From assembly GCF_001625195.1 (NCBI RefSeq), contig NC_054390.1, positions 744,001 to 808,000 of the forward strand: a DNA stretch of 64,000 bases, read 5' to 3'. Under the pieces are notes generated by a model. The model was not told the origin of the DNA. It saw nothing but the letters and a program-made list of their open reading frames with translations, and did not search any database. The position numbers and the translations under genes were made by a program. Shown piece after piece: positions 1 through 64,000 of the stretch (positions are counted from its first letter, which is position 1; every line of letters starts with the position of its first letter). This DNA is from Drechmeria coniospora. Lineage: Eukaryota > Ascomycota > Sordariomycetes > Hypocreales > Ophiocordycipitaceae.

Positions 1-936
1 TGCAATGAGGGTTTCGAGGATGGCCGGCCGGTAGGGGCGACTGTAGAATCATATATCCTCCCCGATGCCATCACCCACACACCATGTCGCACTGCATCGA
101 GCGAGCCGCCTGCTTCGGTGGGATCGGTGGGAGTCCGGGCATCTCACGCTGACAAGTCCATGGAAGCGCAATATTCAAGCGCCTCTCCCGCGTATGTGCC
201 GACGGGAGTGCAATCATGCGATGCCTCGCCCGCAGACGGCTCGTCGAGGGTACAGTCCGCGGTGGTGACTCCCATCAACTTGCCGACGGGAGTGTCATCA
301 TCAAGGGTCTCTCCCGTCGACGTGTCTGATGATTCGGTTCTCATCCGCGGGTCTCCGGCGGCCCCCAGTGCATCGCCCTCCTCCTCGAGACCAGGAACAG
401 CGGATTCCGCAAGCCATAGTTTGAGCACGGAGGCGGCAGCTGATGGAGAAGAGCGTACGCAGGCTTCCAGGCGAAGGACGCGGTCCAATCTACCCGGCGT
501 CCCGGCAGCGACGACGACGAGTTCCCGGCGCATGTATGGTCATCGAGATCGGCTTCACCTCATGCGCAACTTGCACGAACGGTCACCGTCTCCGGATCTC
601 CCGTGGGCTCAGAAGCCGGCGGGCGCACCGTACAAGTACGTGTACGAAATGGATCCGGAGAGTCTCGAGTTCTTCGACCGTACGCTTCTCGAGAACCGCG
701 ACGAGAGGCTGCCGGTAAAGCTTCCCTTCAAGATGATTGCGCACAAGTTGCGACACGTCTTCTGCGGCGCGCCCGAGACGCTCCGCGGCCATCATCGACG
801 GCTGATCAAGACACCCGAGGAGCGTGTCCGAAGACCTGTGTGGCATCCCGTCGATGTAGGTTGCCCTTCTTTCGTGAATACCGAGTCGAGATGTCGATGC
901 CGGTGTGAAAGACGACCGACTGACACGGCGATTTAG
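1..936 (+). CDS. partial unknown Ser/Pro-rich protein, 5' end outside window
   Basis: One frame is open from the first base of the window to a TAG at 934-936 (about 311 codons), so the gene or exon starts upstream. The first in-frame ATG is at 160. The N-terminal two thirds is low-complexity Ser/Pro/Ala with two PTGV-type repeats, coded by a 14-base word repeated near 200 and 282. It is followed by a basic stretch and a more ordered-looking part around VYEMDPESLEFFDRTLL. I recognise no family. The opposite strand is also largely open here (about 583-1239), so strand choice rests mainly on the length of the + frame and the protein-like composition of 600-780. The last roughly 30 codons are Arg/Cys-rich and may be intronic or untranslated. 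Confidence 0.35.
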   Translation, partial: CNEGFEDGRPVGATVESYILPDAITHTPCRTASSEPPASVGSVGVRASHADKSMEAQYSSASPAYVPTGVQSCDASPADGSSRVQSAVVTPINLPTGVSSSRVSPVDVSDDSVLIRGSPAAPSASPSSSRPGTADSASHSLSTEAAADGEERTQASRRRTRSNLPGVPAATTTSSRRMYGHRDRLHLMRNLHERSPSPDLPWAQKPAGAPYKYVYEMDPESLEFFDRTLLENRDERLPVKLPFKMIAHKLRHVFCGAPETLRGHHRRLIKTPEERVRRPVWHPVDVGCPSFVNTESRCRCRCERRPTDTAI

Positions 937-1306
937 ATTGACCTCCTTCGACAAGCGGTCCAATCGGCCGAATGCAGAACCTTTAACCAAAGCAACATCA
1001 AATGGCGTGCTGTGAGCGACTTCATTGTCAACAACGGCGGCACGTACCGCTTTGGCAACGCTACGTGCAGCCGCAAATGGAGTGAGCTGTGCGGCGAGGA
1101 ATGAACGAGCCGACTCTCCGGGTTGAATTTTTGGGACATCATTGGAGAATAGACGAAGATATTTTGGATTAGACAAACAGCATAGATGGATTGCTTCACT
1201 TTGTGATTCTGGCGAATCCGCGGACGAAGCCGAGAGCAACCAATTGACAAACGATTCTTAGTCCCGAGGAACAATAGGGAGTCACCGGCGGCTTTGTGGT
1301 ACTTTA

Positions 1307-1355
1307 ATTCCAGGTTTCGATTCCAGGTGTCGATTCCAGGTGTCGATTCCAGGCG
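1307..1355. repeat. 13-bp tandem repeat (attccaggtgtcg), nearly 4 copies
   Basis: Units start at 1307, 1320, 1333 and 1346. The middle two are identical and the outer two differ by one to three bases. It lies in the 937-1478 gap, in which I see no gene. Confidence 0.85.
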
Positions 1356-1478
1356 ATCGTCTCTCACTAATGCGCGCAACATGCGTGTCTCTTGTTGCAA
1401 CGGGTGGTTGTACCGTCGAGATGGACAGCCGGTCATCGTTTGGGGATTCAAGTCGCCCAGGTGCAGTTGCATTTTTCT

Positions 1479-2569
1479 TCATAGCTTTTGTGCTTTTCCA
1501 TCAAACTCCTCTCTCGGTATACCAATTGCGCGGAGGGCATCGGCGAGCCCGCGGGGGTCGTCCTTGAGGGCCTCCCACTCAGACTCCATCTTGACGAGGG
1601 CTGTGCCAGCCAGGAGGGTCCCGTTCAATGCCAGCCTTCCAACCGGTTCACCGCTCCTCTCGGCCACTGCAGCTCCCTCGGCGAGGCGCGGCAGCACGAC
1701 AATGGTGTTCTTCGTCATGGCCAAGTTGTAGCTGATGAGGGCCTCTCCCTCGGCTGGAGGCTCAGGTCCGTCCCAAGCGAGACCCGTTTGCGCCGCGACA
1801 GCCCGACAGGCTCGTCGATAAAGCTTCAGGTACTTTTCATGCAGATCTGCCGGGGACGTGTTCAAGCTGATGGTTTCGGTAAAGGCAACGAACGGCGCCC
1901 TTTGCAGCTGGTCGGCCTCGTCTGCAAGAAGATTCCAGGCCGAGTGCTCCTCCAGCCCGTCCCGCATCCTCGCCACGGGGAGCATCTGTAAATGCCTATG
2001 TGGCTGGCTGGCTCCCGAATGCTCGCCGCCGTTGAAGAAGGCGAACAAGCCGGCGGCATGGCCATGTCCTTCATAGGCGCCGATGCAGGCCAGCGTCGCC
2101 CCCAAATCTGCCTCTTCGAGGACATGACTCTGGGGTTTGAATTCATTGGTGGCGAGAATGAAGTGTTCCGGCACGATGGCGAATTTGTTCAGGACGAGGT
2201 AGTGAGCCGGGCCGAGGGGGCAAAGGTGCAGGCTGGGAGGGGGGTTGGCGAAGGGATCAGCGGGCTTTTGTGACGGCGAAGCGGGAGGAGCCCGCGGTTT
2301 GTTGGCCAGTGCCGGGGAGAAGCGAAGCTGAAACTGGATAGGATGATGCTTCAGCTTCCGCCGCATTCTCTAGAGAGCCTACCAGGTGCCGTTGGCCTTT
2401 CCTAGGTAGAGCCGTGGATGCATACCGGAATGGTGCCGACGAGCAGTGTCGTCACCTGAGTGGGAAAGTAAGAAAGGTCCCCGGCGGAACGGGCCTTGGC
2501 AAAGGCCGTCCTGACGAGATCGGGCAGATTCGCAGGAGACCTTGGTCCGGGCATGATGACGACTGGCAT
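1479..2569 (-). CDS. Ap4A phosphorylase / ATP adenylyltransferase, Apa1/Apa2 type
   Basis: Likely degrades diadenosine tetraphosphate by phosphorolysis (ATP + ADP products), a soluble housekeeping role. Two exons: 2569-2426 and 2333-1479. The 92-nt intron 2334-2425 (GTATGC...ATCCAG) joins the N-terminal part (NLPDLVRTAFAKARSAGDL) to FQLRFSPALANKP, which restores the continuous family-type sequence. The model gives 332 aa. The HIT-like active site of this family is visible as GASQPHRHLQM (about residues 156-166; the nucleophilic His would be the second one). The C-terminal part (SYNLAMTKNTIVVLPR) matches the family's usual second domain, and length is normal. Start is uncertain: in-frame ATGs exist at 2608, 2569 and 2554; I chose 2569 as closest to the conserved NLPDLV start. 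Family assignment is firm; the exact start is not. Confidence 0.88.
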
Positions 2570-3049
2570 TGCGTACGCCTTGAAGTGACTGTCGTTGTGA
2601 GACTCCATGAGCTGGGGGCGGGTAAGTGCTGGGAGCATGTGGGCGGTGAGCGACTCTGGCCCCACGAGAGTCAAGAGGTATAGGGTAAGTGGCCTGCGAA
2701 CTGCTGTGTGTGGTGGCGAAATAGTAATTCCCTCTGCATTCCGGAACTACTTGTACTTATAGAGGTAGAGTATAAATAATTAATTTCTCATACGGAAAGT
2801 TTCTATGGAGCTCTTTATTTATCACATCTCAGGCTGCATCTACACTTATTATCACGATGTATGGGGAGCGGACGACGTCGACTGCACTTTGATTTCCAGA
2901 ACCTTGTATTACCACAGTACTTGGACAAGGGTAGTAGTAATTATATTGCGCCGCGTCTATTCATGCAGGCATCGACTGGACACAGTCATGACCGATTGTG
3001 CGAAACGTATGTATGGTCCGCTAACCGATGACAACAACCACCATCTAGA
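2570..3049. other. AT-richer intergenic region between Apa2-like and FIT-like genes
   Basis: No convincing gene. A TATA/AT-rich stretch (tatagaggtagagtataaataatt) lies at 2759-2783, upstream of the minus-strand Apa2-like gene, and could hold its promoter. Confidence 0.4.
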
Positions 3050-4108
3050 TTATATTCCTGGCAAGCCGATGATCGCTCGCAAGGCCGGCACAAAACGTGG
3101 AAGAATGTACACGGCATAGATGCCGACAGATGCCATGACGAGTCCCGTGAGCTGGCTCGTTGGTTAGCGGGAGGCAAGAGGGGACGGTCGGGGGTTTCGA
3201 GAGGGGCGTGGCACCTTTTCGAACCAGGTGTGAAAGTAGATGGCCGTCATCAGCAGCATCCACAGGTTCAAGCCCGCGACGGCGACGGCCATCTTGCCGG
3301 CGGGGCCGAGGGACAAGGACCCCTCGCCCTGGGCGACGGGCGCGTCGGCCTCGACGTTGGCGCTCTTCAACGCTCCGTCCGGCATGATGACGCACCTCTC
3401 CTCGTCTCGAAGGCCACTCCAACGAAGGACAGACCAGCCGACCTCGTTCATGAGAAACGCGGTGGCGAGGACGAGGAGGAAGACGTGACCGGAGATGTCG
3501 TGGCCGCCAGCCCAGCGGCCGCCGGCCGCCTTACATGCGACGGCCGTGATTGTCTCGCCGGCGGCACCGGCGTGATGAGCTCGCTCGCAGCGGCCACCGG
3601 TCCAGCGGAAGCCTCGGTCGATGATGGGCGCGCCAAAGCACCACTGGGTGACGAAGAACCACCAGGCGGTGACGAGAGCCCAACGCAGGCCGGCGCGGAA
3701 GCGTCGAGGGGTGAGATCGAAGCCGCCGCCGCCGCCGCCGCCGCCGCTCGGGTGGGTGAAGAGGAAGAAGACAAAGGCAAAGGTGGTCCATCCCCAGCCG
3801 CGCTTGACGAAGACGATGTTGAAGACGTTGGACTTGCGGGCAAAGTAGCTGGGCGGCTGCGACTGGGCGTGCGACTGGGTTGCGTGGTCATACGGCGCCG
3901 CACGCGTTTCGGGCGACAGGATGGAGAAGACGGTGCCGAAGACGAGGAGGAGGGGGAAGAGGCCGAGGGCGAGACGCTCGAGCGGCGTAGGCAGGAAGGG
4001 CGGCGTGCGCGGCGTCGAAGCCGAGGTGCGCGACGGCCGTTTCGCCGGGGCGCTGGCGGCGTCTGGCATGGCGCTTTGCTGGCCGGTGCTTCGACGTGTC
4101 GCGACCAT
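3050..4108 (-). CDS. FIT family ER lipid-droplet protein (Scs3/Yft2/FIT2-like)
   Basis: Predicted ER multipass protein of the fat-storage-inducing transmembrane family, which supports lipid-droplet budding and ER phospholipid balance; FIT2 has been described as an acyl-CoA diphosphatase. Two exons: 4108-3215 and 3151-3050, with a 63-nt intron 3152-3214 (GTGCCA...GCCAG, branch site gctaac). Splicing adds the last membrane segment, LTGLVMASVGIYAVYILPRF, giving 331 aa. The family signature GGHDISGHVFLL is at about 201-212, with the expected His residues at 203 and 208. About six hydrophobic segments are visible. An octa-glycine run (121-129), coded by a GCC/GGC repeat at 3720-3748, sits in the loop after the second segment and may be length-variable. 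The start ATG at 4108 is the first in frame. Assignment is good; the glycine tract is lineage-specific. Confidence 0.88.
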
Positions 4109-6470
4109 GGACGGCAGATGCTATCGAATCGGCTTGTGGCTCATCAAGGGGTGCGTGAGTTGCAGTTGTTGTTGTCGTAGGCAAAATCGACAAAGGGAAA
4201 TGGGGATGAGAAATCGGACAGGGAAGGGAGGAAGCGCCGTCGGCGAGGAAGCACCGTCGGCGAGGACGCTTCCGTGGTGCCGTGACGTCAAATTTCCAGG
4301 CACAGGACAAGGACAGTTGGCGGCTCGCCGCGGGACCCATCTGACGTGGGCCCGGTTCCAGAAACTTTGTGTTTTTGCGTTGGCCGCAATAGCTGTACTT
4401 ACTTGTACTCCGTACATGTAGCTCGGAACGCAGTAAATATTCATACTGTCAAGTATTATTACGGAGCATATTCTGAAGCAACGCTGGTAAAGCTGTAGGA
4501 TTATTGCTGCCGAAGGCTGGTACACGAGGATTTAGCATGGATATACAAAGTATGTACTCCGTACTCCGTACTTGCCAGGAAACGTCTAAATTGGGTTAGA
4601 CGAGAATTGAGGTTATTCGCGGCTCTTGAGGGGCAGGCAACCAAATATTCGGAGTATTACTTTTTGCTCCCCATTGTAGGTGGCCGTCCGTCAGCATCGT
4701 GGTTCGGAGTATTATTACTTTTTGCTCCCCATTGTAGGTGGCCGTCCGTCAGAATCGTGGTTCTGCAGACGGCTGTAGCACTAATCCAACACGGACCGTC
4801 CAAGCCGATGGCTATTTGTGGTCAGCCTTCCGTTGCCAGGCCACCGTCTCGCCAGTCGCTGCCAACGGTCTCGAGGTGGCCAAGGGCCTAGCGAAGCCAT
4901 GAGTGCGTTGGCCGTCTGTTCTCGACATGCGCTGCGATTGACCGCGCTCCGCCGGAGACGAAGTGGCCGTATCAATGTCTGTTGCAGATGCTCTACTGGC
5001 CCGGATCTCGGATTGATTGAAATCCTGTGGCGGGCACCTTTGCACCTTGGCTCGTCCTTGCCGCTGTGGATTCTGGTACCTTGCGTGATGAATCCTATAG
5101 CTGCCTCCGAATTAATACTGCGCCAAATATCAGCAACGGATTGTGCAGGCATTTGGACCGACGCTGGAACCCTACTCTTGGTTGCGCTCCGGTTGAACCT
5201 GGGCCGGCGAGCGAGTTTTGTTTGCTATCCGACTCCGCGGCGAGTCCCATACTGCCTGTTTCCAGTCGTGGCCCAATCTACCTGATACTTTCCGTTTGGT
5301 TGAGACTTGGTATCGGGTTTTTCTTTGGCTGGGTCGAGCTTGGTAGCGGAGTGTGTCCAGTGCTTAGCTTGCCTGTAAGTACTTGGTCAATCAATTGCGA
5401 ACTGCTCCGTAGTTGTGCTGTAATTACAGCATTCAGACCAGGAAGGGAGACTTGTGGGGCGATGGGGCGATGACTTGATCTGCTAAAAGTTCAATTGTAC
5501 TTCATTACTGTACTCCGTACTCCGCGCCTACAGTACAGTATGTACTATTAGTTGTACTTACAGTAAGTAAGTCTACTGTACGGAGTACGTCGTTGTACTT
5601 ACATACTATACTTACTTACTCCGTGCTCCGTAATTACTTACTGCAAGTACAATAAGTACTCCCTACTCGACCGCCTATTCCGAGGACGATGCCTGGCACA
5701 ACGAATAGCCGTACTTGAGTGTCTTGCGGCCAGTTTTGACCCTCTTCGTGGTGCAAACGGCGAGTGCATAGCCCCGCCTTCAGCCACGGCGTTGGCAGCG
5801 CCTCGGGCGGCCTCGAGGGACGGGCATTCGGTATTGTTAGCACAGAAAAGGTGGTACGAATGACTTCACTCTTGGGTAGTTGACCACAAGTTGCGTTGTA
5901 TGCGCATTACGACCTTGGCGGCCCCCAGCGACTGGGAAAGCAGACAGCAAATTTGGCCATGTCGGGGGCACCCTCTTCCCCCGGCCACAATTGTGTCCTA
6001 CTGCGGTGCACTGTACTGTACTTATAGTAAATGTGTCCTACTACGGTGCACTGTAAGTAAGTACAGTAACATAGGTACTTACAGTAAGTAAATCTGCCGT
6101 ACCTTGGATTGGCTAGAGCGTTGGACCCTATAATCTTTTATTACTCAAAATAAGTACAGGTACGGAGTACGGAGTAAGTAGATGCACGGAGTATTAATAC
6201 TCCGTACTTGTCCAAATACGGAGTGTGGTAGTGCACGTATTTGTGGGGCCAACAAACATCATGATGCTTCCACACACCACTGAATTGAATGTGTAGCCTT
6301 GATGCGAGTTTCAGATGTCGTCAAATAACGATCGGAAAATGCCTACAAATGTGCACCAGCAGTAAAATGTTATATCCATAACCGACCTTCATAAATGCCC
6401 CTTAATCCTTCATTTCGACCGAATCGACCATCTATTTTTCTTCCTACTTCTATTATTGCCCACAGCCAGT
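4109..6470. other. long intergenic region between divergent FIT-like and enterotoxin-like genes
   Basis: About 2.4 kb without a supportable gene. Short open frames near 4818-5473 have no recognisable domain and overlap each other. It holds a 55-bp tandem duplication (4648-4762) and clusters of TACTCCG/GTACTTAC words at 4554-4572, 5505-5660 and 6000-6230. The pyrimidine-rich stretch 6430-6460 just before the enterotoxin-like ATG looks like a 5' UTR, with ttatatcc at 6369 and cataaat at 6389 as TATA candidates. Confidence 0.5.
4648..4762. repeat. two tandem copies of a ~55-bp unit
   Basis: Copy 1 starts at 4648 (ttcggagtattac), copy 2 at 4703. They are almost identical through tttttgctccccattgtagg and the following ggccgtccgtcag; copy 2 has a 3-bp insertion (attatt for att) and one substitution. 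Confidence 0.9.
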
Positions 6471-7961
6471 ATGAAGCACGACACATGTATGTGGCTACTA
6501 CGATGGCTGGTCCTCGTCTTATCCTTTCAATGGCTCGGAACTTCATATGCTGGGAAGCCCACCAAGCCAAAATCGGCCGTCAAGCCAACAACAAAGCCCG
6601 TGCAGGTTGATTTAGAAGATAAACCCGACCAAGGCCCACCGGATGCTGAAGAAAGGTGGAAGAATTCCGTTCATTTCCCAGGCAAAGACTCCCTACATCC
6701 TGCTGTGGTTACTCGCTTCGATCGTCGATCGCCCGAAGAAATATTCCAAAAGGGTTTCGAAACAAGGATAGAGAGCAGTGGAAAGCCTCTACTATCTGCC
6801 TCGTTTGTCGCCAGCCGACACAACAACGAACCTTACGATGATACGGGATTGATATCATTCAGTGGGTCCACGGGGGCCACATTATCAGCAGCCCAAGGCG
6901 TTCATTGTAGCGGCAAGAAGAGGTTCTTTGGTCATGAAGACTGGGCAAAGGTCCGAGCGTATGCATCCGCTTGTCACAACGACCTCGACCACTTCGACAA
7001 GATCGAGGTCGAGGAAGAGGTGCCTGGTGTTCCGAAGGGCCCGCCCAAAGGCCCGCCCGAACCTCCTCCAGCAAACAAGCTGCACGAGGGATTTAAACTT
7101 GGCCACTGGGGATACATTGCAAGGCCGAACTCGAAATTTATCAGCATGTTCGGAACCCTGGGACCAGATGGCTTCGCCAACAATGACTTTAAAGGCGAAC
7201 GAGAGTACGCAGCGCTAGGACGGGTTGGTCCAGAGCGAATCATTGGTGCATTTTACACAGACGACAAGGTGATGATGGTACAGTTGAATCCAAACTACGA
7301 CCACCGGTTCGATGGCCAACGCGCCGGAGATGGCCACCCTGGGCTTGCCTTCAAGAACGACAAAGCTCTCGCGGAAAAAATCATAAACGAAGCCAACAGC
7401 GATGACGAGCGCCATAGAGCGAGTCATCCATCTCCGATTCATATTCCCAAGGAGAGAATAGAGGTTCTCATGCCTCTTTCTGATGTCATCGTGCAGTTTT
7501 CCTCGGATAACCCTCAACACTTCCGCTCAAGCTTACCCCAGCAGGATCCTTCTGCCAAAGAAGTGGCTGGTGCCAAGCACGGGAGGATAGGGACGATATT
7601 ACGAAAGCTACTGATATGCAAGCGAGGTACGGATGAGTGCACAGCACGACCAGGGGAGGGTAACAAAAACCCGGATGCTTCGACCGAAATCGCCGACCAG
7701 TCCGACAAAAGACCCCCTCCAAGTGATGTGAATTCAGCAAGCGAACAAGCCGATGCGAAGCATGTAAAACCATCGGAACAATCCGGTGATTCAATCAGTC
7801 ACCCGGATGACATGGATGGTGCGGAGAAAGGACTCAGCTCTGACGCCGAAGGACCCGACAACGATGGCTGCAAAGGCAGCAAGGATTGCCATACTCGAAC
7901 CTTTAGGACCGAGTGTAAATTATTTCGTCGAGCCACGAACCTGTCCCGACGCGCTCGTTGA
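6471..7961 (+). CDS. heat-labile-enterotoxin-like ADP-ribosyltransferase, secreted (toxin family)
   Basis: A putative secreted mono-ADP-ribosyltransferase of the R-S-E class, the fungal family named after enterotoxin A chains and often expanded in insect- and nematode-parasitic Hypocreales. The ATG at 6471 starts an N-terminus with a clear signal peptide (residues about 8-27, WLLRWLVLVLSFQWLGTSYA). Catalytic elements in order: the Arg motif TRFDRRSPEEI (Arg about 82), a second-strand motif LISFSGST (about 127-134), and the Glu-x-Glu motif EREYAALG (Glu about 243 and 245). All three are present, so the fold is probably intact. A Pro-rich insertion (KGPPKGPPEPPP, about 189-200) lies between motifs 2 and 3. 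After the catalytic part the chain is hydrophilic and ends at a TGA at 7959-7961. The same frame continues beyond it to 8606 (see next entry), so this is either the true end, a nonsense mutation, or part of an intron. The physiological target is unknown. Confidence 0.8.
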   Translation: MKHDTCMWLLRWLVLVLSFQWLGTSYAGKPTKPKSAVKPTTKPVQVDLEDKPDQGPPDAEERWKNSVHFPGKDSLHPAVVTRFDRRSPEEIFQKGFETRIESSGKPLLSASFVASRHNNEPYDDTGLISFSGSTGATLSAAQGVHCSGKKRFFGHEDWAKVRAYASACHNDLDHFDKIEVEEEVPGVPKGPPKGPPEPPPANKLHEGFKLGHWGYIARPNSKFISMFGTLGPDGFANNDFKGEREYAALGRVGPERIIGAFYTDDKVMMVQLNPNYDHRFDGQRAGDGHPGLAFKNDKALAEKIINEANSDDERHRASHPSPIHIPKERIEVLMPLSDVIVQFSSDNPQHFRSSLPQQDPSAKEVAGAKHGRIGTILRKLLICKRGTDECTARPGEGNKNPDASTEIADQSDKRPPPSDVNSASEQADAKHVKPSEQSGDSISHPDDMDGAEKGLSSDAEGPDNDGCKGSKDCHTRTFRTECKLFRRATNLSRRAR

Positions 7962-8606
7962 GGCCGTGGATCCAGCGGCGCGAGAGGCAGTGTGAGCCAG
8001 GGGTATCGAAGCAGTCCCGGCCAAGGATATCGAGCCGGCCCAGGTCGTGGACGGGGATGGAGCGCAGCGAGAAGCAGTTCCAAGCAAGGTGATGGAACCA
8101 GCTCTGGCGGCGGTTCCAAGCCAGGTGAGGGAACCAACTCTGGCACCAATTCCAACCAAGGCGAGGGAACCAGCTCTGACCAAGGCCGTGGAAGCAGCCC
8201 GGCAGGATCGGGCTCCAGCCAAGGTCGACCAAACGCCGGAAAAGGTGGGAAGCGGCAGTATTGCTTGGCCGACGACATGATGGATCTAGCGGCCGAAGCT
8301 TTCCTCTTCTGCATCGAAATTGCTGAAAAACTAGAGCATAAAGACGGCACGGTCACGAAGACGAACCACAACACGACTGAGAAATCTTTGGACGGGGCCT
8401 TCTGGGAGCCACCCAAAACTACCATTGACTCGGTTCTCCCTCCCGAGGTGGTGGAATGGGTGAAGAAGAACAACGTGTCGGTCGTGGAAAACGACAAGGC
8501 CGTGGACGAACTCATTCCGCAAGTCGTCAAGGACCAAGATTTTGCTTACAAAACTCATTACCTTCAGGAGCGGACCTTGACCATCTTGCTGAAGAACGAT
8601 CTATAG
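7962..8606 (+). CDS. in-frame continuation of enterotoxin-like gene: Gly/Ser-rich linker plus C-terminal segment
   Basis: Directly after the TGA the same frame stays open for 214 codons to a TAG at 8604-8606, and no ATG opens it near its start. It begins with a Gly/Ser/Gln-rich repetitive linker (units such as GEGTSSDQG) and then a folded-looking segment (YCLADDMMDLAAEAFLFCIEIAEKL...). Spanning the stop are candidate in-frame introns: 7913-7990 (gtgtaa...ggcag, 78 nt) or 7915-7986 (gtaaat...gag, 72 nt). Neither has a good CTRAC branch site. If one is used, the gene encodes a roughly 685-aa protein; if not, this is a fossil tail behind a nonsense codon. I favour a single gene spanning 6471-8606 but cannot decide. 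Confidence 0.5.
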   Translation, partial: GRGSSGARGSVSQGYRSSPGQGYRAGPGRGRGWSAARSSSKQGDGTSSGGGSKPGEGTNSGTNSNQGEGTSSDQGRGSSPAGSGSSQGRPNAGKGGKRQYCLADDMMDLAAEAFLFCIEIAEKLEHKDGTVTKTNHNTTEKSLDGAFWEPPKTTIDSVLPPEVVEWVKKNNVSVVENDKAVDELIPQVVKDQDFAYKTHYLQERTLTILLKNDL

Positions 8607-9652
8607 ATCGATTGCGACGCTGCTGATAGCACTTCGACAAGTATTAACCTGGATACCTGCACCTTTGCTTCGTTGGGCAAGGCGGCGGAAGTGAAGCCTA
8701 GGCCGGCACCGGGAACGGAGGGACTTCTGGATGCCGATGACCATCGCCCTCCGGCGTAAGGATCGATCTACCTGCCTGCCTCGCCATGCATCATTTCGTA
8801 TGCCATGATGCATGCATTTGATTCGCACAAATCGATATGTGCACATATCGATCTGCTGGGCAGCCAAGTTGACAACATTTTCTGGTTCCATCAATCTACG
8901 CAGCCATCTCAGCAGGCGCTCGGGAGCACACGACCGCTGTCGTCCGAATATTGTAACGGGTCAGGCCTGTGGTTGATGACTCGGTCGTCACTCTCGTCAC
9001 CGTAGCATTACTGCTGCTTTACAACACGCAACAGTACGGCAAGGCGGTGTGCAACTTGGAAGGCAATGTAAGTAATAAGTACGGCGACTGTACGCATGAG
9101 GAAGTCGGTGTGCGGAGGAAGGGCGTGTATTTCGCAAGCAAGGCTACGCAAGGACAGCAGCGACGAACGAAACAACAAGCTGTGGGATAATTCTAATGGC
9201 CACGGAGACATTCATTCCCGATATTCGGTATATCGTCTGCCATGTCGACAATTGACTTCACTCTGTACTTTGAATGAACATCTGTACTCAGTAATAAATT
9301 ACTAGTACTCCGTACTCCGTATATACTGTAACATTGAACGAGTGCACGTACATGCATAATATTCAACGGGCCCCGCTACAGTACTATACAGTGTACAGTA
9401 CACGTACATGTATTTGTGGGTGCCGGAAATACAAGGCTTGCCTGAGCGAGATGCTCGAGCATGGGAAATATCGTTGTAGGGAGTGTCTTTACCAACCCGC
9501 GTAGGGAGATAATATTCAATGTCGAAAGGAATATGTCCATATCCAGCATGCTGCTAATCGACAGCAGCAAGTACTGCACGCCGAGGCAATCCATGCCCCG
9601 CAAAACGTCCACCGTTCGACGAGCACATCTTCATCGATTGCTCTGCTGGCAC
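8607..9652. other. intergenic, no gene seen
   Basis: Contains TACTCCGTACTCCG at 9305-9320 and GTACAGTA words at 9380-9410. Short open frames have no family resemblance. Confidence 0.4.
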
Positions 9653-10966
9653 CTACCAGATCCGCGACAGATCCCGACGCAGCAACCCCGAGGGCGCGCG
9701 GCTGACCTTGACATCCTTGACGGCGCAGCCAGTGCCGTTGAAGCGTCCCATCAGCACCGCCGTCAGAAATTCCAGCGCGCCGGGCCTGCCGTTGTAGTAC
9801 TCGGCCGTGTGGCCGCCAGCCGTGTTTCTCAGGTACGTGACGTCGACGCCGATGCCGCAATAGCGCGCCACGAGCGCATCCGTTTCGTTGATCGGGCTGA
9901 CCTCGTCCTCGACGGCCTTGTAGACGTACAGCGGCATCTGCGGCACGCCGTGGTAGCCCATCTGGCCGTCGCTGCGGAGCGCCCTCTGGGCGACGGGCGC
10001 CCTGATGATGTCGAGGCCGTTGACAAAGTAGTCGGCCATGTTCTGGCCCGCAAACTCGGCCGCGTTCTCGATGACGGTGTAGTTTTCGGTCGCGAGGAAG
10101 CCCGTCTTGTTGTATCGGCCCTCGGTCTTGAGATTGTCATCGACGTACCGCCGCAACGCGGGCCACTGGCTCGCGAGACCGACGATGCCCGCCGGCACGA
10201 GCCCGACGGCCGGCGAGCCCTCGACGGTCAGCAGGACGGTGGTGATGTTGGGCGTCAGGCCGCCGATGGCGGTGCCGGCAAAGGCGAGCTCGGGCGCGTA
10301 CTGCGTCGCCAGCTCGGCCGCCCACTCGCTCGCCAGGGCGCCGCCCGAGTATCCCCACATGGCGTACCGCGCGTCGGGGAGGAGGCCGAAGGAGGCGGCC
10401 CGGACGGCGCGCACCGAGTCGATGGTTGCGTGGCCCGACATGACGCCGGCGGTGAAGGAGGCGAGCGGCCCTTCGTAGTCGGGCACGCTGACGAACCAGC
10501 CGCGGCCGAGGGCGAGGGCGATGTCGATCGGCTGCGTCTCGTACACGGCGTACGAAGGACTCGCGTTGAGGTCGGCCGAGTCATAGGGCAGCTGAAAGGA
10601 CAGCAGGGCCTTGCCAAAGGCCGACGACTCGCCGTCCTCGGGCACGAACAGCGTCGTCACGGCCCACGTTGGGTTGTACCGACTGTCGGTCGTCCGATAG
10701 AGGATGTTGTACGCCGCCGAGCAGTTGCCCACGACGGTCGTGAGGTTCCCCGGCGCCGATCGGAGGCGAAGAATCTGGCCCGGCTCCGCGACCTCCCAGC
10801 GGGCCGGTGCCGTGTACCAGGGATCTTCCTTGGGAGGCACCGGTCCCTGCTCCGCGGCGGCCCTGATGCGAAGAGGCGAAGCATCGGCCGAGACGGTGGA
10901 TCTCTCGGATAGCGACGAGCCGGCAAAGAGAGCAGCGACGACGAGGGCTTTCCAAAGACGCAGCAT
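9653..10966 (-). CDS. secretory lipase, LIP family (Candida lipase-type)
   Basis: Secreted alpha/beta-hydrolase expected to cleave triacylglycerols or esters outside the cell. Single exon, 437 aa, from the ATG at 10966; the longer upstream frame was rejected because this ATG gives a clean signal peptide (LRLWKALVVAALFAGSSLS). The nucleophile elbow GYSGG is at 205-209 (Ser207). Candidate acid Asp354 lies in AVEDEVSP and His386 in NTAGGHTAEYY, in the usual order. The conserved family start DPWYTAPARWEVAEPGQILRLR is at about 48-69. Several N-x-S/T sites fit secretion. Length is normal for the family. Neighbouring genes give no operon-like context, but the next gene downstream on the same strand is also a secreted hydrolase. 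Confidence 0.92.
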   Translation of the reverse strand: MLRLWKALVVAALFAGSSLSERSTVSADASPLRIRAAAEQGPVPPKEDPWYTAPARWEVAEPGQILRLRSAPGNLTTVVGNCSAAYNILYRTTDSRYNPTWAVTTLFVPEDGESSAFGKALLSFQLPYDSADLNASPSYAVYETQPIDIALALGRGWFVSVPDYEGPLASFTAGVMSGHATIDSVRAVRAASFGLLPDARYAMWGYSGGALASEWAAELATQYAPELAFAGTAIGGLTPNITTVLLTVEGSPAVGLVPAGIVGLASQWPALRRYVDDNLKTEGRYNKTGFLATENYTVIENAAEFAGQNMADYFVNGLDIIRAPVAQRALRSDGQMGYHGVPQMPLYVYKAVEDEVSPINETDALVARYCGIGVDVTYLRNTAGGHTAEYYNGRPGALEFLTAVLMGRFNGTGCAVKDVKVSRAPSGLLRRDLSRIW

Positions 10967-12669
10967 CGTGATCCGACCCGAGTCCGTTCCGGTTCCGTTT
11001 AAGCGAATAGAGCTGCTGCGAGGAGAGGAGAGGAGAGGAGAGGAAGCTCGCCATACGGGGACGGCTACCTGTGCATTCGATGCACTGACATACCCATGCG
11101 TATATGTACGTGGAGGGGGAATAATATATTGCATGTAATGTACAGAATCTCGACCAGGCCAAGCCAGTGCTGACCGAGGTGGTATTTATGCAGGCGTACG
11201 TGAGCGTCGAGCAGAGAATTGAGCCAAAGACGAGGTCTGCTCTGCGGTGATGCTGACGCCAAGGCGGCAGCGCAGGGGCGACTAAAGACGCCTGCCGTTG
11301 ACGTCAGGGGAGGTGAGCGCCGCAACCGGCGGGCTAAAATATAAAGGTGGGCGCCGCAAGGACCGGCTTTTCGGTGCGCATGCGCAGTATTACCGAGCAT
11401 TACAGTGCACTCAGGTACTGTAAGTAAGCATCTCACAGTACAAGTACAGTACTTACATGTACAGTACTGTACTTTGTAAATAGCCAGTACATGAGGTGTA
11501 CTTGATTAACAGTACTGGCACACCTGCAGGTACGAGTACTACCAAAGTACCATGACGGATTCTGTCGGCATGGCACTACGGAGAACCTCGACATGCATTC
11601 GGGAGAGTGTCTTACGCACTGGGAGCAAGCGCCTCAAGGCATGTCACAAAGGCCATCTCAAGGACTATTTTCCCTTGCCTCTTGTACAGAGTAAAGTTTG
11701 CACAGTGGCATTGGTACCGCGATGGACTGCACTCTGTGCACCATGAGTCGTCGCATGCTTGTGGGCGGGATGAATAGGTACCAGGTAAGTACGGAGTATC
11801 ATATGACAGTATCCCTGGGATAAGCACATCACAAGTACTTCGGTAGGTACGGAGTACCAATACTGTAATACTTACTAGGTACCTACTAATAATAGTCATT
11901 GTACCGGTTTGTGTGGGCGGTGCCTCACCTCACCATGCCCCTTGCTATTGCTGTACTGCTATTACTGTAGATGCCGTAGGTATCAGACCTAACTGCTCGG
12001 TACATTTGCTTCAAATGCAAGTACCTACCAGGTATATGTACTATGTGCTCCGTACTCTGTAGATGTACTGTACGTTATTAATATAATCATACATGTACAG
12101 TACTTATACTTACTACTGTACTTGAGCACAGGCACGGTACTCCGTACGTATCTTGATCAGGTATACAGTGGGTTGCAAATGCACGTATCCCGCTACAAGT
12201 CACTTTCCACATCGCCAACATGGAAAAGTTACTTGACCCGCGATAGAGACATGTTTCCACGCACTGTCCACAGTATCCGAATAGTACGACGCCGTGTCCT
12301 CATGAACATGCAAGGCGTGCGTTGGCCAACGTGTCCTGGCGAACATGCAGCCGGGAACGCTGCGGACAGCAACCTACACATCCACAGCACGGGAAGAACG
12401 CTTCGAAGCAGAGGCGACCCATGGTAAGGAGCCCTCCACTCTGCCGGCACAATGATGATTTGGACAGAACGCAGACGCACGGGGCGGAGAGGCTGGAAAC
12501 GACATGCTATGCTCTCCTTCGACATACGCTGCCCGTCGTCTCCCTCTATGTACGCAACACCTCGAGCGTCCATCCCGGGGTGTCATGCTTCGTATGTGCA
12601 GGACAGGATACCTCGTGCGCCGCAACTGATGAACAAGGCGGCGTCGTACCCGCGGCCCGTCCGAGACGC
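10967..12669. other. intergenic repeat-rich region upstream of lipase
   Basis: A (gagag)n run lies at 11020-11042 just upstream of the lipase start. 11380-12150 is full of GTACAGTAC, GTACTTAC and TACTCCGT words. No gene supported. Confidence 0.45.
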
Positions 12670-14093
12670 CTACGCCGCATTCTTGTTGGCGAATCCGACC
12701 TGCATGTTGCCCTGGTCGAAGACGACAAACTGGGCCTTGATCAGGATGTCGCCAAAGACGGAGAAGCCGATGTTGCCCGACGTCTGGATGCCGCCGAAGC
12801 AGTGCGTCGAGTTCACGTTGGCGTACTTCATAAAGTCGCCCGGCACGACGCCGCGGTAGCCGCCGATGCCAAAGACAAAGTCGGGCGCCCTGGCCTTACA
12901 GGGAAACACCATCATGCCCTGCTTCCGGTCCATGCCGGCGCCGTCGACGGCGTCGTAGTACTCGTCGACGACGTTCTGCGGCAGCAGCAGCAGCGACGTG
13001 CCCGTGTCGACGATGGCCTTGAAGCCAAAGTTCTGGTACTTGCCGGCCCTGGAACCGACCTGGAAGCCCGAGACGGCGACCTTCCAGAAGGGTGAGTGCC
13101 TGTCGATCTTGGCGTACTGGATCCCTCCCGTGTGGGCCTTGGCGTCGATGTAACCAAAGTTGTAGCTCCCGACCCGCTGCCGGTGCAGGTCCGCGGTGAA
13201 GAGCGGCTTCGCGAGCTTGTCCTTGACGTTGTCAAAGTAGGTCCGCGCCGGGTTCGGCCGCACCGTGTTGATTCCGTTGTTCGCCATGCCGAGGATGCCG
13301 GACGAGAAGACGTCGGCGGCGATGTCGTCCGACACCTGCACCGCCGCCTGCACCACCTGCCTCGACACCGACGTCGCCCCGACCCGCACCGTGTCCTGGT
13401 AGACGATGCCCGAGGCGGACGCGCCGTCGGCGTACCGCACTTGCCAGCTCTCGCCGACCCGCAGCTTGCTCGTCGTCGACCGTTGGGGCTTGTAGATCCA
13501 TTGACCGCGGACCGAGGGCCCGTACGTGTCGGTGGAAAAGGTCCAGCTGCCGACGACGACGGCACATGTCACGTTAGCCTCGTCCCGCACAAGTCGTTTG
13601 GTCGGGAGCGGCATCGACGTACAAGTCGGACGATCCCGTGTCCAAGTTTAACAGTATCAACTGCGCCGGCGTCCCGATCTGCACCGGTATCGTGTATTCG
13701 GAGTCGACGCCGGGCGATGGTGCCGCCAGGACCGACGCCGTTTGCCCATCGCCTGCCCCGCGAGGTCAGCAAAACGTGAGGACGGACGAGGCTCGGCCGA
13801 CAGGCAAGGTCTGGCATACTGCTCTTCGTTATGGCCACAAACTTGGCCTTCAGCTGCGAGTTGACCTTGATCGCGTTGGACAGCTGTGACGGCAGCGCCG
13901 GCGCATACTTCAAGTGCGCCTTCATGAATGCGATGGAGGCATCGTGCCCACGAAATTTCTGATTGCGCACTTGCGTGAGCGTAAACGTCTCGCCCTTTGT
14001 CGCCGACGAATTCGACGGGGCCACGCCCGGCAGAACGGCGCCTTCGGCCAGGAAGGCGAGGGCGAGGGCGAGTGCGGCGAAGACGTTCATCAT
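12670..14093 (-). CDS. secreted pepsin-like aspartic protease (A1 family)
   Basis: Extracellular acid endopeptidase. Three exons: 14093-13820, 13752-13623 and 13546-12670. Introns: 13753-13819 (GTATGC...GGCAG, branch gctgac) and 13547-13622 (GTACGT...GGCAG, branch gctaac). The product is 426 aa. N-terminal signal peptide (residues 2-19), then a propeptide, then the mature start EYTIPVQIGTPAQ. First catalytic Asp129 lies in LDTGSSDFW, flap Tyr173 in RYADGAS, second catalytic Asp315 in IVDTGTSLLLLP. The C-terminal Cys pair (FPCKA, THCFGG) would form the usual disulfide. The second intron splits the codon just after the DTGSSD motif. A gatatag TATA-like box lies about 75 bp upstream. Two ATGs (14093, 14090) are adjacent. 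No GPI-type C-terminus, so probably free enzyme. Confidence 0.93.
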
Positions 14094-15133
14094 GATCCGG
14101 CCAGCGGTTTCTGTTTGCTCCTACGATGAATGCGATGCATCGCTTCCGCTGCGGCGACGACCCTTCCTCTATATCCTCTCGCCATCCTTCGGCATCCTTG
14201 GCCAACCCTCAACCTCGACGTGCCGACGCGCGACCGCCCAACGTGATGCTCGGCAGTTGGAACGCGTGAGGGGCGACGGCAAGGAATGGATAGGCAACCT
14301 GCGACACCCTGCGGAGGGACAAAGACATTTGCAGCGAATAAAGGGCGACCTGAGACAGCAGCATGAGGGGGGGGCTGGCGATGCGAGCAGAGACAATGAA
14401 CGGCGCCCGAGTAGTGCAAGCATCCGCTAGCTCTCGGCAGCACAGGCAGAGTTCGGCCTTATTCCCAAGCCCAAAGATCGATGCCCATTCATCGCGAACG
14501 GCACCTGGAATTCGAGCCCGTGTCGTGACCAGAACATCGGGTTGCGATGCCATTGAGGTGTCTCGGCCGTGCCTCTGGCACACTGGCATAGGGGCGACGA
14601 TGACGCCATGGCCTGGCGCTGCTGGACCGCGAACTGATTGAGCAGGCCGTCTCGAGCTTGTACCTTGGGTGTGTGATATCGATGCAGTCATTCCGATGCA
14701 GTCATCTCGATGCCGTCATCTGGAAAGGAGTCATGGTCAAAGGTCAAAGCATTGAGGTGTCGAGGGCATCAATGCTTGATTACTACTGTAAGTGCAATGG
14801 CCGATACCTCCAGTCTGAGCTGAGCCGACCAAGAGCTTACGCCTACGAGGTGCTGCAGCTACAGGGACTAATCGCCTAATTTTACGACGCTGCGCGCTGT
14901 AATTCATGGTAATTAACGCGTTCATGCTGGCTGCAGTACGGTATTGGTCCCTGTTCGGCGTCGGATAGCTCCAGTCGGTCCCCTGTGAGTCACTAGCGGC
15001 AGCCCCATAATAAACGACTCCCCCCCTCCATCTAAAATTTTGGACGACAAGATAATTATTATGCCGCCGCGGGGTTGGTGTCGAAAAACACTTCCCATCA
15101 CCTCATCCTCCTCACATCACTTCCCTTCCCGCC
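14094..15133. other. intergenic between protease and RIO1 genes
   Basis: No gene supported. Short direct repeats (tcgatgcagtcat, about 14 bp, three diverged copies) lie at 14678-14722. AT-rich stretches at 15000-15060 precede RIO1. Confidence 0.4.
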
Positions 15134-16863
15134 ATGGCTGCCGATCCCAACGCCGCAGCCTCACCGGCGGCTCCTCACGAACCTCCTTTTACATACACGC
15201 CCAACCGAGGCTACGAACCTTTGCAGGACGTGCCTCCGGAAGTACGCATGCCCCGCGGCACCCCGCATCCGGACGGGCTCGATGACGACGATGACGACTT
15301 GGACGACATTTTTGAGGAAGACGACGACGTAGACGACGACGACTGGGCTGCCGATGGCGATCTCACCAAGACCTACAACCGCCAACGCCAGCTCAACGAG
15401 TCCGATGGCGGCGCCGCGCTGCCTCGGGCGAACCAGCAGAAACCAAAGGCCAACACGTTCGCCAGCGTCGACGACCAGGTCTCGGCCCTCTCCAAGCACG
15501 CGGCCAAGATTCGGCTCGACAGCGTGAAGCAGGATGGCGACAAGGACAAGGAAAAGGACAAGGCCGACCGCGCCACCAGCGAGCAGGTCCTTGACCAGCG
15601 CACGCGCATGATCCTGCTGCAGATGATCAACCGCGGCGCCGTCAGCGAGGTCCACGGCGCCATCAGCACCGGCAAGGAGGCCAACGTCTACGGCGCCGTC
15701 CTGCACGACGATTCCTCGGGCGAGACGACGCATCGCGCCATCAAGGTCTACAAGACGGCCATCCTCGTCTTCAAGGACCGCGAGCGGTACATCACCGGCG
15801 AGCACCGCTTCAAGGGCGGCTTCGACAAGGGCAACAGCCGCAAGATGGTCAAGCTGTGGGCCGAGAAGGAGTACCGAAACCTGCGGAGAATCTACAACGC
15901 CGGCATCCCTTGTCCCGAGCCCATCCAGCTCAAGCTGCACGTCCTCGTCATGGGCTTCCTGGGCGACAGGAAAGGCTGGGCGTTCCCACGCCTGCGAGAC
16001 GCCGTTCTCGCCGGCGACGACGTGGACCGGCAGTGGAGGTCTCTCTACGTGCAGCTGCTCGGCATCATGCGGAAAATGTACCAGGTCTGCCGCCTCGTCC
16101 ACGCCGATCTCAGCGAGTACAACATCCTCTACAACAAGGACAAGCTCTACATCATCGACGTCTCCCAGAGCGTCGAGCCAGACCACCCCCGCTCCCTCGA
16201 GTTCCTGCGCATGGACATCAAGAACGTCGGCGACTTCTTCCGCCGCAAGGGCGTCGACACCCTCTCCGACCGCGCCATCTTCAACTTCATCACGGCGCCG
16301 ACGGGGCCCGTCGAGGAGCCGGACATGGCCGCCGCCATCGAGAAGCTCTACGAGCTGATGCACATGGCCGAGAACGACGACGACGCGGCCGAGCGCGAGG
16401 TCGACAACGAAGTCTTTCGAAACCAGTACATCCCCCAGACGCTCGAGCAGGTCTACGACATTGAAAAGGACGCCCAACGGGTCGGCAAGGGCGAGGGCAA
16501 CGATTTGATCTACAGCAACCTGCTCGCCGACCAAGTCGTCAATCCCAAACGCGAGGATGCCGAGCCGTCGGAATCTTCCGACGAGTCCGACAACGGCGCC
16601 GAGCTGTCGTCTGATGACCAGTCTGGAGACGAGAGCCGATTTGACAAGGGCAGGCCTCGGGGCCGCCGCTTCGAGAACAAGGACGAGAAACGGGTATGTC
16701 GTCGCGGAATGCGTCCATCGTTGGTCCATGCTAGCTGCTAACCCACCCTCCGCAGTTACACAAGCAGGCCGTCAAGGAAGCCAAGCGTGAGAAGCGCAAG
16801 GATAAGATTCCCAAGGCCGTGAAGAAGAAGCTCGTGTCGACGACGTCGCGGAAGAAGAAATGA
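15134..16863 (+). CDS. rio1: RIO1-type atypical serine kinase (40S maturation)
   Basis: Cytoplasmic/nuclear RIO kinase needed for late 40S ribosomal subunit maturation (18S processing, factor release). Two exons: 15134-16693 and 16756-16863. The 62-nt intron (GTATGT...CCGCAG, branch gctaac) restores the basic C-terminus LHKQAVKEAKREKRKDKIPK, giving 555 aa. An acidic N-terminal tract (residues 50-70) precedes the RIO domain. The nucleotide loop STGKEANV is at 178-185, Lys204 in RAIKVYK, the flexible-loop motif VFKDRERYITGEHRF at 212-226, the catalytic loop LVHADLSEYN with Asp325, and metal-binding Asp342 in IIDVSQSVEPDHP. All key residues are present. A second acidic, Ser-rich stretch lies before the intron. 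Upstream ctcatcctcctcacatcac fits a pyrimidine-rich leader. High confidence. Confidence 0.97.
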
Positions 16864-17622
16864 TTGACAAGATATAGACAAGAATCAAAGAAAGAAAAAA
16901 GCAACAGATCAGTTGGGTCACTTGGCCTGCTGCTCAATCCTGCTGCGACTCCGAACGAGATGCCACGTGAGATGTCGAGCGCCGGGTCGTCGAATGATGA
17001 GCACCGATCGTCGTACGGACTTGGGGGCAGATGGATGGTTTATCGCCTGTAGCTGGCGTGTAACCTCTTCTCCCGCCTTTCCTTGCGACCTGAACGTCTG
17101 CCTGCACCACGGGCGGGCGCTTGGATGATCAAAGAGAGCACTGACGACGTTTATGCCCACTCTGCCTTGGCGAGACACAAAGTCCATGCGCGCGTAGGCC
17201 CCTGTTCATGTCCCAAATCCGTCCAGAACATATCTCATGTCCCATTCCCTTTCTCTCCCACGGCCCTGCGACAGGCAGCTGGGGCTCCTGCGACCGACCG
17301 TGCCCGCCTTCGGTTCGTCCATAAAATACTGTCATGATGCAGGTTGCAGTGCGTTGGCGATCAACATCACGCTTTCAGATGCAAGTGAAATATGCGTCTC
17401 ATCAGTTAATTGCAAAATATTGCCTTAAATCACAGTTCAAACCTCTCGTCGCCTGCAAAGCGCCGAATTGCCCGTTTGTAATGCACCCGAGCCTGACCGT
17501 TACACCCACGCTGAGAAACAAGGCCACACTGCCAATCAATTCAACATCCGGAGTGGAATCGGAATGACAGATATAACAGCATCATGCTGCTTTCCGGAAA
17601 ATAAGTAGGGGGTATTCAAGCA
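16864..17622. other. intergenic between convergent RIO1 and Zn2Cys6 genes
   Basis: 3' flanks of two convergent genes; no gene seen. Confidence 0.4.
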
Positions 17623-20194
17623 TCAGAAATAAAAGTGTTGTTGTGGCTGCCCAGCTGGTGGTTGCGCCAGAAAGTCCAGGTTCAAGGCGTCCATGCCTGG
17701 TGTCCACGATTCCGTGGAGGCTACGTCAACCAGTCGGTCAGCATGATCAATCGCACCGTCTCGATGGGAAGAAACTGGGTTGACACGTACCGCCCCAGAT
17801 GGAGTCGTACAGCTCCATCGGTGCCATGTACTGCACCTGGCCCATGACGCTTGCCATGCTCCCGTCCATGGCCATCATGGGCTGCGTGTACTGAACAGCC
17901 GAAAAGTCCTGCAGCGACGCGCCGTTTTGCATCTCGGCCATGGCAAGCGCCGCGTCCTCCCTGGGATCGCCAGCTGCATTGCGGAACTGCGGATTGATGG
18001 CCGACATTTGGTTCCCGAACGGGGGCAGCGGTGTTCGACTGCCATTCCCATCGGCCGAGGACTCGGCGTCTCGTTTCGCATTCGAGCCGGTGACGCATCC
18101 GTGGTTGTAAATGTTCTTCAGCGCCGCGAGGGCTCTCCAGAGAGGACCGGAGAGCTCAATGTCTTTGTCGGTGACGGACACATGGGGCTCCGGCGAGCTC
18201 TCCTCCTTGGCAGCCGTGGCGGACAGAGCGGCGATCAGGTCGCCCTGGAGCTGTCGTATTTCGGGGTCCGTCTTCGTCTCGCACAGAATGCCGAGCAGCA
18301 AGGCGGAAGAGAGACCGTGGTAGGTAAAGGCCCAAGTCCTCGTCGGGATGACGGAAAGCTGGTGCATGGCCAGGAACATGCGTACCGTCTCCGTCAGATT
18401 TTCCTTGCACCGATCGGCAAGCGCCCTCTTCTGCTCCGGATCCAGGTCGCAGTGTCTCTTGAGAGCCGGACGGCAAGCAACGGAGATGACAAACGACGTA
18501 TGCAGACGGATGGCGTAATACTGAAGCCGATGCAGCGCCGTCTTGCATTGGTCCTTGCGGCGCATGTGCGGCAGGGCCCGCGCTCGCAGGTTCTCAACCG
18601 CTTCGCAGTTTTCCGTCATCTGGATATACGATGACGTTGCGGTCTCGTCTGGGGTGAGCCTGCGTGAGATGATTTCGATGAGGTGGTACATCATTTCCAA
18701 GTACGTGTAATTGCTGTTCGACACGCCCGCGCCGACGGGGATGTCACAGCTCGGAAAGGTTGTCATCGGGCAGCTGGCTGCGTCAGAAAATCATCCAGGC
18801 GGGAGGCAGCATCGGGCAACGTACCGGTCGAAAGAGAGGGATGTCAGCGTGTCGTGCCAGACGCAGGTCCACCATAGCTTTCGGCGAATCGTCTCCTTTG
18901 CCTTGGCCTCTGGCGGCACCGCCTCGCGACGATCGTATGAGATGGACCGATGCAAGCCCAAGGACTGCGCAAGGCGACAGGTGAGTCCCGTCAATGCCCA
19001 CGACGCCTCGGCCTTCATGTCGTTGAGCAGGACGAAACCGGTGAGCAGGAGAGCCTGGATGGAGTCAAACGACGGGCTGAACGGTCAGCTTGGTCGGAGG
19101 TAGGACGGGAGGGAGACCTACCGAAGCAGGAAGTTGCCGAGACGTAGGAAATGAAACGAGATTTGTATATATTTTTGAGAGTCCCTGGTGCGAACGTGGT
19201 AGGGCCTCTCGTGATATTGGGATCCAACGGCGAGGACGGCGAAGAGTATGGCAAGCCACGAGGCGGTGACGGGTTGGGATGTCTTGCCGGCGCTTGTCGC
19301 ATTCCGGGAGCGTTCTTCCAGATATATCATCAGTCTCGACTCGAGGGCATCCATGTCGTAGACGAAACCCCAAAATGGCTGAGGAATCTCCTTGTAGGTG
19401 CGGAACAGCCTGCTCGGCGCGTCAGTCAAAGCTAGAGCCGAACACGAACACGAACACGAACGCAGGCCCGCGTGGTCCTGGTCGCCACTCACTTGATGAC
19501 CTCTCTATCCGATGGAAGCTCGACCGAGATGTCCTGGGCAAGCCTCTGGAGGTGCTGCGACGACATGAGAGGGAAGGGGGCCGAGGTGTCGAGACCGAGG
19601 ATGGATCGCATATCGCGTCTGATGTCGACGCCTCCCTCGATCTTGTCGTTGGGCGACTGCTCCCGTAGCAACGCGGGGATGCTATTTTGCCCCAGATAGC
19701 GATCGCCAACCGCCTCGGCATCGTCGAGGCTCGTCGATACACCTGACCAGAGGTGATGAGTGTGAGGGAGGGTCGCCACGGTAGAAGGCGGGTTGGACGC
19801 ACCGATCGATCGCGACCAATTATCTTGCCGATCCGCCTTTCGGGTGCGCTGGTCTCCTGCGTCAGAGTGCGAGGCACGTCTCTTCTGCGAGCCAGCGGCG
19901 GCTTGCTTGTTGGCGGAGGTGCGGTTGGGCTTGTAGGAGCACAGCTGAGGGTGTTCCCGCTTGACGCAATTCTCGCACGGCTCCTTGTTGTCGCACTTGA
20001 CCTTTCGTTGGCGACACGGCCAGCAGGCGGTACCTGCAGAATCAGTACACAGACACGGGCACTGGGACGATGGTACCGAGATGCCAATGCTCACCGTAGC
20101 GAACTTTGCGATGCGAGTGAATGATGCGGTTGACCTCCTCTGGCGTGAGGTCTTCCACCGGCACCGGCTCCTCCGCCTCTGGATGCTCGGTCAT
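17623..20194 (-). CDS. Zn2Cys6 fungal-type transcription factor, six exons
   Basis: Nuclear DNA-binding regulator. Exons: 20194-20095, 20033-19493, 19409-19122, 19076-18825, 18773-17791 and 17720-17623 (753 aa). Five introns of 45-83 nt have GT-AG ends and CTGAC-type branch sites. Splicing of intron 1 completes the zinc cluster: Cys37, 40, 47, 53, 56 and 65 (CX2CX6CX5CX2CX8C, starting TACWPCRQRKVKC). The middle homology region follows, with DSIQALLLTGFVLLND and AEASWALTGLTCRLAQSLGLHR and the RRKLWW motif. The protein ends in WTPGMDALNLDFLAQP, a conserved-looking tail gained from the last exon. Intron 2 carries a cgaaca hexamer run (19438-19460). The target genes cannot be deduced from context. 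Each intron was chosen as the only one keeping the frame open. Confidence 0.9.
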
Positions 20195-21402
20195 GACGGA
20201 GCTCGGCGGCAAGGATCAGGCACACATCGGCCGACGATGGATGTGATATGGCCGTGCTCGAGAGAGCGCAAAACCGATGGTCGATGTGATGCTTCGGGAA
20301 TGCCGAATCCCGAGAGCTCCAGGGCATGGAGATTTACGTACTGGCGGTGCAAGGCGGGCTTCCCCGATCTTGCGCTGCGTGCGAACATGACAAGCAAACA
20401 CTGCTTTGCAGTGCATGATCCCGGATGACAACACAGTGTACAAACTGTATGCCGACTCATAACAGTGGCTCCACAAATTGGAGGAATTTGGTGAAGGAAA
20501 TGTTTATTCGGACAGTTTCTTGTTTCTATTTGGACGCACTTTTCCAATGTTATTAAATACCTCGCGCCCTGTTTTGGCGGCATTTCCAACTTTTACTTTG
20601 TTCGTGACAGCACGCAAAGTGCCTGTAACTGTTGTAGGAAATAATACTACATGACCCCAACTTGGAGTATTAAAACTCAGCATTGCCATTTCAGATTACT
20701 AGAATGTATATAATCATCAGTGTCAAAAAGACTGTTATGCAGGCCGTTGACTAGTAGGAATGTCAAGTTGCTACAAGTAATTACGGACACGACGATGCAA
20801 CAATACCAGTCGGGCAATAAGCAATGTCAGCGTCGAGGGTAAAGGCAATATATCCCCAGGAACAAGGCTTCAGGTAATTCTGGCAACAAGTCTAAAAGCA
20901 ACACTAAAAACTACACAGCAATTGCTCCAGTAATGGCTACTGTGCCCCGTAGTCTACATCACCAGACACGAGATTTGGTGGAGGAGGTGATGATTGTTAG
21001 GGGGCACAACCTCCCCCAAGTCATCGGTTCCTATCCTCAGCTCTGCCTGCATTGTTGATAATATCCCGCTTCTCCACATTGCAGCTGAATTGCTCTACGG
21101 GCTGGCATCTTGGAAGCCGTGAGAGTTCTGCCGTTGTTGTTGTGCGGTCGAGGTATCTTCGGCAAGATTGAGTGCAACTTTTTGTAAGGTATTTGCGTTG
21201 ATTGCGTTGCATACTCTTGTTTTCATCCTAGTCGGAGGCGAAAAGATGTTGCATGAACTGGTGATTATTCACACCATAGGCAGCCGTCAATTGCCGTCGA
21301 CCTTGCTTATTACCTAGAGCTTAGTTTCCGTCACTGGCACTCAAGGCAGTGCATATGGGTATGACGGAATCTATTCGTGGCTCGTAGGAAATAGGAGAGC
21401 GT

Positions 21403-21771
21403 TTGATTTTGCGTCGCAGAATCTTGCATGACATCCTACCGCCCCTGACTGCAACTCGCATTGGCCAATCGTCGGGTGGTCGGGCGCTTAACTTCATGCA
21501 GGTGCTGGACACGGCGGTAGCACAACGTTTTGAACTGGTCATCATTAACTCGAGCTGTTCTCGGGGAATATCCCACCAAAATTTCCGGCCAACAAGAATG
21601 GTACTCGGCGTGTGAAGCTTTCGGCTCACCTCCACGTCTGGTGGTTGGATGGAGATATGGCGCCATACGTCTCGCACTCGCTGCACTGGGACAAATCCGC
21701 GTTTCTGCAACAACACAACCCGGTTGAACTGACTGGTAGGCACTTTGGATGATCTGTATGTGCGAATGATT
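21403..21771 (+). pseudogene. possible frame-broken coding relic of unknown family
   Basis: On the + strand, 21403-21550 reads as protein-like sequence (ALNFMQVLDTAVAQRFELV). After a frame change near 21550 another frame reads ELFSGNIPPKFPANKNGT and LSAHLHVWWLDGDMAPYVSH, ending at a TGA near 21769. I do not recognise the family. The minus strand also has an uninterrupted 140-codon frame (21321-21743), so the strand and even the coding nature are unsure. Confidence 0.25.
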
Positions 21772-22052
21772 GCGATGCGGGAGAAAGGGGGTGGTCTACC
21801 ACCTAGGACTCAGTACCCCCTTCATTCTTCCATGTTACATTGACGAGCAGTGTCGTATATATGTGTCGTCCGTTGCCTTGCTCATTCTTTGACTGTAAAA
21901 CTTGCTGCACCGACTAAAGCAACTTCGCTTCACGGAGCATCTGGGGTGTTGATTGATGACGGTAGCGTTCTCGTGCAGAAGCCATTTCCTCAAAGTATGT
22001 AAACTAGTTTCCAGCTTCGTCTGACATTGCAAATAACTGGAAAAGATCCTCC

Positions 22053-22307
22053 ATGGCCGATAAAGATGCAAAGACCGGCCATTCCTCTGGCGAATATAGC
22101 GCCGTGGTAGACGACGCAGCCTTTGCCGTAGCCGGCACGATGAGTAGTCTCGCTGCTGTGGTGTCGTCCGGGAACAGCGCGCAGAGGGAGAGAGCAGAAC
22201 GAAAAACGCGACGCGCACTCGACCACGTCATCACATCAGGCATAAGCGCCAAGGAGGACAGGAAGGATAGAACAGCAAGACGACAGGAAGAGGCGGCGAA
22301 AAATTAA
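22053..22307 (+). CDS. small hydrophilic hypothetical protein
   Basis: An 84-codon frame from ATG at 22053 in good context (tccATGG) to TAA at 22305-22307. Ala/Ser-rich N-terminal half, Lys/Arg/Glu-rich C-terminal half (RKDRTARRQEEAAKN). No domain recognised, no signal peptide. It ends about 30 bp from the 3' end of the convergent APH-like gene. Real gene status is uncertain. Confidence 0.3.
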   Translation: MADKDAKTGHSSGEYSAVVDDAAFAVAGTMSSLAAVVSSGNSAQRERAERKTRRALDHVITSGISAKEDRKDRTARRQEEAAKN

Positions 22308-22334
22308 GAACATGTGTTGGTTGGTAGTGTCATG

Positions 22335-23913
22335 TCATCCACCAAACAATTGCCAAAGTTCGTTGCCATACCTTTCGTATTCTTCCAGCTTGGCCTTGAC
22401 AGCTTGGTCGGCATTCTCACACCAGAACTGCGAAAAACTTTGTTCCACTTCCTGCGACAGACGAGCCTGGAATTTTGGGCAAAGATGGTCAGCGACAAGC
22501 CAAAATGCGGCATCGACAGAGGTCAGAGAATGCCAAAACCAGACTGCCTGTGAATCCCAGGTTTCGTGCATCGTCTTCGACAGGCAACTTCCGTCTTCCT
22601 CCTCGTCAACAATACGCATAAATTGCCGGCGAACGACATCAAACTCGGCCAGACGTTCGCCGTGCAGTTGAGAGATGGAGCAGCCAGTCAGCCAGTACGG
22701 CACCGACACCATCTCCCGTGGCAGCGAGCACATCTCTCCAAGGTCAAAGATGCACGTGACGTTCCAGTTCTCGTCGACTAGGATGTTGCCAGGGTGTACG
22801 TCTGTGAGCTGGACGCAAAAGGGGCCATTCCGACTCTCTTTGTGCACGAAATGACCCGTCATTGTCCGCAGCAAGGCCCTGATGGCCATCTGACTGCGGC
22901 AGTCGTCGTCCTCGTCAGTTGCGCTAGGATTGCTCAACAGTCGATTGTCGTGGAGACGAATCATGTCGGCGACGAATGCCTCCACGCACGTCAACGTTTC
23001 GGTCGTCTCAATCGTCCTTGGCGTCCCTTCACTCTCGAGTATCATGGTCGAGCATGTGAGAGGTCGATTCGAAAGCGAAATGGTGCCGTCATCGTTGAAG
23101 CGAAAGGAGCCAATCTTGGGCTGTGGCATGCGAGACAAGGCAATCGTGATCCGTGCCAGGCTTCGAACAAGCGTCCCTAGGCGTGCTGGATCGTGCCGAT
23201 GCTGTTGCCAAGTGTCGGAGAGCTTTTGACCGACATCCGAGCCTGCGTGCTCCATGAGAATGTACGACGCCGGCAGGCCATGTTTCAAAGGGTTCGGCAC
23301 GAGGCAGGTCGGTGCAGGGTACCGGACAATTCGATGGAAGAACCGACGGACTCGTTGCCAAAGTCGCGCGAAGAAACCGAGGCGTGATCCATGCGTAAAC
23401 TAAACCCCTAGCCGTCAGCACCACGAGGCGTACCGGCATGTTGGTCGTGCATACATCAAGGTTGCCGGATAGCCCAAATCCGTAGAGATGAGGGGTGCGA
23501 ATGTCGGGGCAGTGCTCCTGCATCCACATGTACGCTCCTATCTCGCTGCGAACGTTTTCATCAACCGTGCCCGGATAGTACGGTTCTGCATGCATGTGAG
23601 GTAGGGGGCATCGTAGCAGGAGCCTCCGATGGAGGCTGCCAGTCACGCGGATGGGAATGCAGACGTTGAATCCGCCCGTGATCCATTCCTCTTGGACCTC
23701 GCACGTATCCCGATGGCTTAGCCGGAGGTGATGCTTCGCAACTGCCACCATGTCATTCTCATGCCGACGCAAAGCTTGGCAGAAACGATGCGTTTCCGAG
23801 GCAAGCTCGACACGTTTGACGACGTTGAAGTCCTTTCTCGTTGCCGACTCGAACGTGATGGGATGGCGGTTTGGAAGGTTCAGCGCCGCCGGCGTCTCAC
23901 CGGTTGACATCAT
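22335..23913 (-). CDS. APH-like (aminoglycoside phosphotransferase fold) kinase
   Basis: Protein-kinase-like phosphotransferase of the fungal-expanded APH superfamily; substrate unknown. Two exons: 23913-23455 and 23399-22335, joined by a 55-nt intron (GTATGC...GTTTAG, branch gctgac), giving 507 aa. Splicing links LYGFGLSGNLD to FTHGSRLGFFARLW and restores a continuous protein. N-lobe elements include GGFNVCIPI at about residues 82-90 and the dipeptide-rich SEIGAYMWMQEH helix. The hinge-like SYILMEHAG precedes the catalytic loop TDVHPGNILV (Asp about 353, Asn about 358) and the metal-binding FDLG (Asp about 372). The gene is divergent from the RdRP gene with about 740 bp between starts. Fungal members are rarely characterised; antibiotic resistance should not be assumed. 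Confidence 0.82.
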
Positions 23914-24652
23914 TGCTTAAGAGAACGTATGGTCGATTGGCAACCCAGCTTCTCAAGCTTTCAGCATCGTAGGCGAGCAATACACGGGTGCCAGACCTCG
24001 TCGTCGTATCTCGTTGGCAGGTTGGCGGGGGTGACACGTTGGGCGGCGCCGAAGCTCTTGAATGCATAAGCCTCCCATGATATCGGTTAATCACCGGAAA
24101 TATGGTACAGTAGCCATCTTGGATGGAATGACGAATGTAGTACGAAAAGGGGAGGTCGAGAAGATGGCATGTTGGGAGCGTTTTCGTGCCGTTTATTTCA
24201 GTTTTTAATTCTGAAAGCATTACGGAGTTGGTGCGGAGTAGATGCGTTGATGGAATGAACTAAACTGACCACCTGAGTTTTAGCCCAGCGGCGGCGACAG
24301 CACGTCACAGGTCACAGGAGGTCTGCCAATAATAATAATAGCGCCCCCCCCCTGCCCCCAAGTCAAACTCGCGGCTCGATCTTAGTGGCGGCTGCTGCCG
24401 CAACGATTCACTGTATTAATTCCTTGGTCCTCCGTAGGTGACCCCAAATCAGGAACTTCAGCTGCAGCAGCAGTTTCACTCGACCCCCATCGTCTTCATT
24501 TGGCCCTGTCATCCCGCATTCATTTCTCACCATCGTCATCTCCATTTCCCCCGCCACCTCCGTCAATGTCATAGAAGCCTTGGCTCGTATCCGATATCAC
24601 CAGTCTCTATCGTGCTGCTCGTGCCCCTGCATTTGGCTGGGGAGATGACGCC
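23914..24652. promoter_or_regulatory. shared upstream region of divergent APH-like and RdRP genes
   Basis: About 740 bp between the two start codons, with a poly-C tract (24344-24358) and a pyrimidine-rich leader at 24480-24570 before the RdRP ATG. No specific binding sites assigned. Confidence 0.35.
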
Positions 24653-27600
24653 ATGGGCCACGAGATGGAGAATGAGTTTCGAAGAATCATCAGCTCCCTC
24701 GATAAAAATCACAGACTTGGATTGTCTCCTACTGATCCCTCCCTCTCTCCGAGAAGTTCGATAGAGCAGCTGCACGAGGGTACGGAGAAGGACCGCCTTC
24801 GTACCATCTACCAAGGACTGCAATTTCTTCACTCCTCTCAGCCACCCCGATTTTGGCAATGTCTTGAACGCTTTCGTGTCGAAGCTCTCAAGATTCATGA
24901 GCAATTCAATCTTCACCAGTCGGAAGGTTCCCGAAGCTCGAATGCATACGTCGCGGAAAGAAAAGAGCTTCAGCGTTGTCTGTTCAACATCCTATTCGCG
25001 GAGCCTTCCACGGCCAGCAGCTCAAACAAGGCAAAGAGATCATCGGATGACTTCGGAAAGAGCAATTTCAAGCGGCCCAGGAATCGTTCCACGGATGAGC
25101 CCCCGAAAAGTAACAAAAACAAAATTCTCCTAGTTGATTCTATCCCCGTACGATCTCGGGAGAGCAGCCCGTGCGTCGGCGTCTTCGCTCAGGAAGGCAG
25201 AAAAACTTCCATCATGTCATACTTTTCAAAGTCTTCCGCAAAAGTATCCTCATCAAGCTCAGCATCGTCGTCTTTTCCGTCAAGGACGTCGAACGGCATC
25301 GGCAAATCGCCGAGCGAGCAGACAAGCTTCACAACCGTGACAACAGATGATCTCTTTCCGCTATGCAGCCAAGAGTACCGTGCTCTGAGTGAAAGCTTCT
25401 CGGCTTTTGATTCTAGTTCATGTCGGAATACAGATGCAACGTACGCCAACATGAAACTGACGTCTCCGACAAAGGAGCCCGAGGTAAGCTGGACACTGCA
25501 GGATCGGCTCAAGAATATCTGGCGTACGTACCACTCGCCTTGCTACCTCTCCACGATTGTGCTGACTTGAGACAGCGAACCTGCCCAACGAGAGTTTCAA
25601 CGAGGCCCCTCTGGCCATTTCTTGGGAGGTCACCCGCATCTCCCAACATTGCGGAGTCAACTTGGCAGGCTGCGATCTTGTCTACAATCCGAATTGGCGC
25701 GACCAAACGACGATGCGAGAGGGGCTTGCCACATGCGGCCCATTCTTAGGCAAGGTGCTGCCTCAAATTGTCGACACTCAACTCTGGATGGCAGCCCTTG
25801 GAACGTTCGAGTTACATCCGCAAATTGTCACAATCTCCGCCAAGTTGGAGTACAACGCGTCTCATGACGGACCGCTATTTATAACTCGCCTCCATCCCCT
25901 GAAACTTGAATTCGGCCATCGATTGAGCCGTCGGTTCGGGGCCGATAGATTCCTTGAGATCCTCGTTCCATCCCTGGCCACAAAGGAGCGACCAGCTTCC
26001 GCCAAGCATGGTTCAAACATTGACATCATCAACTGGCTCGCAACAACCAGCCACTTTATGCTGGGACGAAACTGGCGTCTGTACTACATGACCAAGAAAA
26101 AAAAGACCGTTCAGTTGGCATCAAAATCCAAGACTGTCTACCTTGACCGCCTGCACTTTTTCGCTGTCGATGGCATCACCTTCAGACCGTCAAACACCTC
26201 CGGAGGCCCACCACCACCCGAAGAAGCCTTCTCACCCAATCGTCGTACAAAGATGAAACTTGGCGCCTTGCTCGATTGGACGATTCACATATCAAATAAT
26301 CTTTCGCAGCCCGTTCCCAAGTTGTTCTCTCGTATTGCTCTAAGTGAGTGACTTTCACGTTTGGAAGTGGCCACGTTGGTTTTCGAGCTGACAGCATAGG
26401 CTTAACAAGGACCACACCGACGGTTGAGTTACAGAAGCATGAAATCATACATGAAAGCAAAGACATAATCGTCGACAGCATCGTCATGAATGACGGCATC
26501 GGTCGCATGTCGAAGAGTCTGGCGAAGAGAATTGCAGATCATCTAAAGCTCGAGAATACGCCTGCGGCCTACCAGGCTCGGATTGGAAGTGCCAAGGGCA
26601 TGTGGATCATTAATACGGACGATGATGGCTTCAGTGATGATTTCTGGATCAGTACATACCCATCGCAACGAAAATGGGATTGCGACTTCGATGATCCTCT
26701 TCATCGGACCTTTGAAGTGAAGGACTGGCCACGTCGTCCGAGGCCAGCAGCATTGAATCAACAGTTCATTCCTGTGCTCGAGGAACGTGCATCTGACCCT
26801 GCAGCGATGCGGCAGGCCATTGCTGAGCACTTGAGAAGCAGCTTGCTTGCAGACATGGATGCCTTCAAGGAGGCTTTAGTTCACCCCGAGAACTTGCGCC
26901 ACTGGCTAGATCAGTCTCGACAGTCTCGACAGGACCACATCTCCCACGGCCATGTCCCGTACTCGGGTGGACTTCCTACCTCGCCCGAGTATGCACTCAT
27001 ATGTCTCCTGGATGCTGGCTTCGACTTGCAAAAGAACAAATATATGCAGGATCGCTGTCAGGACATTGCAGACAGGATTTCCAAGAGATTATCAGATAAG
27101 ACGCACATCAAGATTCCCCAATCGACCAACTTATTCATGGTTCCCGATTTTTGTTCCGTCTTGGAAGAGGGTGAAGTTCACGTGGCCTTTTCCACCATGT
27201 ATCAAACAGACGGCTTCAGCGACACTTTGCTGGAGGGCATGGACATTCTCGTCGGTAGGTCTCCTGCCCACTTCGAAAGTGATATTCAAAAAGCGAGGGC
27301 AGTATCGCACCCGAAACTCCGCCAATTGAAGGACGTCATTGTCTTCCCGATGAAGGGCAAGTCTTGCCTCGCCGACATGCTGTCCGGTGGGGATTATGAC
27401 GGGGACAGGGCTTGGATTTGTTGGGATCGAAAGATTGTCGACAACTTTTGCAACGCCCCGGTACCCAATTGCGACGACCTCTTCCAGCAAGGATATCTGA
27501 CAAAGCTGGATCTGCCTGTGCAGGATTTCTGCGATGAGAAGTGGGACATCGACATGGTGTGCGATAAGTTCGTCTCCAACGGCGTTCAATTCAACATGCA

Positions 27601-28564
27601 ACCATTTCTGCTCGGCATATGCACCAATTGCAAGGAGAAGCTAAGCTACTACGAAAATACCGTCAGCGGCCCGAAAATCGTCGCGTACAGCAACCTGCTT
27701 AAACATCTCGTGGATCAGTCCAAGCAGGGCATCTGGTTTTCCTTCAACGACTTGAGCCGGTTTCAGAATGAGGTCGTGGGGTCGAAGAAATACTTGGACG
27801 AGCCAGAATACATGTCAGACAGGCCATCTGGTCATGTCTGGGGTCCCATCAATGGCCAGGTGAGGCAGAAGCATATTTTGGACTATTTGAAGTTTGACGT
27901 TGCGAAACCAGCCATTGATGATGCCCGAGAGAGCTTCAGCAAGGCGTTCCAGGGCACAGCTGGACAATATTACGATGAAGACTTGACCAAATGCGTGAAC
28001 CATTACGAGAAAAAGCGAGCAACTTCAGAGACCTGGAATATCGTCTTCAAACACCTTCAGTCTAAGATTGAAGCAGTTGCTTCTGAGTGGCAGGACAAGA
28101 TGGGCCAGGGGCCAGGGGACTTTGCCATCAGGGTGAGCCGCACGAAGCAGATACACCAGAGGTGGATGCAAATTGGTCCACCCGAAGGGCTTCCTTCCAA
28201 TGACGCCGTCAGTGACCTCATGGAGAGTTGGAGCCGCGACCCTGGGTCAGCTACGTGGTCGCTCCTCAAGGCATCATTGACTTTTAAACTCTATCACAAG
28301 AGGAAGCCGAAATTCACTTGGCAAATAGCAGGGCGTCAGCTCTGCAAAATAAAGGACAGGATGACTTGCGACAATGGCGAGACGGCGTCAGTCGTTATTG
28401 GAGCACGGATGTTTGCAGCCCTTCGATCGGATCGGCGGTTTAACGCGACCTTGGGAGTTCCCCGCGGAATGCCGAGAGACAACGAAAGCATGCTCGCCAT
28501 GGATGAGGTTAGGAGATATGATGAAGTTGGTACGCAGTTGATTTATGATGAACCCAGTTTGTAA
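24653..28564 (+). CDS. RNA-dependent RNA polymerase, QDE-1/SAD-1 class
   Basis: Cellular RdRP of the RNA-silencing pathway, converting aberrant or single-stranded RNA to dsRNA for Dicer. Three exons: 24653-25523, 25576-26343 and 26400-28564. Introns of 52 nt (GTACGT...GACAG) and 56 nt (GTGAGT...CATAG) with gctgac branch sites; total 1267 aa. The N-terminal roughly 280 residues are Ser-rich and probably disordered. The catalytic core runs from about 295 to the end. The hallmark double-psi beta-barrel motif is at LSGGDYDGDRAW with catalytic Asp 878, 880 and 882. Upstream conserved blocks include DGIGRMSKSLAKRI and the LDAGFDLQKN region. No frameshift or stop interrupts it. Its class within eukaryotic RdRPs (quelling versus meiotic silencing) needs a tree. 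Pieces of this gene recur, scrambled, at 29.33-29.71 kb. Confidence 0.95.
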
Positions 28565-29335
28565 TGTTTGTGTTGGATATGAAGTGTTTGGAATACTCCC
28601 TGTATTAGTTCCACAAGAACCTGATACGTGTACCAGTGATATTTTAGTAAGAATACAACATACTTGATGTCTTCAACAAACTTGATGTCTTCAACAAACT
28701 TGATGTCTTCAACAAACTTGATGTCTTGCCAACAGTAGTACATACGGTTCTACTTCAATTCTAGCAGTTGAAACAGTATCCAGCTATCGCGATGCTACTC
28801 GTCCTACGTACTCGGAGTCTGACGAGTCAGACCTATTTCTAATGATACTCTCCCTTATATGCGCTTCAGCAAAAGCTCTTTATACGTGAAGTTATTAGAC
28901 AGTACCGGTTCGTGCTTTGGCACTTGATGAACCTAGTTTTCTGCGTTATCCGTACGACTTGCTGGCCGTAATCCGGAAACGTCGAGCTACGTTTTACATA
29001 ACAGAGACTGAATAGTACTGTCAGATTGATGCATAACATAGGCTGCAATACATGAGATCTTCTAGAACATTTATTTAAGGGCTAAAGGTGCTAGATATAC
29101 TTGCTTGACGAGCGGTAATGCAGCCCATGCAACGTCGTACATTAGCTAACCCCCATTCCGGGTCCAATGTTCAATGCTATAGCACTGTACTATTTGCTGT
29201 AATATGTGACAAACGTGCTAGCAGTCCGTTCTTGTGTTCCCTCTTATTCTTTCGTATCGTTATAGTATTTCTGCAATCGATGTGCCTTTCCCACCGATCG
29301 TGGACATTTACATGATATTCATGGTGGCTGCCGTC
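28530..29335. repeat. duplicated RdRP 3' flank, copy A
   Basis: Colinear with 30890-31650 in the same orientation, starting around the RdRP stop codon. Matching anchors: ggatatgaagtgtttgga versus ggatgatatgtttgga; gtcctacgt...gagtcagacct in both; the stretch from gcagtccgtt to atcgtggacat, ending in ttcatggtgg, in both. Copy A is more AT-rich; many differences are C/T or G/A transitions. Confidence 0.8.
28662..28730. repeat. 18-bp tandem repeat (acttgatgtcttcaacaa), ~3.8 copies
   Basis: Three perfect copies plus a partial fourth, about 100 bp after the RdRP stop. It is absent from the matching place in flank copy B (around 31020). Confidence 0.93.
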
Positions 29336-29710
29336 GGCAGTTTATTCCTGTACTCGAGCAACGCATGTCGGTTCCTGCAGCAATACGATAGGCCATGGCT
29401 GAGCACCTGAGAGGCAGCATAGTTGCGGATATAGAGGGAATCCAGGCAGCTGTACAACCGTCGCGCCGGCGCGGTAGGCGAGATGAAGCATCTCGCGCGG
29501 TCGAAATTCACTTGGGCAATAGCAGGGCGTCAACTCTGCACACTAAAGAGCAGGATGACCTGCGACAATGGCAATACAGCGTCAGCGGCTATACATCACG
29601 GATGCTCGCATCGCTTCGACCGGATCGGCAGTTTATCATGACCGGGGGAGTCTGTGTAACATTTTTCATCAAGTTTCAAACAGACGGTGTCTGCGACAGT
29701 TTGCTGCAGT
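29330..29710 (+). pseudogene. scrambled relic of RdRP with an NRPS-like reductase fragment
   Basis: Four pieces are seen. 29338-29460 resembles RdRP 26758-26880 (shared ttcattcctgt/ctcgagg and gctgagcac...gcagc). 29461-29500 resembles 33245-33287 inside the NRPS-like gene; on the minus strand it reads REMLHLAYRAGATV against REMLRLASRAGATV. 29503-29640 resembles RdRP 28309-28442 (aaattcacttgg, atagcagggcgtca, gcgacaatggc). 29655-29706 resembles RdRP 27188-27240 (tcaaacagacgg). The order differs from the parent gene and the frames are broken, so no RdRP product is expected. Confidence 0.82.
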
Positions 29711-29741
29711 ATATAAGTGAGAGGGTTTAGTCAATGATTCT

Positions 29742-30053
29742 ATGGAGCAAAACACTATTAGACAACAATCTCATATTGTCGTCATGTCAAACGCCATTTT
29801 CAATCCAGCACGAAACCAACACCTTGGGGGTTTGAGCACGGCAGGGGTAATTGCTTTGGCCCTTCCATTAGCCATCGCTTTGGCCGTTGCTATCTTGGCC
29901 GATGTTCCTTTGGCCATCATTCCCTTAGCCTTCGTTCCCCTGGCAATAGCAGTAGGCATCGGGAGCAGCCTGGGGTCTTGGATCAGCGTGAGGCCAGTGA
30001 GCAGGCACACACTGCCCTTTGAATTCTTATTCCAATTCGCGGTATTTCCTTGA
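29742..30053 (+). CDS. possible small membrane protein with degenerate Ala/Leu/Ile repeats
   Basis: A 103-codon ATG frame follows the relic. Residues about 35-75 form a long hydrophobic stretch (for example LALPLAIALAVAILADVPLA) coded by degenerate 18-base repeats of ttggccat/tagccat type at about 29855-29950. No family recognised. It may simply be a repeat array that happens to be open. Confidence 0.2.
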   Translation: MEQNTIRQQSHIVVMSNAIFNPARNQHLGGLSTAGVIALALPLAIALAVAILADVPLAIIPLAFVPLAIAVGIGSSLGSWISVRPVSRHTLPFEFLFQFAVFP

Positions 30054-30203
30054 GCGTTCCATCACGTGTTTCCATGCTGTGTGCAGTTCGTTACTGTCCT
30101 CCTGCCCGCAGGACTTTGCGCCACTCGCAGCAGCTTCATCGATCGTCTTCAGACTTTCAATCAACCACCATTTCCCAGGCATATTCTGTCTTGTTTTCAA
30201 CTA

Positions 30204-30431
30204 TTATTCGTCGTTCCCTGGGCCGTACGATTCAGGAAACCACGATGGAGCACCGTGTTTCTTGAGCCATGCTATACTGGAATCATAGTAGGGATTGGTA
30301 TCCTCTCTATTACTTGCAGCCAAATGATCCTTTGCATACTCCTCTGACCACCGCTTTTCGGACTGAACAGCAGGTGCAGCAAGTCCGAGTCCGGCTAGAG
30401 CGGCAACGAAAATAGTAATAGAGGCGCGCAT
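30204..30431 (-). CDS. small secreted protein (75 aa), effector- or peptide-precursor-like
   Basis: ATG at 30431 starts a 75-aa protein with a clean signal peptide (MRASITIFVAALAGLGLAAP) followed by AVQSEKRW, where KR resembles a Kex2 processing site. The mature part (SEEYAKDHLAASNREDTNPY..., ending in GAPSWFPESYGPGNDE) has no Cys and is acidic. A tatatata box lies at 30550-30558, about 120 bp upstream on the same strand, supporting a real promoter. It sits between the two duplicated RdRP flanks. Function unknown; a processed peptide or effector is a guess. Confidence 0.6.
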   Translation of the reverse strand: MRASITIFVAALAGLGLAAPAVQSEKRWSEEYAKDHLAASNREDTNPYYDSSIAWLKKHGAPSWFPESYGPGNDE

Positions 30432-30889
30432 TTTGTAAATAGCAGTTGAAGTTATGGTAATGATTGGTGGTAGAACGAGGCGTTTGATCGGCTGAGAAAT
30501 GGTAAAGCTTGGTTTGTGTTTTGCTGCTCTTGTCGTCGTGCTCGAACGACTATATATACACATACATGCACGACTACGGGGAAGCATTACCTTGGCAACT
30601 TACCGTCACGTTTATAATTGAAACACACTCCTTCTGGTGCCGCATTTAAAGTGTCCGCGCGATATGCTGAGGGACTACGCCTACGTTGAACGTATATCTG
30701 AAACGCGAAACACTTGGTGGTTCGCAACTATTTGCTTCACCATGACGCCAGGTCCCACCCACACCTACTTGGCTGCATCTAGTCCAGTTATTCAAAGTGC
30801 TTTTGTATCTCCGACACATCCAACTAGGTGTGGGATAGGTGCTGTATCGAGGAAGATTGTATGTATACGTACATTCAAGTATGCTGAGA

Positions 30890-31650
30890 ATGGCTATGGC
30901 TTGACTAATGATGAAGCCGGTCCAGAACCTTCGTGTCTGGATGATATGTTTGGAAACCCTCTTTATCAGTTCAACAAGAACGTGTCATGTTTGATGAGCA
31001 TTCTGTAGAAAGAATACAGTACATGAAATTTTTTAATCGGCAGTAGCATATCGGGTTGCATTTCAACTATAGCAATCAAAATCATAGCCAGTTACCGCGA
31101 TTTACTGTTCGTCCTACGTTTCGGGAGTCCCCGGAGTCCCTGGAGTCAGACCTACCTGCAACGATGCTCTCGTTTACGTGAGACGCTGCAAAAGCTCTTT
31201 ATCCGCCCGAAGGTATCGAGCGGCTACGGTGGGTGCTTCGGCTGGCTCTTGACAGGGTTCACTGCGTCGTTCGCACGACTCGCCGACCGTCATGCGGAAC
31301 AACTCGAGCCAAGTGTTTCTTGATCGAGTGGTAAACGATACAGGCAAGATAGATGCACCATGTCGGATCTTTTCGCCATTCTTTCTTCAAAGGCCAGAAT
31401 GCTAGATTTACTATTTCACTCGTCGTGACCCGGCAAATGCACCATCTCGCATCTGCTGAGTGGTGTTTTGATGGGAGCATTGAATGTTGCATAGCCATAT
31501 CATTTGCCGCAATACTGTACAACACAAACGTCCCAGCAGTCCGTCATCGGGTTCCTCTTGTTCCTTCGTCTCCGTGATATTACTGCAATCGATTCACCTT
31601 TCCCCAGCGATCGTGGACATAAACATAACATTCATGGTGGCCGCCATCAT
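30890..31650. repeat. duplicated RdRP 3' flank, copy B
   Basis: Diverged direct copy of 28530-29335, ending about 95 bp before the 3' end of the NRPS-like gene. It includes a trace of the RdRP C-terminus (ttgactaatgatgaagcc matching ttgatttatgatgaaccc). It lacks the 18-bp repeat array found in copy A. Confidence 0.8.
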
Positions 31651-31744
31651 GACGTCGGGTCCACATGAAAAAACAAACTCATCGGTATGGCGCCAAAGCC
31701 AAGGACCTCGTCTTGGTGGTGGCGACGGGGAGGTCTATTTCTCA

Positions 31745-34700
31745 TCAGATCGGTTCCTCGCGCGGCTCTATGAGCACCTCGTTCACGGCTACATGCTCCG
31801 GCTGCAGGACGGCAAACATAATCGCCTTCGCCACGTCCTCGGCGTCGAGGACCTTGGCGCCTGTCGGCTCGCCATACTTCTTCAGCGCCTCTCGGTCCGT
31901 CGACATGCCCAGCAGGCCCGTGTCGACGTTTCCGGGCTGGATGGACGTCACGCGCAGACCGGAGTTGGCCGTCTCGAGACGGAGCGACTGCAGAGTCGCC
32001 TCGACGAAGAACTTGCTAGCCGAGTAGACGCCGAGGCCGGGAAAGACCTTGCGGCCGGCGTCGGACGAGATGGCGACGACGTGGCCTTTGCCGCGCTGCA
32101 GGAAGCCCGGAACGGTGCTGGACAGGCAGTGCAGCAGGCCCTTGCAGTTGACGTCGACGGTCCGCTCCCACTCGTCCGCCTGGACATTCCCCATCATGGT
32201 GAAGTACATGACGCCTGCGCAGACGACGAGGATGTCGATGGGGCCGAGCTTCTCCGTCGTCGTCTGCATCAGGGACTGCACCTGACGCGCGCTCGTCACG
32301 TCCGTCGGGTGCGTCAGGATCTTGCCGCTGCAGCCGGCGAGGCCATCCTTGACATTTTCGAGCAGGTCCTTGCGCCGGGCGGCGAGGGCGACGTGGGCGC
32401 CCTCGGCGGCCAGCTTGGCGGCGACGGCGGCACCCATGCCCGACGACGCGCCCGTGACGACGGCGACCTTGCCGGCGAGACGCCCCCTCTTGGCGCGGAC
32501 GCCGTTGCCGTTCACGTGCAGGCGGCGCGGAGGATGGGAGAGCCAGCCTCGGGCGTAGAAGTGGCGAGCGTACGTCTCCCAGAGGTGCGTGTCGATCTTC
32601 GGTCGCTTCAGGCCGTAGAGGTCGAGCGCGGGCTGCGTCGCGTCGTCCTTCAACACCGTCACGCACCGCAGCGTCTCCACCGTCGGCATGCCGCCGCGCA
32701 GGATGTCGACGGTGAAGGGATCGTCGCCGGCCCGCGTTCCGCGCTTCTCGCCCCAGAGCGTCACCCACTCGTCAAAGGGGAGCTTCTCGGTCGGGTAGCC
32801 CAGGGCCTCGAGGCTCGCAAACACCTCGTTGGCCGAGACGGGGTTGGGGTCGCCGAGGTGGTAGAGCCGCTGCTTCGTGCAGGGGTGGTTGGCGAGCGTG
32901 ACGATGGCGTTGCTGACAAAGTCGACGGGCGTCATCTCGGCGAGCCAGCCGTCGACTTCGGGAGCGACGCCGAGGTGCAGGGACTCGACGAACAGGGCGT
33001 TGAGGAGATCGTACGTGTTGGTCGACCCGGTGACGCTGTGGCCGCTGATGGTGCCCGGACGGTACACCTTGACTGGGATGCCGCGTCGGCCGGCTTCGTA
33101 GACGAGCATCTCGGCCACCCACTTCGTCTGGCCGTAGCCGTCGAGGAGCTTCGTGGGGACGGCGTCGATGTCGAGCATCGTCTCCTCGTTCCAGCCCTCG
33201 ACCGAGGGCGGCAGCACGCCGTTGGTCGACACGTGGTGGACCGTGGCGCCGGCGCGGGAGGCGAGCCGAAGCATCTCGCGCGTGCCGCCGACGTTGGCAT
33301 TTCTCAGCGCCGCGTAGGGATACACAAGGTTCACCGTGGCGGCGGCGTGGACGATGACCTCGACGCGGGACGCAAGCTCGTCGAAGGCTTCGGGGGACAG
33401 CCCGAGACGGTTGCGCGCCAGGTTGCCGGGCACAATCTCCATGCGCTCGAGCATCGTGTCGTCCCAGATGCCGAGGTCGATCAGGTTCTTGCGGATGCGG
33501 GCGATGCCGGCCGGCCGGTAGTTCTCTGACGGCTCGGTGAAGCGGACGAGACACAGGACGTGGGCCGAGGTGCTGTCGAGAATGGCCTTGAGCAGGAAGG
33601 CACCCAGATAGCCGGTCGTGCCGGTGAGCAGGACGGTGTCGGCATCGCTCAGCCGACGCAGCGGCGTGCCGTCGGACTGGATCTCCTCGGGCAGCACGCA
33701 GTCGGCACGCAGCACTGCCGGCAGGTCGGCCTGCACCGCCGCCGTGTGGCCGTCCCGCGCGCCCTTGACGGCCTCGAGGTGGCCCTCCAAGGTGGGCGTG
33801 CCGGCCAGCGGGCCGAGGGGGACGGGGAAACCAAAGGCCCGCGTGAGCCGACCGGCGAGGTCGGCGAGGATCAGAGAGTGGCCGCCGAGGTCGAAGAAGC
33901 TGTGGTTCGGCGAGATGGCGCTCGTGGGAATGTTGAGCGAAGCGGCCCACATCTTGACGATGGTGTCCATCTGCACCTTGGTGTCGCGTTCCTTCTTCTT
34001 GGCCTTGACGACGGGCGTGCTGGGCGACGGCGGCGGCGGCAACGCCTTGAGGTCCGTCTTGCCCGAGACGCCGTGGGTGGGCAGCTCCCGCAGCTCAACC
34101 CAGAGGGCGGGGATCATGTAATGGGCGAGGTGGTCGGTGAGGGCGCGGCGGGCGACGGGGCTGTAGCCGGACTCGTCGACGACGAGCACGGTGCGGCCCC
34201 TGGGCTCGCCCTTGTCGGGCACGACGTAGGCCACGAGCTGCTTCTCGAGGCCCTCTCCGCGGGCGACGACGGCGCAACCCCGCACGGCCAGGTGCTTGAC
34301 GATGGACGTCTCGACGGCGCCCGGCTGGACGGTGTAGCCCCTGGTCTTGATCATGCCGCCGACGCGACCGGTGATCTCGAGCAGGCCCGAGGGCAGCAGG
34401 CGGGCCATGTCGCCCGTGCGATACATCCGACGGTTCCCGCTCGGATCGAAGGGGTCGGGCTGGAAGGCCTTGGCCGTCGTCTCGGGAAGGTTGAGGTACC
34501 CCCGCGCCAGCAGCTGGCCTCCGACGTAGAGCTCGCCGGCGGTCCCGACCGAGACCCTGTTACCGGCCTCGTCGAGGATGTAGATGTGCTCCGGGTCGAG
34601 GGGCGGGCCGACGGGGCAGACGCGGGACTCGTCGTCGAAGAAGCTCCTGAGGTCGCCGGCGGCCACCTCGTGCGTCTCGCTGGCGCTGTAGACGTTGAGC

Positions 34701-35596
34701 AGGCGCGTGCCGGGAAGGGCGGCGAAGGCGCGACGGCAGAGGTCGGTGGTGACGACCTCGCCGTTGAGCCAGAGGGACTTGAGATGCGGCAGCTTCGCGC
34801 CGAGATTGCCATGGCGAGAGAGAACGGTGGCGAGGAGGGTCGGGGTCATGAGGGTGTCGGTGATGTTGCGGGCCGACAGGAACTCGACGAGGGCGACGGG
34901 GTCGTAGCTCGCGGCGTCGGGCACGGCGACGGTGGTGGCTCCGCGGAGCAGGGGCCGCAGCATCTCCCAGACGAAGAAGACGTTGCAGGCGACGCGGTCG
35001 CCGGGACGCAGGTCCTGCAGGCCGAAGCGCAGGTCGTACGAGAGAATGGACGCCTTGTGGGGGTTCGCGATCCCCTTGGGCTGACCGGTGGTGCCGGACG
35101 AGTAGGAGACGAAGGCGAGCCGGTCGACGTCTTCCTCGTCCGGCAGAGGCTCCATCATCTCGGCCGAGAGAAGGGGTGTCGGCGTGTTCCCGTCGCTCGG
35201 GCCGGGCAGATCGACGATGATGACGGGGACGTGGGCCTTGATGGTGGCGGCGTGGGCCTTGTGGGTGACGATGACCTTTGGGTTCGCATCGTCGACGACG
35301 TCCCTCAGCAGGCCGGCCGGGTAGGCGAGCTCGAGGACGAGATAGGCACCACCGGCTCGCAGGGCGGCGAGGGAGGCGATGACGTTGTCGGCGCCGCGAC
35401 CCATGAGGACGCCGACGAGGTCCTCGCGGCCGACGCCATGCTGCCGCAGGCGATCGGCGAGCGCCCACGTCTCCCGATCGAGCTCGGCGTAGGTGAGCGT
35501 GCGGCACTCATCCTCGAGGGCGACGGCGTCGGGCGTGGCCTGAGCCTGCCGCACAAACTGGGCGGCGAGGTCCTTTGTGACGTCAATGACCGCCAT
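31745..35596 (-). CDS. NRPS-like carboxylic acid reductase, A-T-R-SDR
   Basis: Single-exon 1283-aa enzyme that likely activates a carboxylic acid as adenylate, loads it on a phosphopantetheine arm and reduces it. Adenylation domain (about 1-510) with SYSSGTTGQPKG (about 162-173), YRTGDMAR and GRVGGMIKTRG. Carrier domain with FFDLGGHSLIL (Ser574). Thioester-reductase domain with LTGTTGYLG (about 656) and YGQTK (Tyr821, Lys825). C-terminal classical SDR with TGASSGMG (about 1048) and YSASK (Tyr1191). At the A4 core, where amino-acid-specific domains have Phe-Asp, it reads NVFFVWEM (205-212), so the Asp that holds the alpha-amine is Val206. This order matches both the conserved NPS10 family and the fungal glycine betaine reductase ATRR; the missing Asp fits a substrate without a free alpha-amine. 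ATG 35596 has no upstream in-frame competitor I trust. No condensation domain. Confidence 0.93.
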   Translation of the reverse strand: MAVIDVTKDLAAQFVRQAQATPDAVALEDECRTLTYAELDRETWALADRLRQHGVGREDLVGVLMGRGADNVIASLAALRAGGAYLVLELAYPAGLLRDVVDDANPKVIVTHKAHAATIKAHVPVIIVDLPGPSDGNTPTPLLSAEMMEPLPDEEDVDRLAFVSYSSGTTGQPKGIANPHKASILSYDLRFGLQDLRPGDRVACNVFFVWEMLRPLLRGATTVAVPDAASYDPVALVEFLSARNITDTLMTPTLLATVLSRHGNLGAKLPHLKSLWLNGEVVTTDLCRRAFAALPGTRLLNVYSASETHEVAAGDLRSFFDDESRVCPVGPPLDPEHIYILDEAGNRVSVGTAGELYVGGQLLARGYLNLPETTAKAFQPDPFDPSGNRRMYRTGDMARLLPSGLLEITGRVGGMIKTRGYTVQPGAVETSIVKHLAVRGCAVVARGEGLEKQLVAYVVPDKGEPRGRTVLVVDESGYSPVARRALTDHLAHYMIPALWVELRELPTHGVSGKTDLKALPPPPSPSTPVVKAKKKERDTKVQMDTIVKMWAASLNIPTSAISPNHSFFDLGGHSLILADLAGRLTRAFGFPVPLGPLAGTPTLEGHLEAVKGARDGHTAAVQADLPAVLRADCVLPEEIQSDGTPLRRLSDADTVLLTGTTGYLGAFLLKAILDSTSAHVLCLVRFTEPSENYRPAGIARIRKNLIDLGIWDDTMLERMEIVPGNLARNRLGLSPEAFDELASRVEVIVHAAATVNLVYPYAALRNANVGGTREMLRLASRAGATVHHVSTNGVLPPSVEGWNEETMLDIDAVPTKLLDGYGQTKWVAEMLVYEAGRRGIPVKVYRPGTISGHSVTGSTNTYDLLNALFVESLHLGVAPEVDGWLAEMTPVDFVSNAIVTLANHPCTKQRLYHLGDPNPVSANEVFASLEALGYPTEKLPFDEWVTLWGEKRGTRAGDDPFTVDILRGGMPTVETLRCVTVLKDDATQPALDLYGLKRPKIDTHLWETYARHFYARGWLSHPPRRLHVNGNGVRAKRGRLAGKVAVVTGASSGMGAAVAAKLAAEGAHVALAARRKDLLENVKDGLAGCSGKILTHPTDVTSARQVQSLMQTTTEKLGPIDILVVCAGVMYFTMMGNVQADEWERTVDVNCKGLLHCLSSTVPGFLQRGKGHVVAISSDAGRKVFPGLGVYSASKFFVEATLQSLRLETANSGLRVTSIQPGNVDTGLLGMSTDREALKKYGEPTGAKVLDAEDVAKAIMFAVLQPEHVAVNEVLIEPREEPI

Positions 35597-36300
35597 GATG
35601 CCGATTCACCAGAGGTGGGGTCGGGCGCAGGATTCGAAGACGGGGATCCAGGGCAAGGCCTCTCCTCTGCCTGTCGAGACGAGACGGCCGTTGGACGGGT
35701 TTTCTAGACGCCGCCCCAACAATATGGTCGGAGCAACGAGAGTTGGCCTTGGACTGTCGTTTGAACACGAGCAGCGGAGCTTGTACAGTACTCGAAGCCC
35801 GGCGTGGAGTGGTCGTATCCGCAGTCGACCCTGCGGTTTCGTTCATCAACGGATGAGCTGGGTAGGAGGATCAAAAGGGCAGGCAGCCGTGAGCGAGGAG
35901 GGACGAGGGAGACGAGAATTGAAGGCTCGAGGCGCGTGGGGACGAGGAGGTTGCTGGCGGGGAGCCGCCACGTTGGGTGGTGATTGCTCGATTCTCGTGG
36001 GACAAAGGCTCCGGTTGGTCGCCAAAGCCCAAGGCTGCCAGTCTCGTACGTTTTACGCGTTGCCATTGGCCTCGTATCCGTCGTCCGCCAACACGAACTC
36101 GCCGAGGCTGTACTTGATTAATTACAGTACTGCACTCGGTAGCCTGGACTTGTTGACGAGGTATCTACAGCACCACGACGCCTATGGAGTGTACCTACCG
36201 CCTCCCCTACGATGGTGTACAGGGTACTCTTGCCACTAAGAGCGCCTCATTCGCTCGGGGCGGACAGCTGACAGCGTGCCTGGGCCTAATGGAAGCTAAA

Positions 36301-36388
36301 AGCTGGCCTATTAGCGAGCACGAACAGCGAGCATAGGCGATTGCAGCTGGCCTATTAGCGAGCACCAACAGCGAGTATAGGCCATTGC
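36301..36388. repeat. 44-bp tandem duplication
   Basis: agctggcctattagcgagca begins both units, at 36301 and 36345; the units differ at about three positions. Confidence 0.9.
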
Positions 36389-36477
36389 CCCAGCGAACGG
36401 CCAACGAGACGAACGCCAGCCCCCAACAGAAACAGCACCCCGGCCCCTGTGACATGTGACAGAGACAAGTACATGTA

Positions 36478-36790
36478 CAGTAGCTGCACCAACAGTACTA
36501 CAACTACTAGGTACAGTACTACGTCCTACAGTACTACAGTACAACTACAGTACGACAACAGTACTACAACTACAGTACTACAACTACAGTACTACAACTG
36601 CAGTACCACAACTACAGTACTACAAATACAGTACTACAGAAATACTGCAGTGCTACAACTACTAACAGTACTACACTACAGTACCTACAACTACAGCACT
36701 ACAACTACAGTACTACAACTACCTAGTACAGTACTACAACTACAGTGCTACAACTACAGTGCTACAACTACAGTGCTACAGCTACAAATG
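36478..36790. repeat. tacaactacagtac satellite (trimer/12-mer based)
   Basis: About 310 bp built from tactacaactacag-type units with variants (ctgcag, aatacag, gtgctacaac). It keeps one frame open for 118 codons as a Thr/Tyr/Leu/Gln-rich chain, but this is repeat DNA, not a recognisable protein. Confidence 0.9.
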
Positions 36791-37604
36791 CCTACCCACT
36801 AGACCAAATCACTACGTAGTACCTACAACCACGTACCTACTCGCGAGCAGTTGTACTTGCTTGTGCTTTAAGTGTACGGGGTAATACGGAGGACTTGTCT
36901 CTAGGTTCTAAAGTACTTGGAGAATTGCTGAACATTGCCATCATGCATCAATTGGCACGTGGGCGAAACATTAATGCCTGGCCAAATGGGTAGCCCGTCA
37001 GAGAATGGAGACAGCATCAAGTGTGTACTAGGTACTCTGTACTGCGCACGCCGTACTGTATTTCGGGTCACTACTAGGTACTACCGTTGTAACAAAAGTA
37101 CCTGCGGAAGACGAACTGTAGCAGGCATCACAGGAGGGAGTACCTATGTTCTCAAACACTGCACTTACAACTCGTTGTACTTTTCGGCTGCCGCCTCGTT
37201 GCAGCAGCCCGTACTTATAAGTATCAGTGTGCGTGCCCTGCACTGTTACGCCTGTACGCACTATAGGGACACTGCACAGTCTGCACGTCACAGGTGCATC
37301 CTCACCTCCACCATCCATTCGACGTGACATGTCACGCGATGACCTGCCTAAAGCGTCCACACATTCAACATTCCGCGGCGACCTCGACGTGGTATCGTGC
37401 CGCCATCTCATCAACTGCCGGCGCAAGGCTGCCGTCTCTGCATGGTGTGGTGCCGAGGGAGGGGTCACGTTGCGTCGCGTCGACGTGGCCGCACACGACT
37501 GACGGCGTGGGTGGACAACGTCACCAAAACATGGCCACGACCAGCAGGCAGGAGAAGCAAAGTTAAACGACGTAGATGGACTGTCTCAATATTTCTTCCA
37601 CACA

Positions 37605-39316
37605 TCAGGCCAAGGCACGTCCCATGCTCACGTCGGCATCCGCCAGGGCCACCAGCTTCGTCCGGTAGAACAGCTTGTGGCCGATGAAGAGAAAGACGAA
37701 GAGGAAGAGGCTGATGTAGGCGGCAAAGAAGTTGGACGTGTCCCAGTCCATGAAGACGGTGAAGCCGCTCGTCATCAAGATCAAGACGTTGAAGAAGAGG
37801 CCGAACCAGGAGAGGTAGGGCTGGAAGGGTGCCCGGTACGGCAGCGACGCCCTCGGGATGGCCTTGTGGCGCAGCACCGACATGAAGCGCAGGTGGCAGA
37901 CGTTGATGAGCGACCAGGTGATGAAGCCGGCGACGGCCGTGATGTTGAGCAGCCAGTTGAAGACGGTCTCGCCGTCCTTGGAGACGTTGAGAAAGGCCAG
38001 CAGGCCGAAGGAGGCGCAGGCGGCCACGGACCAGTAGGGCGTGCCGTGGCGGTTCGTCTTGGTCAGCATGGCCGGCGCGTGGCCCTCCTCGGCGAGGGCG
38101 AGCAGGATGCGGCTGCTCGAGTAGACGTCCGAGTTGGCCGCCGTCAGGACGGCGCTGAGGAGCACGGCGTTGATGATGTGGGGCAGCACCTGGACGCCGG
38201 CCAGGGTGCAGACGATGACAAAGGGCGAGGCCGAGGCGTTGGTCGACTTGTTGAGGAGCTCCTGGTTGTCGAAGGGAATGTTGAGGCCGAGGACGAAGAT
38301 GGTGGCGATGAAGAGGCTGAAGATGCCCCAAAAGGTCCAGCGGATGGCCGAGGGGATCGTCTTCTCGGGGTCGGCGGCATCGCCGGCGGCGACGCCGACG
38401 AGCTCCGAGCCCTGGTAGCTGAAGCCGGCGGTGATGAGGACGGCCCAGAAGCCGACGAACCTGCCGAGGGCGCCGGTGACGAGGCGCTCGGGCGCGGCGC
38501 CGTCGACGGCCTCGGCGAAGGGGCCCTCGGCGAAGGAGCCGGGGAAGGTCCAGTACTTGAAGCCGATGTAGCCCTGCCGGCCGGCGCCGGCGTTGATGGC
38601 GATGGAGAAGACGATGAAGCCGACGATGGTGACGATCTTGATGGTCGACAGCCACATTTCGATCTCACCGAACCAGCGGATCGGCAGGAAGTTGATTCCC
38701 GTGATGACGGCCCAGAAGATGCCAATGGGCAGCGCTGGCGGCCGGTTAGCACGGCCCGTCGGCCACGGCAGGCGGGGGGGGGGGGACGTGCCGATGTTTA
38801 GCGTCTCGTTCCAGTACTGGAGGATGAGGCCGGCGGCCACCAGCTCGAGGCCGTAGGCTGCCGCCGCGGTCAGTGTCCGGTCACGTCGTCGGTCCAAAGG
38901 GACGTTGGGGGGAGGGGGGGGAGGGGGAGAGTCGGCTCACTGATGGTCCAGCTGAACCAGTAGATCCAGCCCATGGTGAAGCCGACGGTCGGGTCGACGA
39001 AGCGGGTGGCGTAGACGGTAAAGGCGCCGGCGACGGGCATGTAGGCGGCCATTTCGGCGAGGGCGACCATGACGGAGTAGACGACGAGGCCGACGAAGAT
39101 GAAGGCGATGAGCAGCGAGGCAGGGCCGGCCTTGGCCAGCGCGCTGCCGGTGCCGAGGAAGAGGCCCGTCCCGATGGTGCCTCCGATGGCGATGAACTGG
39201 AGGTGGCGGGACTTTAAGGCTCGGTTGAGCCCCGAGTCGGCCGCCTCGACATCCTGGCCGGCCTTTTCGCCCGAGACCTTGTCGTCGCTCACCCGGGGCG
39301 TCTTTTCGTCGGCCAT
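37605..39316 (-). CDS. amino-acid permease, fungal YAT/APC family
   Basis: Plasma-membrane, proton-coupled amino-acid uptake transporter with about 12 membrane segments, 523 aa. Three exons: 39316-38941, 38857-38792 and 38734-37605. Intron 1 (38858-38940, GTGAGC...GGCAG, branch actgac) is standard. Intron 2 (38735-38791) starts with GC (GCACGT) and ends CCAG with branch gctaac; only this GC-AG choice removes a Pro-rich insertion and gives LNIALPIGIFWAVITGINFLP. The N-terminal permease signature is IAIGGTIGTGLFLGTGSAL (about 42-60), after a hydrophilic cytosolic tail. GEIEMWLSTIKIVTIVGFI and the NSDVYSSSRIL motif are conserved. Substrate range cannot be told from sequence. The neighbouring NRPS-like gene may be coincidental. 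Confidence 0.92.
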
Positions 39317-41607
39317 GGCGGTGGCTGCACAGATGCGTCCTGCGCTCGCTCGGGTCCTGGGATCGGAGAGGGAGAAGGGTCGCCGGGGACGGTGTCTGCC
39401 TGGCGAGGAGAGGGGGGGAGAGGAGAGGAGAGCTCGCTACGCTTCTCGACAAGCGAGGGCATAAAAGTGGCAGCCATCACGAGGGCGTTGTGGGGGCTCT
39501 CGTCGTATATACAGGACAGCAAGTACGGCAGCGGCGATGGACAGCAGCACCGCACAAGTGCAGGTGCACAAGCAAGTACTAGGTAGGCAAGCAAGTACTT
39601 ACAGTACTTACTGCAGAGCAAGTACCGTGCCGAGTGTAGCAAGCAAGTACAAGTACACGCGCTCCGCACGTAGAGTACGGGACCGGCGGTGCTCATGCAA
39701 CGACATAGCAGCAAGAGTGAGTGACAATACGTTAGCACCGGGAATCGGTGCGAGTACTGCTCTTGTACACCTACATGCACGGGTCGGCGGTCATGCGGCG
39801 TGCCCTATTCCCTGTCATCTCACGATGCCGTCCGCACAACTGCGAATTGTCGCCCCATCCGCCCCTCCCTCCCCGGCGGTAGCAAATTTCTCGGCATGAA
39901 ACCTAGCTCCACGTCCTCGTGCTGACGGACGCCCTCCCGAGCCGTCGCCGAGTCGTGCTCGCCTTGGAGTGGCAGTGGAGCAGTTGGCCGCAGGCTACCG
40001 AAAATTGAACCGCTCGTGGTGGTGGCCGGCTGTCATGTCTTGATTCATTTCTTCCCGTAGAGCTGTGGCAGACGTTGGCTTGGCGAGTGCGGCGCGCATT
40101 AGTAATGGTTTGCACTCGGCTCCCGACATGGCATTACTTGCAATCACTTGCACAGGCACGTCTACTTACAAGTAAGTACATGTGCAAATATGTGCCTGTG
40201 CAGTGCAGGACTTTGCTCGGAAGAACTCTACCAACCGTGCCAAGTGCTTTGCTTGTCCAGGTACAGGTACATGTACGGAAGAACCTGCACAGTACTGTAT
40301 AATGTGCATGTATGTACTGTACAGTAAGTAATTCCGTACTTGCACTATTCCACCTTGACAATGCCGTTAGCGTGCAGACGCATGGCATGGCCAATGATTT
40401 GCGACGCTCGACCTGCAACGGGCCCAAGAAGGAAAATTTCAAGGGCCGCAGGTGCGCACGTACCTATACCTACCATGTACCGTAGGAACCTGCCGGTACG
40501 GAGGACACCGACCTGTTCGGTACAGCGTGCACAGATACGCATGTACCGGTAGGTAGTTTCCAGGCGGCGCAAGTATCCGTACTCGCACGGAACGAGCAAT
40601 CGAAGGATGCACTCCGTACTCCGTACTTCTAAGTAGAAACTTGCTTGCCCGCAGCGAACTGGGTTCCAGAACAATGCGGTCGCTTCCTGCGCGTGCTCCT
40701 TCCGGACAGGTGTCGTGGAGGAGAGGAGATACGAGCTCGGATCTCGGATCTTGGCTTCCAAATGAGAACCTTTTCCGCATCACTGCGAGCTGGCCGTGTT
40801 GCTCGGCAAGACGACAAGTAATATGTTGCACTGCACATTGGGACCAACCGGTACCTAGTTGTTGGTACATGCCACCCACCGGGCCCCACAGCATCCCGAC
40901 TCCCGAGTCATACGCTTCGCAGGGGCCGGCGATAAGGTGCCGCGCCTTGGGCACAGCAAGTGCTGTACTTACTTAAGTACAGTGCAGTAAATACAAGCAC
41001 AGTACAGTACAACTCCAACCTGAAATGGCGAGGGCTGAACGGCTGCATCTCCCGTACAAGTCCTGTAGCTGTACTCCGTAGTTGCAAGTAAGTATTGCTC
41101 GGATGCTTGGCACTTGCAGCACATGCACGGATGCTGCGAATGCTACATGGAAGGTCCTGCCCCGAAAAGTGCATACAACAAGCATTGAAGCAAGTGTGCG
41201 TGGGCATGAGTTGTCGTCAAGAGCATGTACTGTACATGCACTGTAAGCATTGGGCTAATGACGGCGTCGAGTCGAGTGAAACCGGCTCGCCCCCGATCAA
41301 GCACCGCACCCAATTACGTCCATAGTCCGTACTTGCATACAAGTACAAGCCTTCTCCATACGGGACCACGAGTTTGCCCCGTGCTTGCAGTATTGTTCGT
41401 ACAATTGCGGAGAACATGTACTTGCTTGCTTGCAAGTACAGTACTGTACTGTACTTGAGTAGGTGTACTGTAGAATCAAAATGACTGGACTTGCTCGGTA
41501 GGTACTCAAGCACACTAGCACACTAGGTACATACCTAGTACAGAGTACAAGCACTTGCAGCACGCCCAAGTACAGTGAGGAGCTACAAACTTGTACAGAG
41601 TACTGCA

Positions 41608-41638
41608 CTGTACTGTACTGTACTGTACTGTACTGTAC
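41608..41638. repeat. (CTGTA)n pentanucleotide microsatellite
   Basis: About six uninterrupted copies of ctgta. Confidence 0.95.
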
Positions 41639-43911
41639 TTGTATGTAATTACTGTTGTTGTATTAATTACCTGTAATTTCTCCGTTCTTGGGCTCGTATC
41701 GCCGGCCGTCGTGGGCATGTACGGGGTACTGTACAACTATTTGGCCGCACCAGTAGTAGGAGTACTTGCGCATGTACTTGCAAGTGCGCGCAGTACTTGA
41801 GAGGACGCACACAACTTGCTTACTAGGTATGCTCGGTGCATGCGCTCCGTACAAGAACTTGCAGCAATACAAGTACAGGTGCTGCAGTGCGGAGTGCCTG
41901 CTGCACACGTCCCCCGAGTGTGTGCAGGAATGAGCGCCGGGGCAAGTCTCCAGACGATCCGTCACGCGTTTCCCCACGATTAGTGGGGGTTCGTCCGCCT
42001 GTCAATCCCTGGTGAAGGCTCGGCTGGGCCGCGGGTCCCGGGAGCAACAGCAGTTGCAAGTATTAATACTTGCCGTAATACTGCTCGAACTTGTACATAC
42101 ACAAGTAATTAATAATGCACGCACCATTTGCGGCGTACGCCGTACCGTATCAAGTACAAGAAATTAGCCCACGACCACCAGATTATACCACGGCGCTCGT
42201 CGCTCGATCCGGCAAGCCATGCTTTGGTGGACGTCTGCCCCAGTACAGTAATAATACATCTTGGAAGGAGTGGATGCAGTATTCGTACGACTTGCAGCAA
42301 GTGCATGCGCAGTGCGTGCTACGGTGTGCCCTGCTTGCATTCCCATGCATCGAATACTGCACTTATAGCACACCGTGCAGAGCACAGTGGGTGTTGAGCA
42401 AGTGGGCGCATCCTGTGCCAGTGCGATTAATAGACGCACTGTACCTGTGCTCCGTACTCTGTACCAACTTCGGAGCACTGGCAGAGTATTACGGCGTAGA
42501 AGGTACATGCACAGTACGTGCAAGTATGACAGGTACGGAGTGCTGTAAGTAAGCTTAGGAATGGAGTGCTGCACCCATGTCCATGAACCATGCAGTGCAT
42601 GTACAGTAGGTTCATCGGCAATGCCGAAGATTGCCGTTCGGCCACGATGACGATGCGTGTTTGCTTTTCTCGCAACACGACCAGACATGACGAGAATGCT
42701 GCCTCTAGATGCACTAGCAGATACGGACTACTGCTACGCCATCAACCCTGTCAGTGCCGACACGACCTGGTTGTAGACGACATTTTTGCTCCTGCTGCAC
42801 CGCATCCGCAAGGGTAGCTGTGCTGGCTACAGCTATACTGTGCCCTGCGGTACGTTGCAAGTCTTTGCAAGTAGCTGTACACCTACTAGGTACCCGCACG
42901 TATGGGGCGCACTGCGCTGGACGACATGGCCCCGCCCATATGATTGCCTACCAGCCGTGTACTTGCGAAGCTGTTCGGACCATTGTGCAAGTACACGTAC
43001 GCCTACTTACAGCACTACCTGCAGTGGAATCGCTCAGATTACAGTACCAAGTACGTAGGCACCAGGTACTAGTATAAAATGCTAATATCATCACCTACAG
43101 TGCTTACTCTTTCACGAGACGGTGGGTTGGTGCACCTACTGTACTGTGGACTGTAATGTAAGTGCACCCACACGTGAACTTGTACTTGTACCGCGCTAAC
43201 ATGAACGATGTATAATAGACGGGTGGAAAAGTGTCGATTCACTTGTAGTGGTACTTGTACGTATACGGTGTACTCCGCAGTTGTAATGCGGATATTGCAT
43301 CCAATTTCTCAGGTGGACAAAAATGACGATTCAATTTTATTCGTGCTAAAAGGCATTCGTACATGTACAACTACACCTGCGCATTTGCCTCAACCAGCCG
43401 GTATGAGTCACTGCTTGTACAACGAACTTGTCGGTGCCGGGCGGCAGGCAAGCTCGAGAAGGATGAAAAGTGCGGCCGAGTTCGATGGCCTCATCTGATA
43501 TCGGGCTACGTATACGGGTTCATGTATTTTTGACTACTGGCATGCTTGAGCACGTTTGGCACTCTATAGCACATGCTAAGCCAAGACAATCGCTGAGAGT
43601 CCGCTGCAACCGGGGTCTCGGAACTTGCATGCCGCAGGGCAGGTACGTACCTAGTACTCTAGGTGTACGGAGCAAGTACTGTACATGTGCAGCGATTAGT
43701 TCGCAAGTAAGTACAGTACAGTAAGTACATGGGCCTACAAAGAGTCGACGTGCACAAAAATCGAGCACTGCGCATGTGCTGTTGAACATGTATTGGGTGT
43801 AAAATGCATGTGATGTGAACTCGTAATTACATGCAAGTGCCTCGCATGTCCTTGTGCTGTACGTTGTACGGAGCGATACACTTACTTTCAAGTATGTTGT
43901 ATGCATGAGTA

Positions 43912-43931
43912 AGTACTCCGTACGGAGTACT
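43912..43931. repeat. 20-bp perfect palindrome of the TACTCCG word
   Basis: agtactccgtacggagtact is its own reverse complement. It is the clearest hairpin-capable case of the dispersed tactccg/cggagta family in this window. Confidence 0.9.
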
Positions 43932-44950
43932 CCGTATACTAGTAGGTATTACGCTTACTTACTCCGTAGTACAAGTGTACAGTACTCCGGACGGTACCAG
44001 CGATATGCAGACGTACGTAAATAGTACATATTACTTGTGCAGCAATAGTACAGCACACTTGCCTTTGTACTTGCATGGATGAGGCCGTACCTACAACTAC
44101 AGTACTTGGGTATACTGCAAGTACGGGTGCAAGTACAGAACTCCGTGCAGGACTTGCTGTATATTACTCGCATGTAGCCGGCACCGACGCGGGCCATATC
44201 GGGCATGGTTTACGTGTGCCGATATCGGCTGACATGCCCTAATAAGTGTGCGTGCTTTTACGTGTGCAAGACCTGCATCATCTGCGAGGCTGGACGAAAT
44301 GGCTTGTACTGTACCACATGTACCCAGTATTAATACTCGTACTATGCGTGAGTAAGATATCAGCATCATGGGGAGCGACGTCCGCTTACGGCGACTTCCA
44401 TGCACATGCACGGCCATTCTGGAATGAGAAATGAGTACTCCGTACAGTAGTCGTACAACCACCAGGTAGGTGTACAGTATTACTCCGTACTGGCAGAAAG
44501 ACTCTGTACATATTCCGCCACAAGAGCACTGTGCTGTACTCCGTCCTGTCCGGCTTCTTGGTGCGAGCACTGCAAGGTACCCAAGTTGGTTCACAATCCT
44601 GTGCCTACTGTACAGTGGTAGGCAAAAGCAGTCGATAGTCACAAATTTTGGTACACGATTACAGCGCTCATGGACTGAACGCTTCGTCAAGCGGCAGCCC
44701 GTGCCCCGTCCTCGCACAGGAATCGTTTACAGCAAGGCTGGTGCTGCCTGCTGCCCTTGCCGACCGTAGCCTTTGGTGGCCTCTCCCACTGCCCTCGCGC
44801 ATGCCCATGCATCCCAACGCTCCTCGTCGCATACCCGGCGCCGATGCGATGGAGCGACGGCACCAGCATGTAGCAGGTCTTGGTGACGGCTTGCTGCCGT
44901 GGCCGACGATCCGATCCCCGTACCTGCATGGTGCTGTAGGTGCGATGCAG

Positions 44951-45118
44951 TAGGTGTGGTGCTTAGGTGTGGTGCTTAGGTGTGGTGCTGTAGGTGTGGT
45001 GCTGTAGGTGTGGTGCTTAGGTGTGGTGCTGTAAGCGTCGTGCTGTAGATGTGGTGCTGCAAGTGTGGTGCTGTAGGTGTGGTGCTGTAAGCGTGGTGCT
45101 GTAAGCGTGGTGCTGTCA
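44951..45118. repeat. 13/15-bp minisatellite (taggtgtggtgct)
   Basis: About 12 units alternating between 13 and 15 bp, with variants gtaagcgtggtgct, tagatgtggtgct and caagtgtggtgct. Confidence 0.93.
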
Positions 45119-45482
45119 GTGTGCTGTGCGTGTGTGCTGTAAATTGCGAGCTTGGTACCGACGTGTACCTGCTCCAACACGCACATGTACACCTGAGCAG
45201 TGATGCCGTGCGTGCTTGCGCTGTGCTTGCGGTGTTTCGACTAGCAAAGTATCACCTGTACTTAGCACTGCTGCCTGCGGTACTCGGCATCCGTAGCGCT
45301 GCTTGTAGTGCTTGTACGTACCTGCAAGCACCGCACCCGTGGCCCACGTCACCAGCCCACGTCACCCGCCTTCCACGCACTTGTCCTCTCACCGCCGGAG
45401 CCTACGAGCCTCCGTGCTCCGTGGCAAACCTTGTGCCCTCCTCCACGACGCACAATTCACGAATCCTCGACGCTCCATTCCC

Positions 45483-45522
45483 CGCGCTCGACGGCACTCG
45501 ACGGCACTCGACGGCACTCGAC
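45483..45522. repeat. 10-bp tandem repeat (ctcgacggca) x4
   Basis: gctcgacggcactcgacggc units repeated in the leader region of the downstream APH-like gene. Confidence 0.8.
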
Positions 45523-46231
45523 CCCCAAGGACGACTGCGTGGGCCTCGACCGCGTCCGTCCGGCGCGGCTTCGACGGCCATTGCGTCGCCAGCGGCACCG
45601 TGGCGAGAGCGATGGTGCCGCCTTGGTGACGATGCAGCCTCTGCTCCCACCTCTCTCGGCCCGCCGAACGGGAGGGAGACGAGACGAGCTCGTCTAGGCC
45701 GGCGTGGTGGGTGCCGCAGGCAGCCACACGACGGGAACTGGCCTGCTCCTTGCCTCCCGCCCGCCTCGGGCCCGAATCCATTCCGTCGTCGGTGCAGGTT
45801 CCGGCAAACTCTCGCCGCCGTCCCGACGCCATCTGCCTCGTCGTTCGCATCCACGCTCCAGGCAGCTCCCCACCGCGTGCTTGCGAACTTTGTTCTCCTC
45901 GGGCCGGCGACCGCTCTTGTCCCGACCCTGAAGCCGGCTATAAGTAGCGGTTCGACCGTCGGCCGAGCCTCCTTCTCTTCCCCCGCTCGTCATACATACA
46001 CCTACACACACGAGTCGACGAAAGATTCGATCTCGTGTCGCCACATATCATCACGAGTCAACCAGCAACGCGCAGCAGAGTGAATAGACCACGGCGTTGT
46101 CGGCAGTCGCCTCATCCTTCAACCTCCTCGTCGGAAGCCCAGAGCACCTGCCGGGATCCGTCATCCGTCCTCCTCCTCCCCCCCCCCCCCTCCCCCGCGG
46201 GCGAGGAAGACGCCCCCGGCTGACGTCAAAG

Positions 46232-47729
46232 ATGAGCCCAGTCGTGAGCGAGACGGGCGAGGATCATTGGCCAAAGGAACCCGATGGCAACCCCTGGGCC
46301 GGAGAGGACCTCCCGGCGCTCATGGCCGCTGACAAGGACCCTTTTGAGAAAACGCTGGACGTTCGAGCGCTCGTGGCCGAGGTCGAAAAGGCCGTCGGCC
46401 AGAGCGTCCAAAACATCCCCTTGGTCACCTGCGGCGCTCACAACTACGTTGGCCTCCCTCGTCCCCTCCCCCGTCTCTGCGCTCGACGGACCGTGCTGAA
46501 ACAGGCTGGCAGGGATTCCAGGTGAGGCTCGAAAAGGGACCCGACCTGGTTATTCGCGTCTCCCGGTCCAACGCCAACGGCGTGAACCCTCGCGGCCGCG
46601 CCCTCGCCCTCAGCCAGTGTCCGGATTACACCTTTGAGCTGGCCGTGTACGATGCGCTGCACCCGCTGGGCCTTCCCTTCGACTGCAGGCCGGTCTACCA
46701 TCGCCTCGCGAAGCCCACCAAACTTCAGCCCGTGTCCCGGCCGACGCACGTCTCGGGACGCCACGTCATCGTCTTCAAGAAGGCCAAGGGTCATCGTTAC
46801 GACTACCCCCGCTGGCGGCCCCTGAATTCGTGGTGGAAGGTGAGTCGCCTCGGGCCTCCTCGGGCCGGCCTGACGTGGCTGACGATGCTCCCGTCGCAGC
46901 ATACGATCCTCGCGAGCTCCGCCGCCGCCGCCGCCTCGCTGTTCATGTACAACCCTCCCAGCCCCTTTTGCAGACGATGGCTCGTCAGTCGGGTCTTGGG
47001 CGACGAGCCGCAGGTCTACGAGCTGATCGTCGAGCCGACGCGGGACTTTTGCTTCGCCCTGGTGGCCGCGCGAATCTACAACACGTTCGTCTACCTGCAG
47101 AAGAAGCTGTCCGGCCAGCCCGAGCTGCGATTCGCCTACCCTCTGTCGACGGTGGAAAATTGCCTCCTCCAGCTGCTCCCCATCTTCATGCCCAAGGTGG
47201 GGAGCGAGGAGGACGAGCGGAAGCTGTACCGCCTCGTGCTCGATCACGGAGACTTTGGCATGCACAACATGACGATTGTGAGGGACCATCAGCTCTGCCG
47301 CACCGAAATCACGTCCGTCTACGATTGGGAGGCGGCCACCATCGTGCCGGCGGTGCTCTCGGAACCCAGGATGGTGGTCACGGTCGACTTGGTGCTCGAC
47401 GCCGACGGCAACCCGTCCATCAGCCGCTGGGGTGACGGCGACCGTCCGGGCAGGCTGAAGGAGTACAAGATCTGGACCAAGTACTACTTTCAGGTGCGTC
47501 GCCGGCCGTCGCCCGGCCCCCTCGCCGCCGCCGCCGGCACCGGACCTGAGCTGACGCCTCGCAGAAACTGTTCTCCGCCGCGCCCGAGTACGAGTCGGTC
47601 ATCAAGTCGGCACTGGAGATACGACGCATCTGGTTCGCCTTGCGAGACTGCCGCGAAGGCGACGCGGTCCGACAGTTCAACCGCCTCGGCACGTGGGCCA
47701 TCCGCGAGGCTCTCAGGCGAGGAGGCTAG
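46232..47729 (+). CDS. second APH-like phosphotransferase family protein
   Basis: Another fungal APH-fold kinase, not closely similar to the one at 22.3-23.9 kb. Four exons: 46232-46447, 46513-46839, 46900-47493 and 47565-47729 (433 aa). Introns: 46448-46512 (starts GTTGGC, an unusual donor), 46840-46899 (GTGAGT), 47494-47564 (GTGCGT). Intron 2 is 60 nt without stops, so unspliced reading also stays open. N-lobe: GFQVRLEKGPDLVIRVSRS after the first intron. Catalytic loop LDHGDFGMHNMTI (Asp about 299, Asn about 304) and metal-binding YDWEAA (Asp about 323). C-terminus FNRLGTWAIREALRRGG. A TATA-like ctataagta lies about 290 bp upstream. Substrate unknown. Confidence 0.83.
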
Positions 47730-47961
47730 CCGATGACGGCCGAGACGGCTCGTCGGCCGCCTTTGCCGAGCGGAATGGCGAGCGAGAAGTTGGCCCAAAC
47801 CAACCCGACCACACCGCCGGCCATTTGCCTTTGGCCGCGACAGGTCGAGCTTCGGCGAAAGGGCAAGGTGACGGACGAGGTCGCCGGTTCGTGCTTCACG
47901 ACGGAGAAATGAGACGAGGACGATTCGTACCTGTGCAATCATCACCGGGTGGCTGGCGTTT

Positions 47962-49215
47962 CTATATATCTGTATCATCCCCTAAAGACGCCGAGTTCCC
48001 CATGACGATGCAGACCTTGCCAAAGTGCTTGCCCGACCACTGGTACTCGTAGGCCTCCCGCGCCCGCTCGAGCGTGAAGAGCTGCCCGTCGACGACGGGC
48101 CGCAGCGCCTCGGGGTTCGCGTCGACGGCCCGACACATGTCCTCGAGCTGCGCGCGGCTGCCGACGAGGACGCCGCGGACGGTGCAGAAGCGCAGGAGGC
48201 AGTCGAGGAAGCCCGGCTGCTCCCGGCCGGCGCCGGCGACGTAGCCGACGACGGTGATGACGCCGCCCACCTTGACGGCGGCGAGGCTCTGCGCCATGGA
48301 CGACGGACCGGCGACCTCGACGACGTGATCGACGCCGAGACCGCCGGTGAAGGCCTTGGCCACGTCGCCCCATCCGGCCTCGTCGCGGTAGTTGATGACG
48401 TGGTCGGCGCCGAGCCTCCGGAGCATGGCCACCTTTTCAGGGGAGCCCGTGGTGGCGACGACGCGGGCGCCGGCCGCCTTGGCGAAGCGCAGCGCGAAGA
48501 TGCTGACGCCGCCGGTGCCTTGGGTGAGGACCCAGTCGCCGGCCTTGATCTGGTGGCCGGGGAGGCCGTGGAGCGCGTTCCAGGCCGTCAGTCCGGCGCA
48601 CGGCAGCGTCGAGGCCTCGACGGCCGAGAGGCTCTCGGGCTGGTGCACGAGGCCCTGCTCGTTGAAGGCGCCGACGGAGCGGAGGGTGCCGTGACGGGCG
48701 CCGCCGAGGTGGGTGCCGGAGGCGGCGGCCGTCAGGGGCCCGCCGATGTGCTCCTGGTTGAAGAGGGTGATGACCTTGTCGCCGGGCCGGAAGCGGGTGA
48801 CTTGCCGGCCCACGGCGATGACGATGCCGGCCCCGTCGGAGCCGGGCACGACGCCGGGCATGGTGGGGAAGGGATACGTGCCGAGCGGGATGGTGAGGTC
48901 GCGATACTGCGGTCATGCGTCGTTAGGTACGTGCTCGCCACGACGGCGTCGACGACTCACGTTGAGAGATGCTGCCTGCACTGGACGGTGTCAGGTGCCT
49001 TGCCGGCGACGGACGACGGGGGAGGCCGGGGACGTACGCTTCACGAGCACCTGGCTGTCGCCGAGGGCGGGGACGGGCTGCTCGGAGAAGCGGAGATTGT
49101 CGAAGCCGTCTTGGCCCTTGGCTATGACGTTCCACTGCTTCGAGGTCGTCGGCAATGTCTGCGTCGTTGGTGTTTGTGTCGACATTGTCTGTGTCGACAT
49201 TGTCTGTGTCGTCAT
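47962..49215 (-). CDS. MDR-superfamily zinc-type/quinone oxidoreductase with a 20-nt exon
   Basis: NAD(P)H-dependent medium-chain dehydrogenase/reductase, substrate unknown. Three exons: 49215-49038, 48980-48961 (20 nt) and 48906-47962; 380 aa. Both introns (48981-49037 GTACGT...GTCCAG; 48907-48960 GTGAGT...CCGCAG) have CTGAC/CTAAC branch sites. The micro-exon supplies LQAASLN, giving QVLVKLQAASLNYRDLTIPL, exactly the family's conserved N-terminal block. Later motifs: PGSDGAGIVIAVG, AGLTAWNAL, and the nucleotide-binding TQGTGGVSIFALRFAKAAGA. The usual catalytic-zinc Cys after PGSD...G is not obvious, so a quinone-oxidoreductase type is likely. The N-terminus is a repetitive TQTMSTQTMSTQT coded by an 18-bp repeat (49168-49222); the start is therefore uncertain. 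Confidence 0.88.
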
Positions 49216-49284
49216 TGTCTGCGCCACGGTCAAGAGTGTGCCTTTTTTCACGTCCGAGGCCTTTTATTGTCCGCCGTAGGAACT

Positions 49285-49377
49285 GAAGTTGAGCCGTGGA
49301 AAGAAAGTTGAACCGCGGAATGGAAAGTTGAGCCGTGGAAAAGGAAGTTGAACCGTGGAAAGGAAGTTGAACCGTCC
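49285..49377. repeat. ~19-bp tandem repeat (gaagttgaaccgtggaaag), ~5 copies
   Basis: Diverged units 17-20 bp long, immediately upstream of the oxidoreductase start (promoter position). Confidence 0.9.
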
Positions 49378-49402
49378 GGGGTTATATAGATACTGACACG
49401 GA

Positions 49403-49448
49403 TGGCTCCAATGGGCGGACGTCCCTGGCTCCAATGGGCGGACGTCCC
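49403..49448. repeat. perfect 23-bp tandem duplication
   Basis: tggctccaatgggcggacgt followed by ccc, at 49403 and again at 49426 without change; about 190 bp upstream of the oxidoreductase ATG. A ttatataga box lies at 49382. Confidence 0.95.
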
Positions 49449-50613
49449 TAGCTCCCAGCCGGACGGGTCCCTCTCTCGTCACCTACGACAAAAGGTCGGA
49501 AAGGAAGTCGCATGATTTGTAAGAGTCTCGATCGTCATCATGTTCTCGCCCGTGGGGTCCGGAGGAAGCTGACGGCGAATGCAACGATGCTTACGGAGCA
49601 GCACGCAAGCGACGAGCTGCGACTCTCGACGAGGCAAGGGTGCAAATGACAAACATTGATTCCCATGATGGGCGTAATAAATATCCGACATGTGCGCCGG
49701 GGAAAAGAAAGCATCCCTGGTATAAAATTCTTCGTCGTCGTCATTTAGCCTGCATTGTTGTTGTGCCCGGTACGTATGGCGGCTTCGGCCGGCGAGCGTC
49801 GGCGTCGGTGCCGTGGGAGTCGGCTCCGCTCCGGGTTCCGGCTCCGTGGATGGAGCAGTGGATCGGTTCGTCGGGCGGGGAGCGGGATAGGCCGACTGAC
49901 AAATTATTTTTTCACCGAGTACGGAGTCCGGAGTACTGGTACCTGCTCCAAGTTCGGAGTACTTGTGCACCCACGGAGTACCTACCTATGTGCTTGTACA
50001 GTGTACATAATTAGTGTACAACTACTTACTGTACAGTACAGTACTCTGTATTGTTGATTCAAAATGCCGCACGCCTCACCTTGCCTGCTGCGATGGTTTG
50101 AAACTCGAATGTCAGCAGCACGACCCGTCATCGGCGGCACGTTCACGACCTGTCATCGGTCACGTAAATATATAATTGCAGTCAAATTGATCGCTGTCCG
50201 TGGACTTTGCGTTCTCCGCCGTCAAGGTACTGTGAAGCATGAACTGGACCAAAGGGCAGGTGGCACCCTGAGGAGGGGCGTAGTTGCCACTTTGGAGTGA
50301 ATCCGAACTAGGGGAAGGAGCCACTGAGGCTCCTGCCTCTGGCCCTTCTGTACTTGGCGATAGCTCCTTCCGATGGAGAATAACTAGCTATTAATAGCTA
50401 GTTGCCGCCGTCGGCCACGACAAGTACTCCGTACAGCAAGTAAGTACCTGTACAGTAATCGGTACGTACATTGGTGTACCTAGGAGGGAGTTTGCTCGAG
50501 ATGACACCGTCTTCTTTGCACCGCAAGATGCATCTCCCATCGACAACCCACACCCTCATCCCTCCCAGAGCCCGTGCCCGTGCCCGCGCGTGAAAAGTTT
50601 GCCGTCGAGGCCG
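49449..50613. other. intergenic between divergent oxidoreductase and CofD-like genes
   Basis: Clusters of TACGGAGTAC/GTACAGTAC words at 49918-50050 and 50420-50480; no gene supported. Confidence 0.4.
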
Positions 50614-52117
50614 ATGGCAGACCCGTTCGTGCCAAACTCGCCGGCGTCGCCGCGCCCCTCGCGCGCCGGCATCGTCATCTTCTCGGGCGGCAGCGCCGCC
50701 AACAGCCTCGTCGACGTCTTTGATCGAGTCCGCAAGGCCAACGGCGCCTCCCTCAGCTATGTCATGCCCATCTCGGACAACGGCGGCAGCACGAGCGAGA
50801 TCATCCGCGTCTTCGGCGGTCCAGGTAAGGGCTCGACCCGGCGGAAACGGCGGCCAAGGCGGCGGCGTCTCGTGACTCGGCTCGGCTCACAGGCTCGCAG
50901 GCATCGGCGACGTGAGGTCGCGGCTCGTCCGGCTCATCCCCGACGACGACGACGCCGAGACGGTGGCCATCAAGCACTTCTTCAACCATCGGCTGCCCCA
51001 GGCCCACGACGAGGCCCGCGCCGAGTGGTTTCGCATCCTCGAGGCCACGCACCCGCTCTGGACGGACATCTCGTCGCCCAAGCGCGAGCTCATCCGCTCC
51101 CACCTCAACAGCTTCCACCTCGAGGCCGTCAAGCGCATGCGGCCCACCAGCCGCTTCGACTTCTCCCAGGCGAGCATCGGCAACCTCTTCCTCACCGGCG
51201 CCCGCCTCTTCACCGGCAGCTTCGAGGCGGCCATCTACCTGCTGAGCTCCCTCTGCGCCGTGCCCGTCCGCGTCGCCGTCCTGCCGGCGCTCAACACCAA
51301 CTTTGCCCACCACATCGCCGCCGGCCTCGAGGACGGCAGCGTCATCACGGGCCAGAACGACATCTCGCACCCGAGCGCGCCCACGGCCGCCGTCCCGGGC
51401 ACGGGCACGGGCGCCCACACGCCGGCGCCCTCGGTCGGCCACGACACCGAGGAGCACGACAGGATCGAGGACGCGAACCTGCCGGGCTCCCTGCCGGCGC
51501 TGCGACGGCCGGCCATTGTCTTCTCCAAGGAGGAGGAGGAGGATCTCGCGGCGCGCATCGACAGGATCTGGTACATCAACCCGTACGGGCAGGAGATTCG
51601 CATCCCCGCCAACCCGCGCGTCCTCGACGCCGTCGCCGGCGCCGGCACCGTCATTTACAGCATCGGCTCGCTCTTCACCTCGCTCGTGCCGAACCTCGTG
51701 CTCAAGGGCGTCGGCGAGGCCGTCGCGAGCCCGCTGATACGGAACAAGATTCTCGTGCTCAACGGCACGACGGATCGCGAGACGGGACCGGCCCATCGGC
51801 CCTTTACGGGGCTCGACTTTGTCGCCGCCATCGCCAACGCGTGCGCCGACTCGCGGGGCGTGCCTCGGCCGACCGAGGACGAGTACTGCCTCTACGTCAC
51901 CCACGTCATCCACCTAGAGGGCCCGGCCGCTCCCCAGGTCGACAAGCAGCGGCTCGCGCGGCTCGGCATCGACAGCACGCGTCTGTACGGGCCCAGGGAT
52001 GCGCTCGGTCGCGGCGGCCGGTACGACGCAAACGCCCTCGGCCAGACGCTGGAATACATTGTCGGCTGCAAGGATGCGCGGGCCAGCCGGAGTCGTCGCA
52101 ACACGTTGGAACACTGA
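50614..52117 (+). CDS. CofD/YvcK-like family protein (UPF0052)
   Basis: Member of the 2-phospho-lactate-transferase-like (CofD) superfamily found in most fungi; the eukaryotic role is unknown. Two exons: 50614-50824 and 50901-52117, 475 aa. Intron 50825-50900 (GTAAGG...TCGCAG) joins FGGPG to IGDVRSRLVRLIPD. Nucleotide-binding N-terminus GIVIFSGGSAANSLVD, then PISDNGGSTSEIIRVFGGPGIGDVRSRL, then RFDFSQASIGNLFLTGAR; these are the family's conserved blocks. Later NPYGQEIRIPANPRVLDAV and VLNGTTDRET. A variable Gly/Thr/Pro-rich insertion (about residues 236-262) lies in the middle. I chose ATG 50614, the first one in frame. Confidence 0.92.
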
Positions 52118-53035
52118 GCCTCCCGCGCCGGCCCCCGGAAGCGGCACGGCGTACGCGGCACAGGTGAAAGCAAGCACAGCAAATGAAATGCTTTGCGAGC
52201 ATCGCCCACCTATCCTCGCGACTGCTCGGCGCTCTGGGCCTTTCCCCATGGCTGCCAGTCGTGCGTCCCTGCCCATTCCGCGTCAGACAACGGTCGACCA
52301 GTCAAGGCCTTGCGAAGACCGCTGGGGGGGCTCACGCATAGGCAGTAGATTTGGTCCAACAGACACTTTACGGGCCACCGCTTCACGGCCAAAGTCGGAA
52401 CGGAAATTGAAGACGATGGATCTTGTTATTTTTCACGGTGTAGGCATGGACCTTTCTGCACAACGCTTCAATTTTCTGGGTCGAGTCCAATTTACTGCCG
52501 GCCGCCTTGCGCTCTGACTAGCAAGCATACGTTGCGTTTGCAAGGACTCGGTCCATCAGCCTTGTGCTTTCACCAGCACATTCGTTGCGTTGGCAAGGAC
52601 TCTGTTCATCAGCCTTGTGCTTTCACCAGCACATTCGTTGCGTTGGCAAGGACTCTGTTCATCAGCCTTGTGCTTTCACCAGCAAAATTCTGCGTGGACA
52701 AGGACTCGCTCGTCAACTGTTTATGAATCATGTGTACATGGCATCCATTTTCCGGCCATTGCGCAAGGACGGATGAGGCGGGCACCAGGGGAACCGAGGA
52801 GCTCTTTTCTGCTTCCGACTCTTGCCGCCGTCACGGCCATGGTCTCAAGCCGCTCTGCAGCTGAAAGAGATTGTTGGATAAAAAGGGAACGGCCACGACA
52901 CCGGCCCCAAATGTCGATTCACTCGCCACCTTGCCATTCCATGAGCTTTTCTCGCCATGCTGACCCCGCCGCCAGACCACCAGAATAGGGCTCGCGCGTA
53001 GCCAGTCGACGTCTCGAGCCCGAGGACACGGACAG
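52118..53035. other. intergenic with 53-bp minisatellite
   Basis: No gene supported apart from the repeat array listed separately. Confidence 0.4.
52531..52712. repeat. 53-bp tandem repeat, 3 copies plus a partial
   Basis: Units start at 52531, 52584 and 52637 (gttgcgttggcaaggactct). Copies 2 and 3 are near-identical, copy 1 differs at a few bases, and a truncated fourth ends near 52712. Confidence 0.95.
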
Positions 53036-53302
53036 CTAGTCGGCAAGGAAGAGGTAGAGGAGGACGACGGGCCAGGCGGTGGATAGAAGCAGGGCGGTGA
53101 CGACGGAGCCTGCGTCGACGCGTGTCTTGTCCGCCGGGCCCTTCCAGCGGTCGACGAGGGCGCAGGTGGTGAAGATGACGGCGCAGCCGTGGAGGGAGAG
53201 CAGCCAGACGACGGCCATGAGGATATCCGCGTGACGGTCAATGGGCGAGAGGACGACCTTTGACGTGTCGGGGACAAAGGTGGACGAGAGATTGGCGCCC
53301 AT
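53036..53302 (-). CDS. small two-helix membrane protein, hypothetical
   Basis: 88-aa frame from ATG 53302. Two hydrophobic segments: about residues 28-48 (LMAVVWLLSLHGCAVIFTTCA) and 68-86 (VTALLLSTAWPVVLLYLFL), with a charged loop between (DRWKGPADKTRVDAG). The N-terminus has no signal peptide but starts MGANLSS, a possible myristoylation-type start. No family recognised. Codon use is GC-rich like neighbouring genes, and the hydropathy pattern argues against chance. Confidence 0.55.
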   Translation of the reverse strand: MGANLSSTFVPDTSKVVLSPIDRHADILMAVVWLLSLHGCAVIFTTCALVDRWKGPADKTRVDAGSVVTALLLSTAWPVVLLYLFLAD

Positions 53303-55236
53303 GGTGACGAGTGCTTCGCGCTTGTTGCTCGGGTCTATCCGTCGGTCGCGAACCCCCCACGGTATCTTCTCCTCGTCGTTCAGGGCAGCGTGGAAGGGAA
53401 AGGAGGTTGGCGGTATTGGCCAGCAATACGTCGTGAGCGAGCGTACGGTGCCGTGCTACAGGAGCGTGGACAAGGTGTCCATGTCCAAGGTTGTCCTGAG
53501 AGAGGAACCGAGGCAGAGAGGCAGAGAGGAACCTAGGGTGGAGGTGAACGAGCGGGCAAGGTGAAGGAGGAAAAGGTAAAGTTGAAGTTGAAGATGGACG
53601 TCGACGTGAAGAGTCGGGGCGGCGGCAGAACAGCAGCAGGCCAGAAGGGTGAAGTCGATGCAGGGCAGTGAATTGGGCCTGCATTCTGGTTCATGCGTCG
53701 GCAGGGCTCGCCGGCGCTCACGCGGCACGGTGTATGTCGCTGCCTTCTCGAACACGACCCCAATCGCTCGTCATACACGCATCGTCGCAGAAGTAGACAG
53801 GTCCGGCACATGTCGGGGCCGACGAATGAGATGCAAAACGAGACGACGGCAGCAAAAGGGTCGGCAAGGAACCTGCGTCGGCGACACTCGACGACAACGA
53901 TGAGACGTCGACACCCACGGACATCCGTTGCCACCCATTGACACCGACTGGCAGGCACCCACCGGTACCCACCGACACCGGCCGACACACCCCGTGACAG
54001 GGAGGACCGAGGCATGTGGCGGTTTGCTGCCCTTGGGATGCGACGAGACGAGGCACGACGAAGCTGATGCGGCAAGGAACCCCTGCCACGGACGCCTGGA
54101 CGCATCATCGGCAGACATGGCGCACGGTGGAAGCAAGGCTGGCCTCTGGCTTTGCTCCTCGAGCGGCCGTGCCTACTTTGCAGTCAGCCAGAGCGAGGTA
54201 CTACCATGGGATGGGACAGCACAATCGACGATGCCCTCTCGGTGGCACGACTGGCGGCTGGTGCGTGATGTTGGCATGGTGTTGAGCGAGGGTCGGCCAA
54301 CGATGGGAGCATGTATGCAGCGCCGGGTTTAGACCAGGTCATGACTGCGCATTGGCAAGTGAATTACAGCGTGTAGATCAGCTAAATGGGGCGTGTTACA
54401 GGCAACGTCGGCCATACCTAGGGGGGCTCCATGACTGCCCTTACACCTATAGGTACCCTATGGATTACAAAATACAGAGCTATAACCTGTACTCTCTTCC
54501 CTGTAAGTACTGTAATTCGGCACGGAGCACCTAATTCCTTACTCATGCAGTCACGTCTACGGCACCCTGGACTGTCACTGGTAGATGCTGCAGACAGATT
54601 AAATGTACAAGGAGGGACCCATACGGTACGCCGCACGCCAACGCCTACATGTAGATGCCGTATGCGAATACGTGGATGAATACATGCCACACCTGCTCCA
54701 GCATGTACCTCTGTGCTCACGGCACGTACTGGCCTCGTACATGTCCGAGGAAAGGCGCAACCCACGAGCCGGGGCGGGCACGGACGCCGCGATAGCCGGA
54801 TTGCGTGCGCTAGGGCAACTCTCGCTCCATCGACCGTCCCATAGGCCACGGGCGAGACGCTAGACGGCCGCCATGCGCCTCCATTCGCAGCCTCGTCTCC
54901 TCGACGCGGCTGCTAAGCGACGAGGCTTGAAGCCATGACCGTTTCAGCGGCGAGACGCCTAATCGGCAAACCATCCGCAAGCAGTCGGTGAGAGGACCAT
55001 GGCCGTCCGTGATGCCATCCTTCGAAGCTTCACCCACCCTCGACACGATCCGACACGACTTCCCGTGAGCGACTGACGAGCTCGCAAACGCATACTCCTC
55101 CCCGACCATCACGCATGAAGGCACTCAAGGCACTTGCCGCGCCGATCCGTACCCCGCCGTTCCGGTGCCCGTACGGCCGCCTCCTCCGCTCCCAGCCGAA
55201 GCGTTCGTCTCCGTTCCCGCTCCCCGCATCCGCCAG
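53303..55236. other. intergenic, low-complexity, no clear gene
   Basis: Purine-rich repeats (gaggaacc/gaagttgaag) at 53500-53600 and degenerate caccgac repeats at 53900-53990. Overlapping open frames on both strands show no domains. Confidence 0.4.
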
Positions 55237-56264
55237 ATGAGGGCACCGCTTGGCATCGCAATTCAAGCACTCGTACTGAGCACCGTGCCAGCCTGCCGAG
55301 TCTTGGCCTCGTCGAGCATCGTCGGCCGCACGTTGAGAACGAGCACGAGCACGAGCACGAGCAGGATCCGGGTCGACGTCTGCCAAAGGTACAGACCCTT
55401 CTCCACGACAGCCAACATGTCCAAGGCCAACGACCTCCGGTCGGCCCTGACGCCCGCCCTCCTCGCCGAGGTGCGAGACTTTTGGTTCGAGCACCTCGCC
55501 GGACCGGACTCGCTCGTCATCCCCGTCCGCGAGGATAGCATGCGCTGGTTCGCCGGCGGCGAGGAGCTCGACCGCCTCTGCGTGTGAGCCTCGCCCCCCC
55601 CCCCCCCAACCCTCCGCCTTGGTCCCCTCTCCTTCTCCTGCTCACCCGGGACAGCCAACGGTTCCAGCCGACGCTCGAGGCCATCCGCCGGTGCGCCCCG
55701 ACGTCGGGAGACGACATCATCGCCGCCGTCGATCCCCTAGACCCGCGCGACTGGATGAGCCTGCTCGTGCTGCTCGACCAGATGCCACGCAACTGCTACC
55801 GCGGACCGTTGTCGGCCACGGCCTTTACCTTCTTCGACCCCCTCGCCCGCGACTTGGCCATGGCGGCCATGAAGCGCGGCATCCCCGACGGCGCGCCGGT
55901 GATCCGCTGGCAGCTCGCCTACCGCAGCTGGTTCTACATGCCCCTGATGCACTCGGAGGAGCTCGCCGCCCACGAGACGGCCGTGGCCGCCTTTGGCAAG
56001 ATGATTGACGACGTTCGTGCCCTCTCGAGCGAGAAGGAAGGGCCCAAGGACGAGGACGAGTTCCGGGCCAAGGCGCGGACCGTCGTCCAGTCCAACGTCG
56101 AGCAGGCCATCAAGGTGGCGAGCATGAACGCCGACTTTGAGAAGAAGCACTACGACATCATCAAGCGCTTCGGTCGCTATCCGCACCGCAACCCCGTCCT
56201 CGGGAGGGAGCCGACGGCCGAGGAGGTCGACTACCTTGCCAACGGCGGGGAGACGTTTGGCTAG
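55237..56264 (+). CDS. DUF924 family protein, possible mitochondrial presequence
   Basis: Helical-repeat protein of the DUF924 family, widespread in bacteria and fungi, function unknown. Two exons: 55237-55583 and 55655-56264. The intron (GTGAGC...GACAG, 71 nt) contains a 14-C tract (55594-55607), prone to length errors. Conserved blocks: VRDFWFEH, RWFAGGEELDRLCVQRF across the splice, DQMPRNCYRG (about 184-193), LAYRSWFYMPLMHSEE, and FGRYPHRNPVLGREPTAEEVDYLANGG at the C-terminus. From ATG 55237 the protein is 318 aa, with an Arg/Ser-rich N-terminus ending RYRPFSTTAN that looks like a mitochondrial targeting peptide. From ATG 55417 (MSKAND) it is 258 aa, nearer the family's usual size. Both may be used. 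Confidence 0.88.
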
Positions 56265-57167
56265 TGCTGCCATGGGCTCGAGCACGCCGTGCCTTGATTC
56301 CATGCTTCTTGTCGCTCTATTTTCTGCGCCGGTGCGTGGAACGATGCTGAATATCACCATACTTGACCAGCTGTTGCCAGCAGGCACTCGACCTCCTCTT
56401 CGCCGCTGACATTCTCTCGCATGAGTGACTACGCGACGTGCGTGCAGTGCCATGTTTGCGGCTAAGCTTGGGTACACGGCAGCCTACCTACATCAGCCTA
56501 CCTACGTCAGACACACACACACACACACACACAAAAGTCGTCGACCTGTGGCATTCGAACTGTCATTCCAACCGCAGCTGTCCGTACAGAGTACGGAGTA
56601 GTCACGTTTAGGAGAGGCACCAGCTAGCCCGAATGGGTGTAAACGCAACCCGAGTGTGCGCCGAACGATCCTCGAATACATGCCCTTCTTTTCACGCACG
56701 AACTGTACATTTTGGATGGCGAAACATGGCGAGGCTGTCGCCGCTGTTGTCGCATGCGGTCTGGCCGTGATGAATGCGGCATGGGCCAGACGTCAGAGGG
56801 GGCCAGTCGGCGTATCCACAGGCACATCCGCGTCCACATTCACGGCGGCCAAACCTAGAGTACATCCACATCCACATCCACCTCCAAATCCAAATCCACA
56901 CCACCCAACTCCACAACAACCACTATTTGCCTCGACCAACCTCGTCACGCCTATACTCACATTACCCACCCTCCATCCATCCACATCCCTACCCGCGCGG
57001 AGCCGACGGCAGCAATACGCGCCGCACATATGACATACAACTAGTAAACAAAGAGCCAGCGTCGCCCGTCAACGTCGACGTGCTTAGGCCAGCCTCCTCC
57101 TGCACCTGCGTCGCAGCCTCGCCTCAAACGCAAGAGCGCGGCGAGCCTCCGTCGCACCGCCAACATT
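56265..57167. other. intergenic with CA and ccacat microsatellites
   Basis: (CA)n at 56511-56533 and a ccacat/ccaaat hexamer array at 56862-56900. Pyrimidine/CA-rich leader before the next gene. Confidence 0.45.
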
Positions 57168-58154
57168 ATGGTCAGCACGCGCTCCGCTTCGCGCCCTGCC
57201 ACGTCGGACGGCCCCGACGACGTCCCTTCCCCCACAACACCGCCGAAAAGCGTCAAACGACGTCCAGGCCGACCGCCGGCGTCGGCCAAGGTGACGCGTC
57301 GAGCGAGCAGGTCATCGACGACGACGACCACCACCACCACCACAACAGCAGCAACGTCGCCCACCCGCCGCGCCACGAGGAGGAAAAGGGCCGCCCCGAC
57401 GACCTGGCAGCATGCGCCCAACTCGCTCCTCCTCGCCTGGCTCGCCATCTCCCTGCCGCTCGTCGTCTGGGACACGGGGTACGTCCTGCTCCGTCCCCAC
57501 ACCATGGACGGCGGCAGCCTTCACTGGCCTCTCTGGGTGCCCTACCGGCTGTACGGCGCCGTCGACCACGTGTACGGCTGGAAGGCCTTTCGTTCGGGCA
57601 GCGGATTCACCGGTGCCGTCGGCCTCATGAACGCCGTCGAGATCGCCATGTACCTCTACTACCTCTGGGCTCTGTGCCCCCGCTCCGAGGGCTCCGTCGC
57701 CGCCGCCGGACGCTGGAGAGCCGTGACGGGCCATGCCGGTGCCGTCGCCGTCGCCGTCGGCTTCGCCGCTGCCGTCATGACCCTCAGCAAGACGGCTCTC
57801 TACTGTGAGCGCCCGCCCCGCTCGAGCAACGATACGGCCCCTACCTCCCTACCTTGGCTCCTCCTGCCTCGTTCGCTGCTAACGCGCTCGGTTGCTGCAG
57901 GGCTTCACGAGTACTACAGCGGCTTCGACAACATTGCCCACAACTCCCTCGCTCGCCTCATCTTCTACTGGATCATCCCCAAGTAAGCACCGGCCCCCTC
58001 TCCCTTGTCCCCCGCGTCATGGCGGGGCGGACGCCAGGTGCTGACCCGAACCAGCGGTGCCTGGCTCGTGGGCCCGGCGTACATGGTCTGGTGTCTGGGC
58101 GGCGACATCGTCGACGGGCTCGAGGCGGCGTCGGGGCACGCTGCCGACGATTGA
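57168..58154 (+). CDS. conserved fungal multipass membrane protein, function unknown
   Basis: Three exons: 57168-57804, 57901-57982 and 58055-58154; 272 aa. Introns 57805-57900 (GTGAGC...CTGCAG, branch gctaac) and 57983-58054 (GTAAGC...ACCAG, branch gctgac). The N-terminal roughly 80 residues are basic, with a run of ten Thr (coded by ACC/ACG repeats near 57318-57350), and look disordered. Then about five membrane segments: NSLLLAWLAISLPLVVWDT, NAVEIAMYLYYLWAL, AVAVAVGFAAAVMTLSKTALYW, SLARLIFYWIIPNGAWLV and PAYMVWCLGG. Motifs HWPLWVPYRLYGAVDHVYG and EYYSGFDNIAHNS recall a fungal family that I know only as hypothetical; the topology is loosely EXPERA-like, but I do not claim this. Confidence 0.78.
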
Positions 58155-58631
58155 GTCGCTTCGTTGGTCCGTCATGCGGGAAGACGACGTCATGCCTTTC
58201 TTGATGAATGCTGCACAATGCACCGCAAACATGCATGCCCACGACACGATATGGATACCCTGTTCTGGACGAGCCAGCGATGCGATGCATGTGATGCAAG
58301 TGGTCTTGTGTTCCATAATAGTACATTGATTAATTCAAGCATGATTTCATCTGCGCCTTTCCATATCTCAACGTCATCCCTTTCCCGCGTGTTTCCAAAG
58401 ATGCCTCGCATCATCGCAAGTACCGTACATTTGGAACAGGGGACGGGAAAGCGGCCATCGTGCATCATCATTGCGCGTTCTCACAGACGACCGGGTATCA
58501 TACTTTTTTTTCCAAGAATGAAATGCAAAAAAATGGAAAGACCAAAAAATTAGGGAAGAAGAGGAAGAGGTGGTACAGTGAAAAGGGTGAGTGGTGAACG
58601 GTTGAGGGAATGAATTGGTTCATCCCACATC

Positions 58632-61600
58632 TCACCCCATGTCGGTCAGGCCGCCAAGCTCGGCGTACTGCTCCAGCACCTCGGCCTCGGAGTTGGTGCC
58701 GTCCAGGAAGGCCTGCATGACGTTCCAGTCCCAGGAGTCGCTCGACCGCACGGCGCACAGCGGCTCCCCCCGACCCGCCGCCGGCGCCTTCTTCGCCGGC
58801 GGCAGCACGATGGGAGACGACCGCGTCCGCGACAGCATGTATCGGCGCTTCGGGTCCGGCACGACGCCCACCGACGACGTCGTCGTCCGCCTCTCCAGCT
58901 GGCCGAGCGACTTGGCATGGTGGAAGCCGAGGCCGTCCATGGCGACGCTCATCGGCCGTCGCCTCGCAAACGTCGCCTTGCTGGGCGAGGATGGCGTCGT
59001 GACGTACTGGGCGCTCCATCGATGGCGGCGCTTCGGGGGTGCTTCGGGCGACGACGCCTCCATCGGGGACACGAGGCTAAACGTCGGGCTCGGCAGGTCG
59101 ACCGACGAAGCGAGGGTGTCCGTCGGGCTCGCGGCGCTGCCCAGCCGCGAGGTCGTGCTCGCGCTCGAGTTGGATCCCGTCGAGCTGCTTCGGGTGGCCC
59201 ACTGGGGCGAGCGCGGCGAGTCGAGCGCGGGGGAGGTGACGCAGTTGGTGCCGTTGCCGTAGCCGCCGACGACGATCTCATCGCGAGACGATTGCCGCGA
59301 GAGGTCGGGCGTCGAGGGCACGAGGATGGCACCGGGAGGCAGCGTCGCCCGCCTCAGGCGACGGACGGACCTGCGGAGGGAAACGCTGCGGTTCAGCACG
59401 CGGCCGAAGGAGTTGGATCGCGAGAGCGGCCGGGGCGCTTGCTTCGCCAGCTCGGCAACCTGCGGGGCCGAACGTGGCCGTCGGACCTTGGGCGTCGGCT
59501 CCCTGTGCGTCAGGGCAAAGTAGTCGATGTCGGGCTTGATCTCGAGCGGGGCGTCGAGCTCGAGAGGGGCCGAACCGTCACCCGTCTCGGGCGCAGCCTC
59601 GCCCTCGTCCGAGCGGGCTCGCCGCCAGGGAGGCAGGCCGTCGGCCGTGGCCGTCAGGAGGTAGGGCGCATCCTCGTCGTCGGTGACGCCCGGCGCGAGT
59701 TCCGTCGCCTGGCGGAGCGCCTGGCGGACGGCGTAGACCAAGATCCAACGGACCTTGCGAGCGTCCTCGAGGGAGACCCTCTCGCCGGAATCGATCCTCC
59801 CGGGCTCCAAGGTCGAGGGCGTCGCCGCGACCGAGGCCTCCTCGAAGCGGCGGTACGCCGAGACGAGGTCGCTTCTCGGCAACGCGCCCCCTTCCGCCGT
59901 CGCGTTGGAGGCCCTGACGAGGGCCGCGTGCTCGATCCTCCGCTGCTCGGCCCTCGCCTTCGCCTTGCCCCGGCGGCCCAGCGGCAGCCACGAGGCAATC
60001 TTCGGGCCGCGCCGACCGTTGACGCCGGCGACGGGGAGCTCGGGGAGCAGCGGAAGCGGGTGGTGGGAGGCGGGAAAGTCGTTTTGGCGGTCAAAATCCT
60101 GCAGCAGCTGGAGCGTGCAGAGACCGCCGGCGGCGGCCCAGGGCATGCCCCGGGAGGACGTGTGCCTCTCGTCGACGAGCAGGTCGTGCAGGGCGTCGAA
60201 GTCGTTTGTCATGGTGCGGCAGACGACGGCGTCGAATTCGAGGGGCGGGTAGAATCCAAACTTTTCCGTGTAGAAGGATTTCAGGAACCGTCGGAACCAC
60301 TCGAGGTGGGAGCGAACGCCCGAGGGCATGCCGAGATGGGCCTCGGAGAGCTCGCGGGCGAGAAAGTTGACGAGCATGGCCGAGGTCCGGGCCAGTCGTC
60401 GATCGAGATGGGCCCGTGCCTCGTCGATGAGCCGTTTCGAAGTGTCGCTCACGATCTGTCCATCATCAGGCGTCAGTCATCATCGGCACGTCTCTCCGGA
60501 AGCGGTGAGGGCGGAGGCAGGTGCCTCCTCAGGTACCAAGCAGCACGTCGGGAAGGAAGCTGGCAGTAGGTCGGGAAGGAACTTGGTAGTAGGTAGGGAA
60601 GGAACTTGGCAGGTTGGGAAGCAGATTGGGAAGCAGGTTGGGAAGGAACTTGGCAGTAGATAGGGAAGGAACTTGGCAGTAGGTAGGGAAGGAACTTGGC
60701 AGCAGCAGGTGGGGAAGGAGGGAGGCATGGACGTGGAGGAAGAGGCAGGTTGGGAAGCAGACTGGGAAGCAGGTTGGGAAGCAAGTTGGGAAGCAGGTTG
60801 GGAAGCAGGTTGGGAAGCAGGTAGCAGGCACCGCAAGTGCTCGGCGGCGTGGCACGTACATGGTACTCGGGACTCTCGCGCAGTCGTCGGCTCATGCCGA
60901 CGCAGTGGGCAAAGGCTTGCGTGTACAGATCGCCGAGCTGAAAGGACTCGGCCAGGTAGAGGAGGGCCAGCGCCTGGTTGGGTTCGTCGGTGAGGCAGAG
61001 GAAGCCGCCGTCCTTGAGGTAGGCCAGCAGCTGCTGGACGGGGTCGTCGTCGTCGTCGTTGTCGTCGTCTCCGCCCTCCTCGGCGGCGCCGGCGTCGACG
61101 TCGAGCTTGGCCTCGTTTCGGAATTCGTAGAGGCTGCGGAGCAAGGCGACGAGGGCCGAGCCGAGGTGGGCGCCGACGACGGGCTTGCCGACGGCCCAGG
61201 CGATGTAGTTGCGGATGGCGACGTGGTAGGCGAGAGACTGGGCCTTTGTCGCCGTGTTGGGGACGGGCACGTAGAGCTCGACGTTGCGTCGCGGCCCGAG
61301 CCGATACCACCTCGTCATCTCCTCGACGGTGCGCGGGTGGTGGCCGCTGGTGGAGAGGAAGCGGCGGATGAAGGGGAAGCACCTCCTCGCCAGCAGCGTC
61401 GACAGGGGCACCTTGAAGGACGGTCCCTTGGCGGGCCGGCCTCGGCGGTCGAGGTAGACGAAGCAGTTGCCCGAGGGAATCCAGAGATCGTCATCCTGCG
61501 GACGTCGCTCCCGTCAGCCGACAAGGTGAGGGGAAGGTCGCTCGCGGCGAGGGGGATACGTACCCGCTGGAAGCCGTTCCACTCGTCGCACGTCCGCCTC

Positions 61601-61683
61601 ATGCCATCCCAGCGCTTGAGGTCGTCGGTGACGCCGTTGGAGGTGCCGGCCCTCGGGCATCTCGAACGGGTCGACGGTGCCAT
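58632..61683 (-). CDS. large fungal-specific protein (859 aa) with a minisatellite intron
   Basis: Three exons: 61683-61564, 61495-60860 and 60455-58632. Intron 1 is 68 nt (GTACGT...CCGCAG). Intron 2 is 404 nt (GTACGT...GGACAG, branch actgac) and filled with tandem repeats. N-terminal conserved part: LKRWDGMRRTCDEWNGFQRD, DLWIPSGNCFVYLDRRGR, GPSFKVPLSTLLARRC, then an acidic DDDNDDDDD stretch and AYLKDGGFLCLT. The central part starts IVSDTSKRLIDEARAHLDRRL. The C-terminal half (from about residue 560) is Ser/Arg-rich, disordered-looking and phospho-site-like, ending SWDWNVMQAFLDGTNSEAEVLEQYAELGG. This resembles a fungal family of unknown function (I recall a recent DUF8004 label, unverified). 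Possibly a signalling scaffold; no enzyme motif seen. Confidence 0.82.
60548..60825. repeat. minisatellite inside intron 2 (units gggaagcaggtt and gggaaggaacttggcagtag)
   Basis: Two interleaved unit types, 12 bp and about 22 bp, together spanning most of the 404-nt intron. All three minus-strand frames are open over 60529-60859. Confidence 0.93.
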
Positions 61684-64000
61684 GTCGAGGGTCGGCGGCG
61701 GACGCGAGGACTCGTCAGGGCCCGGTGGCGATGGCCGTCGTGCAGGTGTTGGGGTATTTATGAAGGTGGTGTCGTGGGCGATGTCGTGGGCAATGTCGTG
61801 GGCAATGTCGTGGGCAAGGCTCGTCCTGCTCGATCCGGGTCCTTCCTTGCCTGTCGTCTGCACATGGACGCGGCCCTGCACGGCACGTACGGGGGGACGT
61901 ACGAGGAGTCTGACCCTGTCCCTGTCGCCGCGGTGTGATTGCACTGAATGGGTACGCAGCCGAGATTCGTCGTGGGACTGCACCTCTCGCATCCGTCGAC
62001 GAGCAAGAGGGGTGGTGGGGAGGGAAGAAGCAACGGAGGAGTGACGGAGGAGTAATGAATGTTACGTCTGGCTTCGCCAAACGGGCCCCACGTCGGCGCG
62101 GATCCTGCAGGTGCCGGCGGAAGGAACAGTCGAGGCGGGCCTCGCGGATGGTTCATCAGACGATGCATTATTAATATGTCGGAGCAAAGCATGACGGCAG
62201 CGCCGGCAAGGGTACGCAGCAGCTACTCCTCACCATTGTACACCACGGCGACCGGGCACCTGGCCTGCGCCGGACGAGTGCGCCTGGAGGCATGCATCAT
62301 GCAGTCGAGATACAAAATTCACAAGTACCGTCCGGGGGACCGTACGCCTACTTGCATGTACTGTACGCTCACAACTAGTCACCACCAGGTACCTACTAGG
62401 TAGGTACCTGGTGCAGGTACAGGCACTCCTCCGCACTCGGCACCAAGACAACGAAGCGTCAGGTACGGAGTACGGACGGACAGAGTACCTAACCTAGTAC
62501 AAAGGGATGACAAAAATGTCGATTCAGTTTGTAGGAGCGGCGGCACCAAAACTGAACCGTCACTTTTGTCGAGTGACCGTAGCGCTCTCTTGGTTGGGTC
62601 GGGTGGTGGGTCGCCAGCATGCTTCGCGCCGACGCCAGCGCTAGCTCGTCCGCCCGCCGTGCTGCCGCCATGCGTGGGTGGTGTCCCTGATGGCGATGGC
62701 ATCGGTCCCGCGGCGAGACGGCGACGCTAGGGTAAGACAGGCCGTCGTCGACCGGGCGCCTCGCTGCCCGTTCGGATTCCGATGGGCCGCCACGCCCTCA
62801 GCCCTCCTCTGCGGCAAAACAATTGGCAAGGCCTCTTGTTGGCCCGTCACCGGCTCCCGCATGCTTCCGCCTCGTCGACCGGGGCAACCGGACGAACGAG
62901 CGCATCCGTCCGGTCGACGACGGTGCTTGGCGAGGGCGGCGGTGGCAGGCCGACGACGACGACGGCTCGCGCACGTACGAGTCAGCGGGGCGGCGAGACG
63001 GAAGGAAATGGCCTGCCACGGCGGCTCTGCCGGACGACTGGGTAATGCCGCGCACACGCAGATTGATGATCCCCACAGCAAGCAGCGCATCGTATTCGTG
63101 CGGCTCGTGGTGTCGGAGATGCAGTAGAAGTACAGTACATGGGACAAGAACTTGCTAGTTGGTACCTTGACCATCTGTGCAAGTTGACCTACGGAGTGCA
63201 GTGAGGAGTAATTACAGTGGCAGGGGAGTGCAAGTTGGTAGCAACACGGCACCTGCATACAGTACTGTTACTAGGTGTGATTAGGTACGGAGTAATTACA
63301 GTACATACAGGTACCTAGTTGGTCGGTACCTAGGTGCCTTGGTACTACGTCTAGCACCAAGTAATACGGCCCAGAGTCCTCCGTATGGGTACATGGAACT
63401 GCAGTTGCCGCAAATGCAGCACAAGTACCGTATCAGCGCAAGCACGTACAGGTAATAATACAGCAATGACAAGAACGGGGCAGCACTTGTGTTGACTGCA
63501 ACCCTCTGCTTGCAAGCACATGCGGCGGCTGCCTTGGCCAACACATGCATGAATCAGCACCAAATGAGGAGCATGCAGGTGGACGAAAAAGGACGGAGAA
63601 AAAAGTCGTTCGTCGCGCGAACGCAATCCCTCTCGGATCCGGCCCGCATTCGCAGGCCAAGGAGTAGAGATGCTCGAGCGCCAGTCGCTGCTTGGACGGC
63701 GATGGTGCCGAGTGGACGAGATCCGTGCTGCTGGCAACTGCAGTTTCGGCGCATGAATCAACTTACGAGGCGAGTCAATGCACTAGCGAGTAAGGGAACG
63801 ACCGGATGGATTGGGCCACCATTAGGGCCGCGGCGAGGCCTTGCGGGTACCGAATGCGCTGCCTGAACTACGGCACACCAACGACGCCCAATACGGAGTA
63901 CATGATGGCACCAAGTACGGAGTACATATGCCGCACTTGCAGCACTCTGCACTCCGTATTACCACCTACCTGTACTCCGTACTCTTGGACTACTTGCACA
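61684..64000. other. 3'-terminal intergenic region, repeat-rich
   Basis: 12-bp tandem gtcgtgggcaat at 61771-61818 in the upstream region of the large fungal-specific gene. GTAC/TACTCCG words at 62320-62490, 63120-63450 and 63880-63985. Short GC-rich open frames at 62640-63130 have no recognisable domain. No gene supported. Confidence 0.45.
61771..61818. repeat. 12-bp tandem repeat (gtcgtgggcaat) x4
   Basis: Units at 61771, 61783, 61795 and 61807; first and last differ by one base each. About 90-135 bp upstream of the minus-strand gene's ATG. Confidence 0.93.

What the first reader, a model, noticed from the sequence alone, without database searches (positions are those of the whole stretch)
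29330..29710. Mosaic relic joining shuffled RdRP pieces with an NRPS-like reductase fragment
Three stretches match separate parts of the intact RdRP gene (about 26758-26880, 28309-28442, 27188-27240), in an order different from the gene. Between the first two lies about 40 bp matching the NRPS-like reductase domain (33245-33287; REMLHLAYRAGATV against REMLRLASRAGATV on the minus strand). Both parents flank the relic, one on each side. This suggests repeated template switching or non-homologous repair at this spot, or a silencing-derived cDNA-like insertion. An RdRP-homologous remnant next to an active RdRP could also seed small RNAs against it.
Basis: seen in the sequence. Interest (0 to 1): 0.75.

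Follow-up and report, generated by a model that had tools for sequence, protein, structure and literature searches.

The report
Decayed tandem copy of RdRP end
Next to an RNA-silencing polymerase gene in a nematode-killing fungus lies what looks like the worn-down leftover of an old side-by-side duplication of that gene's end, patched with a few short pieces of neighbouring DNA; it is most likely ordinary genomic debris.

Summary
In detail: all four pieces match their parents far above shuffled sequence. The window is inferred to be Drechmeria coniospora.

The stretch between the genes is itself duplicated: 28517-29335, including the last 48 bp of the RdRP gene, recurs at 30880-31648. The first RdRP piece joins the end of the left intergenic copy directly, as in a head-to-tail tandem duplication. 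Three RdRP stretches (26758-26878, 28308-28458, 28517-28564) then run in gene order into the right copy. Most of the 'shuffled' relic is thus a collinear, truncated, decayed second copy of the RdRP 3' end.

Two short pieces stay out of place: 43 bp of the NRPS-like gene where about 1.43 kb of RdRP is missing, and 54 bp of RdRP at the left edge of a probable 1.0-kb insertion that holds a small secreted-protein-like gene. Both look like repair fillers (inferred).

No further copy was found in the genome (limited sensitivity), and no relic 21-mer matches RdRP perfectly, so a silencing role is unlikely. Interest is low.

The parts
24653..28564 (+). RdRP gene (parent), open segments 24653-25570, 25662-26351 and 26348-28564; catalytic-type DYDGD motif at 27392
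   Evidence: Pfam PF05183 E 1e-102 on the last segment; motif; ORFs; tblastn of a Tolypocladium RdRP in three stretches between 24668 and 28540
28517..29335 (+). IG1: left copy of the end of the duplicated block (last 48 bp of the RdRP CDS with its stop codon, and about 770 bp intergenic)
   Evidence: Aligns to 30880-31648, 524 identities in 856 columns; intergenic part scores 339 against at most 39 in 100 shuffles
29334..29454 (+). RdRP' piece p1, copy of 26758-26878 (29338-29435 by stricter BLASTN), joined directly to the end of IG1: the tandem-duplication junction
29457..29499 (+). 43-bp piece, copy of NRPS-like gene 33240-33282 (39/43 identical), in the place of RdRP 26879-28307
29502..29651 (+). 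RdRP' piece p2, copy of 28308-28458 with a 1-bp deletion
29652..30653 (.). Inferred insertion of about 1.0 kb between RdRP' 28458 and 28459
   Evidence: 28459-28484 resumes at 30654-30679 (21/26). Suggestive only: 24/1000 letter shuffles; 4/1000 and 4/1000 dinucleotide shuffles, 7/125 control windows and 4/97 control targets reach the score
29656..29709 (+). p3, out-of-order copy of RdRP 27182-27235 at the left edge of the inferred insertion
30204..30431 (-). Small secreted-protein-like ORF (75 aa from the inner ATG, signal-peptide-like start by eye); matches D. coniospora DCS_03475
   Evidence: translation; 6 other matches in its own genome, 5 of them at C1:37-44 kb; protein collection hit P0122 only
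30880..31648 (+). IG2: right copy (48 bp of RdRP' tail plus intergenic), running on into the flank before the NRPS-like stop codon
31745..35596 (-). NRPS-like gene (AMP-binding, carrier, reductase and short-chain-dehydrogenase domains), parent of the 43-bp piece
   Evidence: Pfam

Best explanation
The relic is the decayed right-hand copy of an old head-to-tail tandem duplication. The duplicated unit ran from inside the RdRP gene (26758) through its stop codon to the end of the intergenic stretch (29335, equivalent to 31648). Shown: the intergenic block is present twice in direct orientation; the left copy abuts the most 5' RdRP piece; RdRP 26758-26878, 28308-28458 and 28517-28564 plus intergenic follow in gene order; the reading frame is broken by a stop codon and a 1-bp deletion. 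Inferred: the 5'-truncated copy lost constraint and decayed. One break removed about 1.43 kb (26879-28307) and was closed with a 43-bp copy of the nearby NRPS-like gene. A second break at 28458/28459 took in about 1.0 kb that starts with a 54-bp copy of RdRP 27182-27235 and carries a small secreted-protein-like gene. The relic itself most likely does nothing.
For: IG1/IG2 alignment 28517-29335 with 30880-31648; intergenic part scores 339 against a shuffle maximum of 39. The extension into the RdRP coding sequence scores 24 against a maximum of 16 in 100 shuffles. IG homology ends at 29335 and RdRP homology begins at 29334-29338. All pieces are direct and p1 is the most 5' RdRP piece. The flank beyond IG2 (31649-31800) is not found in the relic region: 137 of 200 shuffles score as high. 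None of 4 other NRPS stretches exceeds its shuffle maximum in 28565-31744. Divergences fit one event: JC 0.36 for the two intergenic copies and 0.27 for relic against gene. Differences over codon positions are 25/20/28. Searches of the own genome list no further copies of the relic or of IG1 (lower-bound searches). Tandem duplication, large insertion and deletion-plus-insertion outcomes at nuclease-induced breaks are described in another ascomycete, Magnaporthe oryzae, mostly with added donor DNA (PMC9684475, passages only).
Against: p3 is out of gene order and the NRPS piece is foreign to the unit, so a pure tandem duplication does not explain everything. The missing 28459-28516 is recovered only in part and weakly, and 30680-30879 is not accounted for. 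Two RdRP stretches that should be absent, 25653-26757 and 26879-27181, came near significance in 28565-31744 (2 of 60 shuffles each), and three tiles of 29710-30209 scored moderately against RdRP (5-6 of 60 shuffles). IG1/IG2 identity is uneven: 0.59-0.75 in nine 80-bp bins, 0.83 and 0.89 in the last two. p1 alone has differences concentrated at third codon positions (10/5/18, p 0.02), so it may have been under constraint for a time. No related fungal genome DNA was available to show the state before duplication.
Confidence: 0.78

Rival explanations
1. One replication-based or polymerase-theta-type repair event with serial template switching built the entire mosaic (IG copy, p1, NRPS piece, p2, p3) in one step from templates within about 7 kb.
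For: Pieces of 43-150 bp, all local and all direct, with about 2 bp of unexplained sequence on either side of the NRPS piece.
Against: Three RdRP stretches and IG2 are in gene order, and the first join is that expected of a tandem duplication. The NRPS piece is less diverged than the RdRP pieces (4/43 against 73/325, Fisher p 0.047), which hints at a later date.
Confidence: 0.13
2. Tandem duplication of the whole RdRP-NRPS block, both middle genes then eroded and locally scrambled.
For: Both parents contribute, both flank the relic, and the intergenic stretch is duplicated.
Against: It predicts NRPS remnants between IG1 and the first RdRP piece. The only NRPS piece found lies between p1 and p2, and none of 4 other NRPS stretches exceeds its shuffle maximum in the interval.
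Confidence: 0.05
3. A gene-capturing transposon (Helitron-like or Pack-type) carrying fragments.
For: Fragments of two genes within 400 bp.
Against: No further copy listed in the genome (limited sensitivity), fragments only from adjacent genes, framed by duplicated intergenic DNA, and only one inverted-repeat pair in 29600-31000 (18-nt arms at 30758 and 30817, to the right of the inferred insertion). Helitron end motifs were not tested.
Confidence: 0.02
4. The relic is a functional silencing trigger acting on the adjacent RdRP.
For: Sense-strand RdRP homology next to the gene; 29 of 354 relic 21-mers have at most 2 mismatches to RdRP.
Against: No perfect 21-mer, longest exact match 15 nt, direct and not inverted repeats. 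No expression or small-RNA data were available either way.
Confidence: 0.02

Closest known systems
Truncated tandem-duplication pseudogene
   Same: Head-to-tail copy of a gene part plus 3' flank, 5'-truncated, frame broken, mostly in gene order with its parent
   Different: Interrupted by a foreign 43-bp piece, one out-of-order RdRP piece and a probable gene-bearing insertion of about 1 kb
Templated or filler insertions at double-strand breaks (polymerase-theta or other end joining)
   Same: Short copies of nearby DNA at deletion and insertion joins, with 2 extra bases at two joins
   Different: Too diverged (9-27% per piece) to read microhomology; mechanism inferred only
Repeat-induced point mutation (RIP) of duplicated DNA in ascomycetes
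   Same: The species is reported to show RIP (PMC7882544 and PMC4792172, passages only). IG1 indices are RIP-like (TpA/ApT 1.08, second index 0.97); T/A letters are biased to IG1 (74 against 43, p 0.005); CA-to-TA changes are 21 towards IG1 against 6 towards IG2, and 9 towards the relic against 0 towards RdRP
   Different: Relic, IG2 and RdRP indices are not RIP-like, and CpA sites are not significantly more changed than other C sites in IG1 (p 0.27) or in the relic (p 0.33)
Helitron or Pack-type gene-fragment capture
   Same: Fragments of two genes close together
   Different: No further copy listed, only adjacent donors, no terminal inverted repeats found; Helitron ends not tested

Membership tests
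Tandem-duplication pseudogene | Duplicated sequence in direct orientation on both sides of the join | tested here: met
   IG1/IG2
Tandem-duplication pseudogene | Junction joins the 3' end of the unit to its 5' end | tested here: met
   IG1 ends at 29335; the most 5' RdRP piece starts at 29334-29338
Tandem-duplication pseudogene | Remaining pieces in gene order | tested here: inconclusive
   p1, p2, tail and IG2 are in order; p3 is not; 28459-28484 is in order but weak
Tandem-duplication pseudogene | Frame disrupted, no coding constraint | tested here: met
   Stop in p1, 1-bp deletion and later stop in p2; changes 25/20/28 by codon position, p 0.51, though p1 alone is skewed to third positions, p 0.02; the 111-aa ORF over the relic had no hit at E <= 0.01 among 15 candidates
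Templated filler insertion | Insert copied from a nearby identifiable donor | tested here: met
   33240-33282 is the only NRPS-gene place listed in the window and genome searches
Templated filler insertion | Microhomology priming at the joins | tested here: inconclusive
   Joins printed; divergence too high to read
Gene-capturing transposon | Several genomic copies with shared ends | tested here: not met
   Only the relic and two parent places listed in the genome; that search missed the two weaker parents, so a strongly diverged copy could escape
RIP-mutated duplicate | C-to-T in CpA context, raised TpA/ApT in copies | tested here: inconclusive
   IG1 yes by index, relic and IG2 no; direction bias 21:6 and 9:0 but context tests p 0.27 and 0.33
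siRNA-producing silencing locus | Small RNAs from the relic | not testable with these tools
   No small-RNA data; sequence match is poor

The most novel reading that the evidence does not exclude
The RdRP-homologous relic is transcribed and yields small RNAs that tune the neighbouring RdRP, a self-made feedback element in a silencing gene created by its own duplication.
Probability: 0.02. Interest if true: 0.65.

Novelty: new member of a known kind. Interest (0 to 1): 0.15.

Why it matters
It is a readable fossil of how a fungus reported to show RIP loses a duplicated gene end: tandem duplication, truncation, deletion with a copied filler, then a probable insertion carrying a small secreted-protein-like gene. 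It also shows that an apparent shuffled mosaic can be mostly collinear once the flanking duplication is seen. Beyond that it is ordinary.

Tried and rejected
A jumping alignment of 28565-31744 gave 19 segments at its strictest penalty: the four relic pieces and 15 others scattered over both strands, several of which persist at the laxer penalties. Of those 15 I followed up one, 28456-28484 at 30650-30679, because it is collinear; the rest I take as chance without testing each. That script ran no shuffled control. The controls are, where 0 of 8 tiles over 29710-30900 exceeded the shuffle maximum for RdRP or NRPS, though the first three reached 5-6 of 60 for RdRP.

A RIP origin of the divergence was tested and left inconclusive. 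A search for a homologue of the 111-aa ORF 29395-29730 found none. A literature search for a fungal RdRP tandem-duplication pseudogene listed 3 papers, unrelated by titles and abstract openings. Two further searches on fillers and on RIP were seen as listings, and passages of two listed papers were read; the RIP paper is not used as evidence. Passages of PMC4859500 and PMC7500977 had no mention of an RNA-dependent RNA polymerase. I make no claim that such a case is absent from print.

Baseline: self-comparison of the 254 kb around the locus gave 45 repeat pairs 200 bp to 15 kb apart, 5 of them from this locus. The method missed p1, so counts are lower bounds. By eye the rest look like short repeats, inverted repeats or paralogue-like pairs, but genes there were not annotated.

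Full report
Check of the observation. BLASTN of 29200-29900 against the window finds the four reported pieces at the reported places: 29338-29435 with 26762-26859 (76.5%), 29457-29499 with 33240-33282 (90.7%), 29502-29651 with 28308-28458 (80.8%) and 29662-29709 with 27188-27235 (81%), E-values 5e-7 to 1e-34, all direct. Each of the 4 pieces beats all 200 of its dinucleotide-preserving shuffles against its parent gene. A search of the own genome (32.8 Mb, 28 contigs) with 29330-29720 lists 3 places: the relic itself, 28308-28458 and 33240-33282. It did not list the two weaker RdRP parents, so absence there is not proof. With the RdRP protein the search lists the gene, one weaker locus on C1 and two relic matches. 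The donors found are therefore the two neighbours.

What and where. The last RdRP segment matches Pfam PF05183 at E 1e-102; the minus-strand neighbour has AMP-binding, carrier, reductase and short-chain-dehydrogenase domains. The RdRP carries DYDGD. Its best protein hit is RJ55_07438 of Drechmeria coniospora, 99% identical over the 61% of the query that aligned. From these I infer that the window is a D. coniospora assembly, a fungal endoparasite of nematodes.

The missed feature. Self-comparison of the window shows that the intergenic DNA itself is duplicated: 28733-28995 with 31041-31317 and 29209-29335 with 31524-31648. One alignment joins these into 28517-29335 against 30880-31648, 524 identities in 856 columns. 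The intergenic part scores 339 against at most 39 in 100 shuffles. The similarity runs leftwards through the stop codon into the last 48 bp of the RdRP coding sequence; that anchored extension scores 24 against at most 16 in 100 shuffles. The left copy is continuous with the intact RdRP; the right copy is continuous with the flank of the NRPS-like gene.

Anatomy of the relic. The left intergenic copy ends at 29335, and RdRP homology starts at 29334-29338 with the most 5' RdRP position found in the relic, 26758-26762. End of unit joined to start of unit is what a head-to-tail tandem duplication leaves. From there the RdRP stretches 26758-26878, 28308-28458 and 28517-28564 follow in gene order into the right intergenic copy. 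Five other stretches of RdRP and four of NRPS were compared with 28565-31744 against letter shuffles. Only 28459-28516 exceeded its shuffle maximum (0 of 60); 25653-26757 and 26879-27181 came close (2 of 60 each), and the other six did not. The flank beyond IG2, 31649-31800, is not found in 29320-30900 (137 of 200 shuffles as high).

The probable insertion. 28459-28516 has a 21/26 match at 30654-30679 that begins at the base after the end of p2. Controls are mixed: 24/1000 letter shuffles against the whole interval; 4/1000 target and 4/1000 query dinucleotide shuffles, 7/125 RdRP control windows and 4/97 control targets reach the score. If it is real, 29652-30653 is a clean insertion of about 1.0 kb. 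30680-30879 remains unexplained.

What does not fit the simple duplication. First, the 43-bp NRPS piece lies in place of the missing RdRP 26879-28307, with 2 bp of other sequence on each side by the laxer alignment of p1. It differs from its parent at 4/43 sites against 73/325 for the RdRP pieces (Fisher p 0.047; binomial p 0.022), weak evidence that it came later. Second, 27182-27235 sits after 28458 at the left edge of the insertion. Both are plausibly templated fillers; the mechanism is inferred, since the joins are too diverged to show microhomology.

Age and decay. Differences between the intergenic copies are 208/732 (JC 0.36) and between relic and RdRP 73/325 (JC 0.27), compatible with one date if two unconstrained copies are set against one unconstrained and one constrained copy. 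By RdRP codon position the differences are 25/20/28, not different from even (p 0.51), although p1 alone is skewed to third positions (10/5/18, p 0.02). p1 has an in-frame stop; p2 has a 1-bp deletion and a later stop. The 111-aa ORF over the relic has no homologue in the protein search and no Pfam match.

RIP. The species is reported to show RIP (passages of PMC7882544, and PMC4792172). IG1 has RIP-like indices (1.08 and 0.97); relic (0.64, 1.45), IG2 (0.60, 1.24) and RdRP (0.40, 1.48) do not. T/A letters are biased to IG1 (74 against 43, p 0.005). CA-to-TA changes run 21 towards IG1 against 6 towards IG2, and 9 towards the relic against 0 towards RdRP, but CpA sites are not significantly more changed than other C sites in IG1 (p 0.27) or in the relic (p 0.33). 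Inconclusive.

Silencing. The repeats are direct. The longest exact relic-RdRP match is 15 nt. Of 354 relic 21-mers, 0 match RdRP perfectly, 5 have one mismatch, 24 have two and 52 have three. A role as trigger is unlikely but needs small-RNA data to exclude.

Baseline. In 254 kb of the contig there are 45 repeat pairs 200 bp to 15 kb apart, 5 of them from this locus; the method missed p1, so these are lower bounds.

Verdict. A real relic, best read as an ordinary decayed tandem duplication of the RdRP 3' end with two short fillers and a probable gene-bearing insertion. No related fungal genome DNA could be searched, so the order of events is inferred from one sequence.

Noticed in passing
window 30204-30431 (minus): Small secreted-protein-like ORF (matching DCS_03475) inside the probable insertion; five relatives lie at C1:37-44 kb near a contig end and one weaker match at C2:3.86 Mb; the protein search listed only the species' own record, from 3 candidates.
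   Followed up: partly
window 27739-28564: The annotated RdRP RJ55_07438 (731 aa) matches only up to 27739, while the window frame stays open to 28564 and matches the Tolypocladium C-terminal part; that gene model may be truncated or differently spliced.
   Followed up: partly
window 28656-28727: An 18-bp unit repeated four times (98% match) in the left intergenic copy; the right copy has a gap there.
   Followed up: no
window 29209-29335 and 31524-31648: The distal end of the duplicated intergenic DNA, on the NRPS-like 3' side in the right copy, is more conserved (79% by BLASTN) than the rest; a shared 3' regulatory stretch or uneven mutation is possible.
   Followed up: partly
window 62504-62581 and G000 C2:659507-662545, 808084-809321: A dispersed repeat of about 75 bp in both orientations recurring at several places on the contig.
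   Followed up: no
L005 (G000 C1:3875182-3875409): A second, distant RdRP-like locus in a long open frame (1497 aa), 46% identical over 77 residues.
   Followed up: no
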